Part shown: one piece after another, positions 1-64,000 of the stretch
Layout of the letters: the number at the start of each line of letters is the position of its first letter
Numbering within the stretch: the stretch's first letter is position 1
Assembly (NCBI RefSeq): GCF_963664075.1
Contig: NZ_OY760916.1
Coordinates: forward strand, 965,501-1,029,500
DNA: 64,000 nt
Reading direction: 5' to 3'
Origin: an uncultured Desulfobulbus sp.
GTDB taxonomy: Bacteria > Desulfobacterota > Desulfobulbia > Desulfobulbales > Desulfobulbaceae
Made by a program: the position numbers and the translations under genes
The notes under the pieces: generated by a model
The model's database searches: none
What the model was told of the DNA's origin: nothing
The model's input: only the letters and a program-made list of their open reading frames with translations

Positions 1-243
1 CTTTGATCCTCCAAGCTGGTGCAATACAGGCAGGTACTGAAACCCTGCGAGCAGATGATAACAGTCGGCGGCAACCTTGTGTACGGGAAACGGCTCAAAA
101 AGACCATGGCGTTGAATCTGTGAGCACAGAGCCCTGTCTGGTTCTGGATAAAGTGTGCTCAGCAAGGGATCTGGGAAATAAAGGTCTGTAAGATCAACTA
201 ACTGAAACTGTGCAGGTGTAAGTGTGAGAGGCTGAGTGTTCAT
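1..243 (-). CDS. Partial protein with ParB-like N-terminal domain
   Basis: The frame opens at the ATG whose first base is 243 and runs off the left edge without a stop, so about 81 N-terminal residues are visible. Residues 15-78 follow the layout of the ParB/Spo0J N-terminal domain: an opening VDLTDLYFPDP, then SQIQRHGLFEPFPV (matching the SI..GL..PI.V element) and CYHLLAGFQYLPVLHQLG (matching the Y.L..G.RR..A...LG element). The arginines typical of the CTP-binding GERR box are not obvious, so this is more likely a ParB-related protein than the chromosome-segregation ParB. It lies downstream of the IHF/HU gene on the same strand, separated from it by a terminator. The ribosome site is weak. 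The fold assignment is an inference from pattern only. Confidence 0.55.
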   Translation of the reverse strand, partial: MNTQPLTLTPAQFQLVDLTDLYFPDPLLSTLYPEPDRALCSQIQRHGLFEPFPVHKVAADCYHLLAGFQYLPVLHQLGGSK

Positions 244-311
244 GACGCTCTGTGAGTAAAGGCAATAACGACCTTACTTTGTGCGCATTCACTGAATGTT
301 CACAGAGTAAG

Positions 312-343
312 GAAAGAAAAAGGGCGCCGGTTACGCGGCGCCC
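312..343 (-). terminator. Rho-independent terminator of the IHF/HU gene
   Basis: GGGCGCC (322-328) pairs with GGCGCCC (337-343) around an 8-base loop. Read on the minus strand the stem is followed by a T-rich tract (TTTTTCTTT, about 321-313). It sits 29 bases past the stop of the IHF/HU gene. Confidence 0.85.
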
Positions 344-371
344 CTTGATACCCCCTTGAGATGTGTTGCTC

Positions 372-659
372 CTAGTCTGAATTGATTCGGGAGCGCAGGA
401 TGCCCGAAGGTTTGAAAGTGACCACTCGACGTGCGTCAAGGGTCAATTCATTTCCTGTCTGCGGGTTGCGACCGCGACGGGCCTTCTTGTCCTTGATGTT
501 GAACTTGCCAAATCCACTGAGCAGCAAATCCTCGCCGGTGATCAGTGAAGATTTAGACAGGGTAAGGAATGTCTCCACCGAGTCCGTCGATTGAGATTTG
601 GTGAGATGCGGGTGCATCTTGTAGACCATCTGGACTAGATCCGCTTTCGTCAAAGTCAT
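372..659 (-). CDS. ihfA: Integration host factor / HU family DNA-bending protein (IHF alpha type)
   Basis: A 95-residue basic protein of normal length for the HU/IHF family. It has the N-terminal helices (TKADLVQMVYKM), the GFGKFNI turn and the DNA-binding beta arm with RRGRNPQTG, whose proline intercalates in the minor groove in this family. The sequence is closer to IHF alpha than to HU, so IHF alpha is the best call, though alpha and beta cannot be firmly told apart here. Such proteins bend DNA in nucleoid structure, recombination and sigma-54 promoter activation; two sigma-54 promoters are predicted elsewhere in this window. The start has a strong GGAGG site about 8 bases upstream. The gene appears monocistronic, with its own terminator. 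Confidence 0.85.
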   Translation of the reverse strand: MTLTKADLVQMVYKMHPHLTKSQSTDSVETFLTLSKSSLITGEDLLLSGFGKFNIKDKKARRGRNPQTGNELTLDARRVVTFKPSGILRSRINSD

Positions 660-750
660 CGTACACCTCCAAGGGTATCACACATTGTGAGCATCGACCT
701 GTAACATTTCCTTAATTATAGGAAGTAATACAGCAAGTTGTCAATATGGA

Positions 751-2049
<1,299 letters not shown>

Positions 2050-2226
2050 TTATCTCCTGATACTGATTAATGTGTTCGAGACGTTGTGGAAACTCAGGCC
2101 TGCTCCCGTAACAAAGCAACGGGTAGCGGGAGAACATGTCAGCTCAAGCATGCAAAAAACGATACGCATGAAAAAACTGTTTTGCTCCCGTCCACTCACA
2201 CGGATTCAGGTAAGAATCACTTCGCC

Positions 2227-3432
2227 TTAGATATTTCCTGCCATCTGGAATATTGGGAGATACATTGCTACTACAAGTCCGCCAATCATGCCACCAAGAA
2301 AAACCATCATGAACGGTTCTATCATTGCCGTGAGGTTTTCCACCGCCTGATCGACCTCGTCGTCATAGAAATCTGCGATTTTCTCGAGCATGGTATCCAG
2401 GGCACCAACCGATTCCCCAACATTAATCATCTGGACAACCATGTTGGGGAAAACACCGGATTCCTCCAGAGGTTCGGCAATGGGACGCCCCTCGGCAATA
2501 CTGTCTGAGACACGAAAGACAGCGCGTTCAATGATTTTGTTGCCCGAGGTTCGTGCTACAACCTGGAGCGCATCAAGGATGGGAACTCCACTTTGCAGCA
2601 TGGTGCTCAGGGTGCGGGTGAATTTGGAAACCGCAACTTTGCGGGTAAGCTGACCAACAACAGGAGCCTTGAGTAAAATTGCATCGATTTTGAGGCGTCC
2701 TCCCTCGGTGCTGTAGATTTTTTTCACCCCGTAAAAAAGGGCAATTCCTGCAATCAGCATATAAATGATGTTGCCTTTAACAAAATCACTCATGTCCACA
2801 ACCAGCTGGGTGACCGCCGGTAGGGCCGAGTCCATGCTGGCAAACATCTCTACGAAAACTGGAATAACAAAAACAAGGATGACAATCAGGATGAGGATAG
2901 AGATAGCCAGGCAGATTACAGGGTAGGTCATGGCACCTTTGATTTTTTTCTGCAGGGCCATGGATTTTTCTTTGAAAGCAGCTAGTCGGGAGAGAATCGT
3001 GTCAAGGATACCACCAAGCTCACCTGCTTCAATCATATTAGAGTAGAGGTTGTCAAAGATCTTGGGATGCTTGCGCATCGAGTCAGCAAGAGTTGTCCCT
3101 GTTTCGACATCGTTTTGTATGGCGAGCAGCACTTTTTTAAAGGTAACGTTGGACTGCTGTTTTCCCAGGATTTGCAAACACTGAACTAAAGGTAAACCGG
3201 CATCAATCATGGTTGAAAGCTGCCTGGTAAAGATGACGATATCTTTTCCCGTAACCTGTGGTTGAAACAGGGCAATATTTTCTAAGATATCTTTCGGCTT
3301 CTCTTTGACCTTGGGATTTTCTATGCGTAGACGCTTCAGCTGGGCCTTTGCGCCCTCAATATCAAGCGCTTCGACCTCGCCCTTACGCTTCTCGCCATAA
3401 CTGTTTTTTCCACTCCAGACATAGACCGGCAT
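2227..3432 (-). CDS. pilC: Type IV pilus / type II secretion inner-membrane platform protein PilC
   Basis: A 401-residue PilC/GspF-family platform protein. It opens with the typical MPVYVWSGKNSYGEKRKGEV region, then has two T2SF domains (roughly residues 70-195 and 270-395). Three hydrophobic segments are evident: YPVICLAISILILIVILVF, YMLIAGIALFYGV and MVFLGGMIGGLVVAMYLPIF. In the pilus machine it sits in the inner membrane and links the PilB/PilT motor ATPases to pilin assembly. No other pilus genes are next to it, so it seems detached from its usual pilBTC neighbours. The start has a GGAG site. Confidence 0.93.
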   Translation of the reverse strand: MPVYVWSGKNSYGEKRKGEVEALDIEGAKAQLKRLRIENPKVKEKPKDILENIALFQPQVTGKDIVIFTRQLSTMIDAGLPLVQCLQILGKQQSNVTFKKVLLAIQNDVETGTTLADSMRKHPKIFDNLYSNMIEAGELGGILDTILSRLAAFKEKSMALQKKIKGAMTYPVICLAISILILIVILVFVIPVFVEMFASMDSALPAVTQLVVDMSDFVKGNIIYMLIAGIALFYGVKKIYSTEGGRLKIDAILLKAPVVGQLTRKVAVSKFTRTLSTMLQSGVPILDALQVVARTSGNKIIERAVFRVSDSIAEGRPIAEPLEESGVFPNMVVQMINVGESVGALDTMLEKIADFYDDEVDQAVENLTAMIEPFMMVFLGGMIGGLVVAMYLPIFQMAGNI

Positions 3433-3623
3433 ATGAAATCTCCGAACGGATAACTGTTTTTCATACTCAACGGTGGCGAGTAAGTATTGACAGACCGTGT
3501 TTTTACTTATATAAAAGTCATCTTTTAAGTGAGAGGCATGCTCATCCGTATCGCCTCAGTAATTGTATGGAAGATTTTTTTCTGATTCAAGAAAAAGTTT
3601 ATATTTTTTCAGGAGTTGGCGAT

Positions 3624-3869
3624 ATGCAGACAAACAAGATGGCAAAACTCAATGAGGGGGCTTTCCTCCCGGTAATCGACAAATGTGAAGGATGCGACCG
3701 CATCGTTGAAGCGGAAGGAAATAAAATTTGTGACACCTACCTCAACCCGGAATCAAAATGGCGTTTGGGCCTGTGCAATTTTGCAACCCATGCTAAGCCA
3801 GAGGTGAAGATTGTTAAGGTTCGCATCAACCCGTTGAAAGCTGCCAAGCGCGCTTCTAAACGGAAGTAA
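3624..3869 (+). CDS. PxxKW family small cysteine-rich protein
   Basis: An 81-residue protein of a small cysteine-rich family known from sulfate-reducing Desulfobacterota and named for its PxxKW motif, here PESKW. It contains CEGCDRI, a third cysteine in KICDTYL and a fourth in LGLCNFA, so it may bind a metal. The C-terminus is strongly basic (KAAKRASKRK). The role is unknown. I chose the ATG at 3624 because AGGAG lies 8 bases before it; an upstream in-frame extension would lack a ribosome site. A terminator follows. Confidence 0.85.
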   Translation: MQTNKMAKLNEGAFLPVIDKCEGCDRIVEAEGNKICDTYLNPESKWRLGLCNFATHAKPEVKIVKVRINPLKAAKRASKRK

Positions 3870-3905
3870 TTTCCACTGCGGAGATTTCTCTCCGAGTAAA
3901 TTCGA

Positions 3906-3940
3906 AATCCCCTCCAGGATAGAACCTGCAGGGGATTTTT
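3906..3940 (+). terminator. Rho-independent terminator after the PxxKW gene
   Basis: AATCCCCTCCAGG pairs with CCTGCAGGGGATT around a short loop (one bulged pair), and is followed by a T run. It lies 36 bases past the stop at 3869. Confidence 0.85.
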
Positions 3941-4113
3941 GCGTTTTGCCGCCGTACTTAAGCAGGCGGCCTTTCTAACCCGCGGGAGATTTTTTTTAGA
4001 CGTAGCTGAATCCGTGAGCATGCATCAGTGCGTCGGGTAAAACTGAACAATACCTGAATCAGGTGAAAACTTGGTCTTGTTAAAAAACTGCGTTGTTCAG
4101 TGCCCTCCCGCCG

Positions 4114-4815
4114 TCACGGATTCAGTCCGTAGTTTCGGCTACCAAAGAGCGCCGTGCCCACGCGAACAATGGTTGCTCCTTCCTCGATGGCAACCTCATA
4201 GTCGCCCGACATGCCCATGGAAAGCTCGAACTTGTTATTATCTGAAAAAAGCCCTTGGCTGGCAAGCTCCTCCGCAAGATTCTTGAGTTGACGGAAAAAA
4301 GGGCGGCTTTTTTCAGGCGCATCGAAAAAAGGCGGCATGGTCATCAGACCACATATCTTGAGCTCAGTTTCGGTCTGAATTGCTCTTAAAAGCTCTGGGG
4401 TATCTTCAGGAAGTACGCCTGATTTCTGAGCCTCACGGCCAATATTGACCTGAACGAGTATGGAGAGTTCCTTGCCCAGTTGGCTCGCCTGGTTGTCCAG
4501 AGCTCGGGCAATTTTGAGGCGATCAACCGTCTCAACCATGGGGAAGAGTGCCGCGGCCTGTTTCGCTTTGTTGCTTTGCAGGTGACCGATAAAGTGCCAG
4601 GTGATATTTCCCTTGATCTGTTCAATCTTTTCGGCGGCTTCTTGCAGGTAATTTTCGCCAAAAAGTTTTTGTCCTGCATCCACCGCTTCCTGAATGCGCT
4701 CAATCGGGACAAATTTGCTCACCGCAACAAGCTTGATTGCTTGTGGATCTCGATCAGCTTTCTGGGCAGCGGCAGCTATATTGGCTTGAATTTGGTGTAG
4801 GTTGTCACTAATCAT
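4114..4815 (-). CDS. yggS: YggS family pyridoxal phosphate homeostasis protein
   Basis: A 233-residue PLP-binding TIM-barrel protein of the YggS/PROSC family, which buffers pyridoxal phosphate and affects amino-acid balance. The PLP lysine is Lys34 in KLVAVSKFVP; FGENYLQEA and the phosphate-binding region SMGMSGDYEVAI are also typical. I start at the ATG at 4815 (MISDNLHQ) because it has a GGAG site and overlaps the end of tatD by 8 bases, implying translational coupling; an upstream in-frame start would add residues unlike the family. The stop codon and the last two residues (Asn-Pro) come from a CTGAATCCGTGA motif that is repeated elsewhere in the window. Confidence 0.93.
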   Translation of the reverse strand: MISDNLHQIQANIAAAAQKADRDPQAIKLVAVSKFVPIERIQEAVDAGQKLFGENYLQEAAEKIEQIKGNITWHFIGHLQSNKAKQAAALFPMVETVDRLKIARALDNQASQLGKELSILVQVNIGREAQKSGVLPEDTPELLRAIQTETELKICGLMTMPPFFDAPEKSRPFFRQLKNLAEELASQGLFSDNNKFELSMGMSGDYEVAIEEGATIVRVGTALFGSRNYGLNP

Positions 4816-5632
4816 GTATGGTCTCCGGCAGGTTGAATAAGCGTGCTGCGTTGGCTGTGGTTGCCGCTGCAACTTCTTCCAGCGGGATCTTTTTAATTTC
4901 TGCTATTATTTGCGCTGTATAAAGCATGAGTTTGGGCTCGTTGCGTTTGCCCCGATAGGGAACCGGTGCAAGAAAAGGGCCGTCGGTTTCCACCAGGAGG
5001 GCGTCGAGTGCAACTGCTGCGATAACTTCTCGTAACGACTGGGCGTTTGCAAAAGTGGCGACCCCCGGAATGGATATATAAAACCCAAGTTCAAGTGTTT
5101 TTTGGGCCAAAGCTGTGTCGCCTGAGAAACAGTGCATCACCCCTTGTTGGGGAAAGGGGCCAGCTTCCTGCAGGATGCGCAGGGTATCTTCATGGGCTTC
5201 CCTGTCATGGATGATAACTGGGAGTGCAAGGGCTTGTGCCAAATCAAGTTGACGGGTAAAAGCCTGAATTTGGGTATTCTTAGGGGCGTAATTTTTGAAG
5301 TAATCCAGGCCGATTTCGCCAAAACCCACAACTTTTTCATGCTGTGCCAGTTGGCGTAAACGGGCGAGCGACTCAGGTGTTGCGGTGTGGGCATCATGGG
5401 GATGGATGCCAATGGTGGCGTAAATATTGGGGTAACGGTCAGCAAGCTGTATCGCCGCTTCGGAGCTGGGGACATCGATACCAATGGTGATGATTCGCTT
5501 GACCCCATGCATGCGTGCAGAATCAATAACCGTGTCCAGATCCTGAGCATAGGTATCCATATCAAGATGGCAATGGGTGTCGATGAGTTCGGCTGAGGCG
5601 GGGAGACAGGGCAGGGGAGGAGGTAACTTCAT
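4808..5632 (-). CDS. tatD: TatD family metal-dependent hydrolase
   Basis: A 274-residue amidohydrolase-fold protein of the TatD family (3'-5' DNA exonuclease or metal-dependent deoxyribonuclease). It shows the DTHCHLDMD metal motif near the N-terminus, GFGEIGLDYF, VIIHDREAHEDT, GVMHCFSGD and LVETDGPFLAP. The start is uncertain: the ATG at 5632 precedes MKLPPPLP but has no good ribosome site, and a TTG at 5665 would add 11 residues. It is the first gene of a two-gene unit with yggS. Confidence 0.92.
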   Translation of the reverse strand: MKLPPPLPCLPASAELIDTHCHLDMDTYAQDLDTVIDSARMHGVKRIITIGIDVPSSEAAIQLADRYPNIYATIGIHPHDAHTATPESLARLRQLAQHEKVVGFGEIGLDYFKNYAPKNTQIQAFTRQLDLAQALALPVIIHDREAHEDTLRILQEAGPFPQQGVMHCFSGDTALAQKTLELGFYISIPGVATFANAQSLREVIAAVALDALLVETDGPFLAPVPYRGKRNEPKLMLYTAQIIAEIKKIPLEEVAAATTANAARLFNLPETIHD

Positions 5633-5750
5633 AAAGATAATTTGCGTGTATTGTTGAATAAACAAAGAATGTAAAAACGGTTGAGCGTACAGTTTTATCC
5701 GATGGACGCTTAGAGATGTAGGTAAGCCTTGGCATCATAGTTAATGTTTG

Positions 5751-5779
5751 TTGACAAGGGAACCTTATTTTTTTACAAC
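5751..5779 (+). promoter_or_regulatory. Predicted sigma-70 promoter for the lipoprotein-coaBC unit
   Basis: A perfect TTGACA (5751-5756) is followed after 17 bases by TACAAC (5774-5779). The expected transcript would start near 5787, leaving a leader of about 160 bases before the lipoprotein gene. Confidence 0.5.
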
Positions 5780-5946
5780 GAATTATCTCAAGGCGGTTAC
5801 TCGACCGTTCTCTTCCAAGTCGATCTATCGAAAATTGTACAACATTTCCTCCCCCCTTGTTGGGGTGGCTTGATTGAGTGTTCGATACCAAGAACCGCCA
5901 AAATGAAGCTACTCTTCCTCTTGCGAGCAAACCGAAGGAGAATACC

Positions 5947-6447
5947 ATGACACGAGGATGTGCGAAAAAAGTACTGGCTGTGATCGGAGTTGTTTTTTTT
6001 CTTTTCACCGCTGGCTGTGCCAAAAAAAATACCGTGGTTGGGCCAGAGGCTGGCGGTCTGCCGCAGCTTTCTAACTTTGCTGATGATATTAAAGATATCA
6101 CCCTGCCTGTGGAGTTGGTGTGGGATCGCAAAAATTCCATGGTAATCAAAACCGAATCATTTCGAGGGGGCATTTTTATTTATGCAGGTAAGGCCGAAAT
6201 GATGTCGCTCAAAGATTACATGGTTTCCTCCATGCAAGATAATAAATGGCGTCTGGTCGGTGAAACGGCCTCAAAAGACATTATGCTCGCCTTTGTCAAA
6301 CCCAATAAAACCTGTATGATGGTTATTACTGAGGGGCTCTTTGGCAAAACGGACCTGAAATTGTACGTGGCCATTGACAAAACCGGTGGCAAGAGCACGT
6401 CTTTTTCCACCCAAAGCAATAATTTCGAATCTTCCTTTTCGCGTTAA
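5947..6447 (+). CDS. Predicted lipoprotein of unknown function
   Basis: A 166-residue protein with a lipoprotein signal peptide: basic MTRGCAKK, a hydrophobic stretch (VLAVIGVVFFLF) and the lipobox TAGC, giving a predicted lipidated Cys at about residue 24. The mature part is mixed alpha/beta without a family I can name. I start at the ATG at 5947 because AAGGAG lies just upstream and the signal peptide begins there. It ends 6 bases before coaBC, so the two are likely co-transcribed, but no functional link follows from that. Confidence 0.82.
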   Translation: MTRGCAKKVLAVIGVVFFLFTAGCAKKNTVVGPEAGGLPQLSNFADDIKDITLPVELVWDRKNSMVIKTESFRGGIFIYAGKAEMMSLKDYMVSSMQDNKWRLVGETASKDIMLAFVKPNKTCMMVITEGLFGKTDLKLYVAIDKTGGKSTSFSTQSNNFESSFSR

Positions 6448-6453
6448 GGGCTG

Positions 6454-7653
6454 ATGAGCATGACCGGATTGCAGGGAAAACGAATCCTTTTTGGCATCAC
6501 AGGCTCCATTGCAGCGTATAAGGCGGCTTTTTGGGCAAGAGAGCTGGTCAAAGAGGAAGCACTTGTCAATGTTATCATGACCAGGGGGGCTGAGGAGTTT
6601 ATCCGCCCTCTGACCTTTACCGCACTGTGCGGAAATCCGGTTCATCGTGATATGTTTGCCTCTGACCCCGATGGAGTGATGGCGCATATCAACCTCTCCA
6701 GGGATGCGGATCTTTTGCTGATCGCTCCAGCCACAGCCCAGACCATGGCCAAACTTGCAACGGGGATGGCTGATAACCTCTTGACCACCGCAGCGCTGGC
6801 GGCAAAGATTCCGGTGGTTATTTGCCCGGCGATGAACACCGCCATGTACTCCCACCAGGCAAGTCAGGACAATCGGGCGCGGCTGCTCGAGTTGGGGTAT
6901 CACCTGGTGGCACCCGGTTGTGGATCGTTAGCTTGCGGAGAGACTGGTGATGGCCGACTTTGTGAGTGGGAGGACGTCCGCGCGACTCTGCTTCAGGTCC
7001 TCACTCCTCAGGATCTTGTGGGAAAAAGGGTCTTGATTACCGCCGGTCCAACCCGTGAACCCCTGGATCCGGTTCGCTATTTGAGTAATCGTTCAAGCGG
7101 CAAAATGGGGTATGCCTTGGCGCGTGCGGCGCGGCAGCGTGGGGCCGAGGTTATTCTTGTTTCTGGGCCTGTATCGCTTGTACCACCAGTGGGCGTTGAG
7201 CTTGTTTCCATAACCAGCGCTCAGGATATGGCTGATGCTGTTTTGGCAAGAGCCCCGCAGATGGATGTTATCGTCAAGTCAGCCGCAGTGGCCGATTTTA
7301 AACCCAAAAGCTGCGAAACGCTGAAGATTAAAAAAGCCTCCGGTGGGCTGCACCTTGACCTGGAGAAAAATATCGATATTCTCGCCACCTTGGGGCAAAA
7401 GAAAAATGCAGGGCAGCTTCTCATTGGTTTTGCCGCCGAAAGCCATAATCATCTTGAAGAGGGGCAGCGTAAGCTGGCTCAAAAAAATCTGGATATGATT
7501 GTGGTTAATGATATTTTAGGAGCCAAAACCGGTTTTGATGTCGAGACCAATCAGGTCACGTTGATCAGCCCCGCTCAGCATCAACAACTGCCTCTTTTGA
7601 GTAAGGCAGAGACCGCCCATCGTATCTGGGATGCTGTCCTCGGACTTGGTTGA
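6454..7653 (+). CDS. coaBC: Bifunctional phosphopantothenoylcysteine decarboxylase / phosphopantothenate-cysteine ligase
   Basis: CoaBC carries out two steps of coenzyme A synthesis: CTP-dependent joining of cysteine to phosphopantothenate (CoaB) and decarboxylation to phosphopantetheine (CoaC). The 399-residue protein has the N-terminal flavin-dependent CoaC domain (GITGSIAAYKA, the PAMN motif in VICPAMNTAM, and the GSLACGETGDGRL flap with its cysteine). The C-terminal CoaB domain starts around residue 190 with LITAGPTREPLDPVRYLSNR and continues with SAAVADFKPK. The length is normal. The ribosome site is weak, but the start lies 6 bases after the preceding stop. Confidence 0.97.
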   Translation: MSMTGLQGKRILFGITGSIAAYKAAFWARELVKEEALVNVIMTRGAEEFIRPLTFTALCGNPVHRDMFASDPDGVMAHINLSRDADLLLIAPATAQTMAKLATGMADNLLTTAALAAKIPVVICPAMNTAMYSHQASQDNRARLLELGYHLVAPGCGSLACGETGDGRLCEWEDVRATLLQVLTPQDLVGKRVLITAGPTREPLDPVRYLSNRSSGKMGYALARAARQRGAEVILVSGPVSLVPPVGVELVSITSAQDMADAVLARAPQMDVIVKSAAVADFKPKSCETLKIKKASGGLHLDLEKNIDILATLGQKKNAGQLLIGFAAESHNHLEEGQRKLAQKNLDMIVVNDILGAKTGFDVETNQVTLISPAQHQQLPLLSKAETAHRIWDAVLGLG

Positions 7654-7751
7654 AACATCTCATCATTCAAGATCCCCTAGTACATGAGCCCGGGCGGTAT
7701 TTCTAGGTTTTCGCCAGTGATTTTTTTTTTAATTTTGTAGTATAGGCATTT

Positions 7752-8297
7752 ATGCAGATCAGTCGATCCGAACAAAAGAGACGTTTTAAAGAAGTAGAGC
7801 ATTTGGTTGCCGAGTTGGTTCAATTGCCAGGCCATGCCTTGAAACAGGTCGATTCGCTGGCGGAAATACGTGACCAGCTCATTGAAACCGCTACTTTAAA
7901 CGGGAGTGTCCGTCAGCGCCAGGTGAAGTACCTCACCAAGTTTGTCGTCCGTTTGGAGCTTGAGCCCCTCTATGAGCTCGTGGGCCAGTATCGAGGCAAA
8001 AAACTCAGCGAGAAAAAGCAGCAGCACCGTATGGAGTTCTACCGTGACGCTCTGATTAATGAGGCCATCGCTGTCCAGGAAGAGCTTGATGAGTATGGCG
8101 AGTCCTTGGAAGAGGATTGGGAAAGCGAGACGGTAGCTGACTTGCAAAAGAAGTTGCCTGAAGTCGACGCCATGAATCTCACCCGTCTTGCGGCGCTCTT
8201 TGTTCGGACCCGTAATACCCGCCACAGTCGGGAAATATTTCGTTATCTGAAATCGGTCGATGAGATGAGGCAGCGAAAGAGCTCGCAGCAGAATTGA
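7752..8297 (+). CDS. darP: DarP/YjgA family ribosome-associated protein
   Basis: A 181-residue protein of the DUF615 (YjgA, now DarP) family, which is associated with assembly of the large ribosomal subunit. Typical features are the N-terminal SRSEQKRRFKEVEHL, the central RQRQVKYLTKFVV and the C-terminal RNTRHSREIFRYLKS. It is rich in charged helices and has no membrane segment. The gene stands alone between coaBC and a convergent flavoprotein gene. Confidence 0.9.
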   Translation: MQISRSEQKRRFKEVEHLVAELVQLPGHALKQVDSLAEIRDQLIETATLNGSVRQRQVKYLTKFVVRLELEPLYELVGQYRGKKLSEKKQQHRMEFYRDALINEAIAVQEELDEYGESLEEDWESETVADLQKKLPEVDAMNLTRLAALFVRTRNTRHSREIFRYLKSVDEMRQRKSSQQN

Positions 8298-8304
8298 TAA
8301 GGAG

Positions 8305-8338
8305 CGAACAGCTGAGCACCGAAGTGTTCGGCTGTTCG
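8305..8338. terminator. Hairpin between convergent genes
   Basis: CGAACAGC (8305-8312) pairs with GCTGTTCG (8331-8338). The hairpin lies just after the darP stop and 44 bases before the end of the convergent flavoprotein gene, so it could stop transcription from both sides. No strong T run follows. Confidence 0.45.
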
Positions 8339-8381
8339 TCTATTCGGGATGCTGTCCCCCAAATGGGGTGAGGTAACTACC

Positions 8382-9296
8382 TTAGGCGCTTGCCTTTTTT
8401 TGTTTGCGGGCAAAGGTGGCTGATTCCATTCCAGCAACACAGCCTTCACCTACGGCCTTGGCCATCTGGTAGGGAGGCCCAACAATATCACCGGCAGCGT
8501 AGATGCCAGGAATGTTGGTTTCCTGCTTACGGTTGACTTGAATGTATTTAAAGGATTCAGTGTCAAGTTGGACGCCGATCTGGGTTGCCAGTTCCAGGGC
8601 CCCTTTGGAGCCGAGCTCGATAAAAATGCCCTCGGTTTCCATACTGGAGCCATCAACGAGCTTGAGAGAGGTGACAACGCGATCGCCTTCGATTTGTTCG
8701 ATGGAACTTTTGATCCACTCCACATTACTTGCCTCAAGACGTTCAAGCAGCTCAGCTGAAACGTTGAGTTCTTCAGCAACCAGATAGACCTTGGCGGCAT
8801 AATCAAGCAGCGTCAGGGCTCCATCTACAGCAGCGCTGCGATCACCGGTCACAGTGACTGTTGCTCCACGATAAAAGTTAGCATCACAGTCCACACAGTA
8901 GGAAACACCGCGGCCAGCCAGATCTTTTTCGCCGGGGACACCCAATTTTTTCTTAGAAACTCCCATGGAGAAGATAAGCGACCTACCCTGAATAGAGCGT
9001 CCACTTTCAAGCTCAAGATCAAACAGGTTATCGTTCTGATTGATTTTAAGCACATCCTCGGGGGCCCACTCGGCACCAAAGGACTGGGCCTGCATCAATC
9101 CGGTATTGAGCAGATCAGCACCTTGGGTAACGCCAGCGACAAAGGCGTAGTTTTCGATATGTGCCCCGTAGAGAGCAGAATTTTCAATGCGACCCAGGAC
9201 CAGTACGGAGGTCTTTTTTCGGGAGGCGTGAATAGCGGCTTGAATACCCGCCGGGCCTGCTCCGATGATGACCACGTCATACAACTGTCCAGACAT
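8382..9296 (-). CDS. Thioredoxin reductase-like FAD-dependent oxidoreductase
   Basis: A 304-residue flavoprotein of the thioredoxin-reductase family. It has the FAD motif VVIIGAGPAG at residues 8-17, the redox-active CVDC pair at Cys134/Cys137 (CATC in standard TrxB) and the C-terminal FAD motif GIYAAGDIVGPPYQM. The NADPH-binding region is unusual: where TrxB has GGGDSAVEEA this protein has TGDRSAAVDGA, so it may use another electron donor. I start at the ATG at 9296 because AAGGAG lies directly upstream and the FAD motif follows at once. It could reduce thioredoxin or another disulfide partner. Confidence 0.88.
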   Translation of the reverse strand: MSGQLYDVVIIGAGPAGIQAAIHASRKKTSVLVLGRIENSALYGAHIENYAFVAGVTQGADLLNTGLMQAQSFGAEWAPEDVLKINQNDNLFDLELESGRSIQGRSLIFSMGVSKKKLGVPGEKDLAGRGVSYCVDCDANFYRGATVTVTGDRSAAVDGALTLLDYAAKVYLVAEELNVSAELLERLEASNVEWIKSSIEQIEGDRVVTSLKLVDGSSMETEGIFIELGSKGALELATQIGVQLDTESFKYIQVNRKQETNIPGIYAAGDIVGPPYQMAKAVGEGCVAGMESATFARKQKKASA

Positions 9297-9643
9297 TTGT
9301 GACTCCTTTGTTGTGGTGAAAGCGTGAATTAAAGTGGAAAAAGGTTCAAAAAGATTTGTACAATATCTCGAGATCAAGGTCGACAGATTTATGAAATTCG
9401 TATATGATTTTGGGTTATTGAAAATAGTCACTTTTAGCGGTTTTTTTCCGCCTTCACAGGGTGAACCTCTCAGGTAGAACCATGCCTTTGGCCCGATTTG
9501 CATACCTTGTCGCAACCGACAGACAGCAATTCTTCAACGGGCCACAATCCCAAACTCGCTTGTACGTTGCCAAGACCTCCTGGAATCACCCGATGTGATA
9601 CCGTGTTCAGGCACGACTCGTTATCTTAACCCAAAGGAACATT
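9297..9643. other. Intergenic region between divergent flavoprotein and tolQ genes
   Basis: About 350 bases between two divergent start codons, so it must hold promoters for both sides. I see no convincing reading frame, no strong promoter match and no stable long hairpin. Confidence 0.5.
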
Positions 9644-10336
9644 GTGGATTTATCTATTGTTCAAATTATGATGCATGCCGGGATCGTGGGCAAATTGATT
9701 ATGCTCATTTTGCTCCTGTTTTCCCTCGCCTCCTGGTCTATCGTTTTTATGAAATATTTCACTTTCCGGAGAGCGCAGAATGCGTCGCTGGATTTTCTTG
9801 ATGCCTTCTGGGAAAGCAAAACGCTCAATGAAGCCTACGCTGCAGCGCGGGAGTTCACGTTAAGTCCGGAAGCCGCTGTCTTTGTCTCCGGATATACTGA
9901 GCTGAAAAAGATCAGCCAGGCACAGGCCAGCGGACAGAGCCAACCAACGCTTGAAGGGCAATTGGCAACCATGGACAACTTGAAAAGAGCGGTACGTAAA
10001 GCACAGGTGATAGAATCCGATCGGCTGGCAAGCTCACTGGGAGTCCTGGCCACAACCGGCAGTGCCACCCCCTTTATCGGTCTGTTCGGAACAGTCTGGG
10101 GGATTATGGCTTCCTTTCAGAATATCGGAGAGCGTGGTTCCGCCTCGCTGGCCGTTGTAGCCCCCGGTATTTCCGAGGCCTTGATAGCAACCGCAGCGGG
10201 GCTGGCGGCCGCGATTCCTGCAGTGATCTTCTTTAACTATTTTTCAAACAAGGTGGCTGAGTTTGATTCGAATGTGGAAGGATTCAGCACAGATTTTATT
10301 AACTTGATCGAGCGTGATATTCTGACCAGGACGTGA
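9644..10336 (+). CDS. tolQ: TolQ/ExbB family proton-channel protein
   Basis: A 230-residue inner-membrane protein that with TolR forms the proton-driven motor of the Tol system, used in outer-membrane constriction at division. Three hydrophobic segments are visible: IVGKLIMLILLLFSLASWSI near the N-terminus, GVLATTGSATPFIGLFGTVW centrally, and GISEALIATAAGLAAAIPAV, all in the MotA/TolQ/ExbB domain. The start is GTG at 9644, with AAAGGAAC just before it. It begins the tolQRAB-cpoB cluster, which is why TolQ is preferred over ExbB. Confidence 0.95.
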   Translation: MDLSIVQIMMHAGIVGKLIMLILLLFSLASWSIVFMKYFTFRRAQNASLDFLDAFWESKTLNEAYAAAREFTLSPEAAVFVSGYTELKKISQAQASGQSQPTLEGQLATMDNLKRAVRKAQVIESDRLASSLGVLATTGSATPFIGLFGTVWGIMASFQNIGERGSASLAVVAPGISEALIATAAGLAAAIPAVIFFNYFSNKVAEFDSNVEGFSTDFINLIERDILTRT

Positions 10337-10339
10337 TCA

Positions 10340-10765
10340 ATGGGACCGTTAGATACTCGAAGAGGGCGCAGGCGCGCGGTAATGGCCGAGATTAATGTCA
10401 CCCCGCTCGTCGATGTCATGCTTGTTTTGTTGATCATTTTTATGGTCACTGCCCCGATGATGACCCAGGGGCTTGAAGTCGATCTGCCAGAGGCCACCAC
10501 GAAAGCCTTGCCCCAACAGGAAGAGCCCTTGGTGGTTACAATTACCAAGGAGGGGGAGGTCTATCTGAAAAAAGAAAAGATGACTCCGGAGTTACTGAAA
10601 GAACGTCTTGTTTCTGTACCTCAGGAGACAAAAGCCGAAGGGATTTTTTTGCGGGCAGATAAATCTGTTGCCTATGGGGTTGTCACTGCAACTATGGCCG
10701 ATATTCATGCCGCAGGTTTCAATAAACTGGGCATGATCACCGTTCCGGCAGAACAGAAAAAGTAA
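10340..10765 (+). CDS. tolR: TolR/ExbD family protein
   Basis: A 141-residue single-pass membrane protein, the second part of the Tol motor. It has a basic N-terminus (DTRRGRRR), then AEINVTPLVDVMLVLLIIF, which contains the conserved membrane aspartate in the TPLVDVML motif, and a periplasmic domain ending in KLGMITVPAEQ. It starts 3 bases after tolQ. Confidence 0.95.
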   Translation: MGPLDTRRGRRRAVMAEINVTPLVDVMLVLLIIFMVTAPMMTQGLEVDLPEATTKALPQQEEPLVVTITKEGEVYLKKEKMTPELLKERLVSVPQETKAEGIFLRADKSVAYGVVTATMADIHAAGFNKLGMITVPAEQKK

Positions 10766-10787
10766 GAGAAAAAGCAGGCTGTCCAAC

Positions 10788-11876
10788 GTGCGTTTCACAG
10801 AATCCGATTTTTTTTATCTCCAACAGCAAGCTGATAGCCGCTGGGGCCTGGCTTTTATCGTTGCCCTGGCACTGCACCTGGGCTTCGGGTTGAGTCTCTA
10901 CTGGATGCCATCGCTTTTTTCCACCACGCCCTTAGTGGAAGAGGTGGTTTCGGTGAGTCTGGTGACACTGGCGGAAGCCGGTGGAGATCGTCCGCGCCCT
11001 GCGGTGACTCGGCCGGCTGAGCCTACTCTCGCACCGACGCCAAAACCTGTCCCAAAACCGAAGCCTGCCGTCGAACCAGCCCCTGTTGTCCCCGCTCCGG
11101 CAGAAACGGTTGCCATCAAGACTGATCCCGTGCCCTCGGTACCACCAGCTCCAGTTGTGACCGCTCCTACTGAGCCCACTCTTCCTGTTTCGTTGACTCC
11201 GACCAAGCGAAAGGTCAAAAAAACGCAGGATACCAGACTTGTGGAAGAGAAGCGTGCCCAACGCCAGCGTGAAGAGCAGGCCTTACAGGAAAAGATCGCT
11301 GAACGACAGAAAATTGTCGAAGACCGACGTCGAGAAGCCGAGGCTCAAAAAAAGGCAGAGGAGAAAAGGCTGGCTGAGGAAAAACGAAAACGTGAGCGGG
11401 AACGTGTTCGGGCTCTGGCCCGCCAGGAACAGCTTCAGGCGGAAAAAGAGGCCCGGGCGGCAGCAGCAGAGGCCCGTCAACTGGCACAGGAACTGGCTCG
11501 TATCGACAGTGAGAATACAGCCCTTGATCAGGCCATAGAAGAGACGGGCAGTGGGGGGCGGGCTACAGCACGTTCCATAGTGGGGGAGAACTACGTGAGC
11601 TCTGTGCTGGCCCGAATCAAAGGGGTCTGGAAGCTTCCCAATACTCGCCTTTGGGATAATCAGCTCTATGCGAATGTGGTGATCACTATTAACCGACAGG
11701 GGCAGTTGGTGGAAATCAGATTTGACCGTCACTCCGGTGACCCCCAGTTTGATCAGGTTGTAGAAAAAACCATTCATCAGGCAGCCCCTATGCCTCCGTT
11801 TCCGGCCTTGATGCAGGGAGATACCGTGGACGTCGGAGGTAACTTCAATACTCGCGAACTCAATCAAATGCGTTAA
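10788..11876 (+). CDS. tolA: TolA-like energy transducer with TonB C-terminal domain
   Basis: A 362-residue periplasm-spanning protein. It has an N-terminal membrane anchor (WGLAFIVALALHLGFGL), a proline-rich stretch (residues about 65-135), a long charged coiled-coil rich in Glu, Lys, Arg and Ala (about 140-245), and a C-terminal TonB/TolA domain (about 265-360) with VLARIKGVWKLP and VVITINRQGQLVEIRF. This is the classic TolA layout. The start is GTG at 10788. The position between tolR and tolB supports the call. The short perfect AT palindrome after its stop (about 11885-11906) may slow transcription. Confidence 0.93.
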   Translation: MRFTESDFFYLQQQADSRWGLAFIVALALHLGFGLSLYWMPSLFSTTPLVEEVVSVSLVTLAEAGGDRPRPAVTRPAEPTLAPTPKPVPKPKPAVEPAPVVPAPAETVAIKTDPVPSVPPAPVVTAPTEPTLPVSLTPTKRKVKKTQDTRLVEEKRAQRQREEQALQEKIAERQKIVEDRRREAEAQKKAEEKRLAEEKRKRERERVRALARQEQLQAEKEARAAAAEARQLAQELARIDSENTALDQAIEETGSGGRATARSIVGENYVSSVLARIKGVWKLPNTRLWDNQLYANVVITINRQGQLVEIRFDRHSGDPQFDQVVEKTIHQAAPMPPFPALMQGDTVDVGGNFNTRELNQMR

Positions 11877-11972
11877 AATCACTCAAAAAAATTAATTTTT
11901 TTTTGCTTGCCAGCTCTACTTGACCTAAGCTTAATCTAAATCTTCTACTTTGATACTTACCAAGAGTTTACG

Positions 11973-13253
11973 ATGCTTACATCTACTCGTTTTTCCGCCC
12001 TGCTCCTTGCTCTTGCCCTCTGTGTGTTTTTTGCCCCCGTTACTTCATTGGCCGAAGAGCAGACCTACTATGACATCAGCGCCTCTGGTGTGCGCAAGAT
12101 CATGCTGGCCATTCCCCCCTTTGCCGGAACCAGCAATCAGGGAAAATATGTAGCAGACCTTTTGAGCCGTGGGTTGGAGCTCCATGGTTTTATCGGTGTT
12201 GTTGCGTCCAATCGCTACGCAGCTAAGCGTGAGGCTGACTGGAAATCAGCAGGAGCCGACTATGTGGTCCTGGGTGAGCTCAATGAGGATGCATCCGGAT
12301 TCATCGTGCAAGGACAAATCCTTGATGTAGCAGCCAACAAGCTGCTTACCGGTCGTCGGTTTCGTGGTTCCATTGCCCAGCTCGAGGATATGACCTTGCG
12401 CCTCTGCGATGGACTGATTGAAGATTTTACCGGTGAGCCCGGTGTCTCGCGAACTCGAATCGCTTTTGTTTCCGATGGAAGCGGTCATAAGGAAATTTAT
12501 CTTTCTGATATTTTAGGGAATCACCCTCAACAGGTTACGCGGCATAGGGCCCTTTGTGTTGCCCCCCGTTTCACTCCTGATGGACAGCATTTGAGTTATT
12601 CCAGCTATCATCATGGCAACCAGGATCTCTATATGACAGATCTTCGTCAGGCCCGTTCAACCCGTGCCATTTCCCGACGAAAAGGACTCAATCTTGCGCC
12701 GGCCTATACCCCAGATGGTCGCAGTATGATCCTGACTTTAAGTAAATACGGCAACCCGGATTTGTTTTCCATGGACGTACAGGGCCATATTCTGGCACAG
12801 CTGACTTCAGGAGCTGGAATTAACGTCTCTCCATCCTTTTCCCCTGATGGAAGGCAGATTGCTTTTGTTTCTGACCGCAGTGGCAGACCTAATGTGTATG
12901 TCATGTCCGCTGCTGGCGGTCATGCAAAACGTTTGACTTTTACCTGTGCAGAGAATTCTGAGCCCGCCTGGTCACCCAAGGGGGATGAAATTGCCTTTAC
13001 CGGTTTGATCAAGGGGCACTATCAGCTTTTTATCATGGATAGTAGCGGAGGGCATGTACGTCAGATTACCGACGGGGAAAATAACTATGAATCGCCGACC
13101 TGGGCCCCCGATGGTCGCCTCCTTGCAGTAACCCGCAAGAGTGGCAGTCGTTCCGAGCTCTGTGTTGTCAGTAAAAATAGTCGGGAAGTCCGCATGCTTT
13201 TTCCATTGCGGGGCAATCAATCCTATCCCCAGTGGTCAGGCCGTCTACCGTAA
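11973..13253 (+). CDS. tolB: TolB periplasmic beta-propeller protein
   Basis: A 426-residue secreted protein. The signal peptide (SALLLALALCVFFAPVTSLAEE) is followed by the TolB N-terminal alpha/beta domain and then five to six WD40-like beta-propeller repeats that carry FSPDGRQIAFVSDRSG, YTPDGRSMIL and WAPDGRLLAVTR type motifs. TolB links TolA to the peptidoglycan-associated lipoprotein Pal. Here no pal gene follows, although pal normally sits immediately downstream. AAGAG precedes the start. Confidence 0.95.
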   Translation: MLTSTRFSALLLALALCVFFAPVTSLAEEQTYYDISASGVRKIMLAIPPFAGTSNQGKYVADLLSRGLELHGFIGVVASNRYAAKREADWKSAGADYVVLGELNEDASGFIVQGQILDVAANKLLTGRRFRGSIAQLEDMTLRLCDGLIEDFTGEPGVSRTRIAFVSDGSGHKEIYLSDILGNHPQQVTRHRALCVAPRFTPDGQHLSYSSYHHGNQDLYMTDLRQARSTRAISRRKGLNLAPAYTPDGRSMILTLSKYGNPDLFSMDVQGHILAQLTSGAGINVSPSFSPDGRQIAFVSDRSGRPNVYVMSAAGGHAKRLTFTCAENSEPAWSPKGDEIAFTGLIKGHYQLFIMDSSGGHVRQITDGENNYESPTWAPDGRLLAVTRKSGSRSELCVVSKNSREVRMLFPLRGNQSYPQWSGRLP

Positions 13254-13385
13254 GGCGCAACAGCTGTGGGGATGGGATCTGTGCCCATAATGTTGGATTT
13301 TCTGGAAGAATAAAACATATACTTTCCTGCCGATTCAGGCGTGAGAAAATAATGCATAGGCGTTGTATATAGAGGAGGTTTGCTG

Positions 13386-14477
13386 ATGAAAAAAATACGT
13401 AACATAGCCCTCGCAGGCTGTTCCCTTGTTCTCTTGACCCAGTGTGCCACCCAGGAAGAGCTCCACAGCCTTCAGGTTCAGCTTCGGGCGATGAACCAGA
13501 AGCTGGAAGATGTAAAGTCCACAACTGTGAACCAGATGCAACGGCGTCAGGCGAATTCCGTGACTAAGATTGATCAGGTGGAAAGCGAAACCATGCGTAT
13601 TCGTTCGAGCTTGCAGGAGAATCAGGGGCAAACAGAGCGTTTTCGGAGCGAAGTGGAGCAAAATATTAATGAACTCCGAGCTGCAGTAGAGGGAAATCGT
13701 CAGGAAACTGCCGAGCAGTTCGCACAAGTTGAAAAACGTATGAGCGTGTGGGAGCAAAAGTTTAATGTGGCTGTAGATAACTTACAGCAGCAACGGGTTG
13801 ATGATGCTAAACGTCGTGCCCGTGAAGCGGAAAAGCGAGCCATTGAACTTCAACGGCGGGCAAACGATAAATCACAAAGTGCTCCTGCTGCTAGTCTTCA
13901 ACCTGGAGAAAACGGATTACCCAGTGGCCAGCTGGTTCGCCTGGCCCCCAGAGGAAAAAAAGCCCGGCTGGCCAGCCCCCCCGAGGTTGAGGAGAACACC
14001 GTAACAAGCGCCAGCTCGGCTGTGCAGCCCGCAACCAACAGCATTCCCAAACAGCCTGCATCTTCACCACAGGTGGAGTCCTCGAGCCCTGTGAAAATTA
14101 CCCCTGTGGCCCAAGCTGATCCCTTTGCCAAAGCAATGGATGCCTTTAATCGCAAAGAGTATAAGAGTGCCTATAAGAATTTTGAACAGACGCTGGCCGC
14201 TGATCCCAATGGCCCCAAGGCAGGAAAAACTCTTTTCTACATGGGGGAGTCCCTGTTTAACCAGGGGGAGTATGATTTGGCTATTCTTGATTACCAGAAG
14301 GTCATTTCCAATCACTCACAAGATGCACATACTCCCCGAGCTTTGTTGAAGCAGGGGATGGCCTTTGAACAGCTCACGGATAGTGAAACTGCTAAAATAA
14401 TTTACAAAAAATTGATAAGCGACCATGCGGGCAGTCAAGAGGCCAAAGAGGCCAAAGAGCGGCTCGGTAAACTTTAA
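13386..14477 (+). CDS. cpoB: Tol-Pal accessory protein CpoB/YbgF, lipoprotein form
   Basis: A 363-residue protein with a signal peptide ending in the lipobox LLTQC, so it is probably lipid-anchored, whereas the enterobacterial CpoB is soluble. It has a coiled-coil N-terminal half (residues about 25-145), a low-complexity Pro/Ser linker (about 165-240), and a C-terminal TPR region with AFNRKEYKSAYKNFEQTL and YMGESLFNQGEYDLAILDY. CpoB coordinates peptidoglycan synthesis with outer-membrane constriction. I start at ATG 13386 because AGGAGG lies 7 bases before it; a TTG two codons earlier would be too close to that site. Confidence 0.9.
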   Translation: MKKIRNIALAGCSLVLLTQCATQEELHSLQVQLRAMNQKLEDVKSTTVNQMQRRQANSVTKIDQVESETMRIRSSLQENQGQTERFRSEVEQNINELRAAVEGNRQETAEQFAQVEKRMSVWEQKFNVAVDNLQQQRVDDAKRRAREAEKRAIELQRRANDKSQSAPAASLQPGENGLPSGQLVRLAPRGKKARLASPPEVEENTVTSASSAVQPATNSIPKQPASSPQVESSSPVKITPVAQADPFAKAMDAFNRKEYKSAYKNFEQTLAADPNGPKAGKTLFYMGESLFNQGEYDLAILDYQKVISNHSQDAHTPRALLKQGMAFEQLTDSETAKIIYKKLISDHAGSQEAKEAKERLGKL

Positions 14478-14486
14478 TCGGCTATT

Positions 14487-15266
14487 TTGGCAAAGGTGCG
14501 CAAAAAACGTCTGGACGCTCTTCTGGTGAGTCGCGGTCTGACTGAGGACATCGATACAGCCCGTCGACTCATTGGTGCCGGCGCGGTACGTATCAACGAA
14601 ATGGTCAACGATAAGGTAGGGGCTCAGGTGGCCATTGACTCCCAGATTAAGCTTAAGGAAATCAAGCGCTACGTGAGTCGAGGCGGTGACAAACTCGCCT
14701 CAGCGCTTAAGGCCTTGCCTTTTGATCCCAAGGGGCTGATCTGTGCCGATATCGGCAGCTCCACCGGTGGCTTCACCGACTGTCTGCTGCAGCACGGAGC
14801 GAGGCAGGTTTACTGTGTGGATGTCGGCTACGGCCTCTTGGCCTGGAAGTTACGTAGTGATGAGCGCGTGGTGGTGCATGAACGAACCAATGCCCGTTAT
14901 ATTACCCGTGACCATATTCCAGTTTCCATTGATCTGGCGGTGATCGACGCCTCCTTTATCTCTCTCGAGCCCCTCTTGCCCCCACTCCTGCCCCTCTATG
15001 GTGAGAAGCCCGTTCGCCTGCTGGTTCTGGTCAAACCGCAGTTTCAGCTGCCCCGAGAGGCTATTGAAAAGGGTGGGATTGTCAGAGACAGTCTACTCCA
15101 TCAACAGGCACTGGACATGGTCGAGGCTTTTGGAGCTGAACTGGGGTTACGTTGTGAGAAAATCGTTCCCTCGGGAGTACGAGGAACCAAGGGAAATCAA
15201 GAATTTTTTATGCTGCTGACAGGGACCTGTGTGGCAGAAGAAACGGCTGATAAAGGCAAGTTATGA
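14487..15266 (+). CDS. tlyA: TlyA family rRNA (cytidine-2'-O)-methyltransferase
   Basis: A 259-residue protein of the TlyA/hemolysin-A family, rRNA 2'-O-methyltransferases. An N-terminal S4 RNA-binding domain (KKRLDALLVSRGLTEDIDTA, about residues 5-65) is followed by an FtsJ-like methyltransferase domain with the SAM motif CADIGSSTGGFTDCLL and the catalytic-region VKPQFQLPRE. The start is taken as TTG at 14487 (GTG at 14496 is possible). It begins 9 bases after cpoB and overlaps the next gene by 4 bases (ATGA). Confidence 0.93.
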   Translation: MAKVRKKRLDALLVSRGLTEDIDTARRLIGAGAVRINEMVNDKVGAQVAIDSQIKLKEIKRYVSRGGDKLASALKALPFDPKGLICADIGSSTGGFTDCLLQHGARQVYCVDVGYGLLAWKLRSDERVVVHERTNARYITRDHIPVSIDLAVIDASFISLEPLLPPLLPLYGEKPVRLLVLVKPQFQLPREAIEKGGIVRDSLLHQQALDMVEAFGAELGLRCEKIVPSGVRGTKGNQEFFMLLTGTCVAEETADKGKL

Positions 15267-15715
15267 ATACATTCTTCAAACGATTGAAGACAGGCTCACT
15301 CGTGGGTGCGTTTTTTTTATGCACCTCAGTCCAGGCGGCTGAATATCTCAGCGTCGCCCAGGAGAATATCAATGTTCGCTCCGGCCCCGGGACCGACACG
15401 ACAGTTATCTATGAGTTTCCCAAGGGATATCCGGTGCAAGTGCTGGAACATAACGGGCAATGGATGAAGGTAGCTGACTACGAAGGGGCAAAAGGGTATA
15501 TTCATGCCAATTTATTAAGTAAAATTCCCCATGTGATCGTCAAGGTCCCAGAGGGCAATGTGCGCAAAGGACCTGGCACCAGTGAGGACATTGTGGGCAA
15601 GGTAGTGCAGGATGTTCTTTTTGAGAAGATCGCTCAGAAAGGAGACTGGATACAGGTGCGCCATCCCCAGCTTGTTGGTTGGGTACACAAGAGTCTGCTC
15701 TGGCCAGACAATTGA
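15263..15715 (+). CDS. Secreted protein with two bacterial SH3 domains
   Basis: A 150-residue protein with a signal peptide (GSLVGAFFLCTSVQA) followed by two SH3-type repeats: ENINVRSGPGTDTTVIYEF at residues about 35-85 and EGNVRKGPGTSEDIVGKV at about 95-148. Such domains usually bind peptidoglycan or other envelope ligands. The start overlaps the tlyA stop (ATGA). A strong terminator follows, ending the unit. Confidence 0.88.
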   Translation: MNTFFKRLKTGSLVGAFFLCTSVQAAEYLSVAQENINVRSGPGTDTTVIYEFPKGYPVQVLEHNGQWMKVADYEGAKGYIHANLLSKIPHVIVKVPEGNVRKGPGTSEDIVGKVVQDVLFEKIAQKGDWIQVRHPQLVGWVHKSLLWPDN

Positions 15716-15740
15716 ACTGATCGCCTACGTAATGTTGGAA

Positions 15741-15777
15741 CACAAAGAGCCCTCAATCCAGAGGGCTCTTTGTGTTT
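15741..15777 (+). terminator. Strong rho-independent terminator
   Basis: A perfect 14-base stem, CACAAAGAGCCCTC (15741-15754) with GAGGGCTCTTTGTG (15761-15774), around AATCCA and followed by TTT. It lies between the SH3 gene and the convergent protease gene and is likely bidirectional. Confidence 0.9.
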
Positions 15778-15825
15778 ACCATGTATCCGTGATGCAGGGG
15801 GAGTTCCCAGCCGTCGTCACTGATT

Positions 15826-17856
15826 TCAGGGAGCCAGGAGAACCCGGTCGATGAGCTCATCCACATTATGGATCAGCATGATCTCTACGCCTTTGGTCAC
15901 ATCCTCGGGAAGAGCATGGTATTCTTCGCTGTTTTCTGCTGGCAAAATGACGCAGCTCAGGCCTGCTCGTTGTGCTGCCAGCAGTTTTTCTCGAATACCG
16001 CTGACAGGAAGTACCCGGCCACTTAAGGACATCTCTCCTGTCATGGCCACATCCCGCCGTGCTCTTCTTCCGGTCATCAAAGAGAGGAGGGCAGAAAAGA
16101 TGGTTATGCCCGCCGAAGGCCCGTCTTTAGACACTGCACCAGCTGGGAAATGGATATGAATATCACGTTCAGCAAAGAGCTGTTCATCAATATTGAACTC
16201 CTGGGCCCGGCTTCGAATCAAACTCAGGGCAGCTTTTGCCGATTCCTGAAGTACTTCTCCCAGCGAGCCTGTCATCGTCAGTTGGCCGTTTCCTTTCATC
16301 GAGGCGGTTTCAACACTGATGATTTCTCCACCGGTCGCCGACCAGACCAGGCCGGTTGTGATACCGACTTTGGGCTCGCGGTCCATGGCGTTGCGTAAGT
16401 ATCTGCGGGGGCCCAGAAGACGGGTAATAGTTTCGCTTTCAACCAGGCTATCGAACTGGCCGTTTTCAGTATCTACCTTTTGCAGGGCGAGTTTTCTACA
16501 GATGTTTGCAACCTCGCGCTCCAGATTTCGCAAGCCGGACTCTCGCGTGTAATCCACAACGAGTTTTTCAATAGCCTCACGACTGAATTGTACCTGATCG
16601 TTCCCCAGGCCAGCTCCTTTGAGTTGCCTGGGAATGATAAAGCGCTTGGCTATATCGATTTTTTCCAGGTCAGTATAGCCTGAAAATTCGATGATCTCGA
16701 TGCGGTCTAATAACGGGCCGGGCAGCTTGGAAAGGTCGTTTGCCGTGGCGATGAACATGATCTTTGAGAGATCAAAGGGGACGTCGAGGTAATGATCCAT
16801 GAAATGGACATTTTGCTCCGGGTCAAGAACCTCAAGCATGACAGAGGCGGGATCGCCGCGAAAATCCTGACCGATTTTATCAAGTTCATCCAACATGAAG
16901 ACCGGGTTATTGACACCGGCTCGCTTTATTTCTGTAATAATCCGGCCAGGCATGGCGCCTACATAGGTTCGACGATGACCGCGCAGTTCGGCTTCGTCTT
17001 TGAGCCCCGCAAAAGAGACGCGGATAAACTGCATCTGCAGTGCTTCGGCGATGGCTCGACCAACAGAGGTTTTTCCGGTGCCGGGAGGGCCGGTGAAGCA
17101 GAGAATGGGTCCCTTGCCAATGGCGCTGACCTGCTTTTGCCCCAGCACTTCAGCGACAATTTTACGGAGTTCGCTTAAATTAACCGGTTTACCCAGGTAA
17201 TGCGCTGCTCCGTTTTTTAAGGCCTTGACAGCAGAGTCCACCGTGGCAAAGCCTGTGACCATAATAACAGGGATGTCCTGATAGCTCCGATTCACTTCAT
17301 GCAGGAGTTCCAGGCCATCCATCTTATCCATTTTGAGATCACTGACGATAAGGTCAATTTCACCGTTCTCTAAAATCTGCAGAGCTTCTATGCCGTTTTT
17401 AGCACACTTGCAGGCATAGCCATCTTTGGTGAGAATGTGTTCCATGTTGACGCGGGCAATATCTTCATCGTCAACAATTAAGATGGTCTGTTGGATAGCA
17501 TCTCGCAGAGTTTTGGCTGCAAGAAATTCAAGAATTCTTTGTTTGACGTGGGCAAGCCCTGAGTGGCGGGCATCAAGAATATTTCGGGCCCGTTGCAACT
17601 CAAGATCACAGACCGAAGATTCATTCCAGGGCAGGGTTGTGATCAGATCGATGTAGTTTAACCCAACCGAATATTCGGCAAGCCCTGGTTCTGATTGTTC
17701 GAGCTTCTTTAACTCTCGTTGGGCTGCATCAATGGCATGTTGGGGTAATTTGCTGTCCTCCAGCGTCTTTCGTATCTGCTCAAGGTGCGAATCATTCTGT
17801 GATTTTTGAGGGGCTGTTTCGGGCTCGGAGTCCCGTTTACGGAAGAACATGCTCAC
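15826..17856 (-). CDS. Lon-type AAA+ protease with an internal response-regulator receiver domain
   Basis: A 676-residue protein. Residues 25-118 match the helical region that precedes the ATPase in Lon (LNYIDLITTLPWNE, VKQRILEFLAAKTL). Residues 123-235 are then a complete receiver domain: acidic pocket Asp129/Asp130, phospho-acceptor Asp173 (VSDLK), Thr201 and Lys223. After it the Lon sequence resumes with KGPILCFTGPPGTGKTS (Walker A 256-263), Walker B Asp323/Glu324, and the protease domain with catalytic Ser581 (KDGPSAG) and Lys624 (GIREKLLAAQ). The usual N-terminal LAN substrate-binding domain is missing; only about 25 residues precede the helices. All catalytic residues are present, so it should be an ATP-dependent serine protease, plausibly switched by phosphorylation. 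The start at 17856 gives MSMFFRKRDSE. It is not a normal Lon or LonB. Confidence 0.93.
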   Translation of the reverse strand: MSMFFRKRDSEPETAPQKSQNDSHLEQIRKTLEDSKLPQHAIDAAQRELKKLEQSEPGLAEYSVGLNYIDLITTLPWNESSVCDLELQRARNILDARHSGLAHVKQRILEFLAAKTLRDAIQQTILIVDDEDIARVNMEHILTKDGYACKCAKNGIEALQILENGEIDLIVSDLKMDKMDGLELLHEVNRSYQDIPVIMVTGFATVDSAVKALKNGAAHYLGKPVNLSELRKIVAEVLGQKQVSAIGKGPILCFTGPPGTGKTSVGRAIAEALQMQFIRVSFAGLKDEAELRGHRRTYVGAMPGRIITEIKRAGVNNPVFMLDELDKIGQDFRGDPASVMLEVLDPEQNVHFMDHYLDVPFDLSKIMFIATANDLSKLPGPLLDRIEIIEFSGYTDLEKIDIAKRFIIPRQLKGAGLGNDQVQFSREAIEKLVVDYTRESGLRNLEREVANICRKLALQKVDTENGQFDSLVESETITRLLGPRRYLRNAMDREPKVGITTGLVWSATGGEIISVETASMKGNGQLTMTGSLGEVLQESAKAALSLIRSRAQEFNIDEQLFAERDIHIHFPAGAVSKDGPSAGITIFSALLSLMTGRRARRDVAMTGEMSLSGRVLPVSGIREKLLAAQRAGLSCVILPAENSEEYHALPEDVTKGVEIMLIHNVDELIDRVLLAP

Positions 17857-17932
17857 CGCTCCTTTTTGCCAGCAGTTGAGTTTGAAAATTTATGTTTGTA
17901 CCTGAAAAAAGTGAATACTCGTTGCAAACATG

Positions 17933-17988
17933 CTCAAAATTTTACCTTTGGGAACAGGGGGGGAAGATTCCAAAGATAAAATTTTGAG
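17933..17988. repeat. Long inverted repeat upstream of the receiver-Lon gene
   Basis: CTCAAAATTTTACCTTTGG (17933-17951) is the inverse of CCAAAGATAAAATTTTGAG (17970-17988) with a single mismatch, around an 18-base G-rich loop. It lies 77 bases upstream of the protease start and 130 bases past the end of the small gene on the same strand. It could be a terminator for that gene or an operator for the protease. A related structure occurs at 39836-39888. Confidence 0.8.
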
Positions 17989-18117
17989 TATCGTGATGAT
18001 GTTCAGCTTAGACAAGGTAAACAATACATAACTAATCAAAAAATGAGCAGGGCAATACTACCGGCCTGCGTTCTTTGTGCTCGTGCAAAAATACTGTTTG
18101 TGGATGGGAGCTTTTTG

Positions 18118-18405
18118 CTAGAGCTGCATCTGTTGCGCAGATCTTCTTTTTTGTTTCTGGGGCGGGGTGCGACGTGTTTGCTCCGATTTCGATGCAGTAG
18201 GGGCGATCTGCCTGGTTTCTTTTCCGGTTATGTCCGATCTGAAAAAAAACATATACCAGTCTGCTCGTTTGCTTTCATGTTTTTTTGAGGACTGAGAAGA
18301 AGTCTGTTGCGAAGTTTTGCGTTCAATAGATGTGGCTGCCTGCCAGACAAGATGCAGAGCGCCTACACCGATGACGGCTGCCGTAAACAATAATCCTGAT
18401 TCCAT
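18118..18405 (-). CDS. Small membrane-anchored protein of unknown function
   Basis: A 95-residue protein with one N-terminal hydrophobic segment (SGLLFTAAVIGVGALHLVW) and a long, very basic, Ser/Gln/Lys/Arg-rich tail (SQQTSSQSSKKHESKRAD, TPPQKQKRRSAQQMQL). I recognise no family. The start at 18405 is supported by AGGAGG 7 bases upstream. It lies downstream of the TSUP exporter gene on the same strand, with a hairpin between them, so it may belong to the same transcript. Confidence 0.6.
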   Translation of the reverse strand: MESGLLFTAAVIGVGALHLVWQAATSIERKTSQQTSSQSSKKHESKRADWYMFFFRSDITGKETRQIAPTASKSEQTRRTPPQKQKRRSAQQMQL

Positions 18406-18424
18406 AACCGCCTCCTGATGAGGA

Positions 18425-18452
18425 AGATACGGTCCTGTGAAAGACCGTATCT
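18425..18452 (-). terminator. Hairpin after the TSUP exporter gene
   Basis: AGATACGGTC (18425-18434) pairs with GACCGTATCT (18443-18452) around 8 bases. It follows the exporter stop by 37 bases. There is no T run on the minus strand, so it may be an mRNA-stabilising or partial-termination hairpin. Confidence 0.5.
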
Positions 18453-18489
18453 CCAAATTGTAGTGTGTAGTGATTGTTGGCGTTGCGGA

Positions 18490-19821
18490 TTAGTGCGGTT
18501 GCACTGCGCCTGCGGCGCTTTCTTCGGCTCGCGCCTGCATCATTCCTTTAATCATGGCCACAGTGATAATGATACCGGCCACAGCCAAGGCGGCCATGAG
18601 GGCCCAGAAACTGACAATGTTCAATGTTGTTCCCAGTTTTTCGTTGAGGGCAGCGATGAGGTTGAGATCAGCGAGATAGCCGGGGATTTTGGCACCACGA
18701 GAAACGGCGACAATCAGCATAACTGCAGACATGACCAGTTTGATTGTATAGTCTTTGACATAGGTGGTACCCAGGGCGCCAAGCTGTACCCCGATCAGAG
18801 AGCCTGCCAGAATCAGAAGGGTCATGCGAATATCGATCAGACCGGAGATACCCCACTGGATCGAGCCCCAGGCACCCATGATAAAAGCGACGATGAGCTC
18901 AGTTGCGCTGGAGACAAGGGCGGAAGCGCCGATGACATAAATCATACCGGGGACGCCGATAAAACCGCCAACGGCGATGGTGGCAGCAAGCATACCGGTT
19001 AACAAACCAACAGGGATGGTGATCCAGGCGGAGATGCGCAGTTTGGCAACCTTGAACTCCATCATGGGCCAGAGATTTATTTTCTGGAGTTTCAGGGCCA
19101 AAACAGGAGTTTTTTCTTCTGCGTTCCCCTTAGAAAGTTTGATTGCATCCATCAGAACATAGGCGCCAACGACAACGAGAACAAAAACAAAGACAACACT
19201 CACGTAGAGGTTCGAGCCTGCATTTCCCCAGTGATTGAGGATAAATTTTTGCATTTTGATACCAATCTGAACACCGACGATGGAGGTGAGAGCGAGCACC
19301 AGACCAAGTTTGATATCGGCCTGCCCGTATTTCCACCGCTTATAGGCACCAACCATAGCTTTGGGGAATTTGTGGCACATGTTCGAGGCGACTGCAACAG
19401 CACCAGGAGCACCAAGCGACATCATCGCCGGAGTGAGGACAAAAGCACCACCAGAGCCGATGAATCCGGAGAGCAGGCCACCGATAAGGCCAATGACCAG
19501 AAAGGCGATGATCTTGGTAACTGTCATGTCCATGAACATGATCGAAACATCCTTAATCACGTTGGGACCTGCGTGGGTATCCAGGCTGACCAGGACTTTC
19601 TTGTCCATGGGAATGTCTTCAACGGTCATCCCCTCGGCTAAATGCAGAACCCGTACCCCATCATGTCCATCTACCTTGATGGTCGCATCCATTGTTTTGG
19701 TATCAATGGTGGTGAAGACACCTTTGACCACATTTTTAGGGGGAGGGCCGCCTGCATAGGCCTGGTGTATTCCCGGAGTCAACAGCAGGACTGTGAGGAT
19801 TATCAAGACTAATCTTTTCAT
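18490..19821 (-). CDS. TauE/SafE (TSUP) family exporter with periplasmic N-terminal domain
   Basis: A 443-residue inner-membrane transporter of the TSUP family, which exports sulfite, sulfoacetate or related sulfur anions. A signal sequence (LVLIILTVLLLTPGIHQAYA) leads a periplasmic domain of about 95 residues (TTIDTKTMDATIKVDG). Then come eight or more membrane helices in two halves, each opening with the glycine-rich TSUP motif: GLIGGLLSGFIGSGGAFVLTP and GLLTGMLAATIAVGGFIGVP. The substrate cannot be read from sequence. A sigma-54 promoter for this transcript is predicted at 20371-20386, upstream of the small partner gene. Confidence 0.92.
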   Translation of the reverse strand: MKRLVLIILTVLLLTPGIHQAYAGGPPPKNVVKGVFTTIDTKTMDATIKVDGHDGVRVLHLAEGMTVEDIPMDKKVLVSLDTHAGPNVIKDVSIMFMDMTVTKIIAFLVIGLIGGLLSGFIGSGGAFVLTPAMMSLGAPGAVAVASNMCHKFPKAMVGAYKRWKYGQADIKLGLVLALTSIVGVQIGIKMQKFILNHWGNAGSNLYVSVVFVFVLVVVGAYVLMDAIKLSKGNAEEKTPVLALKLQKINLWPMMEFKVAKLRISAWITIPVGLLTGMLAATIAVGGFIGVPGMIYVIGASALVSSATELIVAFIMGAWGSIQWGISGLIDIRMTLLILAGSLIGVQLGALGTTYVKDYTIKLVMSAVMLIVAVSRGAKIPGYLADLNLIAALNEKLGTTLNIVSFWALMAALAVAGIIITVAMIKGMMQARAEESAAGAVQPH

Positions 19822-19855
19822 CGATTTTTTCTCCTGTGATGTTCGTGTAAGGGCA

Positions 19856-20194
19856 TCAGTGACTACTTTTTGCTTCCAATCCGAGTACGCTTAAGAAATT
19901 GCTGGCAAAGGCTCCATGGACAAAAGAGAAAAGGAAAGCGGTGAGAACCGGAAAGGCCGCGTGCCAGCCACCAAGTGTATAGGTCTGGGTAACAAGCGCT
20001 TCATTGGAAAATAAGAAAAGATACGCGCCTAAAGACATTGCTCCAAAAAGCACCATTTTGCCCACGGGGCGTTTGGGGGCATAGGCTGTTTGTGTGGCCG
20101 TGGAAGTTGAGGTGGCTTTACTTTGGCCTACGGAGCTACTTTTTTTGGTCGAATTGACGTGCAGTTGAGCCTGGTGCGTTTCGTTCTGGATCAT
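19856..20194 (-). CDS. Small two-helix membrane protein linked to the TSUP exporter
   Basis: A 112-residue protein with a soluble Ser/Thr/Gln-rich N-terminus and two membrane helices (MVLFGAMSLGAYLFLF and AAFPVLTAFLFSFVHGAFAS). The membrane part resembles the C-terminal part of the stress protein at 20936-21745, for example PVLTAFLFSFVHGAF against PVVTTCVFFLVQNAF, so the two share a module. I start at ATG 20194, with GGAG upstream. It lies 34 bases before the exporter gene and is probably co-transcribed with it. Function unknown; a regulatory or accessory subunit is an inference. Confidence 0.75.
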   Translation of the reverse strand: MIQNETHQAQLHVNSTKKSSSVGQSKATSTSTATQTAYAPKRPVGKMVLFGAMSLGAYLFLFSNEALVTQTYTLGGWHAAFPVLTAFLFSFVHGAFASNFLSVLGLEAKSSH

Positions 20195-20370
20195 GATTTT
20201 CTCCATTGAGTTGAAATATTGGGGATCCTTGTGAACCCAGCCATATCCTTTCATACGGTCAAGTCGGAGTTCCCGATGGGCAGACAAAACGGAGACAGGG
20301 GCCGTTTGCTTGGCTGTGAACTACCTGTATCTGTCCGTGCAAACCCAGATGCGACAAACACAGCTAAAAT

Positions 20371-20386
20371 TGCAATCAAAATGCCA
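20371..20386 (-). promoter_or_regulatory. Sigma-54 promoter for the TSUP exporter unit
   Basis: On the minus strand TGGCAT-TTTGA-TTGCA matches the -24/-12 consensus (TGGCAC-N5-TTGCA) at all but one defined base. The expected start is near 20359, with a leader of about 165 bases. The nearest enhancer-like palindrome is about 65 bases upstream. Confidence 0.82.
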
Positions 20387-20451
20387 AAAAAACGTTTTTA
20401 AAAATATAAGTTAAATCATGTATTTAAATCATTTTGCTTTTTTTGAGAAAA

Positions 20452-20732
20452 TGTTGCATAATGCAACAGATGTTCTTGGTTTGTTGTTAAATTATCTTTA
20501 AAATTAGATTGTTACCCTGTTGTTGAGGTTGAATTTTTTTTGTGTTGCAGTCTGCAACATCCACCGTGATGAGGGGAAAAGTGAAAGGTGGGCGGAATGT
20601 GAGCACATCTTTGTTGTAAATATCTAATTTTAGGGGGGAATAAATTGTTTTATTGGTGGGGGAAGGGGGGCGAAGGGATTTTTCTATCTGGATGCTGCTT
20701 GGGCAGGTATTTATTTGTTGCAAGATGCAACA
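20452..20732. promoter_or_regulatory. Three enhancer-type palindromes TGTTGCA-N3-TGCAACA
   Basis: Three perfect palindromes: TGTTGCATAATGCAACA (20452-20468), TGTTGCAGTCTGCAACA (20543-20559) and TGTTGCAAGATGCAACA (20716-20732). They lie between two divergent sigma-54 promoters, at distances usual for NtrC-family activator sites. Three near-identical sites (45280-45378) lie beside a sigma-54 response regulator gene, the likely binding protein. Confidence 0.85.
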
Positions 20733-20804
20733 GGTCTGAACAAGAAGCGAGGGGGAGGATCGTTAAGGCGCTGTATTTATATGGTTAATGATGTGTTTGT
20801 TCCG

Positions 20805-20820
20805 TGGCATATTGTTTGCT
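20805..20820 (+). promoter_or_regulatory. Sigma-54 promoter for the universal stress genes
   Basis: TGGCAT-ATTGT-TTGCT matches the -24/-12 consensus, including both invariant GG and GC pairs. The predicted start is near 20831, about 105 bases before the ATG at 20936. The closest enhancer palindrome ends 73 bases upstream. Confidence 0.85.
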
Positions 20821-20935
20821 TGACATCCTCTGAGGGATCTCATGGAAAGGAAAAGACGATTGAGCAAAATTCGTATGCCATAAACAGCGGATGCTCCCGT
20901 GCACGGGTGCCGTTCAATATTTATCGGGAAAGCAC

Positions 20936-21745
20936 ATGACACAGATCAGCGAGCAGAGCAAGATGGATCCAAGGGGACAGAAAAAACAAGCTCAAGAGGG
21001 AGCTTCGCTCATTCTCATAGTCACCCGCAATGGGCGTGTGTCGCATGCGGCCATGAAATACTCGCTCAATATTGCAGAACGGCTGGGCTCTAGTTTGCTC
21101 GTAGCTTATGTCAATACGCTCCCTTTTCTGTGGGATGGCGGGAGGCGAGATCGCTTCTTGGAAAAAATAGCAAATGAGAATTTAACAGCATTTCATGACC
21201 AGGCTCAAAAGAGAAACATCGATCTGGCATCGGTAAGGGAGTACGGTAAGATTGGCAAGGTGATTCGTCGACTCTGCCATATTGTCAAACGAATTGATAT
21301 GATTGTCGTGGATAAAGGGGTGAACCATGGGGAGGCGGCATCTTTTTCACCTGTCCCGGTTTTTTGTATTCAAGGAGGTGGAGAAGCTCCTCTGCAAAAA
21401 CTGCAGCATGCCCCAATGAAAAGTGGTCCTTCTCGCCGACTCTGTGGTCGAGCTCCTGTGAGCAAACCGATGCAGAGTGTTGTGCTGTCAGGCCTTTGTC
21501 TGACGGCTCTCTATACTTTCTTCTTTGCTCACATAGATACCATCATGGTGGAAAGTGCCAAGGGAGGCGGGTATGCGTTTGTCCCTGTCGTCACCACCTG
21601 TGTATTTTTTCTGGTACAGAATGCATTTATCCAGTCCGTTATTGCTGGAATGAAAGAGCGCAGAACGTTGACTGCCATATCAAATTCACTTTGTTCTTCA
21701 TCACCCGGCCCGTACAGGCGGCAGGCTCAACGGACACAGCGATAA
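20936..21745 (+). CDS. Universal stress protein domain fused to a two-helix membrane module
   Basis: A 269-residue protein. The N-terminal part (residues about 20-150) is a UspA-like alpha/beta domain: SLILIVTRNGRVSHAAMKYS, then IDMIVVDKGVNHGEAAS near its end. The ATP-binding G-x2-G-x9-G(S/T) motif is not clear, so nucleotide binding is doubtful. The C-terminal part (about 180-245) has two membrane helices (LSGLCLTALYTFFF and FVPVVTTCVFFLVQNAF) resembling the small protein at 19856-20194. The start at 20936 is preceded by GGGAAAG. It is first in a two-gene sigma-54 transcript. Confidence 0.8.
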   Translation: MTQISEQSKMDPRGQKKQAQEGASLILIVTRNGRVSHAAMKYSLNIAERLGSSLLVAYVNTLPFLWDGGRRDRFLEKIANENLTAFHDQAQKRNIDLASVREYGKIGKVIRRLCHIVKRIDMIVVDKGVNHGEAASFSPVPVFCIQGGGEAPLQKLQHAPMKSGPSRRLCGRAPVSKPMQSVVLSGLCLTALYTFFFAHIDTIMVESAKGGGYAFVPVVTTCVFFLVQNAFIQSVIAGMKERRTLTAISNSLCSSSPGPYRRQAQRTQR

Positions 21746-21769
21746 TTTTTACAAGGAAAGAATCAAGCA

Positions 21770-22666
21770 ATGAAAACGATTGTAGCAGCTGTTGATGCTT
21801 CAGAATCCAGCCGACTTCTGTTTCGAGAAACTCTGGTTCTTGCGGCTTCCATTCGTGCCACTGTGGTGGTGGTCTCGGTGACCCCTCACTACGAAGGCAA
21901 CATGAATCGTATGTGCTTGGAAAACACAGATGACCTCCTGAGTGAACCAGGCCGAAAAATTCTCGCAGAATCAAAAGAGTATGCTCAATCACTGGGGCTC
22001 GACCTCGAGACCATTCATCGTCAGGGGAAAGTTTCCCGCGAAATACTCTCTGTGGCCCGTGAAAAAAATGCGGCTGTTATTGTTCTGGGCTGCGCTAGAA
22101 GGCACCAGATAGAGCGCATGCTGCTTGGCCGGACGACAGCCGAGGTTATAGCCGAGAGTCCCTGTGATGTCATGCTCCTCCCGGAACAGTCAACCATACG
22201 CCTCTCCAATATACTTGTTGGTCTTGATGGGGCGTCGGCTAACCAGAGAGTACAGAAGCGAGCTCTGGATATCGCTCGCAGCTATGGCGGGAAGGTGACG
22301 GGCCTCTATGCCATTTATCTGCCGACTGAGAAAGCACTCCGCTACGGGGTCATTCGTGATGCCGAGGACGGCGCAAGGGGAGTACTTAAAGCATTTGAGC
22401 AGCGAGCCCTTGAACTCGATGTGACTGCCTCGACAACAATCAGTTGGGATCCGCCTGAAAAAGCGCTGGTGGAGTATAGTGCCGCTAAGGACGTGGATAT
22501 TATCGTTGTTGGGGCTGAGACCAACGCCTCTCTGCTTGATTTATGGGGGGGGAGCTTGGTTGAGCGGTTGGCCTCCTCGACCTGTTGCCCGGTTCTCATT
22601 GCGCAATGCAGTGAGAAAAACAGTCAATCTAAGGCCGGCGCAAGCGCTTTTGTTTTTGAAGAGTAA
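21770..22666 (+). CDS. Tandem universal stress protein (two UspA domains)
   Basis: A 298-residue cytoplasmic protein with two UspA domains. Domain 1 runs from KTIVAAVDASESS to about residue 138, ending in LGRTTAEVIAESPCDVMLLP. Domain 2 (about 144-280) opens with SNILVGLDGASANQRV and ends in VGAETNASLLDLWGGSLVERL plus CPVLIAQC. The glycine spacing of both C-terminal halves is near the ATP-binding type. It follows the USP-membrane fusion by 24 bases, with AAGGAAAG before the ATG. Such proteins usually act in stress survival; the link to sulfur-anion export is an inference from the shared regulatory region. Confidence 0.9.
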   Translation: MKTIVAAVDASESSRLLFRETLVLAASIRATVVVVSVTPHYEGNMNRMCLENTDDLLSEPGRKILAESKEYAQSLGLDLETIHRQGKVSREILSVAREKNAAVIVLGCARRHQIERMLLGRTTAEVIAESPCDVMLLPEQSTIRLSNILVGLDGASANQRVQKRALDIARSYGGKVTGLYAIYLPTEKALRYGVIRDAEDGARGVLKAFEQRALELDVTASTTISWDPPEKALVEYSAAKDVDIIVVGAETNASLLDLWGGSLVERLASSTCCPVLIAQCSEKNSQSKAGASAFVFEE

Positions 22667-22720
22667 GCAATCTTCATTGTTTTATGGTAGAGAAGGGCTT
22701 TTTTTGTTTAGGCCCCTACC

Positions 22721-23122
22721 ATGCCCCGATCCAATACCCCGCAGACCGACCTCGAAGACACCGCTACCTGGAAAAAATACAGCGCTAAATTATGTACAAC
22801 CTGTAACGCGACCTGTTGCAGCCTCCCCGTTGAGATACAGGCTGTTGATCTCGTCCGTATGGGGCTGATGGAGTCCTGCGAGCAGGAAGGCGATCTCAAA
22901 TTTGTGGCGAGAAGGCTGATGAAAAAACGTGTAATTGAGCATTTTCATCATAAATCAGGAACATTCACCCTCGCTCGGATGGCAAATGGTGACTGTATCT
23001 ACCTTGATCCGCAATCGAGGCGGTGCACCATCTACGACAAGCGTCCCGATACCTGCCGAAACCATCCCCGTATTGGCCCCCGTTCGGGATTTTGCGCCTT
23101 TACTCCGCGGAAAGCAGCTTGA
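22721..23122 (+). CDS. YkgJ family cysteine-cluster protein
   Basis: A 133-residue protein of the YkgJ/CxxCxxCC family thought to bind zinc or an Fe-S cluster. It has CTTCNATCCSLPVE near the N-terminus (residues 25-38), a central DCIYLDPQSRRCTIYDKRPDTCR that contains the other conserved cysteines, and a final FCAFTP. The function of the family is unclear. It lies 54 bases after the tandem stress gene and convergent to the PAS-LuxR gene. No ribosome site was seen. Confidence 0.85.
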   Translation: MPRSNTPQTDLEDTATWKKYSAKLCTTCNATCCSLPVEIQAVDLVRMGLMESCEQEGDLKFVARRLMKKRVIEHFHHKSGTFTLARMANGDCIYLDPQSRRCTIYDKRPDTCRNHPRIGPRSGFCAFTPRKAA

Positions 23123-23138
23123 TGTAGTTTCTCATGGT

Positions 23139-23993
23139 TTATGTGAGGCTGAGGAGATAGGTTCGCAGATTGGTTCCTTTGTTACTCAGCCCCAGTTTGC
23201 TGCGCAGTTTTTTTCGATGAAAACTGATGGTCGCCAGGGAAACCCCCAGGACATCAGCAATCTCCTGGCTGCTTTTCCCCTGACGCACCAGGGTCGCTAC
23301 CTCGATTTCCTGGGGCGTAAGCAGCAGGTTGACGGTGGAGAGGCGCTGGAGAAAAGGGGACACCACCTCTTCAAGATGGTTGGTCACAATGTCAACCAGA
23401 TTGAGCTGCCGCTGATCAAGCGAACTCTTTGTCAGTTTTTCCAAGGCGGGCATAGCCAACTCACGAATGTTGGCGACAATGCGCTCTTCCATCTGCACCC
23501 GATCCCGCTGTCTTTGTTCCAGCAGTACCTTGAGGGCGATATTGGTTTCCTCAAGCTTCTCCGTTTGCGCTTGCAGTTCCTGTTCTTTCAGCCGTAATTT
23601 CTCCTGGGCAAGCATAATAGGGGTGACGTCTTCATGGGTGACCAGAACGCGCTTGACCAGTCGGTCACGGTAGGGGACCACCCGCAGGCTGTACCACCTT
23701 TTTTCCTGAGGGGAGTGGCAGGGATACTGGGTCAGAAACTCTTCGATCTCCCCCGCAATGACCTGGCGGATAGCGCGGCTGATCAGATGTCCCTCATCTT
23801 CATCACAGGTGCCGGATTCGCAGGTAGAGAGATAGTTCACCCCCACGCAATTCACAGGTTCGGGCATGCCGTTTTTTCTGGCGAATTCCTGCCAGGCTCT
23901 GTTGGTCTCCACGATGATACCGTTTTCGTCAAGCACTGCCACATGGGTGGAAAGTGAATTGACTATAACCTTATACATTGCATCGGCTGACAT
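23139..23993 (-). CDS. PAS-domain regulator with LuxR-type helix-turn-helix
   Basis: A 284-residue one-component regulator. It has a PAS domain (residues about 5-130; HVAVLDENGIIVETNRAW), including a cysteine-rich loop NYLSTCESGTCDEDEG that could sense redox state or hold a cofactor. A coiled coil follows (about 130-170), then a C-terminal LuxR/GerE helix-turn-helix (about 215-280; LLTPQEIEVATLVRQGKSSQ, LGVSLATISFHRKKL). There is no receiver or kinase domain. GAGG precedes the ATG. It is divergent from the hydrogenase operon, with a gap of about 100 bases, so it may control that operon. Confidence 0.88.
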   Translation of the reverse strand: MSADAMYKVIVNSLSTHVAVLDENGIIVETNRAWQEFARKNGMPEPVNCVGVNYLSTCESGTCDEDEGHLISRAIRQVIAGEIEEFLTQYPCHSPQEKRWYSLRVVPYRDRLVKRVLVTHEDVTPIMLAQEKLRLKEQELQAQTEKLEETNIALKVLLEQRQRDRVQMEERIVANIRELAMPALEKLTKSSLDQRQLNLVDIVTNHLEEVVSPFLQRLSTVNLLLTPQEIEVATLVRQGKSSQEIADVLGVSLATISFHRKKLRSKLGLSNKGTNLRTYLLSLT

Positions 23994-24101
23994 CTGTTTG
24001 TTTCCTCTTGTTCCCTTTGTTCAATTTGCAGGCTCTATTCGAGCATCCTGCTGCATTTTCCCCTTGCCAAAACCGAGTAAACAGTGGCATGTTGTCACAT
24101 T

Positions 24102-24662
24102 ATGCATATCTCGCACAAAAAAATTATAGGGGAGTGCCCCGTAGATATTGTGGTGCTGGGGTGCGGTAATATTCTGCTTGGAGATGATGGGTTTGGCCCG
24201 GCGGTGGTTGCTCGCCTGGAGCAGGAGAAACTTTCCGAACGTGTTCAGGTACTGGATGTGGGCACCTCTGTGCGGGAATTGTTGCTGGATTATCTCATGG
24301 CGCCTGCATTGCGCCCCAGTCTGCTCTTTATCGTCGATGCCACCTATCAAGATCAGCGATCCCCCGGTGCGCTTGTGACCTGTCGCCCGGCTGAACTGCC
24401 GTGCTCGAAGGTACATGACTTTTCGCTGCATCAGTTCCCCACGGTCAATCTGTTGGTGGAACTCGAGCAGGAAACGGGTATTCGGGTCGAGCTGGTCTTG
24501 GCCCAAGCAAGCATCATACCTGAAGAAATAGCCCCCGGGCTGACGCCTGCCATGGAACACGCCACAGAGCTGGCCGTTAAGATGATACTTAAACAAATAA
24601 ACGAATATGTCACCCCTTTTTCCTCCGGCACAGTGGTTGCCTCTTCGGAGAATGTTTCATGA
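24102..24662 (+). CDS. Hydrogenase maturation endopeptidase (HycI/HyaD family)
   Basis: A 186-residue endopeptidase that removes the C-terminal tail of a [NiFe]-hydrogenase large subunit after nickel insertion. The signature VLGCGNILLGDDGFGP carries the conserved nickel-sensing acidic residue in GDDG. The second motif region is ATYQDQRSPGAL, and HDFSLHQ gives the usual histidine. The start is uncertain: ATG 24102 has no clear ribosome site, while AGGGGAG lies further in near 24130. It is the first gene of the hydrogenase operon and overlaps the next by 4 bases. The substrate is probably MvhA at 30601-32046. Confidence 0.9.
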   Translation: MHISHKKIIGECPVDIVVLGCGNILLGDDGFGPAVVARLEQEKLSERVQVLDVGTSVRELLLDYLMAPALRPSLLFIVDATYQDQRSPGALVTCRPAELPCSKVHDFSLHQFPTVNLLVELEQETGIRVELVLAQASIIPEEIAPGLTPAMEHATELAVKMILKQINEYVTPFSSGTVVASSENVS

Positions 24663-26131
24663 TTTATGAGGCCAAGGTCAATGATTTGGCAAGCGAGTTT
24701 GGTGTCCACCGCAACACTATTCGCAACTGGATCAATTCCGGTGTGCTTCCGGCCCAGGAAGGGCCTGGTCGACGGTACCTGATTCAGTATGAGGATTATA
24801 AACGGCTTTGCGACAAATATGGTCGCGAACCACGCATCTCCCCTGATCCGGGAGTCGCAGGTGAAGTGGTGCAGCCCGTCAACGAAAATGTCCCCAGGGC
24901 TGTTCTCCTCGAATCCAAAAAAAATCCATTTTACTCGGCTCCTAATCTGGCAGACATTTGCCTGACCTGTGGCTCATGTGCAGGAGCCTGCCCTATTTCG
25001 GGTGTCGACGATCTTGATCCGCGTAAGATTATTCGTATGGCTTTTTTTGGAATGGAAGAAGAGCTGGTCGAAAGCGACTGGCCCTGGAAGTGTACCATGT
25101 GCGGCAAATGCGAGGTGGTTTGCCCGATGAACGTGGAGATCGTTCAGCTCATTCGCCGTATTCGGGGACAACGCGATCGCGACAAAGTCCCGGTGGCCAT
25201 TCAGAAGGGGGTTATCACCTGTCTTGAGAAGGGCAATAATCTGGGCATTCCCAAGGATGATTTTCTCACGCTTATTAAAGACTTGGGGCAGGAGCTCGCA
25301 GATGACTGCTGCCCGGGGTTTGCAACCCCCATTGATGTGCGTGGAGCCCGGCTGCTGGTAACGGTGAACTCGAAACAGCCCTTTGCTGAACCGGAAAGTC
25401 TGACCTGGTGGTGGAAGATATTCTATGCTGCTGGCGAATCCTGGACCATCTCTTCCGAATATTGGGAAGGCGTCAACTGGGCCCTGCACTCCGGTGACTA
25501 CAGTGCCATGCGTACCATCGTCAAGCGCATTATCGATAACATTGAACGACTCAACTGCAAGGCTCTGCTGCTGCCTGAATGTGGTCATGCCTATTATGCG
25601 ACCCGTTACGCACTGGAACGTTGGTTTCCTGAGTCATTGCAGCAGTTTAAAATTTATACTGTCTTTGACCTTCTGCTGGAGTACGTTAACCAGCGGCGTA
25701 TTATTCTTGATCCCGCACGAAACACGAAGCTGGCCACCTTTCACGATTCCTGCAACTATGGGCGCAAATCCCTGAAAACCTTTGGGCAGGGGTATTTTGA
25801 CGAGGCTCGTACCCTGACCCGGGCCTGCTGTGCAAACTATGTGGACCTGATTCCAGACCGGGAAGAAAATTACTGCTGCGGTGCCGGTGGTGGTGCCTGG
25901 GCTAGCCCCTATGGAGCCGAGCGGGTTTTTCACGGGCGGATGAAGGCGCGGCAGATCAGCACCTCGGGCGCTAAAGTTGTGGTTACGGCCTGTCAGAACT
26001 GTCGTGATCAGCTTCAGGTCTCGTTAAAGCGTGAATTTAATTTAAACATCGACGTCTGCTTTTTGTGGGAGCTGGTGGCGAAATCCTTGGTAATGCCCAG
26101 GCGTATCGTAGGAGAGGTGGAGCATGGCTGA
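24659..26131 (+). CDS. HTH domain fused to HdrC-HdrB-like heterodisulfide reductase module
   Basis: A 490-residue fusion. Residues 5-50 are a MerR/excisionase-like helix-turn-helix (NDLASEFGVHRNTIRNWINS then GPGRRYLIQYEDYKRL). Residues 95-160 are an HdrC-like ferredoxin domain with two [4Fe-4S] sites: CLTCGSCAGACP (Cys101, 104, 107, 111) and CTMCGKCEVVCP (Cys145, 148, 151, 155). The rest is HdrB/HdrD-like: the first CCG domain keeps PECGHAYYATRYA but lacks the Cys-Cys pair, while the second is intact (HDSCNYGRK, YCCGAGGG, CQNC). The protein is expected to pass electrons between HdrA and a disulfide-type acceptor. A DNA-binding-type domain on such a subunit is unusual. Start and stop overlap both neighbours. 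Confidence 0.9.
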   Translation: MIYEAKVNDLASEFGVHRNTIRNWINSGVLPAQEGPGRRYLIQYEDYKRLCDKYGREPRISPDPGVAGEVVQPVNENVPRAVLLESKKNPFYSAPNLADICLTCGSCAGACPISGVDDLDPRKIIRMAFFGMEEELVESDWPWKCTMCGKCEVVCPMNVEIVQLIRRIRGQRDRDKVPVAIQKGVITCLEKGNNLGIPKDDFLTLIKDLGQELADDCCPGFATPIDVRGARLLVTVNSKQPFAEPESLTWWWKIFYAAGESWTISSEYWEGVNWALHSGDYSAMRTIVKRIIDNIERLNCKALLLPECGHAYYATRYALERWFPESLQQFKIYTVFDLLLEYVNQRRIILDPARNTKLATFHDSCNYGRKSLKTFGQGYFDEARTLTRACCANYVDLIPDREENYCCGAGGGAWASPYGAERVFHGRMKARQISTSGAKVVVTACQNCRDQLQVSLKREFNLNIDVCFLWELVAKSLVMPRRIVGEVEHG

Positions 26132-29100
26132 TCAATCCATGAATGGATCCGTGTTGGTGGTCGGGGGCGGTATCTCCGGAATGCAAGCCGCACTTGATTT
26201 GGCAGATTCCGGCTTTTTTGTGTACCTGGTGGAAAAATCAGGGGCCATCGGTGGTTCCATGCCCCAATTTAACAAGGTCTTTCCCACCAATGACTGCTCG
26301 ATGTGTATCATCGCGCCCAAGTTGGTTGAGTGTGGACGGCATCCCAATATCCGCATCATGACGCTGTCAACCGTGCAGGATGTTACCGGTACAGCAGGCA
26401 ATTTTACCGTCCGTGTGATCGAGTATCCCCGCTATGTGGACACGGATAAATGCATTGCCTGTGGTCAGTGCACCAGCGTTTGCCCTAAAAGCGTGGATGA
26501 TTCGTTCAACTCCAATATTGCCAAGCGTAAGGCGATTTATATCAAGTATCCCCAGGCTGTCCCCCTGAAATATCAGATTGATCCCAAATCTTGCTTGCAT
26601 CTTAAAAATCCAACCAAATGTGGAGCCTGCGCTGAAATTTGTCCCCCTGGGGCCATTGATTTCAACGACCGCGAGCGGGAACATATCATTCAGGTGGGCT
26701 CGGTGGTCATGGCCCTTGGTTTTCAGACCTTTGATCCGTCAAAATCTAAGATCTGGGGCTACGGCGTGTACCCCAATGTGATCACCTCGCTCCAGTTTGA
26801 ACGCTATCTTTCTCCAGATGGGCCCACCGACGGTCAGCTCTCGCGACCTTCGGATAAAAAACCGGTGAAAAAGGTGGCCTTTCTCCAGTGTATTGGCAGC
26901 CGAGATAAGAATCGGTGCAATAACGAGTACTGTTCCACCGTCTGCTGCATGTATGCCATTAAAGAGGCGATGACCATCAAGGAGAGTAATCCCGATCTCG
27001 AGGTGACCATCTTTTACATGGACATGCGCACTCCGGGCAAGGAGTTCGATCGCTATCTGGAACGGGCTAAAAATGAGTATGGGGTCCGTTTTATACGTTC
27101 CCGCATTCACGGGGTTGAGCCCAAGGGAACCAAGGGCGATTTGCGGCTGCACTACATTAATGGTCAAGGAAAGCAGGTCGAAGAGGTCGTTGATCTGGTC
27201 GTGCTCTCCGTTGGTTTGGAGACTCCAGAGTCCATGGTGCGACTGGCCGAACGTATTGGCATTCATATGACTCCGGATCGTTTTGCCTCCATCTCTGCCT
27301 TTATGCCGGTGCATACCTCAAAAAAAGGTGTCTATACCTGCGGAGCCTTTAATGGTCCGCGGGATATTCCCCAGTCAGTCACCGGGGGGTCGGCAGCGGC
27401 TGCCTCGGTTTCCGCACTGTTAAAATCGGTACGGCATACCCAGACACGCTCTCTTTTACCGCCGGTGGAGCAGGATGTGCGCGGTGAAGAGCCACGAATT
27501 GGTGTATTTGTCTGCCATTGCGGTACCAATATTGCCGGAGTGGTGGATGTGGAAGAGCTGGCTGACTATGCCGCCACACTGCCCCTGGTCGTGCATGTGG
27601 CCCGTAACCTCTTTACCTGTGCCCAGGATACTCAGGATCGTATTGTTCAAGAGATACGGGATAAGCGGCTCAACCGTATCGTAGTTGCCGCCTGTACACC
27701 GCGAACCCATGAGCCGCTGTTCCGTAAGACCCTGAAATCAGCTGGTATCAATGAGTATCTCATTGAGATGGCTAATATTCGCAACCAGAATTCCTGGGTC
27801 CATAATCAGGAGCCAGAGGTTGCCACTCTCAAGGCCAAAGATCTGGTGCGGATGGCCGTGGTCAAAGTGCAGACCCAGGTTGCCCGAAAACCGATCCGTA
27901 TTCCCATTGCCCCCTCGGTGCTGATTATCGGTGGCGGCGTGGCCGGAATGACCGCTGCGCTCAACCTCGCTGAACAGGGGTTTCAGGTCCATCTGGTAGA
28001 AAAAACCACCCAGTTAGGGGGGAATGCGCTCCACCTCTTTCAGACCTGGAACGGAGAGCATGTGCCCCGCTACATCCGTGATCTCAAAGAAAAGGTACAA
28101 CAGCATCATTTAATCGAGGTGGCCTATACCAGTACAGTCCTTTCGGTGGAGGGACATGTGGGCAACTTTGCAAGTACCATTCGTACCGGTTCCAGTCGTA
28201 AACGGGTGATCAATCACGGCGCGGTGATCATCACCACCGGCGCAAAACGGTATATCCCCGAGGAATTTGAATACGGTAAGATACCCAAGGTGGTAGCCTC
28301 GATCGAGTTTGACAAGTTGCACATGCACAACGAAACTCGGGTGGCCAACGGTAAGTCCTTTGTTTTTATTCAGTGTGTAGGCTCACGCAATGAAGAGCGG
28401 CCCTACTGCTCCAAATCCTGTTGCACCCACTCAATCCAGAGCGCGATTAAGCTGAAAAAAGAGGCACCTTCCCGGCAGATTTATATTCTCTACCGTGAGA
28501 TTCGAACCTATGGTCAGCGGGAGCGGATCTACAATCAGGCGCGCGAGTTGGGGATCGTTTTTATCAACTACGAGATGCATGGCCCGCCCAAGGTGAAAAA
28601 GCATGATAAGGGCGTGCTGGTCGAGGTCTGGGATCACGTCCTCCATCGTCCCCTGGAGATTAAGGCGGATGTGGTTATTCTGGCTGCGGCAACCCTGGCC
28701 AGCCCGGATGCGATGAACCTGGGCAATCTCTTTAAGATTCCGCTCAATAGTGATGGGTTTTTCCAGGAGGCGCATGTCAAACTGCGTCCGGTGGAATTCA
28801 ACGTGGATGGGGTTTTTGTTGCCGGTCTTGCCCACTATCCCAAACCCTTGGAAGAATCGATCTCCCAGGCCCTGGCGGCGGCCGCCAAGGCTGGTCGTCT
28901 GCTCTCACGGGAAGCGATTAACCTGGAGCCCAATACCGCCCTGGTTGATCCGGTGAACTGCGATGGCTGCGGACTCTGCATAGAAGTCTGTCCCTATCAG
29001 GCCATCACCCTGGTCGAATATGAAGATGAAGAGGGGACTCCTTTGAAGACGGTGCATATCGATCCCGTACTCTGTAAGGGCTGTGGCATTTGTCAGGGAA

Positions 29101-29204
29101 CCTGTCCCAAGCGGGGCGTAGATGTGGCTGGCTTTACCTATGCCCAGATAGAGGCGCAGATCGATGCAGCCCTGGAAGAGAGCGAGTTGGAGGAGGAATT
29201 ATGA
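26124..29204 (+). CDS. hdrA: Double-length HdrA-like flavin/iron-sulfur subunit
   Basis: A 1026-residue protein made of two HdrA-type units. Unit 1 has the FAD motif VVGGGISGM (residues 12-20), the PTNDCSMCIIAPKLVE segment typical of HdrA, two ferredoxin sites near residues 110 (CIACGQCTSVCPKS) and 167 (CGACAEICPP), and a CIGSRDKNRC...CC cluster region. A VCHCGTNIAGVVD domain links to unit 2 (FAD motif IIGGGVAGM near residue 597; FIQCVGSRNEERPYC). Two more [4Fe-4S] sites close the protein (CDGCGLCIEVCP, CKGCGICQGTCP). HdrA holds the bifurcating flavin that couples H2 oxidation to ferredoxin and heterodisulfide-type reduction. Unit 2 lacks its own early DCSMC segment. It overlaps its neighbours by 8 and 4 bases. 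Confidence 0.95.
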   Translation: MADQSMNGSVLVVGGGISGMQAALDLADSGFFVYLVEKSGAIGGSMPQFNKVFPTNDCSMCIIAPKLVECGRHPNIRIMTLSTVQDVTGTAGNFTVRVIEYPRYVDTDKCIACGQCTSVCPKSVDDSFNSNIAKRKAIYIKYPQAVPLKYQIDPKSCLHLKNPTKCGACAEICPPGAIDFNDREREHIIQVGSVVMALGFQTFDPSKSKIWGYGVYPNVITSLQFERYLSPDGPTDGQLSRPSDKKPVKKVAFLQCIGSRDKNRCNNEYCSTVCCMYAIKEAMTIKESNPDLEVTIFYMDMRTPGKEFDRYLERAKNEYGVRFIRSRIHGVEPKGTKGDLRLHYINGQGKQVEEVVDLVVLSVGLETPESMVRLAERIGIHMTPDRFASISAFMPVHTSKKGVYTCGAFNGPRDIPQSVTGGSAAAASVSALLKSVRHTQTRSLLPPVEQDVRGEEPRIGVFVCHCGTNIAGVVDVEELADYAATLPLVVHVARNLFTCAQDTQDRIVQEIRDKRLNRIVVAACTPRTHEPLFRKTLKSAGINEYLIEMANIRNQNSWVHNQEPEVATLKAKDLVRMAVVKVQTQVARKPIRIPIAPSVLIIGGGVAGMTAALNLAEQGFQVHLVEKTTQLGGNALHLFQTWNGEHVPRYIRDLKEKVQQHHLIEVAYTSTVLSVEGHVGNFASTIRTGSSRKRVINHGAVIITTGAKRYIPEEFEYGKIPKVVASIEFDKLHMHNETRVANGKSFVFIQCVGSRNEERPYCSKSCCTHSIQSAIKLKKEAPSRQIYILYREIRTYGQRERIYNQARELGIVFINYEMHGPPKVKKHDKGVLVEVWDHVLHRPLEIKADVVILAAATLASPDAMNLGNLFKIPLNSDGFFQEAHVKLRPVEFNVDGVFVAGLAHYPKPLEESISQALAAAAKAGRLLSREAINLEPNTALVDPVNCDGCGLCIEVCPYQAITLVEYEDEEGTPLKTVHIDPVLCKGCGICQGTCPKRGVDVAGFTYAQIEAQIDAALEESELEEEL

Positions 29205-29635
29205 ACACAACCCCCAAAATAATCGCCTTTTGCTGTAACTGGTGTTCCTACGCTGCGGCTGATCTTGCCGGTATTTCCAGGCTGCAGTACCCCGGGTCGG
29301 TGCGGATTATTCGTGTGATGTGCTCGGGGATGGTTCATCCTGAGATGGTGCTGCATGCCCTGGACAAGGGGGCAGAAGGAGTGATGATCATTGGCTGTCA
29401 TCTGGGTGAGTGCCATTACATCAACGGCAACGAGATGGCCCTGGCCAGGGCCGAGGTGATCACCGATACTCTGGAAGATATGGGCTATGAGAGTGAGCGG
29501 TTTCAGATTACCTGGGTTTCCTCGGCTGAACCTGAGCGTCTGGCAGAGGCCTTTCGTGCCTTTTGCGGGCGTCTGGCCATTCTGCGTGGTGAACTGGCTA
29601 GCCTCTCCGAGTCCAAGAAGGGGACTCGGTCTTGA
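29201..29635 (+). CDS. mvhD: MvhD-like electron-transfer subunit
   Basis: A 144-residue [2Fe-2S] protein that connects the Mvh hydrogenase to HdrA. The cluster ligands are in AFCCNWCSYAAADLAG, VMCSGMVHPEM and GCHLGECHY. In some archaea and Desulfobacterota one of these positions is selenocysteine; here all are cysteine. The start is ATG 29201, with GGAGGAGG upstream and 4-base overlap with hdrA. An earlier in-frame start would add unrelated residues. It is followed by mvhG with overlapping stop and start. Confidence 0.95.
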   Translation: MNTTPKIIAFCCNWCSYAAADLAGISRLQYPGSVRIIRVMCSGMVHPEMVLHALDKGAEGVMIIGCHLGECHYINGNEMALARAEVITDTLEDMGYESERFQITWVSSAEPERLAEAFRAFCGRLAILRGELASLSESKKGTRS

Positions 29636-30546
29636 GTCTAGCCAGACTCAGCTTTGAGTGGCTTCATGCCTGTTGTGGTTGTGAAGTCTCGTTACTTGAT
29701 GCGGGAGAAGATTTCCTTGCCCTCGTCAATCAGGTAGAGATTGTCCACTGCCCCTTGCTGCTGGATAATAAATATGAGCAGGAGGAGGGGGGGGGGCTGT
29801 GTTTGCCCCAGGCGGATATCGGCATTGTTTCCGGTGGGGTTGCCTCGGAAGAAGAGCTTGCGTTGGTCAAGGCCATGCGGGCCAGCTGTACGAGCCTGGT
29901 TGCCCTGGGGACCTGTGCCACCCATGGCGGTATTCCTGCCATGCGCAATCAATGGACCTCCCAGGAAACCTTACAGACCGTCTATGCCTATGGCAGTGAT
30001 GAGCAAGCCTTGATTCCAGCGGACATCTCCCAGCCCCTGGATCGGGTCTACAGTGTGGATGAAAAGGTCAAGGTAGACTGGCTCTTGCCAGGTTGCCCGC
30101 CTGCCTCTGATGCCATCGTTGGATTTTTGACCAAGCTGGTGGCTGGTACACCCGGTAAAACAGCCGCCAAGAGCGTTTGCGAGACCTGCCCGACCCAGAG
30201 GGGCGGCAAAGCACAGGGGGGGGCTGGCAGATTTCTTGAGAATGCCGCCGGGGATGCTCAGGCTCCGCCCAGCGAGATGGTTTGTCTGTTGGAGCAGGGG
30301 ATTCTCTGTATGGGGCCGGTGACCGCTGGTGGTTGTGGTGGCAAAGAGGCACCGCTTTGTCTGCGTGCCCGTGTCCCCTGTCGAGGATGTTATGGGCCGG
30401 TGCGGGCGGGCTGTAATCCACTCTTGGATATGCTGGGGGCACTTGCCAGTAACGGTATTGATCACCGGTCCATGATAGATCGAAAATCACTGCTGCGTTT
30501 CAGCGGAGCCCACGGCCTGCTCAAACCACTGCGTAAACGCCGTTAA
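29632..30546 (+). CDS. mvhG: Group 3c [NiFe]-hydrogenase small subunit
   Basis: A 304-residue small subunit of the F420-non-reducing (methyl viologen-reducing) hydrogenase family. The proximal-cluster motif is LHACCGCEVSLLD; VALGTCATHGGIPA and LLPGCPPASDAIVGFL supply the other proximal ligands. C-terminal cysteines (ILCMGPVTAGGCG, CRGCYGPVRAGCNP) bind the medial and distal clusters. There is no Tat signal, so it is cytoplasmic. The start is TTG at 29632, overlapping the mvhD stop. Confidence 0.95.
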   Translation: MSLARLSFEWLHACCGCEVSLLDAGEDFLALVNQVEIVHCPLLLDNKYEQEEGGGLCLPQADIGIVSGGVASEEELALVKAMRASCTSLVALGTCATHGGIPAMRNQWTSQETLQTVYAYGSDEQALIPADISQPLDRVYSVDEKVKVDWLLPGCPPASDAIVGFLTKLVAGTPGKTAAKSVCETCPTQRGGKAQGGAGRFLENAAGDAQAPPSEMVCLLEQGILCMGPVTAGGCGGKEAPLCLRARVPCRGCYGPVRAGCNPLLDMLGALASNGIDHRSMIDRKSLLRFSGAHGLLKPLRKRR

Positions 30547-30600
30547 AGGGGAACGTTGTGCAGCTGTACGTTAAAAAAAGCAATCCGCCAAGGTAAACAC

Positions 30601-32046
30601 ATGGGCCAAGAGATTTCCATACATCCTGTCACTCGTATCGAGGGACACGCTCGCATAGATCTCCGTCTGGACGAATTCGGTCAGGTGAGTGATGCCCAGG
30701 TTGCTATTTCTGCCCTGCGGGGATTTGAACAGTTCGTCATTGGTCGCCCCGCCGAGGAGATTCCGCGTATTGTTACTCGCATCTGTGGGATTTGTCCCTG
30801 GATGCACCACCTGGCCGCGGTGAAAGCCATTGATGGCTGTTTTGGTGCGGAGCCGACCCGCAGCGGCCATCAGCTTCGTGAACTCTGCCAGATTCTTGCG
30901 CATATACACGATAAGATTTTGCATTTTTTCTTTCTTGCGGCGCCTGATTTTGTCCTTGATCCCCAAGAAGACCTCTCGGTGCGCAACATCATGGGGCTGG
31001 TACGTCAGGAACCCGAGCTGGCAGGCCGGGTTGTGCGTATGCGCCAGTTGGCGCAACAGATGCTCGCTCGTTTTGCAGGCAAGGCGATTCATCCAGTGGC
31101 CGCGGTTGTTGGTGGCTTCTCCTGCGCCATGCAGGAAGAAGTGCGGCAATCCCTGCTCGCCGATGCCCGCGAGCTGCTTGATTTTGCCAGCTACGCCATG
31201 GATTTTGCTAAAAAACAGGCCTTTAACCGGTTCAGTCAAGAGTTTGATGGGCTGGGTGACATCACCACAGGTTTTATGGGGACTGTCGACAGGCAGGGGC
31301 GGTTGCGACTTTATGATGGTCAGCTGCGTCTGATGGCAGCTGATGGAGGCTATGTCGATTTTCAGGCCTGCGATTACCAGCAGTACCTGGCCGAGCATGT
31401 GGAACCCTGGTCCTCGGCCAAGATGGTCTATGCTAAATCTTGGGGAGAGGGGTTTTCTCTTCATCCTGAACAGCCTACTGGCATTTACCGGGTCAATACG
31501 CTGGCGCGACTCAATGTCTGTGATGCCATGGCTACCCCCCGGGCACAGCAGGAGCTGGAGGAGTTTCGCGCTCGTTTTGGGCGACCAGTCCAGGCCACGC
31601 TCCTCTATCACTGGGCGCGACTGGTGGAGCTGGTGTATGCCTGCGAACGCAGCGTTGAGCTGCTGGAAGAGCACGAGATCACCGACCCTAATGTGCGAAA
31701 CGTTGTAGAGCCGGGGGCAGGACGCGGTATTGGCCATGTTGAGGCGCCTCGCGGTACCCTGATCCATGAGTATGCCACCGATGAGCAGGGATGTATCACC
31801 CAGGCAAACCTGATTGTGGGAACAACCCATAATATCGCCCCCATGAATCTGAGTGTGCAGCAGGCGGCGGCCTCGTTGATCAGTAATGGTCAGGTCGACG
31901 AGGGGATTCTCAATAAAATTGAGATGGCAGTCAGGGCCTATGACCCGTGAATTTCCTGTGCCACGCACCGCCTGGATGGCGGGCTCCCTCTGACGTTGCA
32001 TATAGTTGACCATCGTGGAAAAACGATCCGTCGTCTACACCACTAA
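30601..32046 (+). CDS. mvhA: Group 3c [NiFeSe]-hydrogenase large subunit, selenoprotein read through TGA
   Basis: Catalytic subunit of the Mvh hydrogenase. The N-terminal nickel motif is RICGICPWMHH (L1). A conventional reading stops at the TGA at 31948-31950 directly after DP, and would lack the C-terminal nickel motif DPCxxCxxH. Reading through the TGA gives D-P-U-I-S-C-A-T-H-R, an exact fit with selenocysteine (residue 450) replacing the first cysteine. The frame continues for 31 more residues to TAA at 32044-32046. The tail after His (RLDGGLPL onward) is the peptide normally cut off by the maturation protease, encoded first in this operon. A SECIS-like hairpin follows the TGA at the right distance. 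The full product is 481 residues before processing. The start is ATG 30601, with AAGG upstream. No sel genes are in the window. Confidence 0.93.
31968..31982 (+). promoter_or_regulatory. Candidate bacterial SECIS hairpin for selenocysteine insertion
   Basis: CCGCC (31968-31972), loop TGGAT, GGCGG (31978-31982). The loop starts 23 bases after the TGA and has GG at its 5' part, as in bacterial SECIS loops read by SelB. It lies inside the coding frame, as bacterial SECIS elements do. Only the apical stem is certain; flanking pairing was not modelled. Confidence 0.65.
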
Positions 32047-32186
32047 TCCGAATGAGATACTCGGGCCAAGGGGCTTTGACCGGATTCAGGTTTGAATGTA
32101 ATCCTGTGCACGTGGTCTGTAACTTCCTGTTTATCTGATTGCTCGGTTGAGTATTATTTATGAATTTAATCCATTGATTTTTGCCC

Positions 32187-32441
32187 ATGAATGCCAACAA
32201 TGACATCCATCAACGTAAAGTCGTCCGGGTTGAAGCGCCAAACTGTGCCTGCGGTTTTGTTGGCCATATGACCGCCGATGAGCTGAAGCAGCGTGCGGCC
32301 CACGATGACATGGATCTATCCTGCCCTGTCTGCGGCCTGATTCATCTCAGTCGTGAAGAGATAGAAGACCTGGAAAAACAAAAGGTCGTCAACTCAAAAC
32401 GCTACAGGGAAATAATGCGTCAGGCGATAGCGGATACCTAA
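32187..32441 (+). CDS. Small zinc-ribbon-like protein of unknown function
   Basis: An 84-residue protein with two cysteine pairs, CACG (in NCACGFVGH) and CPVCG (in LSCPVCGLIHLS), spaced like a zinc ribbon, followed by a charged helical tail (EEIEDLEKQKVVNSKRY). I recognise no named family. It lies between mvhA and hypF on the same strand, 140 bases after the true mvhA stop. The start is taken as ATG 32187; the ribosome site is weak and a TTG two codons upstream is possible. A hydrogenase-related role is only a guess from position. Confidence 0.7.
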   Translation: MNANNDIHQRKVVRVEAPNCACGFVGHMTADELKQRAAHDDMDLSCPVCGLIHLSREEIEDLEKQKVVNSKRYREIMRQAIADT

Positions 32442-32685
32442 CCTGAAAAAAATGAAGTGCGTGATGCGTTTTGAGCAAGGATTTTTTTTGAGAGTCCCGT
32501 TTTTCTCTTTAAACAGATTGTTGTAACAAGATTGCTGGGTTGGGTTGTTTTGTGCTGATTGTGCCTGTTGTGAACGCTGGAAAAAAGTCTGGTGGAAACG
32601 ACTCCACACTGCTAGAGTGCCGGGCGCGCAGGCGGAGGGCTTGCTGTAAGTCTGGTAAAACCTCAACGTTCAGGAAAAGTATTGC

Positions 32686-35007
32686 ATGAAGCATCCCCCG
32701 TCTTCGGTGCTTTCTGAAACCACAGCTCTGCGGGTTACTGTGCGTGGCATTGTGCAAGGAGTGGGATTTCGCCCCTTTGTTTATCGGCTTGCCCATGCCT
32801 TACAACTGATCGGGACGGTTATCAACGACAGTGATGGGGTTGAAATTATCTTGAACGGAGAGCCCCAGGTTGTAGAGGATTTTCTTCATCGCCTGCAGGT
32901 CGAGGCCCCCGTTGCTGCCCGTATTACTGAGCTGAAAACGGAAGCGATACAGGCCAAGATGCCAGCCGAGGGGTTTGCGATCCTTCCCAGCCGCTCATCC
33001 AGTCGTCCTTCGACCCAGATTGCACCGGATATGTCTATCTGTCCGGATTGCATGAAGGAAATTATGGATCCGCAGGATCGGCATTACCGCTACCCCTTTA
33101 CCAACTGCACCAACTGCGGCCCCCGGTTTTCCATTGTCAAGCGTGTGCCCTATGATCGGCCCAATACCTCCATGCAGGCTTTCACCATGTGCGAGCAGTG
33201 CAGCCGGGAATATCATGATCCCCTGGACCGACGATTTCACGCCCAGCCTAACGCCTGCCCGCAGTGTGGCCCTCAGCTCAGCTGGCACGATAACGAGGGA
33301 CACCCCCTGCCGGGTGACTGCCTGACCAATTGCGCACAGGCCCTGCAACAGGGGAAGTTAGTCGCTATAAAAGGACTGGGGGGCTTTCATCTCGCCGTTG
33401 ATGGAACAAGTGAAGAGGCTGTGGCCTTGTTGCGCAGACGCAAGCACCGTCCAGCAAAGCCCTTGGCTATTATGGTGCGAGATCTTCAAACAGCCCGAGC
33501 CTTTTGCCGCATCAGTGAGCAGGAGGCCGCGCTGTTGCTTTCACCCGAGCACCCGATAGTGCTGGTAGAGCGACTCAAAACCACGCCGCTTGCCGCATCG
33601 GTTGCACCGGGACTGGAAAAAATCGGCCTCATGCTGCCGTACACACCGTTGCATGCCCTGCTGCTCAGTGAGCCCGAGGTGCCGCAGGTGCTGGTCATGA
33701 CCAGCGGCAACAGGGGCGGTGAGCCGATCTGCACGGACAATGACGAGGCGCTACAGCGTTTGGCAGGCCTGGCGGATTTTTTTCTGTTCCATAACCGCGA
33801 AATTGTCACCCGGGTCGATGATTCGGTGGCACGGATTATGGACGGGAAAGTGCGTTTGCTTCGCCGTGGCCGCGGATATTCACCGGTTCCGATTTTGCTT
33901 AATGAACCCACAGGTGATATCCTTGCCTGTGGCGGAGAGATGAAAAACGTCTTTTGTATTGTGCGTAACCAGGAAGCCTACCTCTCGCAGCACATTGGTG
34001 AACTGGTCAATACACAGACCTTTGATTTTTTCAGAGAGAGCGTTGAGCACCTGCAGGATGTGCTTGAGTTGGTCCCACATCAGGTGAGCGTTGATCTGCA
34101 TCCGGATTATCTCTCCAGTCGTTATGGACGAGGCCGCAGTGAGGCGCTGTGCAACGTTCAGCACCACCACGCCCACCTGGCCGCAGTGCTTGCCGAGCAG
34201 CAGCTCAGTGGTCCGGTTCTTGGTCTGGTGCTCGATGGTACCGGCTACGGTCCGGATGGGACCATTTTTGGGGGAGAGATCTACCAGGCAAACCGGAAAG
34301 AGTATACCCGCCTTGGGCATTTGGCCACCCTGTCATTGCCCGGAGGCGATCGGGCGGCGCGGGAGCCCTGGCGAATGGCCATGTCGCTGCTGTATACCTG
34401 CCTGGGAGAGGAGGGGCTTGTGGATCTGCGACTCCCTCCTGCCTTGAAGGGCATTGATCCTGGGAAGAAAAATCTCCTTGCCCAGATGCTGAGTAAACAG
34501 CTCAACTGCCCAGCCAGCTCAAGCTGTGGCCGTTTATTTGACGGGGTTTCGGCCTTGCTCGGGCTCTGCCAGGACAGTCAATACGAAGGGCAGGCGGCCA
34601 TGCTTCTGGAGCAGCAGGCCCTTGGAGCTGATGATCGTGCGACTCTTAATCGCTATCTTCCGCAGATAGACAGGGAAAATGATCAGCTTGTGCTTGCCGT
34701 GGATGGTTTGGTAGCCGGATTGCTTTCCGATATACGAGATGATGTTTCGCTTTCGGTAATGGCCCGCGCCTTCCACCATTGGCTGGCTGCTGGGCTTATA
34801 GAGGTGCTTGCGGAATTGCGGCAGAAAACCGGCCTGAATCAGGTTGTCCTTGCCGGTGGCTGCATGCAGAATATGTTGTTGTTTGAGCGGCTCAGCAGTG
34901 GCCTGCGAGACCAGGGATTTGTGGTCTATGCAGGTGAGCTGGTGCCGATGAATGATGGTGGCCTTGCCCTTGGGCAGGCCTATATAGGAGGTGTTCCATG
35001 TGTTTAG
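32686..35007 (+). CDS. hypF: Carbamoyltransferase HypF
   Basis: HypF makes the carbamoyl group that becomes the cyanide ligands of the [NiFe] site. The 773 residues are the normal length. In order: an acylphosphatase domain (VRGIVQGVGFRPFVYRLA, residues about 15-105), two zinc fingers (CPDCMKEI through TNCGPRF; CEQCSREY through CPQCGP, about 115-195), a YrdC-like domain (about 205-385; KGLGGFHLAVD), and a Kae1-like domain (about 400-770) with metal-binding VQHHHAHLAAVLAE. It hands the carbamoyl group to HypE. The ribosome site is AGGAAAAG. hypC overlaps its end by 10 bases. Confidence 0.97.
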   Translation: MKHPPSSVLSETTALRVTVRGIVQGVGFRPFVYRLAHALQLIGTVINDSDGVEIILNGEPQVVEDFLHRLQVEAPVAARITELKTEAIQAKMPAEGFAILPSRSSSRPSTQIAPDMSICPDCMKEIMDPQDRHYRYPFTNCTNCGPRFSIVKRVPYDRPNTSMQAFTMCEQCSREYHDPLDRRFHAQPNACPQCGPQLSWHDNEGHPLPGDCLTNCAQALQQGKLVAIKGLGGFHLAVDGTSEEAVALLRRRKHRPAKPLAIMVRDLQTARAFCRISEQEAALLLSPEHPIVLVERLKTTPLAASVAPGLEKIGLMLPYTPLHALLLSEPEVPQVLVMTSGNRGGEPICTDNDEALQRLAGLADFFLFHNREIVTRVDDSVARIMDGKVRLLRRGRGYSPVPILLNEPTGDILACGGEMKNVFCIVRNQEAYLSQHIGELVNTQTFDFFRESVEHLQDVLELVPHQVSVDLHPDYLSSRYGRGRSEALCNVQHHHAHLAAVLAEQQLSGPVLGLVLDGTGYGPDGTIFGGEIYQANRKEYTRLGHLATLSLPGGDRAAREPWRMAMSLLYTCLGEEGLVDLRLPPALKGIDPGKKNLLAQMLSKQLNCPASSSCGRLFDGVSALLGLCQDSQYEGQAAMLLEQQALGADDRATLNRYLPQIDRENDQLVLAVDGLVAGLLSDIRDDVSLSVMARAFHHWLAAGLIEVLAELRQKTGLNQVVLAGGCMQNMLLFERLSSGLRDQGFVVYAGELVPMNDGGLALGQAYIGGVPCV

Positions 35008-35276
35008 CCATTCCCATGCAGGTCGTTGAGCTGCGCGGCGGCAGTGATGAGTTGCTTGACCCCCAAGTGGCCATGGTTGAAAGCGACGGAGTGCGCAAAG
35101 AAATCCGTCTGGAAATGGTGGATCGGGTTCCCGAAGTGGGGGACTACGTGATCATTCACGCCGGGTTTGCCATTCGTTCGCTCTCTGAAGAAGAGGCTGA
35201 GATCAATCTTAAGCTGATGCGCCAGATGGCCGAGGCTCTGGAAAAAGAGGGACGCCTGCCTGGAGCACCGGAATGA
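34998..35276 (+). CDS. hypC: HypC/HybG family hydrogenase chaperone
   Basis: A 92-residue chaperone that carries the Fe(CN)2CO unit with HypD and binds the large subunit. The invariant N-terminal MCLAIPMQV provides Cys2, the essential iron ligand. The remainder (VRKEIRLEMVDR, VGDYVIIHAGFAI) is typical. It overlaps hypF by 10 bases and hypD by 4 bases. Confidence 0.97.
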   Translation: MCLAIPMQVVELRGGSDELLDPQVAMVESDGVRKEIRLEMVDRVPEVGDYVIIHAGFAIRSLSEEEAEINLKLMRQMAEALEKEGRLPGAPE

Positions 35277-36361
35277 AATGTGCCGATGAGTTCAGATCCA
35301 GGGAAATTACCGCGCCCCTGGTCGAGGAGATCAGGCGCACGCTGACAAAGCCCCTGCGGATTATGGAAGTCTGTGGAACCCACACCATGTCGATTTTTCG
35401 CCATGGCATCCGTTCGTTGCTTCCTGAGGGAATCATTCTGCTTTCAGGTCCAGGTTGCCCGGTCTGTGTCACTCCGGCCGATCATATCGATGCCTTTCTT
35501 GCTGCGGCCAAAAAGCCCGAAGTCACCATTGCCACCTTTGGTGATCTGATCAGGGTACCTGGCAGTGAGGGCTCGCTTGCCACCGCACGAGCAGAGGGGG
35601 CGAAGGTAGAAATCGTCTATTCGCCCATGGATGCTCTGGTCCTTGCTCAAAAAGAACCGGAGCGAACGGTGCTTTTTCCTGCCATTGGATTTGAGACTAC
35701 TGTGCCCACCATTGCCGCAACCATTCTTCAAGCAGAGCGCTTGGGCATTGAAAATTTCGTGATCATCGCTGCCTGTAAAACCATGCCACAGGCTCTGGAC
35801 ACCCTGCTTTCCGATGAGGAACTCAGAATCGACGGCTTGCTTTGTCCCGGCCATGTGAGTGCTATTATCGGCAGTGACGCCTACAAGCCCTTTGCCGAGC
35901 GCCATAACCTGGCCTGTGCCGTGGCTGGATTTGAGCCCGCTGACATTCTTGCTGGCTTACTGAGTTTGATTCGTCAGCTGGCAGAGGGCAATCCCCGTGT
36001 GGAAAATTGCTATACCCGTGCGGTGACCGCCGAGGGGAATCGCAATGCCCAAAAGCTCATTGATCAGATCTTTGAGCCTGCCGACAGTCCCTGGCGGGGG
36101 CTGGGCACGATCCCCGGGAGTGGGCTGGTGTTGCGGCCCCAATATCAGCGTTATGACGCGGTGGCACGCTTAGGCCTCAGTGTGCAGCCCGCTCCTGAAC
36201 CCAAGGGGTGCCGCTGTGGTGATATCCTCAAGGGAAGCCTGCTGCCTCCGGACTGCCCTCTGTATGGAAAGGCCTGTACCCCCCTGAAACCTGTTGGCCC
36301 CTGTATGGTTTCAAATGAAGGCACCTGTGCGGCATATTACCGATACAGCGGCCAGAAGTAA
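35273..36361 (+). CDS. hypD: Hydrogenase iron-cofactor scaffold HypD
   Basis: A 362-residue [4Fe-4S] protein on which, together with HypC, the Fe(CN)2CO group is built. Characteristic motifs are MEVCGTHTMSIFRHGI, SGPGCPVCVTP and FPAIGFETTVPT. The C-terminal cluster ligands lie in CRCGDILKG, DCPLYGKACTP and the closing GPCMVSNEGTCAAYY. It starts inside the hypC stop (ATGA). Confidence 0.97.
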   Translation: MKCADEFRSREITAPLVEEIRRTLTKPLRIMEVCGTHTMSIFRHGIRSLLPEGIILLSGPGCPVCVTPADHIDAFLAAAKKPEVTIATFGDLIRVPGSEGSLATARAEGAKVEIVYSPMDALVLAQKEPERTVLFPAIGFETTVPTIAATILQAERLGIENFVIIAACKTMPQALDTLLSDEELRIDGLLCPGHVSAIIGSDAYKPFAERHNLACAVAGFEPADILAGLLSLIRQLAEGNPRVENCYTRAVTAEGNRNAQKLIDQIFEPADSPWRGLGTIPGSGLVLRPQYQRYDAVARLGLSVQPAPEPKGCRCGDILKGSLLPPDCPLYGKACTPLKPVGPCMVSNEGTCAAYYRYSGQK

Positions 36362-36406
36362 GTAATGCGAACAAGCGGTTAGTACTCTTTTTACAGTAAG
36401 GATCCC

Positions 36407-37423
36407 ATGAAAGCAGACTCGATTATCAGTCTTGACCACGGCAGTGGCGGACTTGCCAGCCAGAACCTGATCAGTGGTCTCTTCCTCAGGTATCTGCGTT
36501 CTCCGCAGCTGCATGACCTGGAAGACTGCGCAATACTTGGCGAGTATTCCGGACGTATTGCCTTTTCCACAGATAGTTATGTAGTTGACCCGCTCTTTTT
36601 TCCAGGGGGGGATATTGGAAAACTGGCAGTGCACGGCACCATTAATGACCTGGCAATGCGTGGTGCCCGCCCCATTGCATTGAGTCTGGCTTTAATTATT
36701 GAAGAGGGATTTGCCTACGCAGATCTCGAACGGGTGGTCGCCTCCATCGCCACCTGTTCAGAAGAGTCTGGCGTGGCTGTTGTGACCGGGGATACCAAGG
36801 TGGTCCCTCGGGGGAAGGTAGATAAAATTTTTGTCAATACCTCGGGTATCGGCATTGCCTCCCATCGTCACAACATCTCGGGAACCAAGGCCGAACCCGG
36901 AGATGCGGTTATCATTTCCGGTACCCTGGCGGATCATGGTATCACCATCATGAGTGCCCAGGCAGGCATTGCCATTGACGGTGATATCAGAAGCGATACC
37001 CAAGCCCTGCATCGTCTTGTTGCCACTCTGCTTGAAGGCAATACCGGTGTGGTCCATGTTCTGCGTGATCCTACCCGTGGAGGCCTGGCAACCACCCTCT
37101 GTGAAATTGCCCGCTCATCGGGTGTGGATATCACCCTGGAAGAAGAACGTTTACCGATCCGTGGTTCTGTCAACACCGCCTGTGAAATGATTGGGCTTGA
37201 TCCGCTTTACCTGGCCAATGAAGGCAAAATGATAGTCATCTGTGACCGTGACGGTGCCGAGGACGTGCTCCAGCTGATGCGACGTACGCCCGAAGGCCGC
37301 GATGCCGCCCTTATTGGCTGGGTGGGAGAGCGAGGTGAGGGGCGGGTCAGCCTGACCACACGTATCGGTGGTTCTCGTTTGCTGGAGCCGTTGACCGGGC
37401 AGCCTCTGCCCCGCATCTGTTAA
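36407..37423 (+). CDS. hypE: Carbamoyl dehydratase HypE
   Basis: A 338-residue PurM/AIR-synthase-like ATPase that converts the carbamoyl group on its C-terminal cysteine to thiocyanate. The opening SIISLDHGSGGLASQNLI, the STDSYVVDPLFFPGGDIG segment and the C-terminal end PRIC with its invariant last cysteine are all present. AAGGA precedes the ATG; the gap to hypD is 45 bases. Confidence 0.97.
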   Translation: MKADSIISLDHGSGGLASQNLISGLFLRYLRSPQLHDLEDCAILGEYSGRIAFSTDSYVVDPLFFPGGDIGKLAVHGTINDLAMRGARPIALSLALIIEEGFAYADLERVVASIATCSEESGVAVVTGDTKVVPRGKVDKIFVNTSGIGIASHRHNISGTKAEPGDAVIISGTLADHGITIMSAQAGIAIDGDIRSDTQALHRLVATLLEGNTGVVHVLRDPTRGGLATTLCEIARSSGVDITLEEERLPIRGSVNTACEMIGLDPLYLANEGKMIVICDRDGAEDVLQLMRRTPEGRDAALIGWVGERGEGRVSLTTRIGGSRLLEPLTGQPLPRIC

Positions 37424-37440
37424 TTCAAGGAGTCCCTGTC

Positions 37441-37827
37441 ATGCACGAATTATCGCTCGCGCAAAGTCTGCTTGACCAACTCGTAACCCTCGCCAGAGAG
37501 CACAATGCTGAACATGTGACCCGTCTCTCTGTGACCATCGGTCCATTTTCGGGGATCGTTCGCGACAGCTTTGAGTTTGGTTTTAATATCCTCAAAGACG
37601 CGCAGCCCCTCACGAAAGATGCGGTTATGGTAGTGGAGACCCCTGATCCGGTCTATACCTGTCTGGATTGCAACAAGGTCTCAGTTATTCCCTTTGCGCA
37701 ACCCGGTGAGGCAACTGAAATGAATCTTGGTGGCGGCTATCCCAAAAAGTGTCCCTGGTGCTGCCAAAACAGGCTTTCCCCCAAAGGGGGAACCGAACTT
37801 ATTTTGAATCAAGTAGAAATGGAGTAG
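37441..37827 (+). CDS. hypA: Nickel-insertion protein HypA
   Basis: A 128-residue zinc protein that delivers nickel. It begins with the invariant MHE nickel site, and has two CxxC zinc pairs, CLDC and CPWC (the latter in KKCPWCCQN). It lies 17 bases after hypE and directly before hypB, its usual partner. Confidence 0.96.
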   Translation: MHELSLAQSLLDQLVTLAREHNAEHVTRLSVTIGPFSGIVRDSFEFGFNILKDAQPLTKDAVMVVETPDPVYTCLDCNKVSVIPFAQPGEATEMNLGGGYPKKCPWCCQNRLSPKGGTELILNQVEME

Positions 37828-37831
37828 ACAC

Positions 37832-38542
37832 ATGTGTGATACCTGCGGCTGTCAATTGCACGAACACCACCAGCACGACACCAAAGTCGTTGAGGTCAAT
37901 AAAAGCCTGCTCGAGGCGAACCAGAAACAGGCTCATTCCAATCGGCACCACATTGAGTCCATGGGGGCGCTGGCAATCAACATGATTTCCAGCCCCGGCT
38001 CTGGAAAGACCACGTTGCTTGAGCGGACCATCGAGGCCTTAAAAGACACGGTCAAAATCGGTGTAATCGAGGGGGATATTGAAACCGAGCGGGACGCAGA
38101 CCGGATTCGTGCCAAAGGTATTCCAGCGGTACAGCTGACCACCGGCGGAGCCTGTCATCTGGATGCTCCCATGGTCCATGGTGGCTTGCATGTCTTGGAG
38201 CATTTTGCAAAAGGAGAAGGGTTTGATCTCATCTTCATCGAGAACGTAGGAAATCTGGTCTGCCCTTCCACCTTTGACCTGGGCGAGCATCGACGGATTA
38301 TCCTGCTCTCCGTTCCGGAAGGCTCAGACAAACCAGCCAAGTATCCCACCACCTTTCGTGGAGCTGATCTGGTCTTGATCACCAAGATGGATTTACTGCC
38401 CCATTTTGATTTTTCCGTGGAAGAAGCGAAAAAAGAGACCCTGACCCTGAAACCCGATGTGCCGATTATTGAGCTTTCCTCGACAACCGGTGACGGCTTT
38501 GAGCAGTGGATTGACTATTTGAAGCAGATGCTGAAGAAATAA
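37832..38542 (+). CDS. hypB: Nickel-binding GTPase HypB
   Basis: A 236-residue SIMIBI-class GTPase that drives nickel insertion. The N-terminal MCDTCGC is the high-affinity nickel site; a short His run (HEHHQH) follows and adds metal-binding capacity. The P-loop is SSPGSGKTT, followed by GDIETERDADRI and the IFIENVGNLVCP metal/nucleotide switch region, and TKMDLL for guanine recognition. It closes the hypFCDEAB set. Confidence 0.97.
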   Translation: MCDTCGCQLHEHHQHDTKVVEVNKSLLEANQKQAHSNRHHIESMGALAINMISSPGSGKTTLLERTIEALKDTVKIGVIEGDIETERDADRIRAKGIPAVQLTTGGACHLDAPMVHGGLHVLEHFAKGEGFDLIFIENVGNLVCPSTFDLGEHRRIILLSVPEGSDKPAKYPTTFRGADLVLITKMDLLPHFDFSVEEAKKETLTLKPDVPIIELSSTTGDGFEQWIDYLKQMLKK

Positions 38543-38681
38543 TCACGATTTCTGTGACGGTGGGTGAGGGGCTATCGTTTGCACTTCACCAAACCAGCCC
38601 AAGCAATAAAACGATTACCACCGAACCTCAGTTCCCAGTATATGTTGCCGAACATACCTGTAACAAGAGGTACTGATTCTG

Positions 38682-38791
38682 GTAGGGTGGGCACGTTTTT
38701 TTTGTGCCCACCGAAAGCCCTTTCCTCTACAGAAGATATTGGCCAGAACCCCTGAACCGGTGGGCAGAAAACAGCGCTCTGCCCACCCTAC
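38682..38791. repeat. Pair of inverted GTAGGGTGGGCA hairpin repeats
   Basis: Two copies of a hairpin element in opposite orientation. The first has GGTGGGCAC (38686-38694) and GTGCCCACC (38704-38712) around G plus a T run. The second has GGTGGGCAG (38759-38767) and CTGCCCACC (38779-38787). Both are bounded by GTAGGGTGGGCA on the outer side. A third copy, close to the second, lies at 53032-53061. The pair lies between hypB and a minus-strand small gene and could also terminate both. Confidence 0.8.
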
Positions 38792-38798
38792 AGAGGGG

Positions 38799-39044
38799 TT
38801 ACTCTGCCGTCTCAATCAGCTCCGCTTCAGTAGGGAGACGATCATAGATTTCTCCGGCAGGCCCGATCCACCTGTGCCCTTCACGTTTGAGCACCACCTG
38901 CATCTCTCCTGTTTTTTTGTGCGCTACAATGCTCACCATATCTGGTGCCATCATTGGGTGAGGCAGGACCTCGGAGCGTAGCGGGGGAGGTCCCATGGGG
39001 GCTGGATCACCATGCGGATGTCCCAGAGGAGAGGGGACGACCAT
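38799..39044 (-). CDS. Small hypothetical protein
   Basis: An 81-residue frame whose C-terminal half looks like real protein (VSIVAHKKTGEMQVVLKR, then RWIGPAGEIYDRLPTEAEL); the N-terminal half is Pro/Gly/His-rich. There is no strong ribosome site, and the true start could lie further in, at one of the Met codons before VSIVAHKK. No family is recognised. Confidence 0.45.
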   Translation of the reverse strand: MVVPSPLGHPHGDPAPMGPPPLRSEVLPHPMMAPDMVSIVAHKKTGEMQVVLKREGHRWIGPAGEIYDRLPTEAELIETAE

Positions 39045-39447
39045 GTACCCGGCCTGTTCCTGTGGACCAGGTCCATTTGGTTGATTTTTTTACAGATGCC
39101 CCCTCGTAATTGACTGCGACTATAGTACGGGGTGGAGCTGGTTTGCTTCAAGACGATGTTTGTTCCAATTGCATAAAATTAGGTTAATTTATGTTGAAAT
39201 TTCCATCGTACTTGATGGGTATATTTCTCCGCATTCGATGAATATCTCAAAAATAATCCTTGATTCAGTAAGGCCTTCTGCTTGGCCCTCTATCCTCTCT
39301 GTGGTATAGACTTTGCCTGACAGCTAGGATTTTGCATCATCCACGCATCCGTAAGCTTCCATATGCTGTCGCGGATAGAAGGGGAACCTCCGCTGGTACA
39401 AGCGGGACTCAACATTTTAGGTTGTAAGTTCAGGAAAGGAGAAGGAG
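39045..39447. other. Intergenic region upstream of the 110-residue unknown gene
   Basis: No reading frame stands out in these 403 bases. A possible sigma-70 promoter for the gene at 39448 is TTGGCC (39282-39287), 17 bases, TATAGA (39305-39310). The predicted leader (about 39317-39447) contains a small hairpin CCGCT/AGCGG near 39391-39406. It matches no riboswitch I know. Confidence 0.4.
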
Positions 39448-39780
39448 ATGGAAATTAACAAGATTGTCGTCACCGATCTCATCATGAGCGGAAGACTGTT
39501 TCAAGAAGATGGCTACGATCTGGCACAAAGTGCAGATAATCTTGCCGAACTCAAGGGGCAGATCATCATGAACTTCATGCAGGAGAACTATCCAGACATT
39601 GAGGTCTACGCCGACATTGCCATTCAAACTGAGGATCAGGGAAATCGTCCCTTGGAGGTGCTGGCCTATAATGAGGGGGGAGAGGTTATTCAGGCAGCTT
39701 CAGCATCCCTGCAGCAGCAGTTGACCACAATCATTGCCGATAAAACGGCTGATGGTTCCTGGGCCGTTCGGATTCAATAA
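39448..39780 (+). CDS. Conserved-looking small soluble protein of unknown function
   Basis: A 110-residue acidic protein without membrane segments, cysteines or recognisable motif. It begins MEINKIVVTDLIMSGRLFQE and ends DGSWAVRIQ. An excellent ribosome site (AAAGGAGAAGGAG) supports expression. It stands alone, with a long leader upstream and a large palindrome downstream. Confidence 0.75.
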   Translation: MEINKIVVTDLIMSGRLFQEDGYDLAQSADNLAELKGQIIMNFMQENYPDIEVYADIAIQTEDQGNRPLEVLAYNEGGEVIQAASASLQQQLTTIIADKTADGSWAVRIQ

Positions 39781-39798
39781 TTTGGGATGTGAGGGTGT

Positions 39799-39925
39799 CT
39801 TGAATAATTAGATTTGTAATCAAGGTCAAGGCATGCGTACAATTTTACCGCAGGCATATGCATAGCATTCCGAGGATAAAATTGTACGAATAACGCCGAG
39901 ATGAGCAGAAAAAGCAATTATTCGA
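39799..39925. repeat. Nested inverted repeat between convergent genes
   Basis: The inner arms CGTACAATTTTA (39836-39847) and TAAAATTGTACG (39877-39888) are perfect. Outer arms CTTGAATAATT and AATTATTCGAG flank them, giving about 127 bases of symmetry. The inner arms share ATTTTACC/GATAAAAT with the inverted repeat at 17933-17988, and the outer arm recurs in the hairpin at 45155-45191. The element could terminate both convergent genes. Confidence 0.7.
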
Positions 39926-39931
39926 GATTCC

Positions 39932-40786
39932 CTAGAAATGAAAGCCTAACTTGGTGGTTATGCCATAAGCATTGCCACTATTGACGCTGGCGTACTCTCT
40001 ATCTTGATAGTATTCGAAAGAAAGGGTGGTATGGTCACGAAGCAGTATCGAAGCCTTGGTGGTGTAACGCTCTTCAGGAAGATACTGACAGAGCGTTTCC
40101 GAAGATTTTTGATAGCCCACGGCAATCAGCGCTGGATGGTTGAAAAAACGCGTGTTGTAGGCAAGCTGACTATGCCAGGCTGTAGGATCCTTTTCCTGAC
40201 CATTCTGACTGGCTTCCTCTAGCTGATCGCGGGCCTCTATGGCATGAATGTAGCCCCCGGTTAAGGTAAAAGAGTTAAAGCTATAGCCCAGGATAAGGTT
40301 GAGAGCTCCCATGCGCTCGGTCGTGTCGAAGCCCATTTCAGCAAAAGTTTCTGCCATTCCCGTCGTGTCGGCAATGTCATAAATCCAGCCAACTCCAGCA
40401 ATGACGGAGCTGCTGGGATCCATGCTGTAGCGATAGCAAATAGGGATTTCTGCATCTTCTGCTTCCGCGTTCAATAACTGCTCAAGACCATTGGCTGGAA
40501 GGGAATCCTTAATTTTTTTATCGCGCTTGAGCCAAGCCTGTTCCGTCTTGGGGGGCTCGCCTACACTCGTGTAGTGTTTGTTGCCCATGGGGATGTAAAA
40601 CTGATTGAACAGGGGGGTGTATTTACCCAGGTGAATATGCAGCGGTTGTACCACCAGCTGTTGTTTTGCGGCGCAAAGCTGCGGGCATTGGATACTGAGA
40701 AGCAAGGTTGCTCCCAATAATGCTCTGGTTATTGCTCGGTACATATCCCGTTTCATTATTCTGCGAAATCCTGTGGAAGGATTCAT
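39932..40786 (-). CDS. Outer-membrane beta-barrel protein, LbtU siderophore-porin-like
   Basis: A 284-residue exported protein. A signal peptide (ITRALLGATLLLSIQCPQLCAA) leads a sequence with alternating aromatic strands (VIAGVGWIYDIADTTG, LILGYSFNSFTLTGGYIHA) and the C-terminal YGITTKLGFHF, which ends in Phe as outer-membrane barrels do. The strand pattern and ending resemble the LbtU family of siderophore porins, but this is by eye only. The neighbouring DtxR-type regulator 540 bases away fits an iron link. The start may be 40786 or the ATG at 40756. Confidence 0.6.
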   Translation of the reverse strand: MNPSTGFRRIMKRDMYRAITRALLGATLLLSIQCPQLCAAKQQLVVQPLHIHLGKYTPLFNQFYIPMGNKHYTSVGEPPKTEQAWLKRDKKIKDSLPANGLEQLLNAEAEDAEIPICYRYSMDPSSSVIAGVGWIYDIADTTGMAETFAEMGFDTTERMGALNLILGYSFNSFTLTGGYIHAIEARDQLEEASQNGQEKDPTAWHSQLAYNTRFFNHPALIAVGYQKSSETLCQYLPEERYTTKASILLRDHTTLSFEYYQDREYASVNSGNAYGITTKLGFHF

Positions 40787-40985
40787 TCTTCCCTGAGGAA
40801 AGAACGTCTTTCATGATTTATTTGCTGAGTACTAGGGTAGATATTTTTTTCTAATATTGCAAGCAAGGTAAGGAAGAAAATGGCAATAAAATCCTGGATT
40901 CAGTATCTTGCAAAAATACACGGTGTGTCTGTCTCTTGGCTTGCCCCCTGCTTGGCAAAGCTTATGGGGCATCCATAACACGACA

Positions 40986-41078
40986 ACTTCATTGGTTGCA
41001 ACCTGCCGATAAAGTTTATTTTAATCAGTAGGTTACAGCCAACGAAGTTGAGGCGTAGATGAATGCTCACGGATTCAG
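40986..41078 (-). repeat. Dispersed 90-base hairpin repeat, copy A
   Basis: Read on the minus strand it starts CTGAATCCGTGAGCATTCAT and folds into a long hairpin: the arm TTCGTTGGCTGTAACCTACT pairs imperfectly with AGGTTGCAACCAATGAA around AT-rich ATTAAAATAAACTTTAT. It is about 75 percent identical by eye to copy B at 53861-53948. Short pieces of its outer end occur elsewhere (4008, 52709). Confidence 0.8.
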
Positions 41079-41189
41079 GAATATATTCAAGGTAGCCAAA
41101 TTTTTTCAGGTGCGGTAAGGAAAGCAGTTTTATGTTATATTATTACTCTCAATGCCCGTCTTAAAAAAACGAGATTTCTCCTTCTGGTC

Positions 41190-41253
41190 GAGATGCCTCC
41201 GGGGCATGACACCTTCGCTCTAGCCGCAACATCGATGTCATCCCGTGGCATCT
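41190..41253. repeat. Imperfect inverted repeat upstream of the DtxR-type gene
   Basis: AGATGCCTCCGGGGCATGAC (from 41191) is the imperfect inverse of TGTCATCCCGTGGCATCT (41236-41253). It is preceded by CGAGATTTCTCC and resembles the short palindromic elements in other gaps of the window. Confidence 0.5.
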
Positions 41254-41324
41254 GAGGGGCTTGCTGTATTAACTGGTGGCTGAGGTTCGATAGTAATCAT
41301 AGTATCTTATGTGATTTAGCTCAT

Positions 41325-41849
41325 ATGACCAAAAAAAAACAGTTGAGCGCCAGCCAGGAAGATTACCTGGAGGCGGTATATCATATTGCCCGTGAAAAGA
41401 AAGTTGCGCGGGCCAAGGATATAGCCAAGCGGCTAAACGTGCGCGCATCGTCAGTGACGAATGCCTTGCGCTCTCTCAGCTCGCTGGGGCTTATCAATTA
41501 CGCACCCTATGACCTCATTACCCTGACCGAATCCGGCCAGGTACAGGCAAAGGACATCGTTGCCCGCCATGAAGCCCTGGCCAATTTTATGGTACAGGTT
41601 TTGGGGGTTGACCCGGTCGAGGCAGATGAGGCGGCCTGTAAGATGGAACACTCCGTTCCCAAGAATATTGTCAATCGCCTGATTCAGTATGCCGACTATA
41701 TTACCCACTGTCCACGTGGCGGCATCACCTGGGATTCGGGGTTTGGCTACTATTGCAAAACTGGTTGTACCCCAGGCGGTTGTGATCGTAATCGTCCCCA
41801 GCAGGACACGGATGACTCATCCGATGACACTCCATTATCCTCGCACTAA
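41325..41849 (+). CDS. DtxR/MntR family metal-dependent regulator
   Basis: A 174-residue transcriptional repressor of the DtxR family. The winged helix (SASQEDYLEAVYHIAREK, AKDIAKRLNVRASSVTNALR) is followed by the metal-binding and dimerisation helices (ARHEALANFMVQVLGVDPVE, EADEAACKMEHSVPKNIVNR). The C-terminus carries an added HCPRGG and cysteine-rich CKTGCTPGGCDRN segment that is not in classical DtxR. It probably responds to Fe(II) or Mn(II). It could regulate the divergent barrel protein; no operator could be assigned. Confidence 0.9.
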   Translation: MTKKKQLSASQEDYLEAVYHIAREKKVARAKDIAKRLNVRASSVTNALRSLSSLGLINYAPYDLITLTESGQVQAKDIVARHEALANFMVQVLGVDPVEADEAACKMEHSVPKNIVNRLIQYADYITHCPRGGITWDSGFGYYCKTGCTPGGCDRNRPQQDTDDSSDDTPLSSH

Positions 41850-41875
41850 CTCTGACAAAGAAGAACGCTACGCCC

Positions 41876-42697
41876 ATGGATCGTCCCGAAATCACTCAGC
41901 TGTTGTTTCATCCCACCAAGGTTGCTCAAAACACACCGCCCGAAGGAGCCATTGACTTTGCGGTTTCTATAGATCCGGATGTGAGCATCGCCTGTAGAAT
42001 GCACGCCTTTTCCAAAGAGTATCCAACCTTGATTTTTTTTCATGGAAACGGCGAGATCATCCCCGACTACGATGAAATTGGTCCCTGTTATGGAAAAGAA
42101 GGGATGAATCTGCTGGTTGCCGAATACCGCGGCTACGGCTGGAGCAGCGGAACTCCTTTGACCAGCACCTTCCTCCCAGATGCCAACACCGTTTTTTTGC
42201 GGGCAGTTGACTGGCTTATCCAAGAGGGATTCACCGCGCCTGTTTTTGTTATGGGCCGTTCCCTGGGCAGTGCCTGTGCCATAGATATCGCCTACAATCA
42301 CAGCGAACGTCTTGCTGGCCTGGTTATTGAGTCAGGCTTTGCCCGCACCATTCCCCTCTCAAAGATGCTGGGCGTCGATTTGGAGGCCATGGGGTTGACT
42401 GAAGAGGAATGCTTCAATAACGTGGGCAAAATTCGGGAAGTAGAAAAACCGACCTATATTTTGCACGGACAGTATGATCAGTTGATTCCGTTGTGGCAAT
42501 CTGAGACCCTGCAGGCCGAGAGTGGTGCCAGAAAAAAAGAATTTCAGATCATACCAGGGGCAGATCATAACTCGCTTATAGCCAAGGTTGGCCAGATGTA
42601 TTTTCAGGCTATCAAGAAATTTGTTTACGACGCAGCAGGCCTGACGCCAAGCTGGCGTGATCGAAGGCGGCAGTTTAAAGCCCAGCAGTCCATTTAA
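41876..42697 (+). CDS. Alpha/beta hydrolase
   Basis: A 273-residue alpha/beta hydrolase-fold protein, cytoplasmic. The oxyanion region is FFHGNGEI, the nucleophile elbow is GRSLGS, and the acid and His lie in LHGQYDQLIP and IPGADHNSLI. It resembles the BAAT/YfhR-like hydrolases that act on unknown acyl substrates. It starts 26 bases after the DtxR-type gene and ends 16 bases before the deaminase gene, so it may be in one transcript. Confidence 0.88.
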   Translation: MDRPEITQLLFHPTKVAQNTPPEGAIDFAVSIDPDVSIACRMHAFSKEYPTLIFFHGNGEIIPDYDEIGPCYGKEGMNLLVAEYRGYGWSSGTPLTSTFLPDANTVFLRAVDWLIQEGFTAPVFVMGRSLGSACAIDIAYNHSERLAGLVIESGFARTIPLSKMLGVDLEAMGLTEEECFNNVGKIREVEKPTYILHGQYDQLIPLWQSETLQAESGARKKEFQIIPGADHNSLIAKVGQMYFQAIKKFVYDAAGLTPSWRDRRRQFKAQQSI

Positions 42698-42713
42698 GGC
42701 GAGGGAGAGCACG

Positions 42714-43205
42714 GTGACAAAACGTGAGGGGTATCTATCCTGGGATGAGTATTTTATGGCAGTTGCCATCCTTTCGGGGCAACGCTCTAAGGACCCCAAC
42801 ACCCAGGTAGGGGCCTGCGTTGCCAACAGTCAAAATAAGATTGTGGGTGTCGGCTACAACGGTTTTCCCTGGGGATGCTCAGACGACGAGTTGCCCTGGG
42901 ACCGTGAGGGGCACTTTCTCGATACCAAGTACCCTTATGTCTGCCATGCAGAGCTCAATGCCGTGCTCAATTCCATCACCTATGATTTACGGGACTGCCG
43001 CCTTTATGTGGCCCTTTTTCCCTGTAATGAGTGCACCAAGGTGATCATTCAGGCTGGCATTCGTGAAATTATCTATCTTTCGGATAAATACAAAGAGAGT
43101 GACTCGGTCCGGGCGTCAAAAATTATGCTCGAGAAATCTAAGACCATTTACCGTCAATTTACGCCATCCAGGAATTCTATTCTCCTTAATTTTCAAGTGG
43201 ATTGA
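42714..43205 (+). CDS. dCMP deaminase / cytidine deaminase-type zinc enzyme
   Basis: A 163-residue deoxycytidylate deaminase-like enzyme making dUMP from dCMP for dTTP synthesis. The zinc and catalytic residues are in CHAELNAVLN (His and Glu) and LFPCNECTK (two Cys); GYNGFPWGCSDDELPWDR is the usual substrate loop. I start at GTG 42714 with GAGGGAG upstream; longer starts would run into the hydrolase end. Confidence 0.92.
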   Translation: MTKREGYLSWDEYFMAVAILSGQRSKDPNTQVGACVANSQNKIVGVGYNGFPWGCSDDELPWDREGHFLDTKYPYVCHAELNAVLNSITYDLRDCRLYVALFPCNECTKVIIQAGIREIIYLSDKYKESDSVRASKIMLEKSKTIYRQFTPSRNSILLNFQVD

Positions 43206-43314
43206 CCAAAAAATCTGTCAACTCCAGCATGCGGTGATATCTCGGGAACCTTGTTTCGTCCCATTTTTTCAATTATTCTTGCACCGATTGTCTGGAGACA
43301 ACCAAGGAAGCTGA

Positions 43315-44640
43315 ATGCGATTTGAAGAACTGGCTTTGCCAGAACCCCTCGGCAAGGGTATTGCCGAAGCAGGCTTTACAGAATGCACCCCCATCCAGGA
43401 ACTCACCCTTCCTCTCACCCTTGCTGGCCGCGATATCGCCGGCAAAGGCCAGACAGGTACCGGTAAAACCGCTGCCTTTCTTATCTCGCTCTACAAAAGA
43501 CTTCTCGACAACCCCGAGGGCAATGGTGGCCAGCATCCCCGTGCACTGATTTTGGCACCAACCCGTGAACTGGCAGTGCAAATCGAACAGGATGCACGGC
43601 AGCTGGGGGCCCAGTGTGGTTTTTCCATTCAGGCTGTGTATGGAGGGGTCGATTATGAAAAACAGCGCAATAGCCTGAAAGAGGGGATTGATATCCTCAT
43701 CGGTACCCCAGGCAGGCTGATTGATTACCTCAAGCAAAAGGTCTATAGCCTTTCCAAAGTCGAGATGCTGATCATTGATGAGGCAGATCGCATGTTTGAT
43801 CTGGGATTTATAGGGGATCTTCGTTTTTTGCTCCGGCGTCTGCCCCCCTTTGATCAACGCCAGAATTTAATGTTCTCCGCCACGCTCAATCACCGGGTTA
43901 TGGAGTTGGCATATGAATTCATGAACATGCCGGAGAAGGTCTCCGTCGGCGGTGACACGATTACCGCAGACAGAGTAGAGGAGGCGCTCTACCATGTGGG
44001 GAGTGACGAAAAATTTTCTCTCCTGCTCGGTCTGCTCGCCCAGGAAAATATGGAAAGGACCATGATTTTCACCAACACCAAGCGAGAAGGTGTGCGTCTG
44101 CAAGGGTTGATGGAGGCCAACGGATTTACCTGCCGAATTATTTCTGGGGATGTTGCCCAGGCCAAGCGCCTGAAAATCATGAGCGATTTCAAAGCGGGGA
44201 ACCTGCCTTTTCTTATCGCCACCGATGTAGCCTCACGCGGGCTCCACATCGAAGGGGTTACCCATGTGGTCAATTATGATCTGCCGGAGGATCCAGAGGA
44301 TTACGTGCACCGAATCGGGCGGACAGCCCGTGCTGGAGCCGAGGGGAAAGCCATCTCTTTGGCCGATGAAGAAGGTGCCCTTAATCTGGAAGCCATTGAG
44401 ACATATATTGGGCATGCCATAGAAAGTGAATGGGCCGACGATGCGCTCTATGTCACAGACTTTAAGCGGCCTCCTCGGAGTAGCCGCAAGAAAAAGCCGG
44501 CCAGAAGAAGAAAACAGCCTTCGAACCCAGCTGCGGGAGAAACTGCACCGAACAAAAAAAATGCAAGCCAGGATGCGCAGAGTAAAGCGCCAAGGCGACG
44601 AAGAAGACGCAAGGTAAAGACCACCCCATCTGAGGGCTGA
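43315..44640 (+). CDS. DEAD-box RNA helicase
   Basis: A 441-residue ATP-dependent RNA helicase of the RhlB/RhlE type. The Q motif lies near PIQELTLP; motif I is GQTGTGKT, then PTRELAVQ (Ia), DEAD in IIDEADRMFD (II), FSATL (III), and HRIGRTARAG (VI). The C-terminal tail from about residue 385 is a highly basic RNA-binding extension (RSSRKKKPARRRKQ, RRRRRRKVKTT). Ribosome site AAGGAAG. Confidence 0.95.
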   Translation: MRFEELALPEPLGKGIAEAGFTECTPIQELTLPLTLAGRDIAGKGQTGTGKTAAFLISLYKRLLDNPEGNGGQHPRALILAPTRELAVQIEQDARQLGAQCGFSIQAVYGGVDYEKQRNSLKEGIDILIGTPGRLIDYLKQKVYSLSKVEMLIIDEADRMFDLGFIGDLRFLLRRLPPFDQRQNLMFSATLNHRVMELAYEFMNMPEKVSVGGDTITADRVEEALYHVGSDEKFSLLLGLLAQENMERTMIFTNTKREGVRLQGLMEANGFTCRIISGDVAQAKRLKIMSDFKAGNLPFLIATDVASRGLHIEGVTHVVNYDLPEDPEDYVHRIGRTARAGAEGKAISLADEEGALNLEAIETYIGHAIESEWADDALYVTDFKRPPRSSRKKKPARRRKQPSNPAAGETAPNKKNASQDAQSKAPRRRRRRKVKTTPSEG

Positions 44641-44651
44641 GGTTGTAAACA

Positions 44652-44751
44652 GCGAGATCCCTCAGATTCGATCGGGATGGCACCTACCTTAGCCCGGCAG
44701 CAGGGGGCCACAACCTGGAAGTGCCGACTCGATCAAAGCGAGAGATCTCAC
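44652..44751. repeat. 100-base element with inverted ends
   Basis: The left arm GCGAGATCCCTCAGATTCGA, continuing to GGCAC (to 44683), is the imperfect inverse of GTGCCGACTCGATCAAAGCG, continuing to AGATCTCAC (44721-44751). The GC-rich centre is about 37 bases. It fills the gap between the helicase gene and a convergent small gene. No protein is encoded, so it is a non-autonomous palindromic element. Confidence 0.65.
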
Positions 44752-44755
44752 TCTT

Positions 44756-45133
44756 TCAAGCTGCGCATTGATGATACTCACCTTTTTCAAAGGCCAGACC
44801 GTACCAGGGCTGCTTGTTCATGAGCCCAATAGAATGGCGTTTGACCTTACCTTTTCCGAGTTTTTCCTCCATGAAATCCATCCACTGGGTTGCCTGTAAG
44901 TGGCTGGCGAATGGGCCTGCAACAACGATATCCGTATGGGCAATGCCCTTGGATGCAAGATATTCGTCGATTCTCTGCTGCTCCTGGAAAATTCCCAATT
45001 CTACTTTCACGTGACCTGCCTGTTCGTTTTGTGTGGACGTTGTCGTGCTGCGCTCACCCTTTTGAAATCCTGAACTGTATCGTGTTGCACAAGGGCTGGT
45101 GGTACAGATTCTGGGGTACGCCGCATTTTTCAT
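44756..45133 (-). CDS. Small hypothetical protein behind a possible sigma-54 promoter
   Basis: A 125-residue frame. The first 40 residues are Ser/Thr-rich and low in complexity. The remainder (EQQRIDEYLASKGIAHTDIV, GPFASHLQATQWMDFMEEKL, KQPWYGLAFEKGE) looks like real folded protein, faintly recalling SPOR-type repeats in GPFASHLQATQW. There is no clear ribosome site at the only early ATG. Upstream lie a hairpin, a possible -24/-12 promoter and three palindromes that match those at 20.5 kb. Confidence 0.5.
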   Translation of the reverse strand: MKNAAYPRICTTSPCATRYSSGFQKGERSTTTSTQNEQAGHVKVELGIFQEQQRIDEYLASKGIAHTDIVVAGPFASHLQATQWMDFMEEKLGKGKVKRHSIGLMNKQPWYGLAFEKGEYHQCAA

Positions 45134-45154
45134 TGTATTGCATGTGTTGAACCT

Positions 45155-45191
45155 AGGGGCTCTTGAATAATTTGATTATTCAAGAGCCCCT
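45155..45191. terminator. Perfect 16-base hairpin
   Basis: AGGGGCTCTTGAATAA (45155-45170) and TTATTCAAGAGCCCCT (45176-45191) pair perfectly around TTTGA. No T run follows on either strand. It may end the kinase-regulator transcript. The predicted sigma-54 start (near 45184) lies inside it, so RNA from that promoter would not form it. Confidence 0.6.
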
Positions 45192-45193
45192 AT

Positions 45194-45209
45194 ATCAAGT
45201 ATTGTGCCA
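45194..45209 (-). promoter_or_regulatory. Possible sigma-54 promoter of the small hypothetical gene
   Basis: On the minus strand TGGCAC-AATAC-TTGAT fits the -24 element perfectly, but has GA in place of the usual GC at -12. The spacing and the three upstream palindromes (70-185 bases away) support it; the -12 mismatch weakens it. Confidence 0.5.
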
Positions 45210-45279
45210 TGTCTTCCCGTTTTTTAACTGCTTGAAAAAAGGTATTTTTGGGTATCTTGCTGGATCGCACTAGAATAAG

Positions 45280-45378
45280 CGTTGCATATTGCAACATTAA
45301 AAGTCAAGAGTGACCGAGTTGGGGACGAAAGTGTTGCAAAAAGCAACATGCTAAAGGGGGGTGTTGCAGGAAGCAACA
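45280..45378. promoter_or_regulatory. Three enhancer-type palindromes beside the sigma-54 regulator gene
   Basis: CGTTGCATATTGCAACA (45280-45296, one mismatch), TGTTGCAAAAAGCAACA (45332-45348) and TGTTGCAGGAAGCAACA (45362-45378). With the three at 20.5-20.7 kb they give a shared TGTTGC-N5-GCAACA. They begin 30 bases beyond the response regulator stop codon and are placed to act on the promoter at 45194-45209. Confidence 0.82.
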
Positions 45379-45407
45379 GGTGGACTGGATCAGGGGGGAT
45401 GTTTTGG

Positions 45408-46769
45408 TTAGCCGTCAGGACTTTCCAGGCCGTAGCGCTTAATTTTGCGCCAGAGGGAAACGCGGTCAATACCCAGGATTTTGACCGCCGCAGATTTGTT
45501 GCCCTCAACTTCATCCAGAACTTCGAGAATGTATTGTTTTTCCTGCTCCATCAGGGTCGGCCATTGCTCACGGGTATCGCGTGCTGGGCTCCAGTCGGTA
45601 TCTCCAAATACGGTGGCCACATGCTGGGGCTCGACCTGATCGCCTTCGCAGGTGATGAGCAGACGTTGGGCTATGTTTTCCAGCTCGCGAATGTTACCGG
45701 GGTACTCATAACTCATGAGCCGTTGCTCGGCTTCGGGAGAGAGTCGGGGGACTGTTTTTCCGGTGGCTGCGTGTTTGGCAAGAAAATGGTGGGTCAGGAG
45801 GGGGATGTCTTCACGACGTTCGGAAAGGGCAGGGGCGTTGATGGTCAGTACGTCCAGGCGATAAAATAAATCGGAGCGAAAATCACCGGTCTCAGTTTCA
45901 CGCTTCAGGTCTTTATTGGTTGCCGCCAACACACGAAAATCCACAGGAATCTCCTGGTTGCCGCCCACGTGCATCACTTTGCGTTCCTGCAGAACCCGCA
46001 AAAGTTTGACCTGCATGGAGAGGGGCAGCTCGCCGACCTCGTCAAAAAAAACCGTCCCGCCTTCAGCCATTTCCAAAAGGCCTTTTTTGGCTTTACTGGC
46101 CCCGGTAAAGGCTCCCTGTTCATAACCAAAAAGTTCACTGGCTATCAGTTCTTCGGTGAACACCCCGCAGTTGAAGGCGACAAATCGTTTTTTCGAGCGG
46201 GGGCTGAGCTCGTGAATAGTGCGGGCGATCAATTCCTTACCGGTACCGGTCTCTCCCTGAATGAGAACATTACAGTCAAGTTGGGAGACCTGATGTATCG
46301 TTTCCCTAAGGGCGTGCATTTTGGGGCTTTGACCGATAATGCGGCGCGATCCAGAGTGCGAATCAACCTGCTGACGTAAGACATTGATCTGTTTCCGCAG
46401 TTGGTTTTTCTCCACTGCTTTTTCAACGATCATGCGCAGCTCATTAATCTTGAACGGCTTGGCCACGTAATCGTAAGCACCCCGGCGCATGGCTTCCACC
46501 GCCGTGTCCACGGTGGCGTGCCCAGTAATGACAACGACTTCGACATCAGGCCAGAGTTGTTTGGCCTCACCCAATACCTCCATGCCGTCCCGTCCTTTCA
46601 TGCACAGGTCGGTCAGTACCAGGTTTATCTCCTCTTGTTTGAGAAGATTGATTGCCTCTTCACCGTCTCGGGCTACCCGTGTCTGGTACCCCTCTTTTTG
46701 GATGATATGTTCCAGATTTTCGCGGGCGATGGGTTCATCGTCCACGATAAGAATTTTTAAATTATTCAT
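45408..46769 (-). CDS. Sigma-54-dependent response regulator (NtrC family)
   Basis: A 453-residue activator. The receiver domain has Asp10/Asp11, phospho-acceptor Asp54, Thr82 and Lys104. The AAA+ domain carries Walker A GETGTGKE (172-179), the sigma-54 contact motif GAFTGA (219-224), and the Walker B region GGTVFFDEVGELP. A Fis-type helix-turn-helix closes the protein (NKSAAVKILGIDRVSLWRKI). It lies 45 bases after its kinase gene. The palindromes at 45280-45378 and 20452-20732 are its likely binding sites. Its receiver is strikingly like that inside the Lon-type protease at 15826-17856. No ribosome site was seen at the start. Confidence 0.95.
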   Translation of the reverse strand: MNNLKILIVDDEPIARENLEHIIQKEGYQTRVARDGEEAINLLKQEEINLVLTDLCMKGRDGMEVLGEAKQLWPDVEVVVITGHATVDTAVEAMRRGAYDYVAKPFKINELRMIVEKAVEKNQLRKQINVLRQQVDSHSGSRRIIGQSPKMHALRETIHQVSQLDCNVLIQGETGTGKELIARTIHELSPRSKKRFVAFNCGVFTEELIASELFGYEQGAFTGASKAKKGLLEMAEGGTVFFDEVGELPLSMQVKLLRVLQERKVMHVGGNQEIPVDFRVLAATNKDLKRETETGDFRSDLFYRLDVLTINAPALSERREDIPLLTHHFLAKHAATGKTVPRLSPEAEQRLMSYEYPGNIRELENIAQRLLITCEGDQVEPQHVATVFGDTDWSPARDTREQWPTLMEQEKQYILEVLDEVEGNKSAAVKILGIDRVSLWRKIKRYGLESPDG

Positions 46770-46814
46770 ACCGTTGGTGTAGGTGTTCCAGAATCCGTAA
46801 GGAATTACTCCAAG

Positions 46815-48257
46815 TTACGGATTCAGGGGCTGATCCTTCTCGCCGGGAAAGGGAAGCCGAATAAAAAAGGATGTACCCTGACCGGGAACACTTTGCACGG
46901 TAATTGTGCCATCGTGCTTCTGAATTATGCCGTAAACGACAGATAATCCCAGGCCCGTTCCCTGGCCCTCTTCTTTAGTGGTAAAGAACGGATCAAATAT
47001 TTTTGCCTGATTTTCCGCAGAAATTCCACTTCCTGTATCACGTACTTCAATCACGACCAACATGTTGATGAAGTCAATTTTGGCCGTAATTGCAATTTCT
47101 CCAGCCCGACCAATGGCCTGGGCAGCATTGATGATAAGGTTGATGAAAACTTCCTGCATTCGTTGCACATCGATATGAAAGTAGAGATCTTCGGGAATAT
47201 CAATGGTCATGGTTATATCAGGTGGTACCTGGCTTTTGGCTAAGAGAACTGATTTTTTCACCACATTTGATAATTGAATTTCCCGCAGGCAGAAATCCTG
47301 CGCTCGCGAGAACTCGAGAAGACTTTTGACCACATCCCGAGCACGCAGGGTTTCCTGATCAATGTTGGTCAGCATTTTCTTCATGAAGGCGGTGTCGCCA
47401 CCGTCAAATTCATCAAGCGCGATCTGACATGAGGTCGAGATATTGTTCAAGGGGTTGTTCAGCTGGTGGGCGACACCCGCAGTTAAGGTGCCGAGAGAGG
47501 AGAGTTTCTCCGCTTGGATGAGTTGATCCTGGCGTCGTTCCAGCTCGGAGACCATGATGTTGAAGGCTTCCATGACCTGCTGTATTTCGTCGCGTGTGTT
47601 GATCACCTCAATCTTACGAAACTTGCCTTTGCCGATATCTATGGTCGCCTTTTTGATGACCGAAAGTGGTTTAAAAATGAAATAAACAATCAAGACGGCC
47701 AGCAAGATGCCGATGCAGATGGCCATGGATGACCAGGAAAAGAGCTGGCCTCGCAAGAGAGAGATCATACGGTGGATCTGATCTTTTTCAAAAAAGACGA
47801 TCTGTTCACTGATTTCAGCGATGATTTTTCCCTGTTTGCGAATAGTGTCGGCAAGTTTAGTTTCGGTGAGGTTATCGGTTTGCTTGAGCGCCTGAAGCTG
47901 ATCGATCGTCAGAAGATAGGTCTTGATCTGTTGATTGAGTTCAAGAATGCGGGGGTTTACTGCCAGGTTTTTATCACGTTTGATAATACGCTCGCCAAGT
48001 TCAATGGCATCGTTGAGGATGCGTTTGTTTTCCTCCAGCGCTTCTTTATGTCCAAAAAGGAAAAAGTTTTTTTCGAAACGCCGGGCCTCAAGCACGATGT
48101 TGTGCACACCATAGCTTGACTCTAAGATGCCGACTTTTTTTTCGGTGGTCACCAGGTCTTCATGGCTCACGTAGGCCATCATGGAAATGGCAGCGATGTA
48201 AAAGACCAGGACGGTGAGAATTTTGAAACTCAGGCCAAAGGAAAATTTTTTGTGCAT
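46815..48257 (-). CDS. Membrane histidine kinase partner of the sigma-54 regulator
   Basis: A 480-residue sensor kinase. Two membrane segments (about residues 12-30 and 176-196) enclose a helical periplasmic sensor of about 145 residues. A HAMP segment follows, then the NtrB-like phosphoacceptor region GTLTAGVAHQLNNPLNN with His264, and the HATPase domain with INLIINAAQA (N box), VRDTGSGIS (G1), FDPFFTTKEEGQGTGLGLS (F/G2). The signal cannot be read from sequence. GAGGAG precedes the ATG. The stop and last codons lie in the repeated CTGAATCCGT motif. Confidence 0.95.
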   Translation of the reverse strand: MHKKFSFGLSFKILTVLVFYIAAISMMAYVSHEDLVTTEKKVGILESSYGVHNIVLEARRFEKNFFLFGHKEALEENKRILNDAIELGERIIKRDKNLAVNPRILELNQQIKTYLLTIDQLQALKQTDNLTETKLADTIRKQGKIIAEISEQIVFFEKDQIHRMISLLRGQLFSWSSMAICIGILLAVLIVYFIFKPLSVIKKATIDIGKGKFRKIEVINTRDEIQQVMEAFNIMVSELERRQDQLIQAEKLSSLGTLTAGVAHQLNNPLNNISTSCQIALDEFDGGDTAFMKKMLTNIDQETLRARDVVKSLLEFSRAQDFCLREIQLSNVVKKSVLLAKSQVPPDITMTIDIPEDLYFHIDVQRMQEVFINLIINAAQAIGRAGEIAITAKIDFINMLVVIEVRDTGSGISAENQAKIFDPFFTTKEEGQGTGLGLSVVYGIIQKHDGTITVQSVPGQGTSFFIRLPFPGEKDQPLNP

Positions 48258-48345
48258 GAATACTCCTCAGGATTCGTGGAAGAGACTGGCTCCATACCAT
48301 GGACTGCAAATCCTGAAAAGATAAGCAAAAATTGATCCGGTTAAA

Positions 48346-49452
48346 TTAATACATGCGATGCCTAAACAACCAGGTGGCCAAAGCCAAGGTCACCAGCGCG
48401 ATCAACGACATGGACCAGAGCTCATTGATGAAATACTGGAGTCCGGCGCCTTCTAAAAACACGCGTCGAACAATGGTGAGGAAGTAGCGCATGGGGTCAA
48501 GATAGGTCATTGCCTGCATGATCTGGGGCATGTTGGCAATGGGGGTGGAAAAACCCGAAAGAATTACCGCTGGTACGATAAAGAGAAAGGCACCCAGCAG
48601 TGCCTGTTGCAGGGTGGTGGAGAAAGAGGAAATCATCAGGCCGACCCCGATGATGGAGAGCACGTAAATAATGAGGGCAGGGTAGAGCACCAGCAGCGAG
48701 CCCACCAAGGGGACTTTAAACCAGTAGACGGTCACGGCAATGATCATCGAGGCCTCACTTACACCAACAATAAGACCGGGCATTGCCTTTCCAATAAGGA
48801 TCTCCCAGGGGTGCAGTGGGGTAACCAGGAGCTGATCAAAGGTCCCCGCCTCACGCTCACGGGCAACAGAGAGGGCGGTCACCACCAAGGTGACAATCAT
48901 CGACAGCAGCGCAATAATACCGGGGACAATAAACCAGCGACTTTCCAGGTTGGGGTTAAACCAGGCGCGAATGTTGAGCTGGGCTGGGAGGCCATTGCCC
49001 TTAAGCGCGGCCTTTTCCTGATTAAAATCTGTTATGATCGTGCGGACATAATTGAGAGCCAGCATGGCGGTGTTGGAGTTGCGGCCATCGATCAAGACCT
49101 GAACCGGGCAGCTCTTTCCCCGGGCCACCTCTTGGGAGCATTGCTCCCCGATGCGCAGGACTAAAAGGGTGTCTTCGCCATCGATAAGTGGAGCTATCTC
49201 AGATTCAGCCTGGAGATAGCCCACAATATCAAATGCAGATGAGCGTTCAAAACGACCGATCAATTCACGGGAAAAACTGCCCTGATCTTCATTGAAAAGG
49301 GCAAGCTTGCTATGCTCCAGATCAAAAGTGGCGGCATAGCCAAAGATGAGCAGCTGCAAAATTGGCGGCACGATGACCGCCATGCGGCTCTTCTTATCGC
49401 GAAAGAGAGCGAGAAATTCTTTAATGATCAGGGCCCAGAGTCGTCCGCCCAT
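48346..49452 (-). CDS. ABC-2 family exporter permease (YbhR-like)
   Basis: A 368-residue integral membrane permease of the ABC-2 type. An N-terminal helix (VIVPPILQLLIFGYAATF) is followed by a periplasmic domain of about 140 residues and five C-terminal helices, with the coupling-region REREAGTFDQLLVTPLHPWE. It pairs with the permease at 49736-50860 and the double ATPase. AAGGA lies before the start. A 283-base repeat-bearing gap separates it from the other permease. Confidence 0.92.
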   Translation of the reverse strand: MGGRLWALIIKEFLALFRDKKSRMAVIVPPILQLLIFGYAATFDLEHSKLALFNEDQGSFSRELIGRFERSSAFDIVGYLQAESEIAPLIDGEDTLLVLRIGEQCSQEVARGKSCPVQVLIDGRNSNTAMLALNYVRTIITDFNQEKAALKGNGLPAQLNIRAWFNPNLESRWFIVPGIIALLSMIVTLVVTALSVAREREAGTFDQLLVTPLHPWEILIGKAMPGLIVGVSEASMIIAVTVYWFKVPLVGSLLVLYPALIIYVLSIIGVGLMISSFSTTLQQALLGAFLFIVPAVILSGFSTPIANMPQIMQAMTYLDPMRYFLTIVRRVFLEGAGLQYFINELWSMSLIALVTLALATWLFRHRMY

Positions 49453-49735
49453 GGGGTGTTTTTCCTTGGTTGTGTTTGTCTATCATTGTCAGAATGAGTT
49501 GCGTCGCGGTTTCATCTCCTCGAAACTGGATGAATCTCTCCGTGTTGACGCGCTCTACCATACTTTTACGAACGGCCCCAACCTCGAACTGGAGGAGCGT
49601 GGCCTTGAACGTGACAGCGGGCTGGCTCCGATACGAAGGGTGCCCCTTACAAACCGAAACCTCCCGTCACCCGTCATCTCGGGCGCAGGGAGAGATCTCG
49701 ATGTTTTTTAGCTGTGAGGCACAAACTCAAAAATC
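49453..49735. repeat. Repeat-derived gap inside the ABC exporter operon
   Basis: The segment 49531-49710 resembles 53944-54118: both have TCCGTGTTGACGC, a CCCCAACCTCGAAC / AGGAGCGTGGCCTT core, and GCGCAGGGAGA-ATCTC near the end. A third copy of the core lies at 52921-52976. It separates two permease genes that are normally adjacent and contains no gene. Confidence 0.65.
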
Positions 49736-50860
49736 CTACTCCAACTTCTTCCTGGTTTTTGCGTATACAATCCCATGAAAAAATAACCCCATGAGCAGCA
49801 GCGCCGCGCTGTTGGGCAGAATCACACTCCAGACATCACCAACCAAAAAAAGTGTCTGTAAAATCGAGACATAGTAACGCGCTGCAATCAGGTGGGTCAG
49901 CCCCTGCACCAGATCCGGCATGGAGCGGATATCGAAGATAAAACCAGAGAGAATAAAGGCTGGCAAAAAGGTCGAAACCATGGCCACCAGCGCCGCCACA
50001 AACTGTGATCTGAATACGGTCGAAATAAAAAAGCCCATACCCAGCGCCACCCAAAGAAAGAGGGCGGAGGTGAAGAGCAGCAACCAGAGTGATCCCCGCA
50101 TGGGCACATGAAAAAGAAAGTAGGCCATGGCCAGGGATATCAGCAGGCCGCCCATACCCAAAGCAAAGTAGGGGATGAGTTTGCCAATCAGGATCTCCGG
50201 AGCAGATATCCGGGAAACCAGCAGCGCCTCCATGGTACCACGCTCCCATTCCCGGGCAATGACCAGGGCGGTGAGCAGAGCGCCGATCAGAGTCATGATC
50301 ACCGCCAGAACGCCAGGGACCAGAAAATCGGTGGAGCGCACCTCCGGGTTGAACCAGATGCGCTGCTTCAATTGGACCGGTGGCGTAAGCTCTCCCCCGC
50401 GCAGTTCGGCCTGCTGCTCCAGCCAGGTGCCCCAGATCCCCTGCACGTACCCCTGAATTAAGCGGGCGGTGTTGGCATCGACACCGTTGACAATCAAGCC
50501 GATGGGCGGAGACTGATTCTTGAGATACTCACTACCAAAATTGTGGCGTAGCCAGACAATGCCATCGATCTCAGCAGCCCGCAAGGCGACCTCGGCCTGC
50601 TGGAGTGAGGCAAAATAGCTGGGCTGAAAATATGGCGTCTGCTCAAAGCCACCAACAAAACTCTGTGAGGGCTGATCAATTTGTTCCACCACGATCCCGA
50701 TACGCACATCTTTGGCATCCAGGCTCACCCCGTAGCCAAAGATAACCAGCAGGAGAATGGGCAGAAAAAAGGCAATGGCAATGCTGGAGGGGTCACGGAT
50801 AACCTGGAGCCATTCCTTGCGCATCATTCCCTTAAGGCGCATCAAGCGGCCAGGACTCAT
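49736..50860 (-). CDS. ABC-2 family exporter permease (YbhS-like)
   Basis: A 374-residue ABC-2 permease, paralogous to the one at 48346-49452. The N-terminal helix (SIAIAFFLPILLLVIFGYG), the periplasmic domain, the REWERGTMEALLVSRISAPE coupling region and the C-terminal helices are all present. It begins in a 4-base overlap with the ATPase gene. Such pairs export drugs, lipids or unknown hydrophobic compounds. Confidence 0.93.
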   Translation of the reverse strand: MSPGRLMRLKGMMRKEWLQVIRDPSSIAIAFFLPILLLVIFGYGVSLDAKDVRIGIVVEQIDQPSQSFVGGFEQTPYFQPSYFASLQQAEVALRAAEIDGIVWLRHNFGSEYLKNQSPPIGLIVNGVDANTARLIQGYVQGIWGTWLEQQAELRGGELTPPVQLKQRIWFNPEVRSTDFLVPGVLAVIMTLIGALLTALVIAREWERGTMEALLVSRISAPEILIGKLIPYFALGMGGLLISLAMAYFLFHVPMRGSLWLLLFTSALFLWVALGMGFFISTVFRSQFVAALVAMVSTFLPAFILSGFIFDIRSMPDLVQGLTHLIAARYYVSILQTLFLVGDVWSVILPNSAALLLMGLFFHGIVYAKTRKKLE

Positions 50861-52638
50861 GTCTCGCCCCCTTTATGCCTGTGGGCCTCGAGCAGGCCGA
50901 TAAAGGCATCTTCCATGGTGGTTTCCTGCCCGTCTTTTTCAAAGGATTCTTTCATCGACTCCGGTGTTCCTTCTGCAAGTACCTTTCCCTCGGCCATGAT
51001 CACTAGGCGGTCACAGTATTCTGCCTCTTCCATGAAATGGGTCGTCACCAGTACCGTCACGCCCTGGTCCGCAAGCGAGTTGATCTGAACCCAAAACTCG
51101 CGCCGGGCAAGTGGGTCGACTCCTGAGGTGGGCTCATCTAAAAAAAGGACTTCAGGTTCGTGCATCAGGGCAACCGCCAGGGCAAGTCGCTGCTTGTAGC
51201 CCAAGGGCAGGGCTTGGCTCTCGGCGGAGATGAAATCATGAAGAGCAAAGGTGTCGATGGCCCAGTCGATCTGATGTTGTCGCCTGGATCCTCGGAGTCC
51301 ATAGGCACTGCTGAAAAATTTCAAATTCTGGAGCACGCTTAAGTTTTCATATAGAGAGAATTTCTGGGCCATATAGCCAATGCGCGCTCGGGCTGCAGCT
51401 GCGGCCGTACGCAGGTTCATTCCGGCAACCGTACAGGTACCGCTGGAGATGGGAAGCAGGCCACAGAGCATCCGGAAGGTGGTGGTCTTACCGGCACCGT
51501 TGGCTCCCAGAAGACCAAAAATCTCGCCATGGCGCACATGAAAGCTGACCTGGTCAACCGCGTAAAAATCGCCAAAACGACGCACCAGATTATCGACCGT
51601 GATCACTTTTTCGCCGTTTGCGTTTTCATTGGCCTGGGCAAGGGCGATAGCTCCATTGGTGTTGGTTGCTTTGTGATCTTCTTTGAGGGTGGCGACAAAA
51701 TAGTCCTCAAATCGGGGTGATACCTGCTCGATGGATAGATCTGTTTCCTGGCTAAGCTGGGGCAGTGGCAACCGGCCGACCTCACGGCTGACCACACGGA
51801 TGGCCTTACCCAGTACAAGGGCGTCAAGCACAGCTGGTTCCTGGCTTAGCCTTTTCTGGAGGGTGCGTTTAGCCAGGTTTTCCGCACGTACCATCCAGGT
51901 GCGTCCTGCTACCTGATCACTGAACGCCTGCGGAGTTTTGTGGCCAAGTATTCGGCCCTGATGGATCAGGATCACCTCGGCGCAGCGCTCGGCCTCATCC
52001 AGGTAGGCCGTGCTTAAGAGCACCGTCATGCCCTCGGATTCTACCAGATGATAGACAATTTCCCAGAGTTCGCGGCGTGAAACCGGATCGACACCAACCG
52101 TCGGTTCATCAAGAAGCAGTAACTTCGGTGGACGCACCAGGGTGCAGACCAGACCAAGTTTCTGTTTCATGCCCCCAGAAAGGCGTCCGGCCAGGCGGCT
52201 GCGAAATTTTTCCAATCCCGCCATGGAGAGCAACTGTTTGTAGCGCTCAACCCGGGTGTGGGGTTCAACACCTTGGAGGTCGGCATACAGCTCAAGATTT
52301 TCCTCGACCGAAAGATCCTCATAGAGCCCAAAGCGTTGGGGCATATAGCCCACGCTTGCCTGCACCTGTAGAGGGGCGGCGACCACATCGATGCCCAGAG
52401 CATTAATCTTGCCGTTTTCCGGAGTGAGCAAACCACTGCAAAGGCGCATCAGGGTTGTCTTGCCAGCACCATCAGGGCCGATCAGCCCGGTGACCTTGTT
52501 GGGGGTAATGGTACAGCTGACCTGGTTCAGGGCGGATATTGATTGCTTCTCGACACTGAAGCTCTTGCTGACATCGACAAGCTGCAGCGCCTGATCTTGC
52601 TCTGGTGTTGTCGATGTGATGAGTGAGCTTGTGGGCAT
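50857..52638 (-). CDS. Double ABC-transporter ATPase (YbhF-like)
   Basis: A 593-residue protein with two ATPase domains. Domain 1 (about residues 15-300) has Walker A GPDGAGKTT, signature LSGGMKQK and Walker B LLLLDEPTVGVDP. Domain 2 (about 335-570) has GANGAGKTT, a degenerate signature LPLGYKQR and VLFLDEPTSGVDP. It powers the two permeases downstream. The periplasmic HlyD-type adaptor usually encoded before ybhF is absent here, so an adaptor encoded elsewhere may be used, or none. Confidence 0.95.
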   Translation of the reverse strand: MPTSSLITSTTPEQDQALQLVDVSKSFSVEKQSISALNQVSCTITPNKVTGLIGPDGAGKTTLMRLCSGLLTPENGKINALGIDVVAAPLQVQASVGYMPQRFGLYEDLSVEENLELYADLQGVEPHTRVERYKQLLSMAGLEKFRSRLAGRLSGGMKQKLGLVCTLVRPPKLLLLDEPTVGVDPVSRRELWEIVYHLVESEGMTVLLSTAYLDEAERCAEVILIHQGRILGHKTPQAFSDQVAGRTWMVRAENLAKRTLQKRLSQEPAVLDALVLGKAIRVVSREVGRLPLPQLSQETDLSIEQVSPRFEDYFVATLKEDHKATNTNGAIALAQANENANGEKVITVDNLVRRFGDFYAVDQVSFHVRHGEIFGLLGANGAGKTTTFRMLCGLLPISSGTCTVAGMNLRTAAAAARARIGYMAQKFSLYENLSVLQNLKFFSSAYGLRGSRRQHQIDWAIDTFALHDFISAESQALPLGYKQRLALAVALMHEPEVLFLDEPTSGVDPLARREFWVQINSLADQGVTVLVTTHFMEEAEYCDRLVIMAEGKVLAEGTPESMKESFEKDGQETTMEDAFIGLLEAHRHKGGET

Positions 52639-53081
52639 GCCTGGTACCTGAGGATGGGCAGCTGAAGGATAAAAAGGGAAGAGTGATTTGACGAATCGTG
52701 AAGGCGTGCGTGCTCACAGATTCAGGTTATGTGCATCAGTGTATCATAAAAGGTTCTAATAACCTATAATCGCAATGAAAAACAAAAAAATAGTTGGCGT
52801 TTTTGGGGGAAGGCGGTCGGGAAGGTAATCAGGGCAACTGCTTCAGCGTTTCAAAGCCGAGAGGGATTGTTATTGTATCGATGCTGGATCTGCTTGATCG
52901 CCTGTGCACACTGTGTATGTCTTCTCGGACCTCACCAACCTCGAACAAGGAGCGCGGCCATGCCCGCGACACCGATGAAGCAATCACTCGAGAACTCCCC
53001 ACCAAATCATCGTGCCCAACCCCAGGCGCAAGGGAGGCAGAGCGCTATTTTCTGCCTACCCTTGGGGGGCAATAAATGAAA
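52639..53081. other. Repeat-rich intergenic region before the ABC operon
   Basis: 443 bases between the minus-strand 53082-53624 gene and the ABC operon. It contains part of the CTGAATCCGTGAGCA repeat (near 52705-52735), the shared CCAACCTCGAACAAGGAGCG core (52921-52976) and a hairpin copy GGCAGAGCGCT/GCCTACCC (53032-53061). No convincing protein gene was seen. Confidence 0.6.
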
Positions 53082-53624
53082 TTACCACCGTTTAAAAAAC
53101 GGCAGTTTCAGCTTGGTCGGTTGTGCTGGGGGCGGCGCTGGTGCAGGCGGGGGACTGGGTTGTGTTTGTTTCAACTCTTGTTTGAGTCGCTCATTCTCTT
53201 TTTTTTCCTGGGCCAATCGTTCTGCCATGGCTTGCAGTTGGGCCTGGGTCACGGTGGTGCTGGTGGCGGTTACAGCGGTGGTTTGAGCCGCATAGGCTGC
53301 GTTTGGTTGCAGCAGATGCAGCGCATGGGGAGCTTCCATTGAAGATTGGGCTGTGGCATCAGCGGCAAGGTTGGCCGTGCCAAAGCCGACTACAAAGATA
53401 ACCAGGGAGTTAAGGACCCAGTAGATACCTTTCTGAACCATAGGAGCGCGTCCTTCCAGCTCGGAGAACCAAACCACGGAACCTATAAGAAAACTGATAA
53501 ACAGGGCTATGTAGCGCATGGAAAGTTCAGGAAACTGGCAGCCTATACCGTTGACCAGAAACATCATCAACGAACCGGCCACCCCTGGGGTAAGCATGGA
53601 TTTGGGGTTAAGGAATTCGTTCAT
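53082..53624 (-). CDS. Membrane protein with coiled-coil and proline-rich tail
   Basis: A 180-residue protein, family not recognised. It has three hydrophobic segments (VAGSLMMFLVNGIGCQF, RYIALFISFLIGSVVWF, WVLNSLVIFVVGFGTANLA), an Ala/Thr-rich linker, a short coiled coil (LQAMAERLAQEKKENERLKQ) and a proline-rich tail (PSPPPAPAPPPAQP) ending in basic residues. The start has AGGAGG 8 bases before it. It lies alone among repeats. Confidence 0.72.
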   Translation of the reverse strand: MNEFLNPKSMLTPGVAGSLMMFLVNGIGCQFPELSMRYIALFISFLIGSVVWFSELEGRAPMVQKGIYWVLNSLVIFVVGFGTANLAADATAQSSMEAPHALHLLQPNAAYAAQTTAVTATSTTVTQAQLQAMAERLAQEKKENERLKQELKQTQPSPPPAPAPPPAQPTKLKLPFFKRW

Positions 53625-54522
53625 CGGCCACCTCCTGTGTTGGACTGCAATGGGTGCGTTCAGCTACAGCAGCGCTAGGGGATGTCTGAAAAATACTGTA
53701 TAAATAGGCTGTTGTAAAAAGATTAATAGGAAAAATACAGATACGTCGAGTTCCCCAGGCGCTCTGTATGTCTGTGTCTCTGGTTTTTCCGGATTTGGCA
53801 GAACAGCATGGCCAGTTGTCCGGATATTCCGGATAGCTGATCTTGCATCCTTTCCCTTGTATCCGTGAGCATACATCATTGCGTCAGTTTCGTTGTTTGC
53901 AATCTGCCGATTAAAGTAAACTTTATCTGCAGGTTGCTGGCAATGAACCTGTCCGTGTTGACGCACCCGCCCATTCTTTGACGAACTCCCCCCATCACGA
54001 TACAAGGAGCTGGCCTTGCCCGCGACCCTCGATCCGGCATGTAAGGAAAATGTGCCCCAGTTACCTGGAAAATTGCCGTTTCCCGTCATATAAAGCGCAG
54101 GGAGAAATCTCTTTGTTTCTAATCAGTTTTGTTCTCCTCGCTGGAGTGGTCCTTTTCTTTGCTTGCCCATCAACATGGCTCTCCAGACTATGAGGGAATT
54201 TTTCCATTGGTCTCGCAGCTTCCCTTTACCCCGACGCAATTTTCTCGCACTGTCTGGTAATGGCCACAGTGTAACTCGAAAAATTCCGTCAACCTGAATC
54301 CCCTGGGGCTGCTATGTTTTTTACTTATCCCTAAACAAGGGGATGAGGAACTCTGTGGTATGAAACGGGTGTGTGTGGTTGTAACGTACTGAAAATAAAT
54401 AGATAGTGTTGTTGAGCTGCCCCGGGATGTGTGGTAGAGGCCAAAGGTGTATGTCTCCGTTGCAGGATGGGCGGAAGCAAGGATTGTGAGAAGGCTGGTA
54501 AATTTCAGGCAGGGAGGTTTAC
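53625..54522. other. Long intergenic region upstream of the CRISPR-Cas operon
   Basis: About 900 bases with no convincing gene. It carries copy B of the 90-base hairpin repeat (53861-53948), immediately followed by a copy of the longer repeat (53944-54118). The part from 54120 to 54522 shows no repeat, array or clear promoter. Confidence 0.6.
53861..53948 (+). repeat. Dispersed 90-base hairpin repeat, copy B
   Basis: Begins ATCCGTGAGCATACATCATT and folds on itself: TTTCGTTGTTTGCAATCTGC pairs imperfectly with GCAGGTTGCTGGCAATGAA around AAAGTAAACTTT. It matches the reverse complement of 40986-41078 over its full length. Confidence 0.8.
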
Positions 54523-55509
54523 ATGTCTCAACGTTTGAAGTTTGAACGTTTTATCTGGTTTCACTCCCAGGTCAAACGCCAGCGCTACCCCAATGCCAAA
54601 AAATTGGTCGAGGAGTTCGAAATATCAGAACGGACCGCTCAACGCGATATCGATTTCATGCGGGACCGTTTACTTGCCCCGCTTATCTTTGATCGATCCC
54701 GAAATGGCTATGGCTATGACGATGCGAGCTTTGAAATTCCTGTTCACTGGTTGGATGAAGACAACCTGCTGTCGCTGGCCCTTGCCGCCAGGCTGGCCTC
54801 AACTATTCCCAATGCTGCTGTCAAAGAGGACCTCTGCCAACTAATCAGTCGCATGCTGAGCCTTTCCCACAAGGAAACATATAGTTGCCTGGATCGACTC
54901 AGCGATAAAATATCAGTTAAAAATGTCGAGTTCGCCCGGGTCGATGAGTGTCATTTTCATCGGGTGGTACAGGCGCTCTTTAACGAAACAGCCCTCCAGA
55001 TTTCCTATTACTCCCCCTATAGCGATCAAACTACAAACAGAATTATCCAACCACTGCACCTGATCCATTATATGGGGAGCTGGCATCTGCTCGCCTGGTG
55101 TGCGGCCAAAGAAGAAATTCGAGATTTTACCCTCTCCCGAATGCGCTCGGTTGAATCTGTGGCACAAACGCTCCAACTGCCCCAGGGCTTGCCATCGATC
55201 AAAGAATACAGCCGTCGTCACTTCGGTATCATGCATGGGGATGCAACCATCCCCGTGACCCTGCAGTTTTCTCCCGCTCTTGCCCCGCGCATCCTTGAAC
55301 AGGTCTGGCACCCCGAGCAGCAGATCGAAAGACAGCCCGATAGCACGATTTTGCTCCGCTTTCCGGTGGCTGATTTCCGGGAAATAATCAGGAATATTTT
55401 GAGCTATGGGGCGGATGTGCGGGTGGTGGAGCCGGTGGCGTTGCAAGATCTGGTACGGGAAGAAATTGAAAAAATGAATGGAATTTATGAAAGCCCTGAC
55501 ATCACCTGA
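54523..55509 (+). CDS. WYL-domain transcriptional regulator
   Basis: A 328-residue regulator. The N-terminal winged helix (RYPNAKKLVEEFEISERTAQ, RDIDFMRDRL) is followed by a WYL domain (residues about 140-230) in which the motif reads W-H-L (GSWHLLAWC), and a WCX-like C-terminal extension. WYL regulators often repress or activate defence loci in response to nucleic acid or nucleotide ligands. It stands directly before cas3 on the same strand, so control of this type I-C operon is likely. Confidence 0.9.
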   Translation: MSQRLKFERFIWFHSQVKRQRYPNAKKLVEEFEISERTAQRDIDFMRDRLLAPLIFDRSRNGYGYDDASFEIPVHWLDEDNLLSLALAARLASTIPNAAVKEDLCQLISRMLSLSHKETYSCLDRLSDKISVKNVEFARVDECHFHRVVQALFNETALQISYYSPYSDQTTNRIIQPLHLIHYMGSWHLLAWCAAKEEIRDFTLSRMRSVESVAQTLQLPQGLPSIKEYSRRHFGIMHGDATIPVTLQFSPALAPRILEQVWHPEQQIERQPDSTILLRFPVADFREIIRNILSYGADVRVVEPVALQDLVREEIEKMNGIYESPDIT

Positions 55510-55575
55510 CGGGGTGGATGGGGTAGGGTGAAGGGGATTAAGAAAATTTCGTTATCAGGCTATGAGGGAGTGGTT

Positions 55576-57996
55576 GTGGCAAAGAAGCAATTTATCGCAC
55601 ACCGAAGAGAATCCGATGGTGAAATCCAAGAGCTTGCGAATCATCTACTGGGGGTTTCAAAGCTTTCGAGGCTCTTTGCTTCTAAATTTGGTGTGCCCGA
55701 TCTTGGTGAGCTTCTTGGACTACTTCATGATGTAGGCAAATATAGTTGTGAATTTCAAGATTATATAAAATCTGCTACAGGAATTTTGCAGCCCGATAGA
55801 GATGATAATTTTGTCGATGCAATGACCTTAAAAGGAAAAGTCGATCATTCAAGTGCAGGTGCACAGTGGATTTGGGGGCAATTGGAAAAGTACAAAATAG
55901 GTAACATTCCTGCGGGGAAATTTACGGCCCAAATTATGGCATTGTGCCTGGCTTCCCATCACAGTGGACTGATCGATTGCTTAAAACCAGATGGTAAGGT
56001 GGCTTTCCTTGAGCGGATGGCTAAAAGGGAGAAAGATACTCATTTGCAGGAATGCCTCAAATCTGCTGACAGTAAAATTTATAAGAGGATCATTGAGCTT
56101 GCAACAACAGAACGCATTAAGGATTTCCTACAATTTGTTCAACAGCTTAATTTAAAAACGGTATCGTCAATTACGTATACATTCAGTTTAGGACTTTGGA
56201 CGCGTTTTCTGTACAGTTGCCTGATCGATGCAGATAGGATTGACAGTGCAGACTTTGAAAATCCTTTGAACAAAGCGATTAGAACTGCCCCCTACATTCC
56301 ATGGGATACAGCGATTAGTCGCCTTGAACAACATCTTGACAAGCTCGCCATACGAAACGACATCGATATTATTCGCCGTCAAATTTCCCATGAGTGTTTA
56401 GTTCGATCGAATGCCCCTCAAGGATTATACAAATTAACAGTGCCAACCGGTGGTGGTAAAACGTATGCCAGTATACGGTTCGCGTTGCATCATGCAAAAA
56501 AGTACAATCTTGATCATATCTTCTACATTATCCCTTATACGTCGATAATTGATCAAAATGCGACGAATATTCGCAAAATACTAGAAGAAGAAGGAGATAC
56601 TTTTTCTTGGGTTTTGGAGCATCATTCCAATCTTGACCCACAAAAACAAACTTGGGAAAGCAAACTTATAGCCGAAAGTTGGGACGCGCCTATTATTTTC
56701 ACAACGATGGTGCAATTTTTAGAAACCCTGTTTAGCGGTGGAACCCGAGGGGCCAGGAAAATGCACCAGTTGGCCAAGTCCGTTCTAATTTTTGATGAAA
56801 TTCAGACATTGCCTATTAAGTGTTCTCACCTTTTTTGTAATGCTCTGAATTTTTTGGTCGACCATGCCCAGACGACCGTCGTCCTTTGTACGGCAACTCA
56901 ACCAGTGCTGGACCACTTAAAAGATCCCGATAAAGGTCAAGTGAGAATGTCCCCTGATGCTGATTTGATCAGCAATGTTACTGAGCGGTTCAAGCAGTTC
57001 AACCGGGTAAAAATTAGCAACAGGTATCGTCCTCAGGGGTGGAGTAGGGATGAATTGACCAAGCTGACTGTTGAGGAATACAAAAATAAAGGAAACTGTT
57101 TGGTGATAGTAAATACCAAGCAGTGGGCTCAACAACTCTACACCTCCTGCAAGGAGCATGTAGACGCACGGTGCTTGTTCCATTTGAGCACAAATATGTG
57201 CCCTGCCCACCGAAAAATCCTATTGAAAAAAATCAGACGCCATCTCTATTGGAAGCTCCCTGTGTTGTGCATTAGCACACAACTGATTGAAGCAGGTGTA
57301 GATGTTGATTTTAATTCGGTTATACGATTTTTGGCAGGACTCGATTCTATAGCTCAAGCCGCTGGTCGATGTAACAGAAATGGGCTTCTGCCTCAGGCAA
57401 CGGTGCATGTCGTTAACCCTGATCAGGAAAATATCGATATACTTATTGATATAAAAGAAGGGAGAGATAAGGCTTTACGTATATTTTCAGAAACCTCGGA
57501 TGATTTGTTAGCGCCTCATGTGATGGAACGTTATTTCCAATACTATTTTTATGGAAGGGCAGATGAGATGGTTTACCCCGTTAATGCTAAGGAGGCGGGG
57601 AGGAAAGATAGTCTGTTAAATTTATTGAGCGAAAACCGAGGCAATGTCGCACGAACCGACTTGCCGCTCAAGCAATCCTTTATGACGGCAGGGAAAATTT
57701 TTCAGGCCATCGAGGCGCCAACCCAGTCGGTGATTGTTCCATATAAGAAGGGAAAGAAAATTATTGCGGAGCTTTGTGCTGCATTCGACCCGGCCAAAGA
57801 TTATGCCTTGCTCAGGCTCGCTCAGCAATACAGCGTGAATGTTTTTCCCAATGTTTGGAGAAAACTCAAAGAAAATAATGCAGTCATCCCCATCCAGCCA
57901 GACTTGGATATTTATTTTCTAGATGAGCGCTATTACAGCGATGATTTTGGAGTGTCCACAGAACAAGCGGGTACTCTATCGATGTTACTCGGATAA
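55576..57996 (+). CDS. cas3: Type I-C CRISPR helicase-nuclease Cas3
   Basis: An 806-residue Cas3, the nuclease-helicase that degrades target DNA once Cascade has bound. The N-terminal HD nuclease domain has LGLLHDVGKYS (His51-Asp52). The SF2 helicase has Walker A PTGGGKT (motif residues 291-296), the DEAH-like box DEIQ at 407-410, CTATQPVLD and the QAAGRCNRNG motif VI. I prefer GTG 55576, with GAGGGAG upstream; GTG 55528 would add 16 residues. The coding sequence looks more AT-rich than the window's core genes. Confidence 0.95.
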   Translation: MAKKQFIAHRRESDGEIQELANHLLGVSKLSRLFASKFGVPDLGELLGLLHDVGKYSCEFQDYIKSATGILQPDRDDNFVDAMTLKGKVDHSSAGAQWIWGQLEKYKIGNIPAGKFTAQIMALCLASHHSGLIDCLKPDGKVAFLERMAKREKDTHLQECLKSADSKIYKRIIELATTERIKDFLQFVQQLNLKTVSSITYTFSLGLWTRFLYSCLIDADRIDSADFENPLNKAIRTAPYIPWDTAISRLEQHLDKLAIRNDIDIIRRQISHECLVRSNAPQGLYKLTVPTGGGKTYASIRFALHHAKKYNLDHIFYIIPYTSIIDQNATNIRKILEEEGDTFSWVLEHHSNLDPQKQTWESKLIAESWDAPIIFTTMVQFLETLFSGGTRGARKMHQLAKSVLIFDEIQTLPIKCSHLFCNALNFLVDHAQTTVVLCTATQPVLDHLKDPDKGQVRMSPDADLISNVTERFKQFNRVKISNRYRPQGWSRDELTKLTVEEYKNKGNCLVIVNTKQWAQQLYTSCKEHVDARCLFHLSTNMCPAHRKILLKKIRRHLYWKLPVLCISTQLIEAGVDVDFNSVIRFLAGLDSIAQAAGRCNRNGLLPQATVHVVNPDQENIDILIDIKEGRDKALRIFSETSDDLLAPHVMERYFQYYFYGRADEMVYPVNAKEAGRKDSLLNLLSENRGNVARTDLPLKQSFMTAGKIFQAIEAPTQSVIVPYKKGKKIIAELCAAFDPAKDYALLRLAQQYSVNVFPNVWRKLKENNAVIPIQPDLDIYFLDERYYSDDFGVSTEQAGTLSMLLG

Positions 57997-58011
57997 GAAG
58001 GAGATAAATGC

Positions 58012-58716
58012 ATGAAAAATGACATCAGTTTCCGATTATGGGGCAGGTACGCCCTGTTTACTGATCCCGTCACCAAAATAGGTGGTGAAAAATGTTCCTA
58101 CCATATCCCCACCTATGAGGCAATTAAAGGGGTCCTTAAGTCTATTTATTGGAAACCAACTCTTATCTGGTATGTCGATAAAATTCGGATAATGAAGCCT
58201 TTACAAACCCAGACTAAAGGAACCAAGCCCTTGGTGTGGGGCGGTGGCAACAGCTTGGCAATTTATACATTTCTGCATGATGTTGAATATCAGGTCACTG
58301 CACATTTTGAGTGGAACGAACATCGGCCAGAGCTTGCCAAGGATAGAATAGATGGCAAGCATTTTAGTATCGCCAAACGATCTCTTGAGCGCGGGGGGAG
58401 GCAGGACATTTTTTTAGGCACGCGGGATTGTCAGGGGTATGTAGAACCTTGCGCATTTGGGGAAGGGGAAAGCTACTACGACGATACTCCTGAACTCAGC
58501 TTTGGGTTGATGTTTCATGGTTTTGACTACCCTGACGAGACAGGAGAAAACGAATTGTGTAGTCGATTTTGGCGCGCCACCATGTGTAACGGGATTTTGC
58601 ATTTTCCTCGTCCTGATAAATGCGATGTCCGGCGGTTCGTTCGCCGCATGTCCCCCAAGGAGTTTGAAATGGACCGTAATTTCAAGCCTGTTGATCGAGA
58701 GGAGATTCTGATATGA
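58012..58716 (+). CDS. cas5c: Type I-C Cas5c, crRNA-processing Cascade subunit
   Basis: A 234-residue Cas5 protein of the I-C type, which cuts pre-crRNA in place of Cas6 and caps the 5' handle. Typical segments are ISFRLWGRYALFTDPVTKIG, SYHIPTYEAIKGVLKSIYWK and the C-terminal FGLMFHGFDYPDE. No cas6 is present, as expected for I-C. The start has AAGGAG upstream, and it overlaps cas8c by 4 bases. Confidence 0.95.
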   Translation: MKNDISFRLWGRYALFTDPVTKIGGEKCSYHIPTYEAIKGVLKSIYWKPTLIWYVDKIRIMKPLQTQTKGTKPLVWGGGNSLAIYTFLHDVEYQVTAHFEWNEHRPELAKDRIDGKHFSIAKRSLERGGRQDIFLGTRDCQGYVEPCAFGEGESYYDDTPELSFGLMFHGFDYPDETGENELCSRFWRATMCNGILHFPRPDKCDVRRFVRRMSPKEFEMDRNFKPVDREEILI

Positions 58717-60740
58717 GTTGGCTTGCGAAGTTGTATGAGACGTATGAAGCTGGATTCCTGTTGGATTCTCAAGAAGATGGCAAGTTGATGCCTATCGGTC
58801 ATACACTTCAAAATGCTCATATTAATATTGTCATTGATGAACATGGAAATTTTAAGCGAGCACAAGTTTTGGAAAAAACCAAGATTGTTCTACCAGCCAC
58901 AGAGGGCTCAGCTGGTCGGAGTAGTGGAGAGGCCCCTCACCCTCTGGCAGATAAGATCCAATATGTGGCAAAAGATTATTCGGCTTATGGTGGAAAGAAA
59001 AAATCTTATTTCGGTTCTTACGAAAAGCAACTTGCTGGTTGGTGCGATTCTATTCATTCTCATCAGAAAGCTAACGCCGTGTACAAGTACATTTCTAAAG
59101 GGCATGTGGTTAAAGATTTAGTTACTGCTGGAGTCCTTTTCCTTGATGATAATAAGAGTTTGTTGGCTTATTGGCCGTACGAAGGGAAAAATGCCCCCCC
59201 TGTTCCTCTGATTTTTAAGGTGCTGCCTGCATTGCCAAAGGGAAAACGTACCCATCCGGACAAGGTCGAAGTTGAACCTGGTGACGCTCTTGTATGTTGG
59301 ACAGTAGAATCATTCGGAGTGCTTGATAGTACAACGTGGAGCGATATTAGCTTGCACCAAAGTTGGATTGAATATGATGCAAGAAATTTCGACAAAATAG
59401 GAATTTGTTCTATTTCTGGGAAGGAAAGGCCTCTTTCAGTCAATCATCCAGCCAAATTGCGCCATACTGGAGATAAGGCAAAATTACTCTCTGCTAATGA
59501 TTTGACAGGGTTCACCTTTCGGGGGCGTTTTACTGACAGTTTACAAGCAGCAGGAGTGAGTTTTGAGGTAACTCAAAAGGCCCATAATGCCCTGCGATGG
59601 CTAATATCCCGTCAAGGATATAAAAATGGCGAACAAGTTTTTGTCACGTGGGCAGTTTCAGGCAAAACTATCCCTTCACCTATGGAAGATTCATGGACAA
59701 TCATGAAGGGGCTTCCTGATCTGTTTTTATTTGAGATAGATGAAGAGGACGCCCATGAATCAATGCTTGATCACAGTCAAGATTTAGGGGAATCCTTTGC
59801 CCAGCAGTTCAAAAAATACCTCGCGGGGTATAGTCGTCAAATTAAGCCAAACGACCAGATTGTGATCATGGGATTGGATTCTGCAACCCCCGGAAGAATG
59901 GGGATCATATATTATCGTGAATTGTTAGGGAGTGAATTTTTTAATCGACTTGAAAGTTGGCATACACAATTTGCTTGGTTTCAACGTCATGTAATCGAAA
60001 TTTCTGATAATCGATCTAGCAAGAAACCGACAAAGAAAATTGTGTGGCCTGTTGGTGCACCAGTACCGCGTAACATTGCAGATGCAGCTTACGGAGATAT
60101 TCTAAAAACCAATGCCACATTACGCAAGAACCTCCTAGAACGTATTATGCCTTGCATTGCTGATGGACGCCCTTTTCCATGGGATATTTTGCATCTTGCG
60201 GTCAAGCGTACAAGCAATCGAAACAGCTGTGAACCTTGGGAATGGGAACGTAATCTTGGAATTACATGCGCTTTGTATAAAGGCTTTTATAGACGGCATT
60301 CTATCCCTGCTAAAAGGAGAAAGTATTCAATGAATTTGGACGAAAATTACAAATCCAGAGATTATTTGTTCGGGAGGCTTTTGGCTGTAGCCGAGCAGAT
60401 TGAAGAGGTCGCACTGCGGCTTGGCGGTGAAAATCGTTCTACTAATGCTGCACGTTTAATGCAACGTTTTGCAGATAGACCATTTTCGACTTGGCGAACT
60501 ATTGAATTAAGTCTCCAGCCCTATATGCAGCGGTTGCAAAGTGCACGAGGAGGTTTTTTGGCAAATCGAAAAAAGGAGCTTGATCTAATAGAATCCTCTT
60601 TTGAAAATACAGAATTTACCCTTGATAAACCGCTGACAGGCGAATTCCTTTTGGGCTATCACTGCCAGCGAATGTGCTATCGCAATGTTGCAACAGATCG
60701 ACTTGATGAAACAAAAAATCAAGTGGAGGGATCCAAATGA
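58713..60740 (+). CDS. cas8c: Type I-C Cas8c large subunit (Csd1)
   Basis: A 675-residue Cas8c/Csd1, the large Cascade subunit for PAM recognition; in I-C a Cas11-like small subunit is often translated from within its 3' part. Recognisable features are the N-terminal WLAKLYETYEAGF, the central ISGKERPLSVNHPAKLR and the helical C-terminal region (LAVAEQIEEVALRLGGENR, MQRFADRPFSTW). It overlaps cas5c and cas7c by 4 bases each. The base composition is AT-rich. Confidence 0.94.
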   Translation: MSWLAKLYETYEAGFLLDSQEDGKLMPIGHTLQNAHINIVIDEHGNFKRAQVLEKTKIVLPATEGSAGRSSGEAPHPLADKIQYVAKDYSAYGGKKKSYFGSYEKQLAGWCDSIHSHQKANAVYKYISKGHVVKDLVTAGVLFLDDNKSLLAYWPYEGKNAPPVPLIFKVLPALPKGKRTHPDKVEVEPGDALVCWTVESFGVLDSTTWSDISLHQSWIEYDARNFDKIGICSISGKERPLSVNHPAKLRHTGDKAKLLSANDLTGFTFRGRFTDSLQAAGVSFEVTQKAHNALRWLISRQGYKNGEQVFVTWAVSGKTIPSPMEDSWTIMKGLPDLFLFEIDEEDAHESMLDHSQDLGESFAQQFKKYLAGYSRQIKPNDQIVIMGLDSATPGRMGIIYYRELLGSEFFNRLESWHTQFAWFQRHVIEISDNRSSKKPTKKIVWPVGAPVPRNIADAAYGDILKTNATLRKNLLERIMPCIADGRPFPWDILHLAVKRTSNRNSCEPWEWERNLGITCALYKGFYRRHSIPAKRRKYSMNLDENYKSRDYLFGRLLAVAEQIEEVALRLGGENRSTNAARLMQRFADRPFSTWRTIELSLQPYMQRLQSARGGFLANRKKELDLIESSFENTEFTLDKPLTGEFLLGYHCQRMCYRNVATDRLDETKNQVEGSK

Positions 60741-61588
60741 GCCTTGATTACAAAATTGATTTTGCCATTATTCTCAGTGTGAAAAATGCCAACCCCAATG
60801 GTGACCCTTTAAACGGTAATCGGCCGCGAACAGACTATGATGGTTTTGGCGAGATATCCGATGTTTGCTTAAAACGTAAAATTCGTGATCGTTTACAGGC
60901 TGATGGTTATCCCATTTTTGTACAGTCGGATGAAAAAAAGACTGATGGCATGCCGAGCTTAAAGGCCCGTGCAGAAGCTGTGCTTGGCAAAGACGCTCTT
61001 GACGGCAAAAAAACATCTCCCGAGAAAACGGCGCATTTAGCCTGTGCGCAATGGATCGATGTGAGAACATTTGGGCAATTGTTTGCTTTTTCAGGGAAGA
61101 AGAAAAAAGGGGGAGAGGAGGATGCGAGTGGGGTTTCCATCCCAATTCGTGGACCGGTAACCATCCATTCTGCTTTTAGTGTGGAACCTGTAAGTATTAC
61201 CAGCACTCAAATCACTAAAAGTGTCAGTGGCGAAGGGGATGGCTCAAAACGGGGCTCAGATACCATGGGGATGAAGCATCGAGTCGATCGAGCCGTTTAT
61301 TTTACAGTGGGTAGCATGAACCCGCAATTGGCTGAACGGACAGGGTTTAGCAATGAAGATGCTGAGGCGATCAAAACAATGTTACCCAAATTATTTGAGG
61401 GGGACGCTTCTTCTGCCCGTCCGGAAGGAAGCATGGCTGTGGAAAAAATAATTTGGTGGAAGCATAGCAGTAAAGCAGGGCAATACTCTTCCGCTAAAGT
61501 TCATCGGACATTAACTGTCAATGCTGATGGATCATATAAACTACAGCAACTAGATGGATTGACTCCCGAAGAGATTGATGGGTTTTGA
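60737..61588 (+). CDS. cas7c: Type I-C Cas7c backbone subunit (Csd2)
   Basis: A 283-residue Cas7 family protein that forms the Cascade backbone on the crRNA. The opening VKNANPNGDPLNGNRPRTD is diagnostic, with the GPVTIHSAFSVEPVSITSTQ and GTMG-like MGMKHRVDRAVY regions following. It overlaps cas8c by 4 bases and its stop overlaps the start of the RhuM-Fic gene. Confidence 0.96.
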   Translation: MSLDYKIDFAIILSVKNANPNGDPLNGNRPRTDYDGFGEISDVCLKRKIRDRLQADGYPIFVQSDEKKTDGMPSLKARAEAVLGKDALDGKKTSPEKTAHLACAQWIDVRTFGQLFAFSGKKKKGGEEDASGVSIPIRGPVTIHSAFSVEPVSITSTQITKSVSGEGDGSKRGSDTMGMKHRVDRAVYFTVGSMNPQLAERTGFSNEDAEAIKTMLPKLFEGDASSARPEGSMAVEKIIWWKHSSKAGQYSSAKVHRTLTVNADGSYKLQQLDGLTPEEIDGF

Positions 61589-62643
61589 AAGATATTCATG
61601 GCATGGAATTCCAACTTGATACCCAAACATCATCAACTGGATCTGACGTCATTCTTCTCTACCAAACTGATGACGAGCAGGTACACCTTCACGTCCAGTT
61701 GCGGGAAGATACCGTGTGGCTAACCCAAGCCCAGATGGTGGAATTGTTTCAGCGGGATAAGCGTACCATTTCCGAGCATGTGCGGAATGTCTTCAAAGAA
61801 GGGGAACTCGTTGAAGGGGCAGTTGTCCGGAAATCCCGGATAACTGCCACCGATGGAAAATCCTATCAGACAAATACCTATAATCTCGATGTCATCATCT
61901 CCGTCGGCTACCGTGTTAAATCACAGCGCGGTACCCAGTTCCGTATCTGGGCCTCCTCCATCCTGAAAGAATATCTTATCAAAGGCTATGCCCTCAACCA
62001 GCGGCGACTACACGAGCAAGGCGTAGCTGAATTGCGCGGAGCATTGGACCTTATTGCGGCAACTTTAGAGCAGCATCATTTGACGGAAGCAACTGGGATG
62101 GCTGTGGTCCAGCTGGTGCGACGGTATGGAATTAGCTGGCGTTTGTTACTCCAATACGATGAAGACCAGCTCGACATACCTGCCGGTATTAACCAGCGGG
62201 AATCAGTGCATTTTGATCTGGCGGTTGTCCGTGAGAGTATTGCCTGTCTGCGTTCGGAGCTGGCAGAATGTGGGGAGGTTACAGGGCTGTTTGGGCAAGA
62301 ACGAGGGCAGAGCCTAGAGGGAATCCTCGGTGCCATTCATCAAACCTTTGGAGGACAGGATCTTTACGCTTCTCTTGAAGAAAAGGCTGCCCACCTCCTC
62401 TACTTTGTGATCAAAGATCACCCCTTCAGCGATGGGAACAAGCGCATCGGTTCTTTTCTTTTCCTGCTCTATTTACAGGAAAATGGCCTGGTGGAGATGG
62501 TCCGTTTCGACAATAAGGCGCTTGTGGCCCTGGCCTTGCTGGTTGCAGCTTCCGACCCTGCGCAAAAAGAACTGCTTATTCGACTTATCGTGAACCTTTT
62601 GGTTGATCCGACCAGTCCTTCCCAAGGTAGCCCCAATGACTGA
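61585..62643 (+). CDS. RhuM-Fic/Doc fusion protein inside the cas operon
   Basis: A 352-residue protein. Residues about 35-140 match the RhuM virulence-protein family (EDTVWLTQAQMVELFQRDKR, TNTYNLDVIISVGYRVKSQR). The C-terminal part (about 210-340) is a Fic/Doc domain with HPFSDGNKRIG (His279), closest to the HxFx(D/E)xNKR form. Fic proteins transfer AMP or phosphate groups to target proteins; Doc is the toxin of a toxin-antitoxin pair. It lies between cas7c and cas4 with overlaps at both ends, in the place where cas4 usually follows directly. The start is TTG 61585 (coupled to cas7c) or ATG 61603. Whether it is a toxin, and what restrains it, cannot be read here. Confidence 0.88.
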   Translation: MKDIHGMEFQLDTQTSSTGSDVILLYQTDDEQVHLHVQLREDTVWLTQAQMVELFQRDKRTISEHVRNVFKEGELVEGAVVRKSRITATDGKSYQTNTYNLDVIISVGYRVKSQRGTQFRIWASSILKEYLIKGYALNQRRLHEQGVAELRGALDLIAATLEQHHLTEATGMAVVQLVRRYGISWRLLLQYDEDQLDIPAGINQRESVHFDLAVVRESIACLRSELAECGEVTGLFGQERGQSLEGILGAIHQTFGGQDLYASLEEKAAHLLYFVIKDHPFSDGNKRIGSFLFLLYLQENGLVEMVRFDNKALVALALLVAASDPAQKELLIRLIVNLLVDPTSPSQGSPND

Positions 62644-63313
62644 TCCTGCCACAGGTTTTCAATCTTCTGATAATTCAGGGAAATTATTATACGCCGAAGA
62701 CGATCTAGTCATGATTTCAGCCCTGCAGCATTATCTGTTTTGTCCTCGCCAATGTGCGCTTATCCACATAGAGCAGCAGTGGCAGGAAAATAGATTTACT
62801 GCCGAAGGGCGTATCCTGCACGAGCGTGTTCATGGCGGTGGTCGTGAATCCCGTCGGACTATGCGGGTGGAGTTTGACGTTCCAATTCGTTCATTATTGC
62901 TTGGCATCATTGGGAGGGCCGATATCGTTGAATTTTATTTGCAGGAAGACGAACTTTGGCTTCCGCTCCCGGTAGAATACAAACGTGGGCGTCCCAAAAA
63001 GGATGATTCGGACCGGGTACAACTCTGCGCCCAGGCGCTTTGTCTGGAAGAGATGCTCGGCTGCGAGATCGAAAAGGGGGCTCTGTACTACGGGCAAAAG
63101 AAACGACGTGCCGAGGTGATCTTTGATGCGGATTTGCGAGCAACGACCAGCAAAACAGCTGCAGCTGTCCACATCTTATTAAAAGAGAGGCGGACACCAT
63201 CACCGCACTATAGCAAACGGTGCGAGAGCTGTTCTTTCCTCTCCACATGTTTGCCAAAGGTGGCCTCCCAAAAGCGGGTCAGCAAATATGTGAAGCAAAT
63301 GGTGGAAGGATGA
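62636..63313 (+). CDS. cas4: CRISPR-associated Cas4 exonuclease
   Basis: A 225-residue Cas4, the RecB-like nuclease with an Fe-S cluster that trims prespacers and helps select PAM-matched ones. The first cluster cysteine is in YLFCPRQC; HERVH carries the nuclease His, the RecB-motif segments are ADIVEF and PVEYKRG, and the last three cysteines are in CESCSFLSTC. I start at ATG 62636, with AAGG upstream, overlapping the Fic gene by 8 bases; ATG 62711 would also keep the whole domain. cas1 overlaps by 4 bases. Confidence 0.94.
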   Translation: MTDPATGFQSSDNSGKLLYAEDDLVMISALQHYLFCPRQCALIHIEQQWQENRFTAEGRILHERVHGGGRESRRTMRVEFDVPIRSLLLGIIGRADIVEFYLQEDELWLPLPVEYKRGRPKKDDSDRVQLCAQALCLEEMLGCEIEKGALYYGQKKRRAEVIFDADLRATTSKTAAAVHILLKERRTPSPHYSKRCESCSFLSTCLPKVASQKRVSKYVKQMVEG

Positions 63314-64000
63314 GAAAACACCTGAATACCCTGTTTGTAACAACCCAGGGGGCGTATCTAGCCAAAGATGGGGAAACCGTGGCTGTGCGTATCGAGAAAG
63401 AAACTGCGCTGCGGGTGCCGGTGCACACGCTGGAATCTGTGGTTTGCTTTGGCAATGTCGGCTGCAGCCCCTTTTTGATGGGGATGTGTGGTGAGCGTAA
63501 TGTTGGTTTAAGTTTTTTGACGGAAAATGGACGATTTCTAGCACGGGTTAAAGGACCGACCTCGGGCAATGTACTGCTCCGCCGTGAACAATACAGGCAG
63601 GCTGATGATCCCGTTTTTTCGGCAAAGGTTGCCGCAGCCTGTGTACTTGGAAAGATCGCAAATTGCCGGACAGTGTTGTTGCGCGGGTTGCGTGATCATG
63701 GGGATAAAGTCGATCAGGAGGCCATGCAAGCGGCTATTGATCGGCTTGGTGCTGCGACCAGGCGAGTACAGGAACCCCTCGACCTTGATTCAGTTCGCGG
63801 CATTGAAGGTGATGCGGCCCGTGTATATTTTAGTGCCTTTGATCACTTGCTTGTGCGCAATAAAGACCATTTTTTCATGCGCCAACGAAGCCGTAGGCCC
63901 CCGCTTGATCGCATCAACTGTCTGCTCTCGTTTTTATATACACTCTTGGTTAATGATATTCGCTCAGCTGTCGAGGCGGTTGGCCTTGACCCGGCCGTGG
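63310..64000 (+). CDS. cas1: CRISPR integrase Cas1, type I-C, truncated by the window edge
   Basis: The frame opens at ATG 63310 inside the cas4 stop and is still open at 64000; 230 codons are visible out of roughly 340 usual for this type. It begins MRKHLNTLFVTTQGAYLAKD, and the metal-binding glutamate is in RGIEGDAARVYF. RRPPLDRINCLLSFLYTLL is also typical. Cas1 with Cas2 inserts new spacers. cas2 and the array are expected just past the right edge. Confidence 0.95.
   Translation, partial: MRKHLNTLFVTTQGAYLAKDGETVAVRIEKETALRVPVHTLESVVCFGNVGCSPFLMGMCGERNVGLSFLTENGRFLARVKGPTSGNVLLRREQYRQADDPVFSAKVAAACVLGKIANCRTVLLRGLRDHGDKVDQEAMQAAIDRLGAATRRVQEPLDLDSVRGIEGDAARVYFSAFDHLLVRNKDHFFMRQRSRRPPLDRINCLLSFLYTLLVNDIRSAVEAVGLDPAV

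Follow-up and report, generated by a model that had tools for sequence, protein, structure and literature searches.

Bacterial SECIS elements are hairpins just past the UGA whose loop has a conserved G near its start, and the periplasmic [NiFeSe] hydrogenase HysAB (PDB: 2wpn, 5jsu) carries selenocysteine (Sec) at the first Cys of the DPCxxCxxH motif. In archaea the SECIS is located in the 3' UTR (PMC11227280). A glpC-hdrA-frhD-frhG-frhA operon with four Sec genes was reported from Syntrophobacter fumaroxidans and Desulfotalea psychrophila by Zhang et al. 2006 (PMC1794560), who also proposed transfer between archaea and Deltaproteobacteria. A 2026 review (PMC13188914) places MvhA, VhuA and VhuU among the Sec families common to bacteria and archaea, and the Sec proteins listed for a marine deltaproteobacterium include F420-reducing and methyl-viologen-reducing hydrogenases, their subunits unnamed there (PMC8318568). 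Likewise, MvhA2DG of Desulfobacterium autotrophicum HRM2 has been called selenocysteine-containing, in a paper that already draws the comparison with Vhu and Vhc (PMC2702500), and Mvh is described in Ca. Desulfobulbus rimicarensis, where the accessible part of the source ties Sec only to formate dehydrogenase (PMC7117923).

Here we analyze a 64,000-nucleotide stretch of DNA from an uncultured Desulfobulbus (hereafter the window), in which a maturation protease gene is followed in order by genes for a GlpC/HdrD-like protein, a double HdrA, MvhD, MvhG and MvhA, and then by hyp genes. The relevant features, all on the + strand, are:

24084-24662, +: hydrogenase maturation protease, start uncertain (TIGR00072, 105.6 bits; cut-off 47.45)
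24659-26131, +: iron-sulfur protein resembling GlpC/HdrD, helix-turn-helix at its N-terminus; Cys308 at a site with TGA in 42/51 relatives (profiles, column scan)
26124-29204, +: double HdrA, a single chain comprising two flavoprotein-type halves; Cys61 at a site with TGA in 43/54 relatives (profiles, column scan)
29201-29635, +: MvhD/FrhD (PF02662, 168 bits); Cys66 where 46/66 relatives have TGA (column scan)
29632-30546, +: MvhG, small subunit; no column with TGA in at least two relatives (profiles, column scan)
30601-32046, +: mvhA/frhA-type hydrogenase large subunit with predicted Sec450, 481 residues (frame; VhuA and NiFeSe_Hases profiles)
30778-30795, +: L1 nickel motif RICGIC (read off the sequence)
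31948-31950, +: UGA as predicted selenocysteine, first metal ligand in DPUxxCxxH (frame and conservation)
31968-31982, +: predicted SECIS apical hairpin, arms 31968-31972 and 31978-31982, loop UGGAU at 31973-31977 (pairing, covariation, fold)
31969-32043, +: C-terminal extension of 25 residues after the last His, predicted substrate of the maturation protease (frame; likeness to [NiFeSe] chains)
32187-32441, +: Cys-rich protein of 84 residues, possible further operon member (position in relatives)
32686-38542, +: hypF, hypD, hypE, a likely hypA, and hypB, for hydrogenase maturation (profile search; hypA by eye)

The first-pass annotation had proposed that the large subunit, read in the ordinary way, breaks off at DP, and that an in-frame TGA restores its nickel-binding end. 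Its reading of the sequence holds throughout: the RICGIC motif is present, the table-11 ORF runs to VRAYDP and is ended by the TGA at 31948-31950, and with this codon taken as one residue (450 of 481, counting from the ATG at 30601) the frame continues as DPUISCATH-RLDGGLPLTLHIVDHRGKTIRRLHH up to the TAA at 32044-32046. A TTG at 30556 is a possible alternative start, and the matches of many relatives open at the residue encoded at 30601. The place of the Sec codon is also fixed by sequence matches to chains of solved structure. The product scores 128 bits against Pfam NiFeSe_Hases (cut-off 25.8) and 432 bits against the NCBIfam VhuA model, short of the cut-off of 800; since this is an equivalog model for the archaeal protein, we claim membership in the wider Mvh family and not VhuA itself. 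Both RxCGxC and DPCxxCxxH, the latter with Sec for the first Cys, occur in the product, and the MvhD and MvhG genes adjoin. The assignment to group 3c rests on nearness to VhuA/MvhA. Of the earlier suggestion that Sec in a bacterial group 3c enzyme deserves attention, the Sec reading stands, with the class label resting on that nearness, and the newness does not, as Sec genes of the MvhA kind are already known in related bacteria (PMC1794560, PMC13188914). That the enzyme might be faster or more oxygen-tolerant is the other weaker part of that suggestion.

If the codon is translated as Sec, the genome, a single contig of 4.775 Mb, should encode the machinery, and the absence of all sel genes had been named in advance as evidence to the contrary. 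Searches recovered selA (609 bits, cut-off 268), selB (387 bits, cut-off 242) and SelD (368 bits, cut-off 125), the last with an in-frame TGA of its own within AAGUAAKLG, together with tRNA-Sec. The tRNA-Sec genes are two and separate, both with the anticodon TCA (UCA), at C1:4455489-4455582 and C1:1233089-1233183 (70 and 60 bits).

Across the relatives, TGA occupies the homologous codon in 72 of the 73 named loci (three of the 72, L090, L091 and L094, being partial or frameshifted), the exception being a Chloroflexi MAG (L086) with TGT. An ordinary stop accompanied by a separate C-terminal subunit, the other outcome named beforehand as contrary, is seen in none of the 73, where 72 combine TGA with a fused tail and one has Cys. 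An order-wide search of 257 genomes (a class-wide search covered equally many, the same ones as far as listed) found an in-frame TGA in 86 of 88 among the matches listed at 61% identity or better, window included, with the position of the TGA confirmed for the fetched rows; the remaining two stop short of the codon. Some of these matches were counted with a second in-frame stop, which in L115 and L123 is the terminal TGA. A draw of 395 genomes from the phylum gave 50 with a match at E 1e-140 or better and an in-frame TGA in 46 of 53 match rows, its position again confirmed for the fetched rows; in one of the 46 (G392, locus L160) a Cys-type motif comes first and the TGA simply terminates the gene. 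Seven rows are without TGA: G405, G494 and G631:C145 have Cys, G260 has Cys and a short end, and G293, G388 and G438 are without the nickel motif. The two sets overlap, some loci of the phylum draw coming from the same genomes as named loci.

Two of the phylum-draw sequences, L157 (G260) and L160, are Cys-type MvhA proteins without any C-terminal extension, one ending in CATM and the other in CATH before the stop. The three relatives of family f52 without the C-terminal nickel motif (L156, L158 and L159, from G438, G293 and G388 respectively) end in AYNP, AYNPSFQD and AYAP; L158 has RICGIS instead of RICGIC, which L156 retains, and DP[CU]xxC was not found in the 3 to 6.5 kb fetched. These proteins have the appearance of large subunits in which nickel has been lost. 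Another f52 genome (G328) keeps the in-frame TGA.

The hairpin downstream of the TGA (CCGCC-TGGAT-GGCGG) had been noted as a 5-bp stem beginning at the 18th base past the TGA with a GG-containing loop from the 23rd, and both positions are right. A 63-nt segment starting at the TGA folds unremarkably (z -0.63; 54 of 200 shuffles equally good), whereas a 24-nt apical piece reaches -13.1 kcal/mol (z -3.28; 0 of 200 shuffles); the signal is in the 15-nt apical hairpin and its covariation. A search for an Rfam family in this region returned a single chance hit, and no family fits. From each of 94 rows (the window, 73 named loci and 20 from the phylum search) we took the 66 nt that begin at the TGA, and 91 rows passed a motif filter; it excluded L086 (Cys) and L140 and L148 (Val after Sec), the latter two having TGA and all five pairs. 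Across 87 distinct sequences the five stem pairs are formed without exception (435 of 435 cells), while sliding the stem partner by 1-3 bases leaves only 87 to 351 of the 435 paired, and the loop is UGGAU or UGGAC in 91/91 rows.

This constraint reaches into the choice of synonymous codons: within the hairpin Arg is CGY in 86/86 cases versus 1122/2635 upstream in the same genes, the following Gly is GGY in 91/91 versus 2164/3288, and Leu is CTG in 91/91 versus 1495/3435. Moreover, two pairs have been altered on both sides. In five rows CAC (His for Arg) goes with GGT, turning a G-C pair into A-U, with at least three events on the tree, and in five other rows CAT goes with GAY, turning C-G into U-A, with at least one, giving at least four compensatory events in all. 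None of 2000 shuffles reached the pairing seen or as many as 10 two-sided cells, a figure which, like the Fisher values, overstates the case because the rows share ancestry and certain genomes are entered twice; the tree counts are safer, yet come from one quick tree. Together, the frozen codons and two-sided changes make it look as if the RNA at least partly dictates the RLDGG string of the tail. Among Cys homologues, L163 forms one of the five pairs, L161, L162 and the genome's own paralogue two each, and L086 and L160 still four each, so that the Sec/Cys contrast in pairing is one of few rows. With its close downstream stem and UGGAU/UGGAC loop the element fits the bacterial rule, and by its conservation it behaves as a SECIS.

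The last His codon supplies, with its third base, the first base of the hairpin, and all the other hairpin bases encode the C-terminal extension, which ranges from 24 to 45 residues in length with a median of 25 (71 named rows). Judged by its substitution pattern, this tail is evolving as protein: pN/pS in frame 0 is 0.39 and 0.29 in two clades, while the remaining frames give 0.84 to 6.4. The frame-0 values exceed those upstream (0.39 versus 0.27; 0.29 versus 0.11), indicating that the tail is only loosely constrained. The deposited [NiFeSe] chains 2wpn, 6ruc and 6z8m stop at the equivalent last His, others being longer, and by analogy the tail is likely to be cleaved after His456.

The presence of the Sec machinery, the TGA in 72/73 loci, the covariation of the hairpin, the frozen codons, the protein-like tail and the TGA columns described below lead us to read the TGA at 31948 as the Sec codon of a full-length [NiFeSe] Mvh-type large subunit, and we place the probability of this explanation, taken whole, at about 0.97. 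Were the TGA instead an ordinary stop, the subunit would end at DP and be either inactive or decaying, or else be completed by a separate VhuU-like subunit. The table-11 reading does stop at the TGA, and the f52 relatives L156, L158 and L159, which end at or within four residues of the same point, indicate that loss of the C-terminus is possible in the family. However, a plain stop would hardly be TGA, and never TAA or TAG, in 72 of 73 named loci, nor be followed by a tail conserved as protein and a hairpin with compensatory changes, and the three + strand frames, scanned across the whole window, hold no DP[CU][IML]SCATH besides the mvhA site; we regard this reading as very improbable, the least probable of those considered. 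Scarcely more credible is read-through of the TGA as some other residue by a near-cognate tRNA without Sec. We found no point in its favor, and the Sec machinery and conserved SECIS speak against it, as do the homologues without TGA, which carry a Cys codon (TGT in L086, L162 and L163; TGC in L161). Furthermore, TGA ends mvhA itself in many relatives (e.g. L023 and L039), and hence the codon has not simply been reassigned.

On the selenocysteine reading, SelB with tRNA-Sec(UCA) would bind the mRNA hairpin at 31968-31982 and insert Sec450 where the C-terminal nickel motif would otherwise have its first Cys, yielding a full-length cytoplasmic [NiFeSe] large subunit. The maturation protease would then remove the 25-residue tail after the last His, including the residues encoded by the SECIS. 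Electrons could pass between H2 and an Hdr-type complex through MvhG, MvhD, the double HdrA and the GlpC/HdrD-like partner, with flavin-based bifurcation probable from the behavior of the family. The actual insertion of Sec, the ligation of nickel, the cleavage and the electron route are steps that we infer. Standard gene reading drops the catalytic end of such a hydrogenase, and the H2 metabolism of these sulfate reducers is hence easily under-annotated.

The fate of Sec elsewhere in the operon was followed with an unaided scan of every aligned column in the 73 loci for TGA in at least two loci. One such column emerged in each of GlpC (42/51), HdrA (43/54), MvhD (46/66) and MvhA (71/72), and none in MvhG or the maturation protease, and the scan thereby recovered the published four-Sec operon without prior input. 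The window has Cys at GlpC 308, HdrA 61 and MvhD 66. All four sites could be scored in 50 of the 73 loci: 36 have Sec throughout, nine have it in MvhA only and five lack it in MvhD only. On a tree of 97 rows, built by a quick search with the paralogue as root and SH-aLRT as its sole support measure, the nine MvhA-only loci, the window and four partly scored rows make up a clade of 14 rows (SH-aLRT 95), which includes Desulfobulbus rhabdoformis, D. elongatus and D. alkaliphilus and has Cys at the GlpC, HdrA and MvhD sites wherever scored. Some MAGs called Desulfobulbus (L030, L045 and L083) fall outside it with Sec kept; L030, the Ca. Desulfobulbus rimicarensis locus, has TGA at all four sites. 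The sister row of the clade, L083, has Cys in MvhD and Sec in GlpC and HdrA, L081 has Cys in MvhD with its other two sites unscored, and Cys in MvhD only recurs in a separate group (L069, L074, L075 and L093). The intermediate state of L083 suggests loss in steps, and the clade appears to have lost the three Secs of GlpC, HdrA and MvhD stepwise while keeping that of the nickel ligand. In single folds inspected by eye, covering every Cys row and one Sec row in five, the Cys copies of glpC, hdrA and mvhD do not visibly show the hairpins of their Sec counterparts.

The direction of these changes is itself an inference from the tree, and Cys might instead be the older state at the three sites in the clade, Sec having been gained elsewhere. 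Cys rows near the root (L086 in MvhD and MvhA, L087 in HdrA) leave the root state not firmly Sec. Against this, all-Sec rows are spread across the whole phylum, the sister row L083 is intermediate, with Cys in the MvhD of L081 too, and the fewest tree changes are one for GlpC (51 rows), two for HdrA (54) and three for MvhD (66); we therefore consider an ancestral Cys rather improbable. For MvhA the tree needs two changes. As to why the Sec of mvhA would outlast those of its three partners, one speculative account, which we hold with little confidence, is that a SECIS almost wholly within a propeptide that is cut off costs the mature enzyme nothing, while those of glpC, hdrA and mvhD constrain the finished proteins, and that the second Hdr-Mvh operon of the genome, with its Cys-type MvhA, would serve as a selenium-free stand-in, as Vhc does for Vhu in methanococci. 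Our literature search, with subscription journals mostly and supplements wholly outside it, found no report of stepwise Sec loss in this operon or of Sec in Desulfobulbus MvhA. The operon family offers a natural series with four, three and one Sec, in which the worth of each can be compared.

A second Hdr-Mvh operon lies in the same genome (locus L125, C1:4148000-4162000; genes at C1:4.1527-4.1590 Mb), in the order HdrA, HdrB, MvhG and MvhA, with one unsearched gene between HdrA and HdrB and a second between HdrB and MvhG; by position these two could be HdrC and MvhD. Its MvhA is of the Cys type, 40% identical to the Sec-type product, with the tail DLCLACATH, so that one genome holds a natural Sec/Cys pair of Hdr-linked hydrogenases.

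Of the genes around mvhA, the double HdrA pointed out in the first-pass annotation was borne out by a profile search, which shows two halves in one chain. The start of the GlpC-like gene (24659-24800) matches HTH_17 (33 bits, cut-off 27), here fused to the iron-sulfur protein, and 48 of 51 loci can be aligned across its first 46 columns; such a redox protein might be able to bind DNA. The 84-residue Cys-rich protein matched no Pfam or NCBIfam family at 0.001. Of the 69 loci in which 500 nt or more follow mvhA, 62 have it there, and of all 73 loci 65 hold it, making it a candidate for an unnamed hydrogenase partner. The likely hypA (37441-37827), with no NCBIfam match at 1e-20, was named by eye.

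Comparison with the known systems places the locus as follows. HysAB shares the Sec position and has deposited names that say selenocysteine-containing, several of its chains stopping at the last His (5jsu and 5jsh were deposited longer), but it is periplasmic and remote from the window MvhA (120-125 bits versus 363-383 for the three best chains). The methanogen VhuA/VhuU (NCBIfam NF041785, NF041786) belongs to the same family with Sec at the same position, and the VhuU model matches the window MvhA over residues 447-473, Sec included (40 bits, below the cut-off of 70); methanogens, however, place Sec on the separate small subunit VhuU, whereas the window has one chain with a SECIS directly after the UGA. 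D. autotrophicum MvhA2DG-HdrA1 is, like the window enzyme, a cytoplasmic Mvh hydrogenase of a sulfate reducer adjoining hdrA, but the Sec subunits listed in the accessible part of that report are of the HdrA and MvhD types (PMC2702500), which in the window have Cys, Sec being in MvhA. The operon of Zhang et al. 2006 shares gene content and order, the doubled hdrA and Sec in the hydrogenase alpha subunit, and going by gene order and name its FrhA is probably of the same family as the window MvhA; there GlpC, HdrA and FrhD also carry Sec, where the window has Cys in all three (PMC1794560), and the window operon is thus at most a one-Sec form of the operon that they described.
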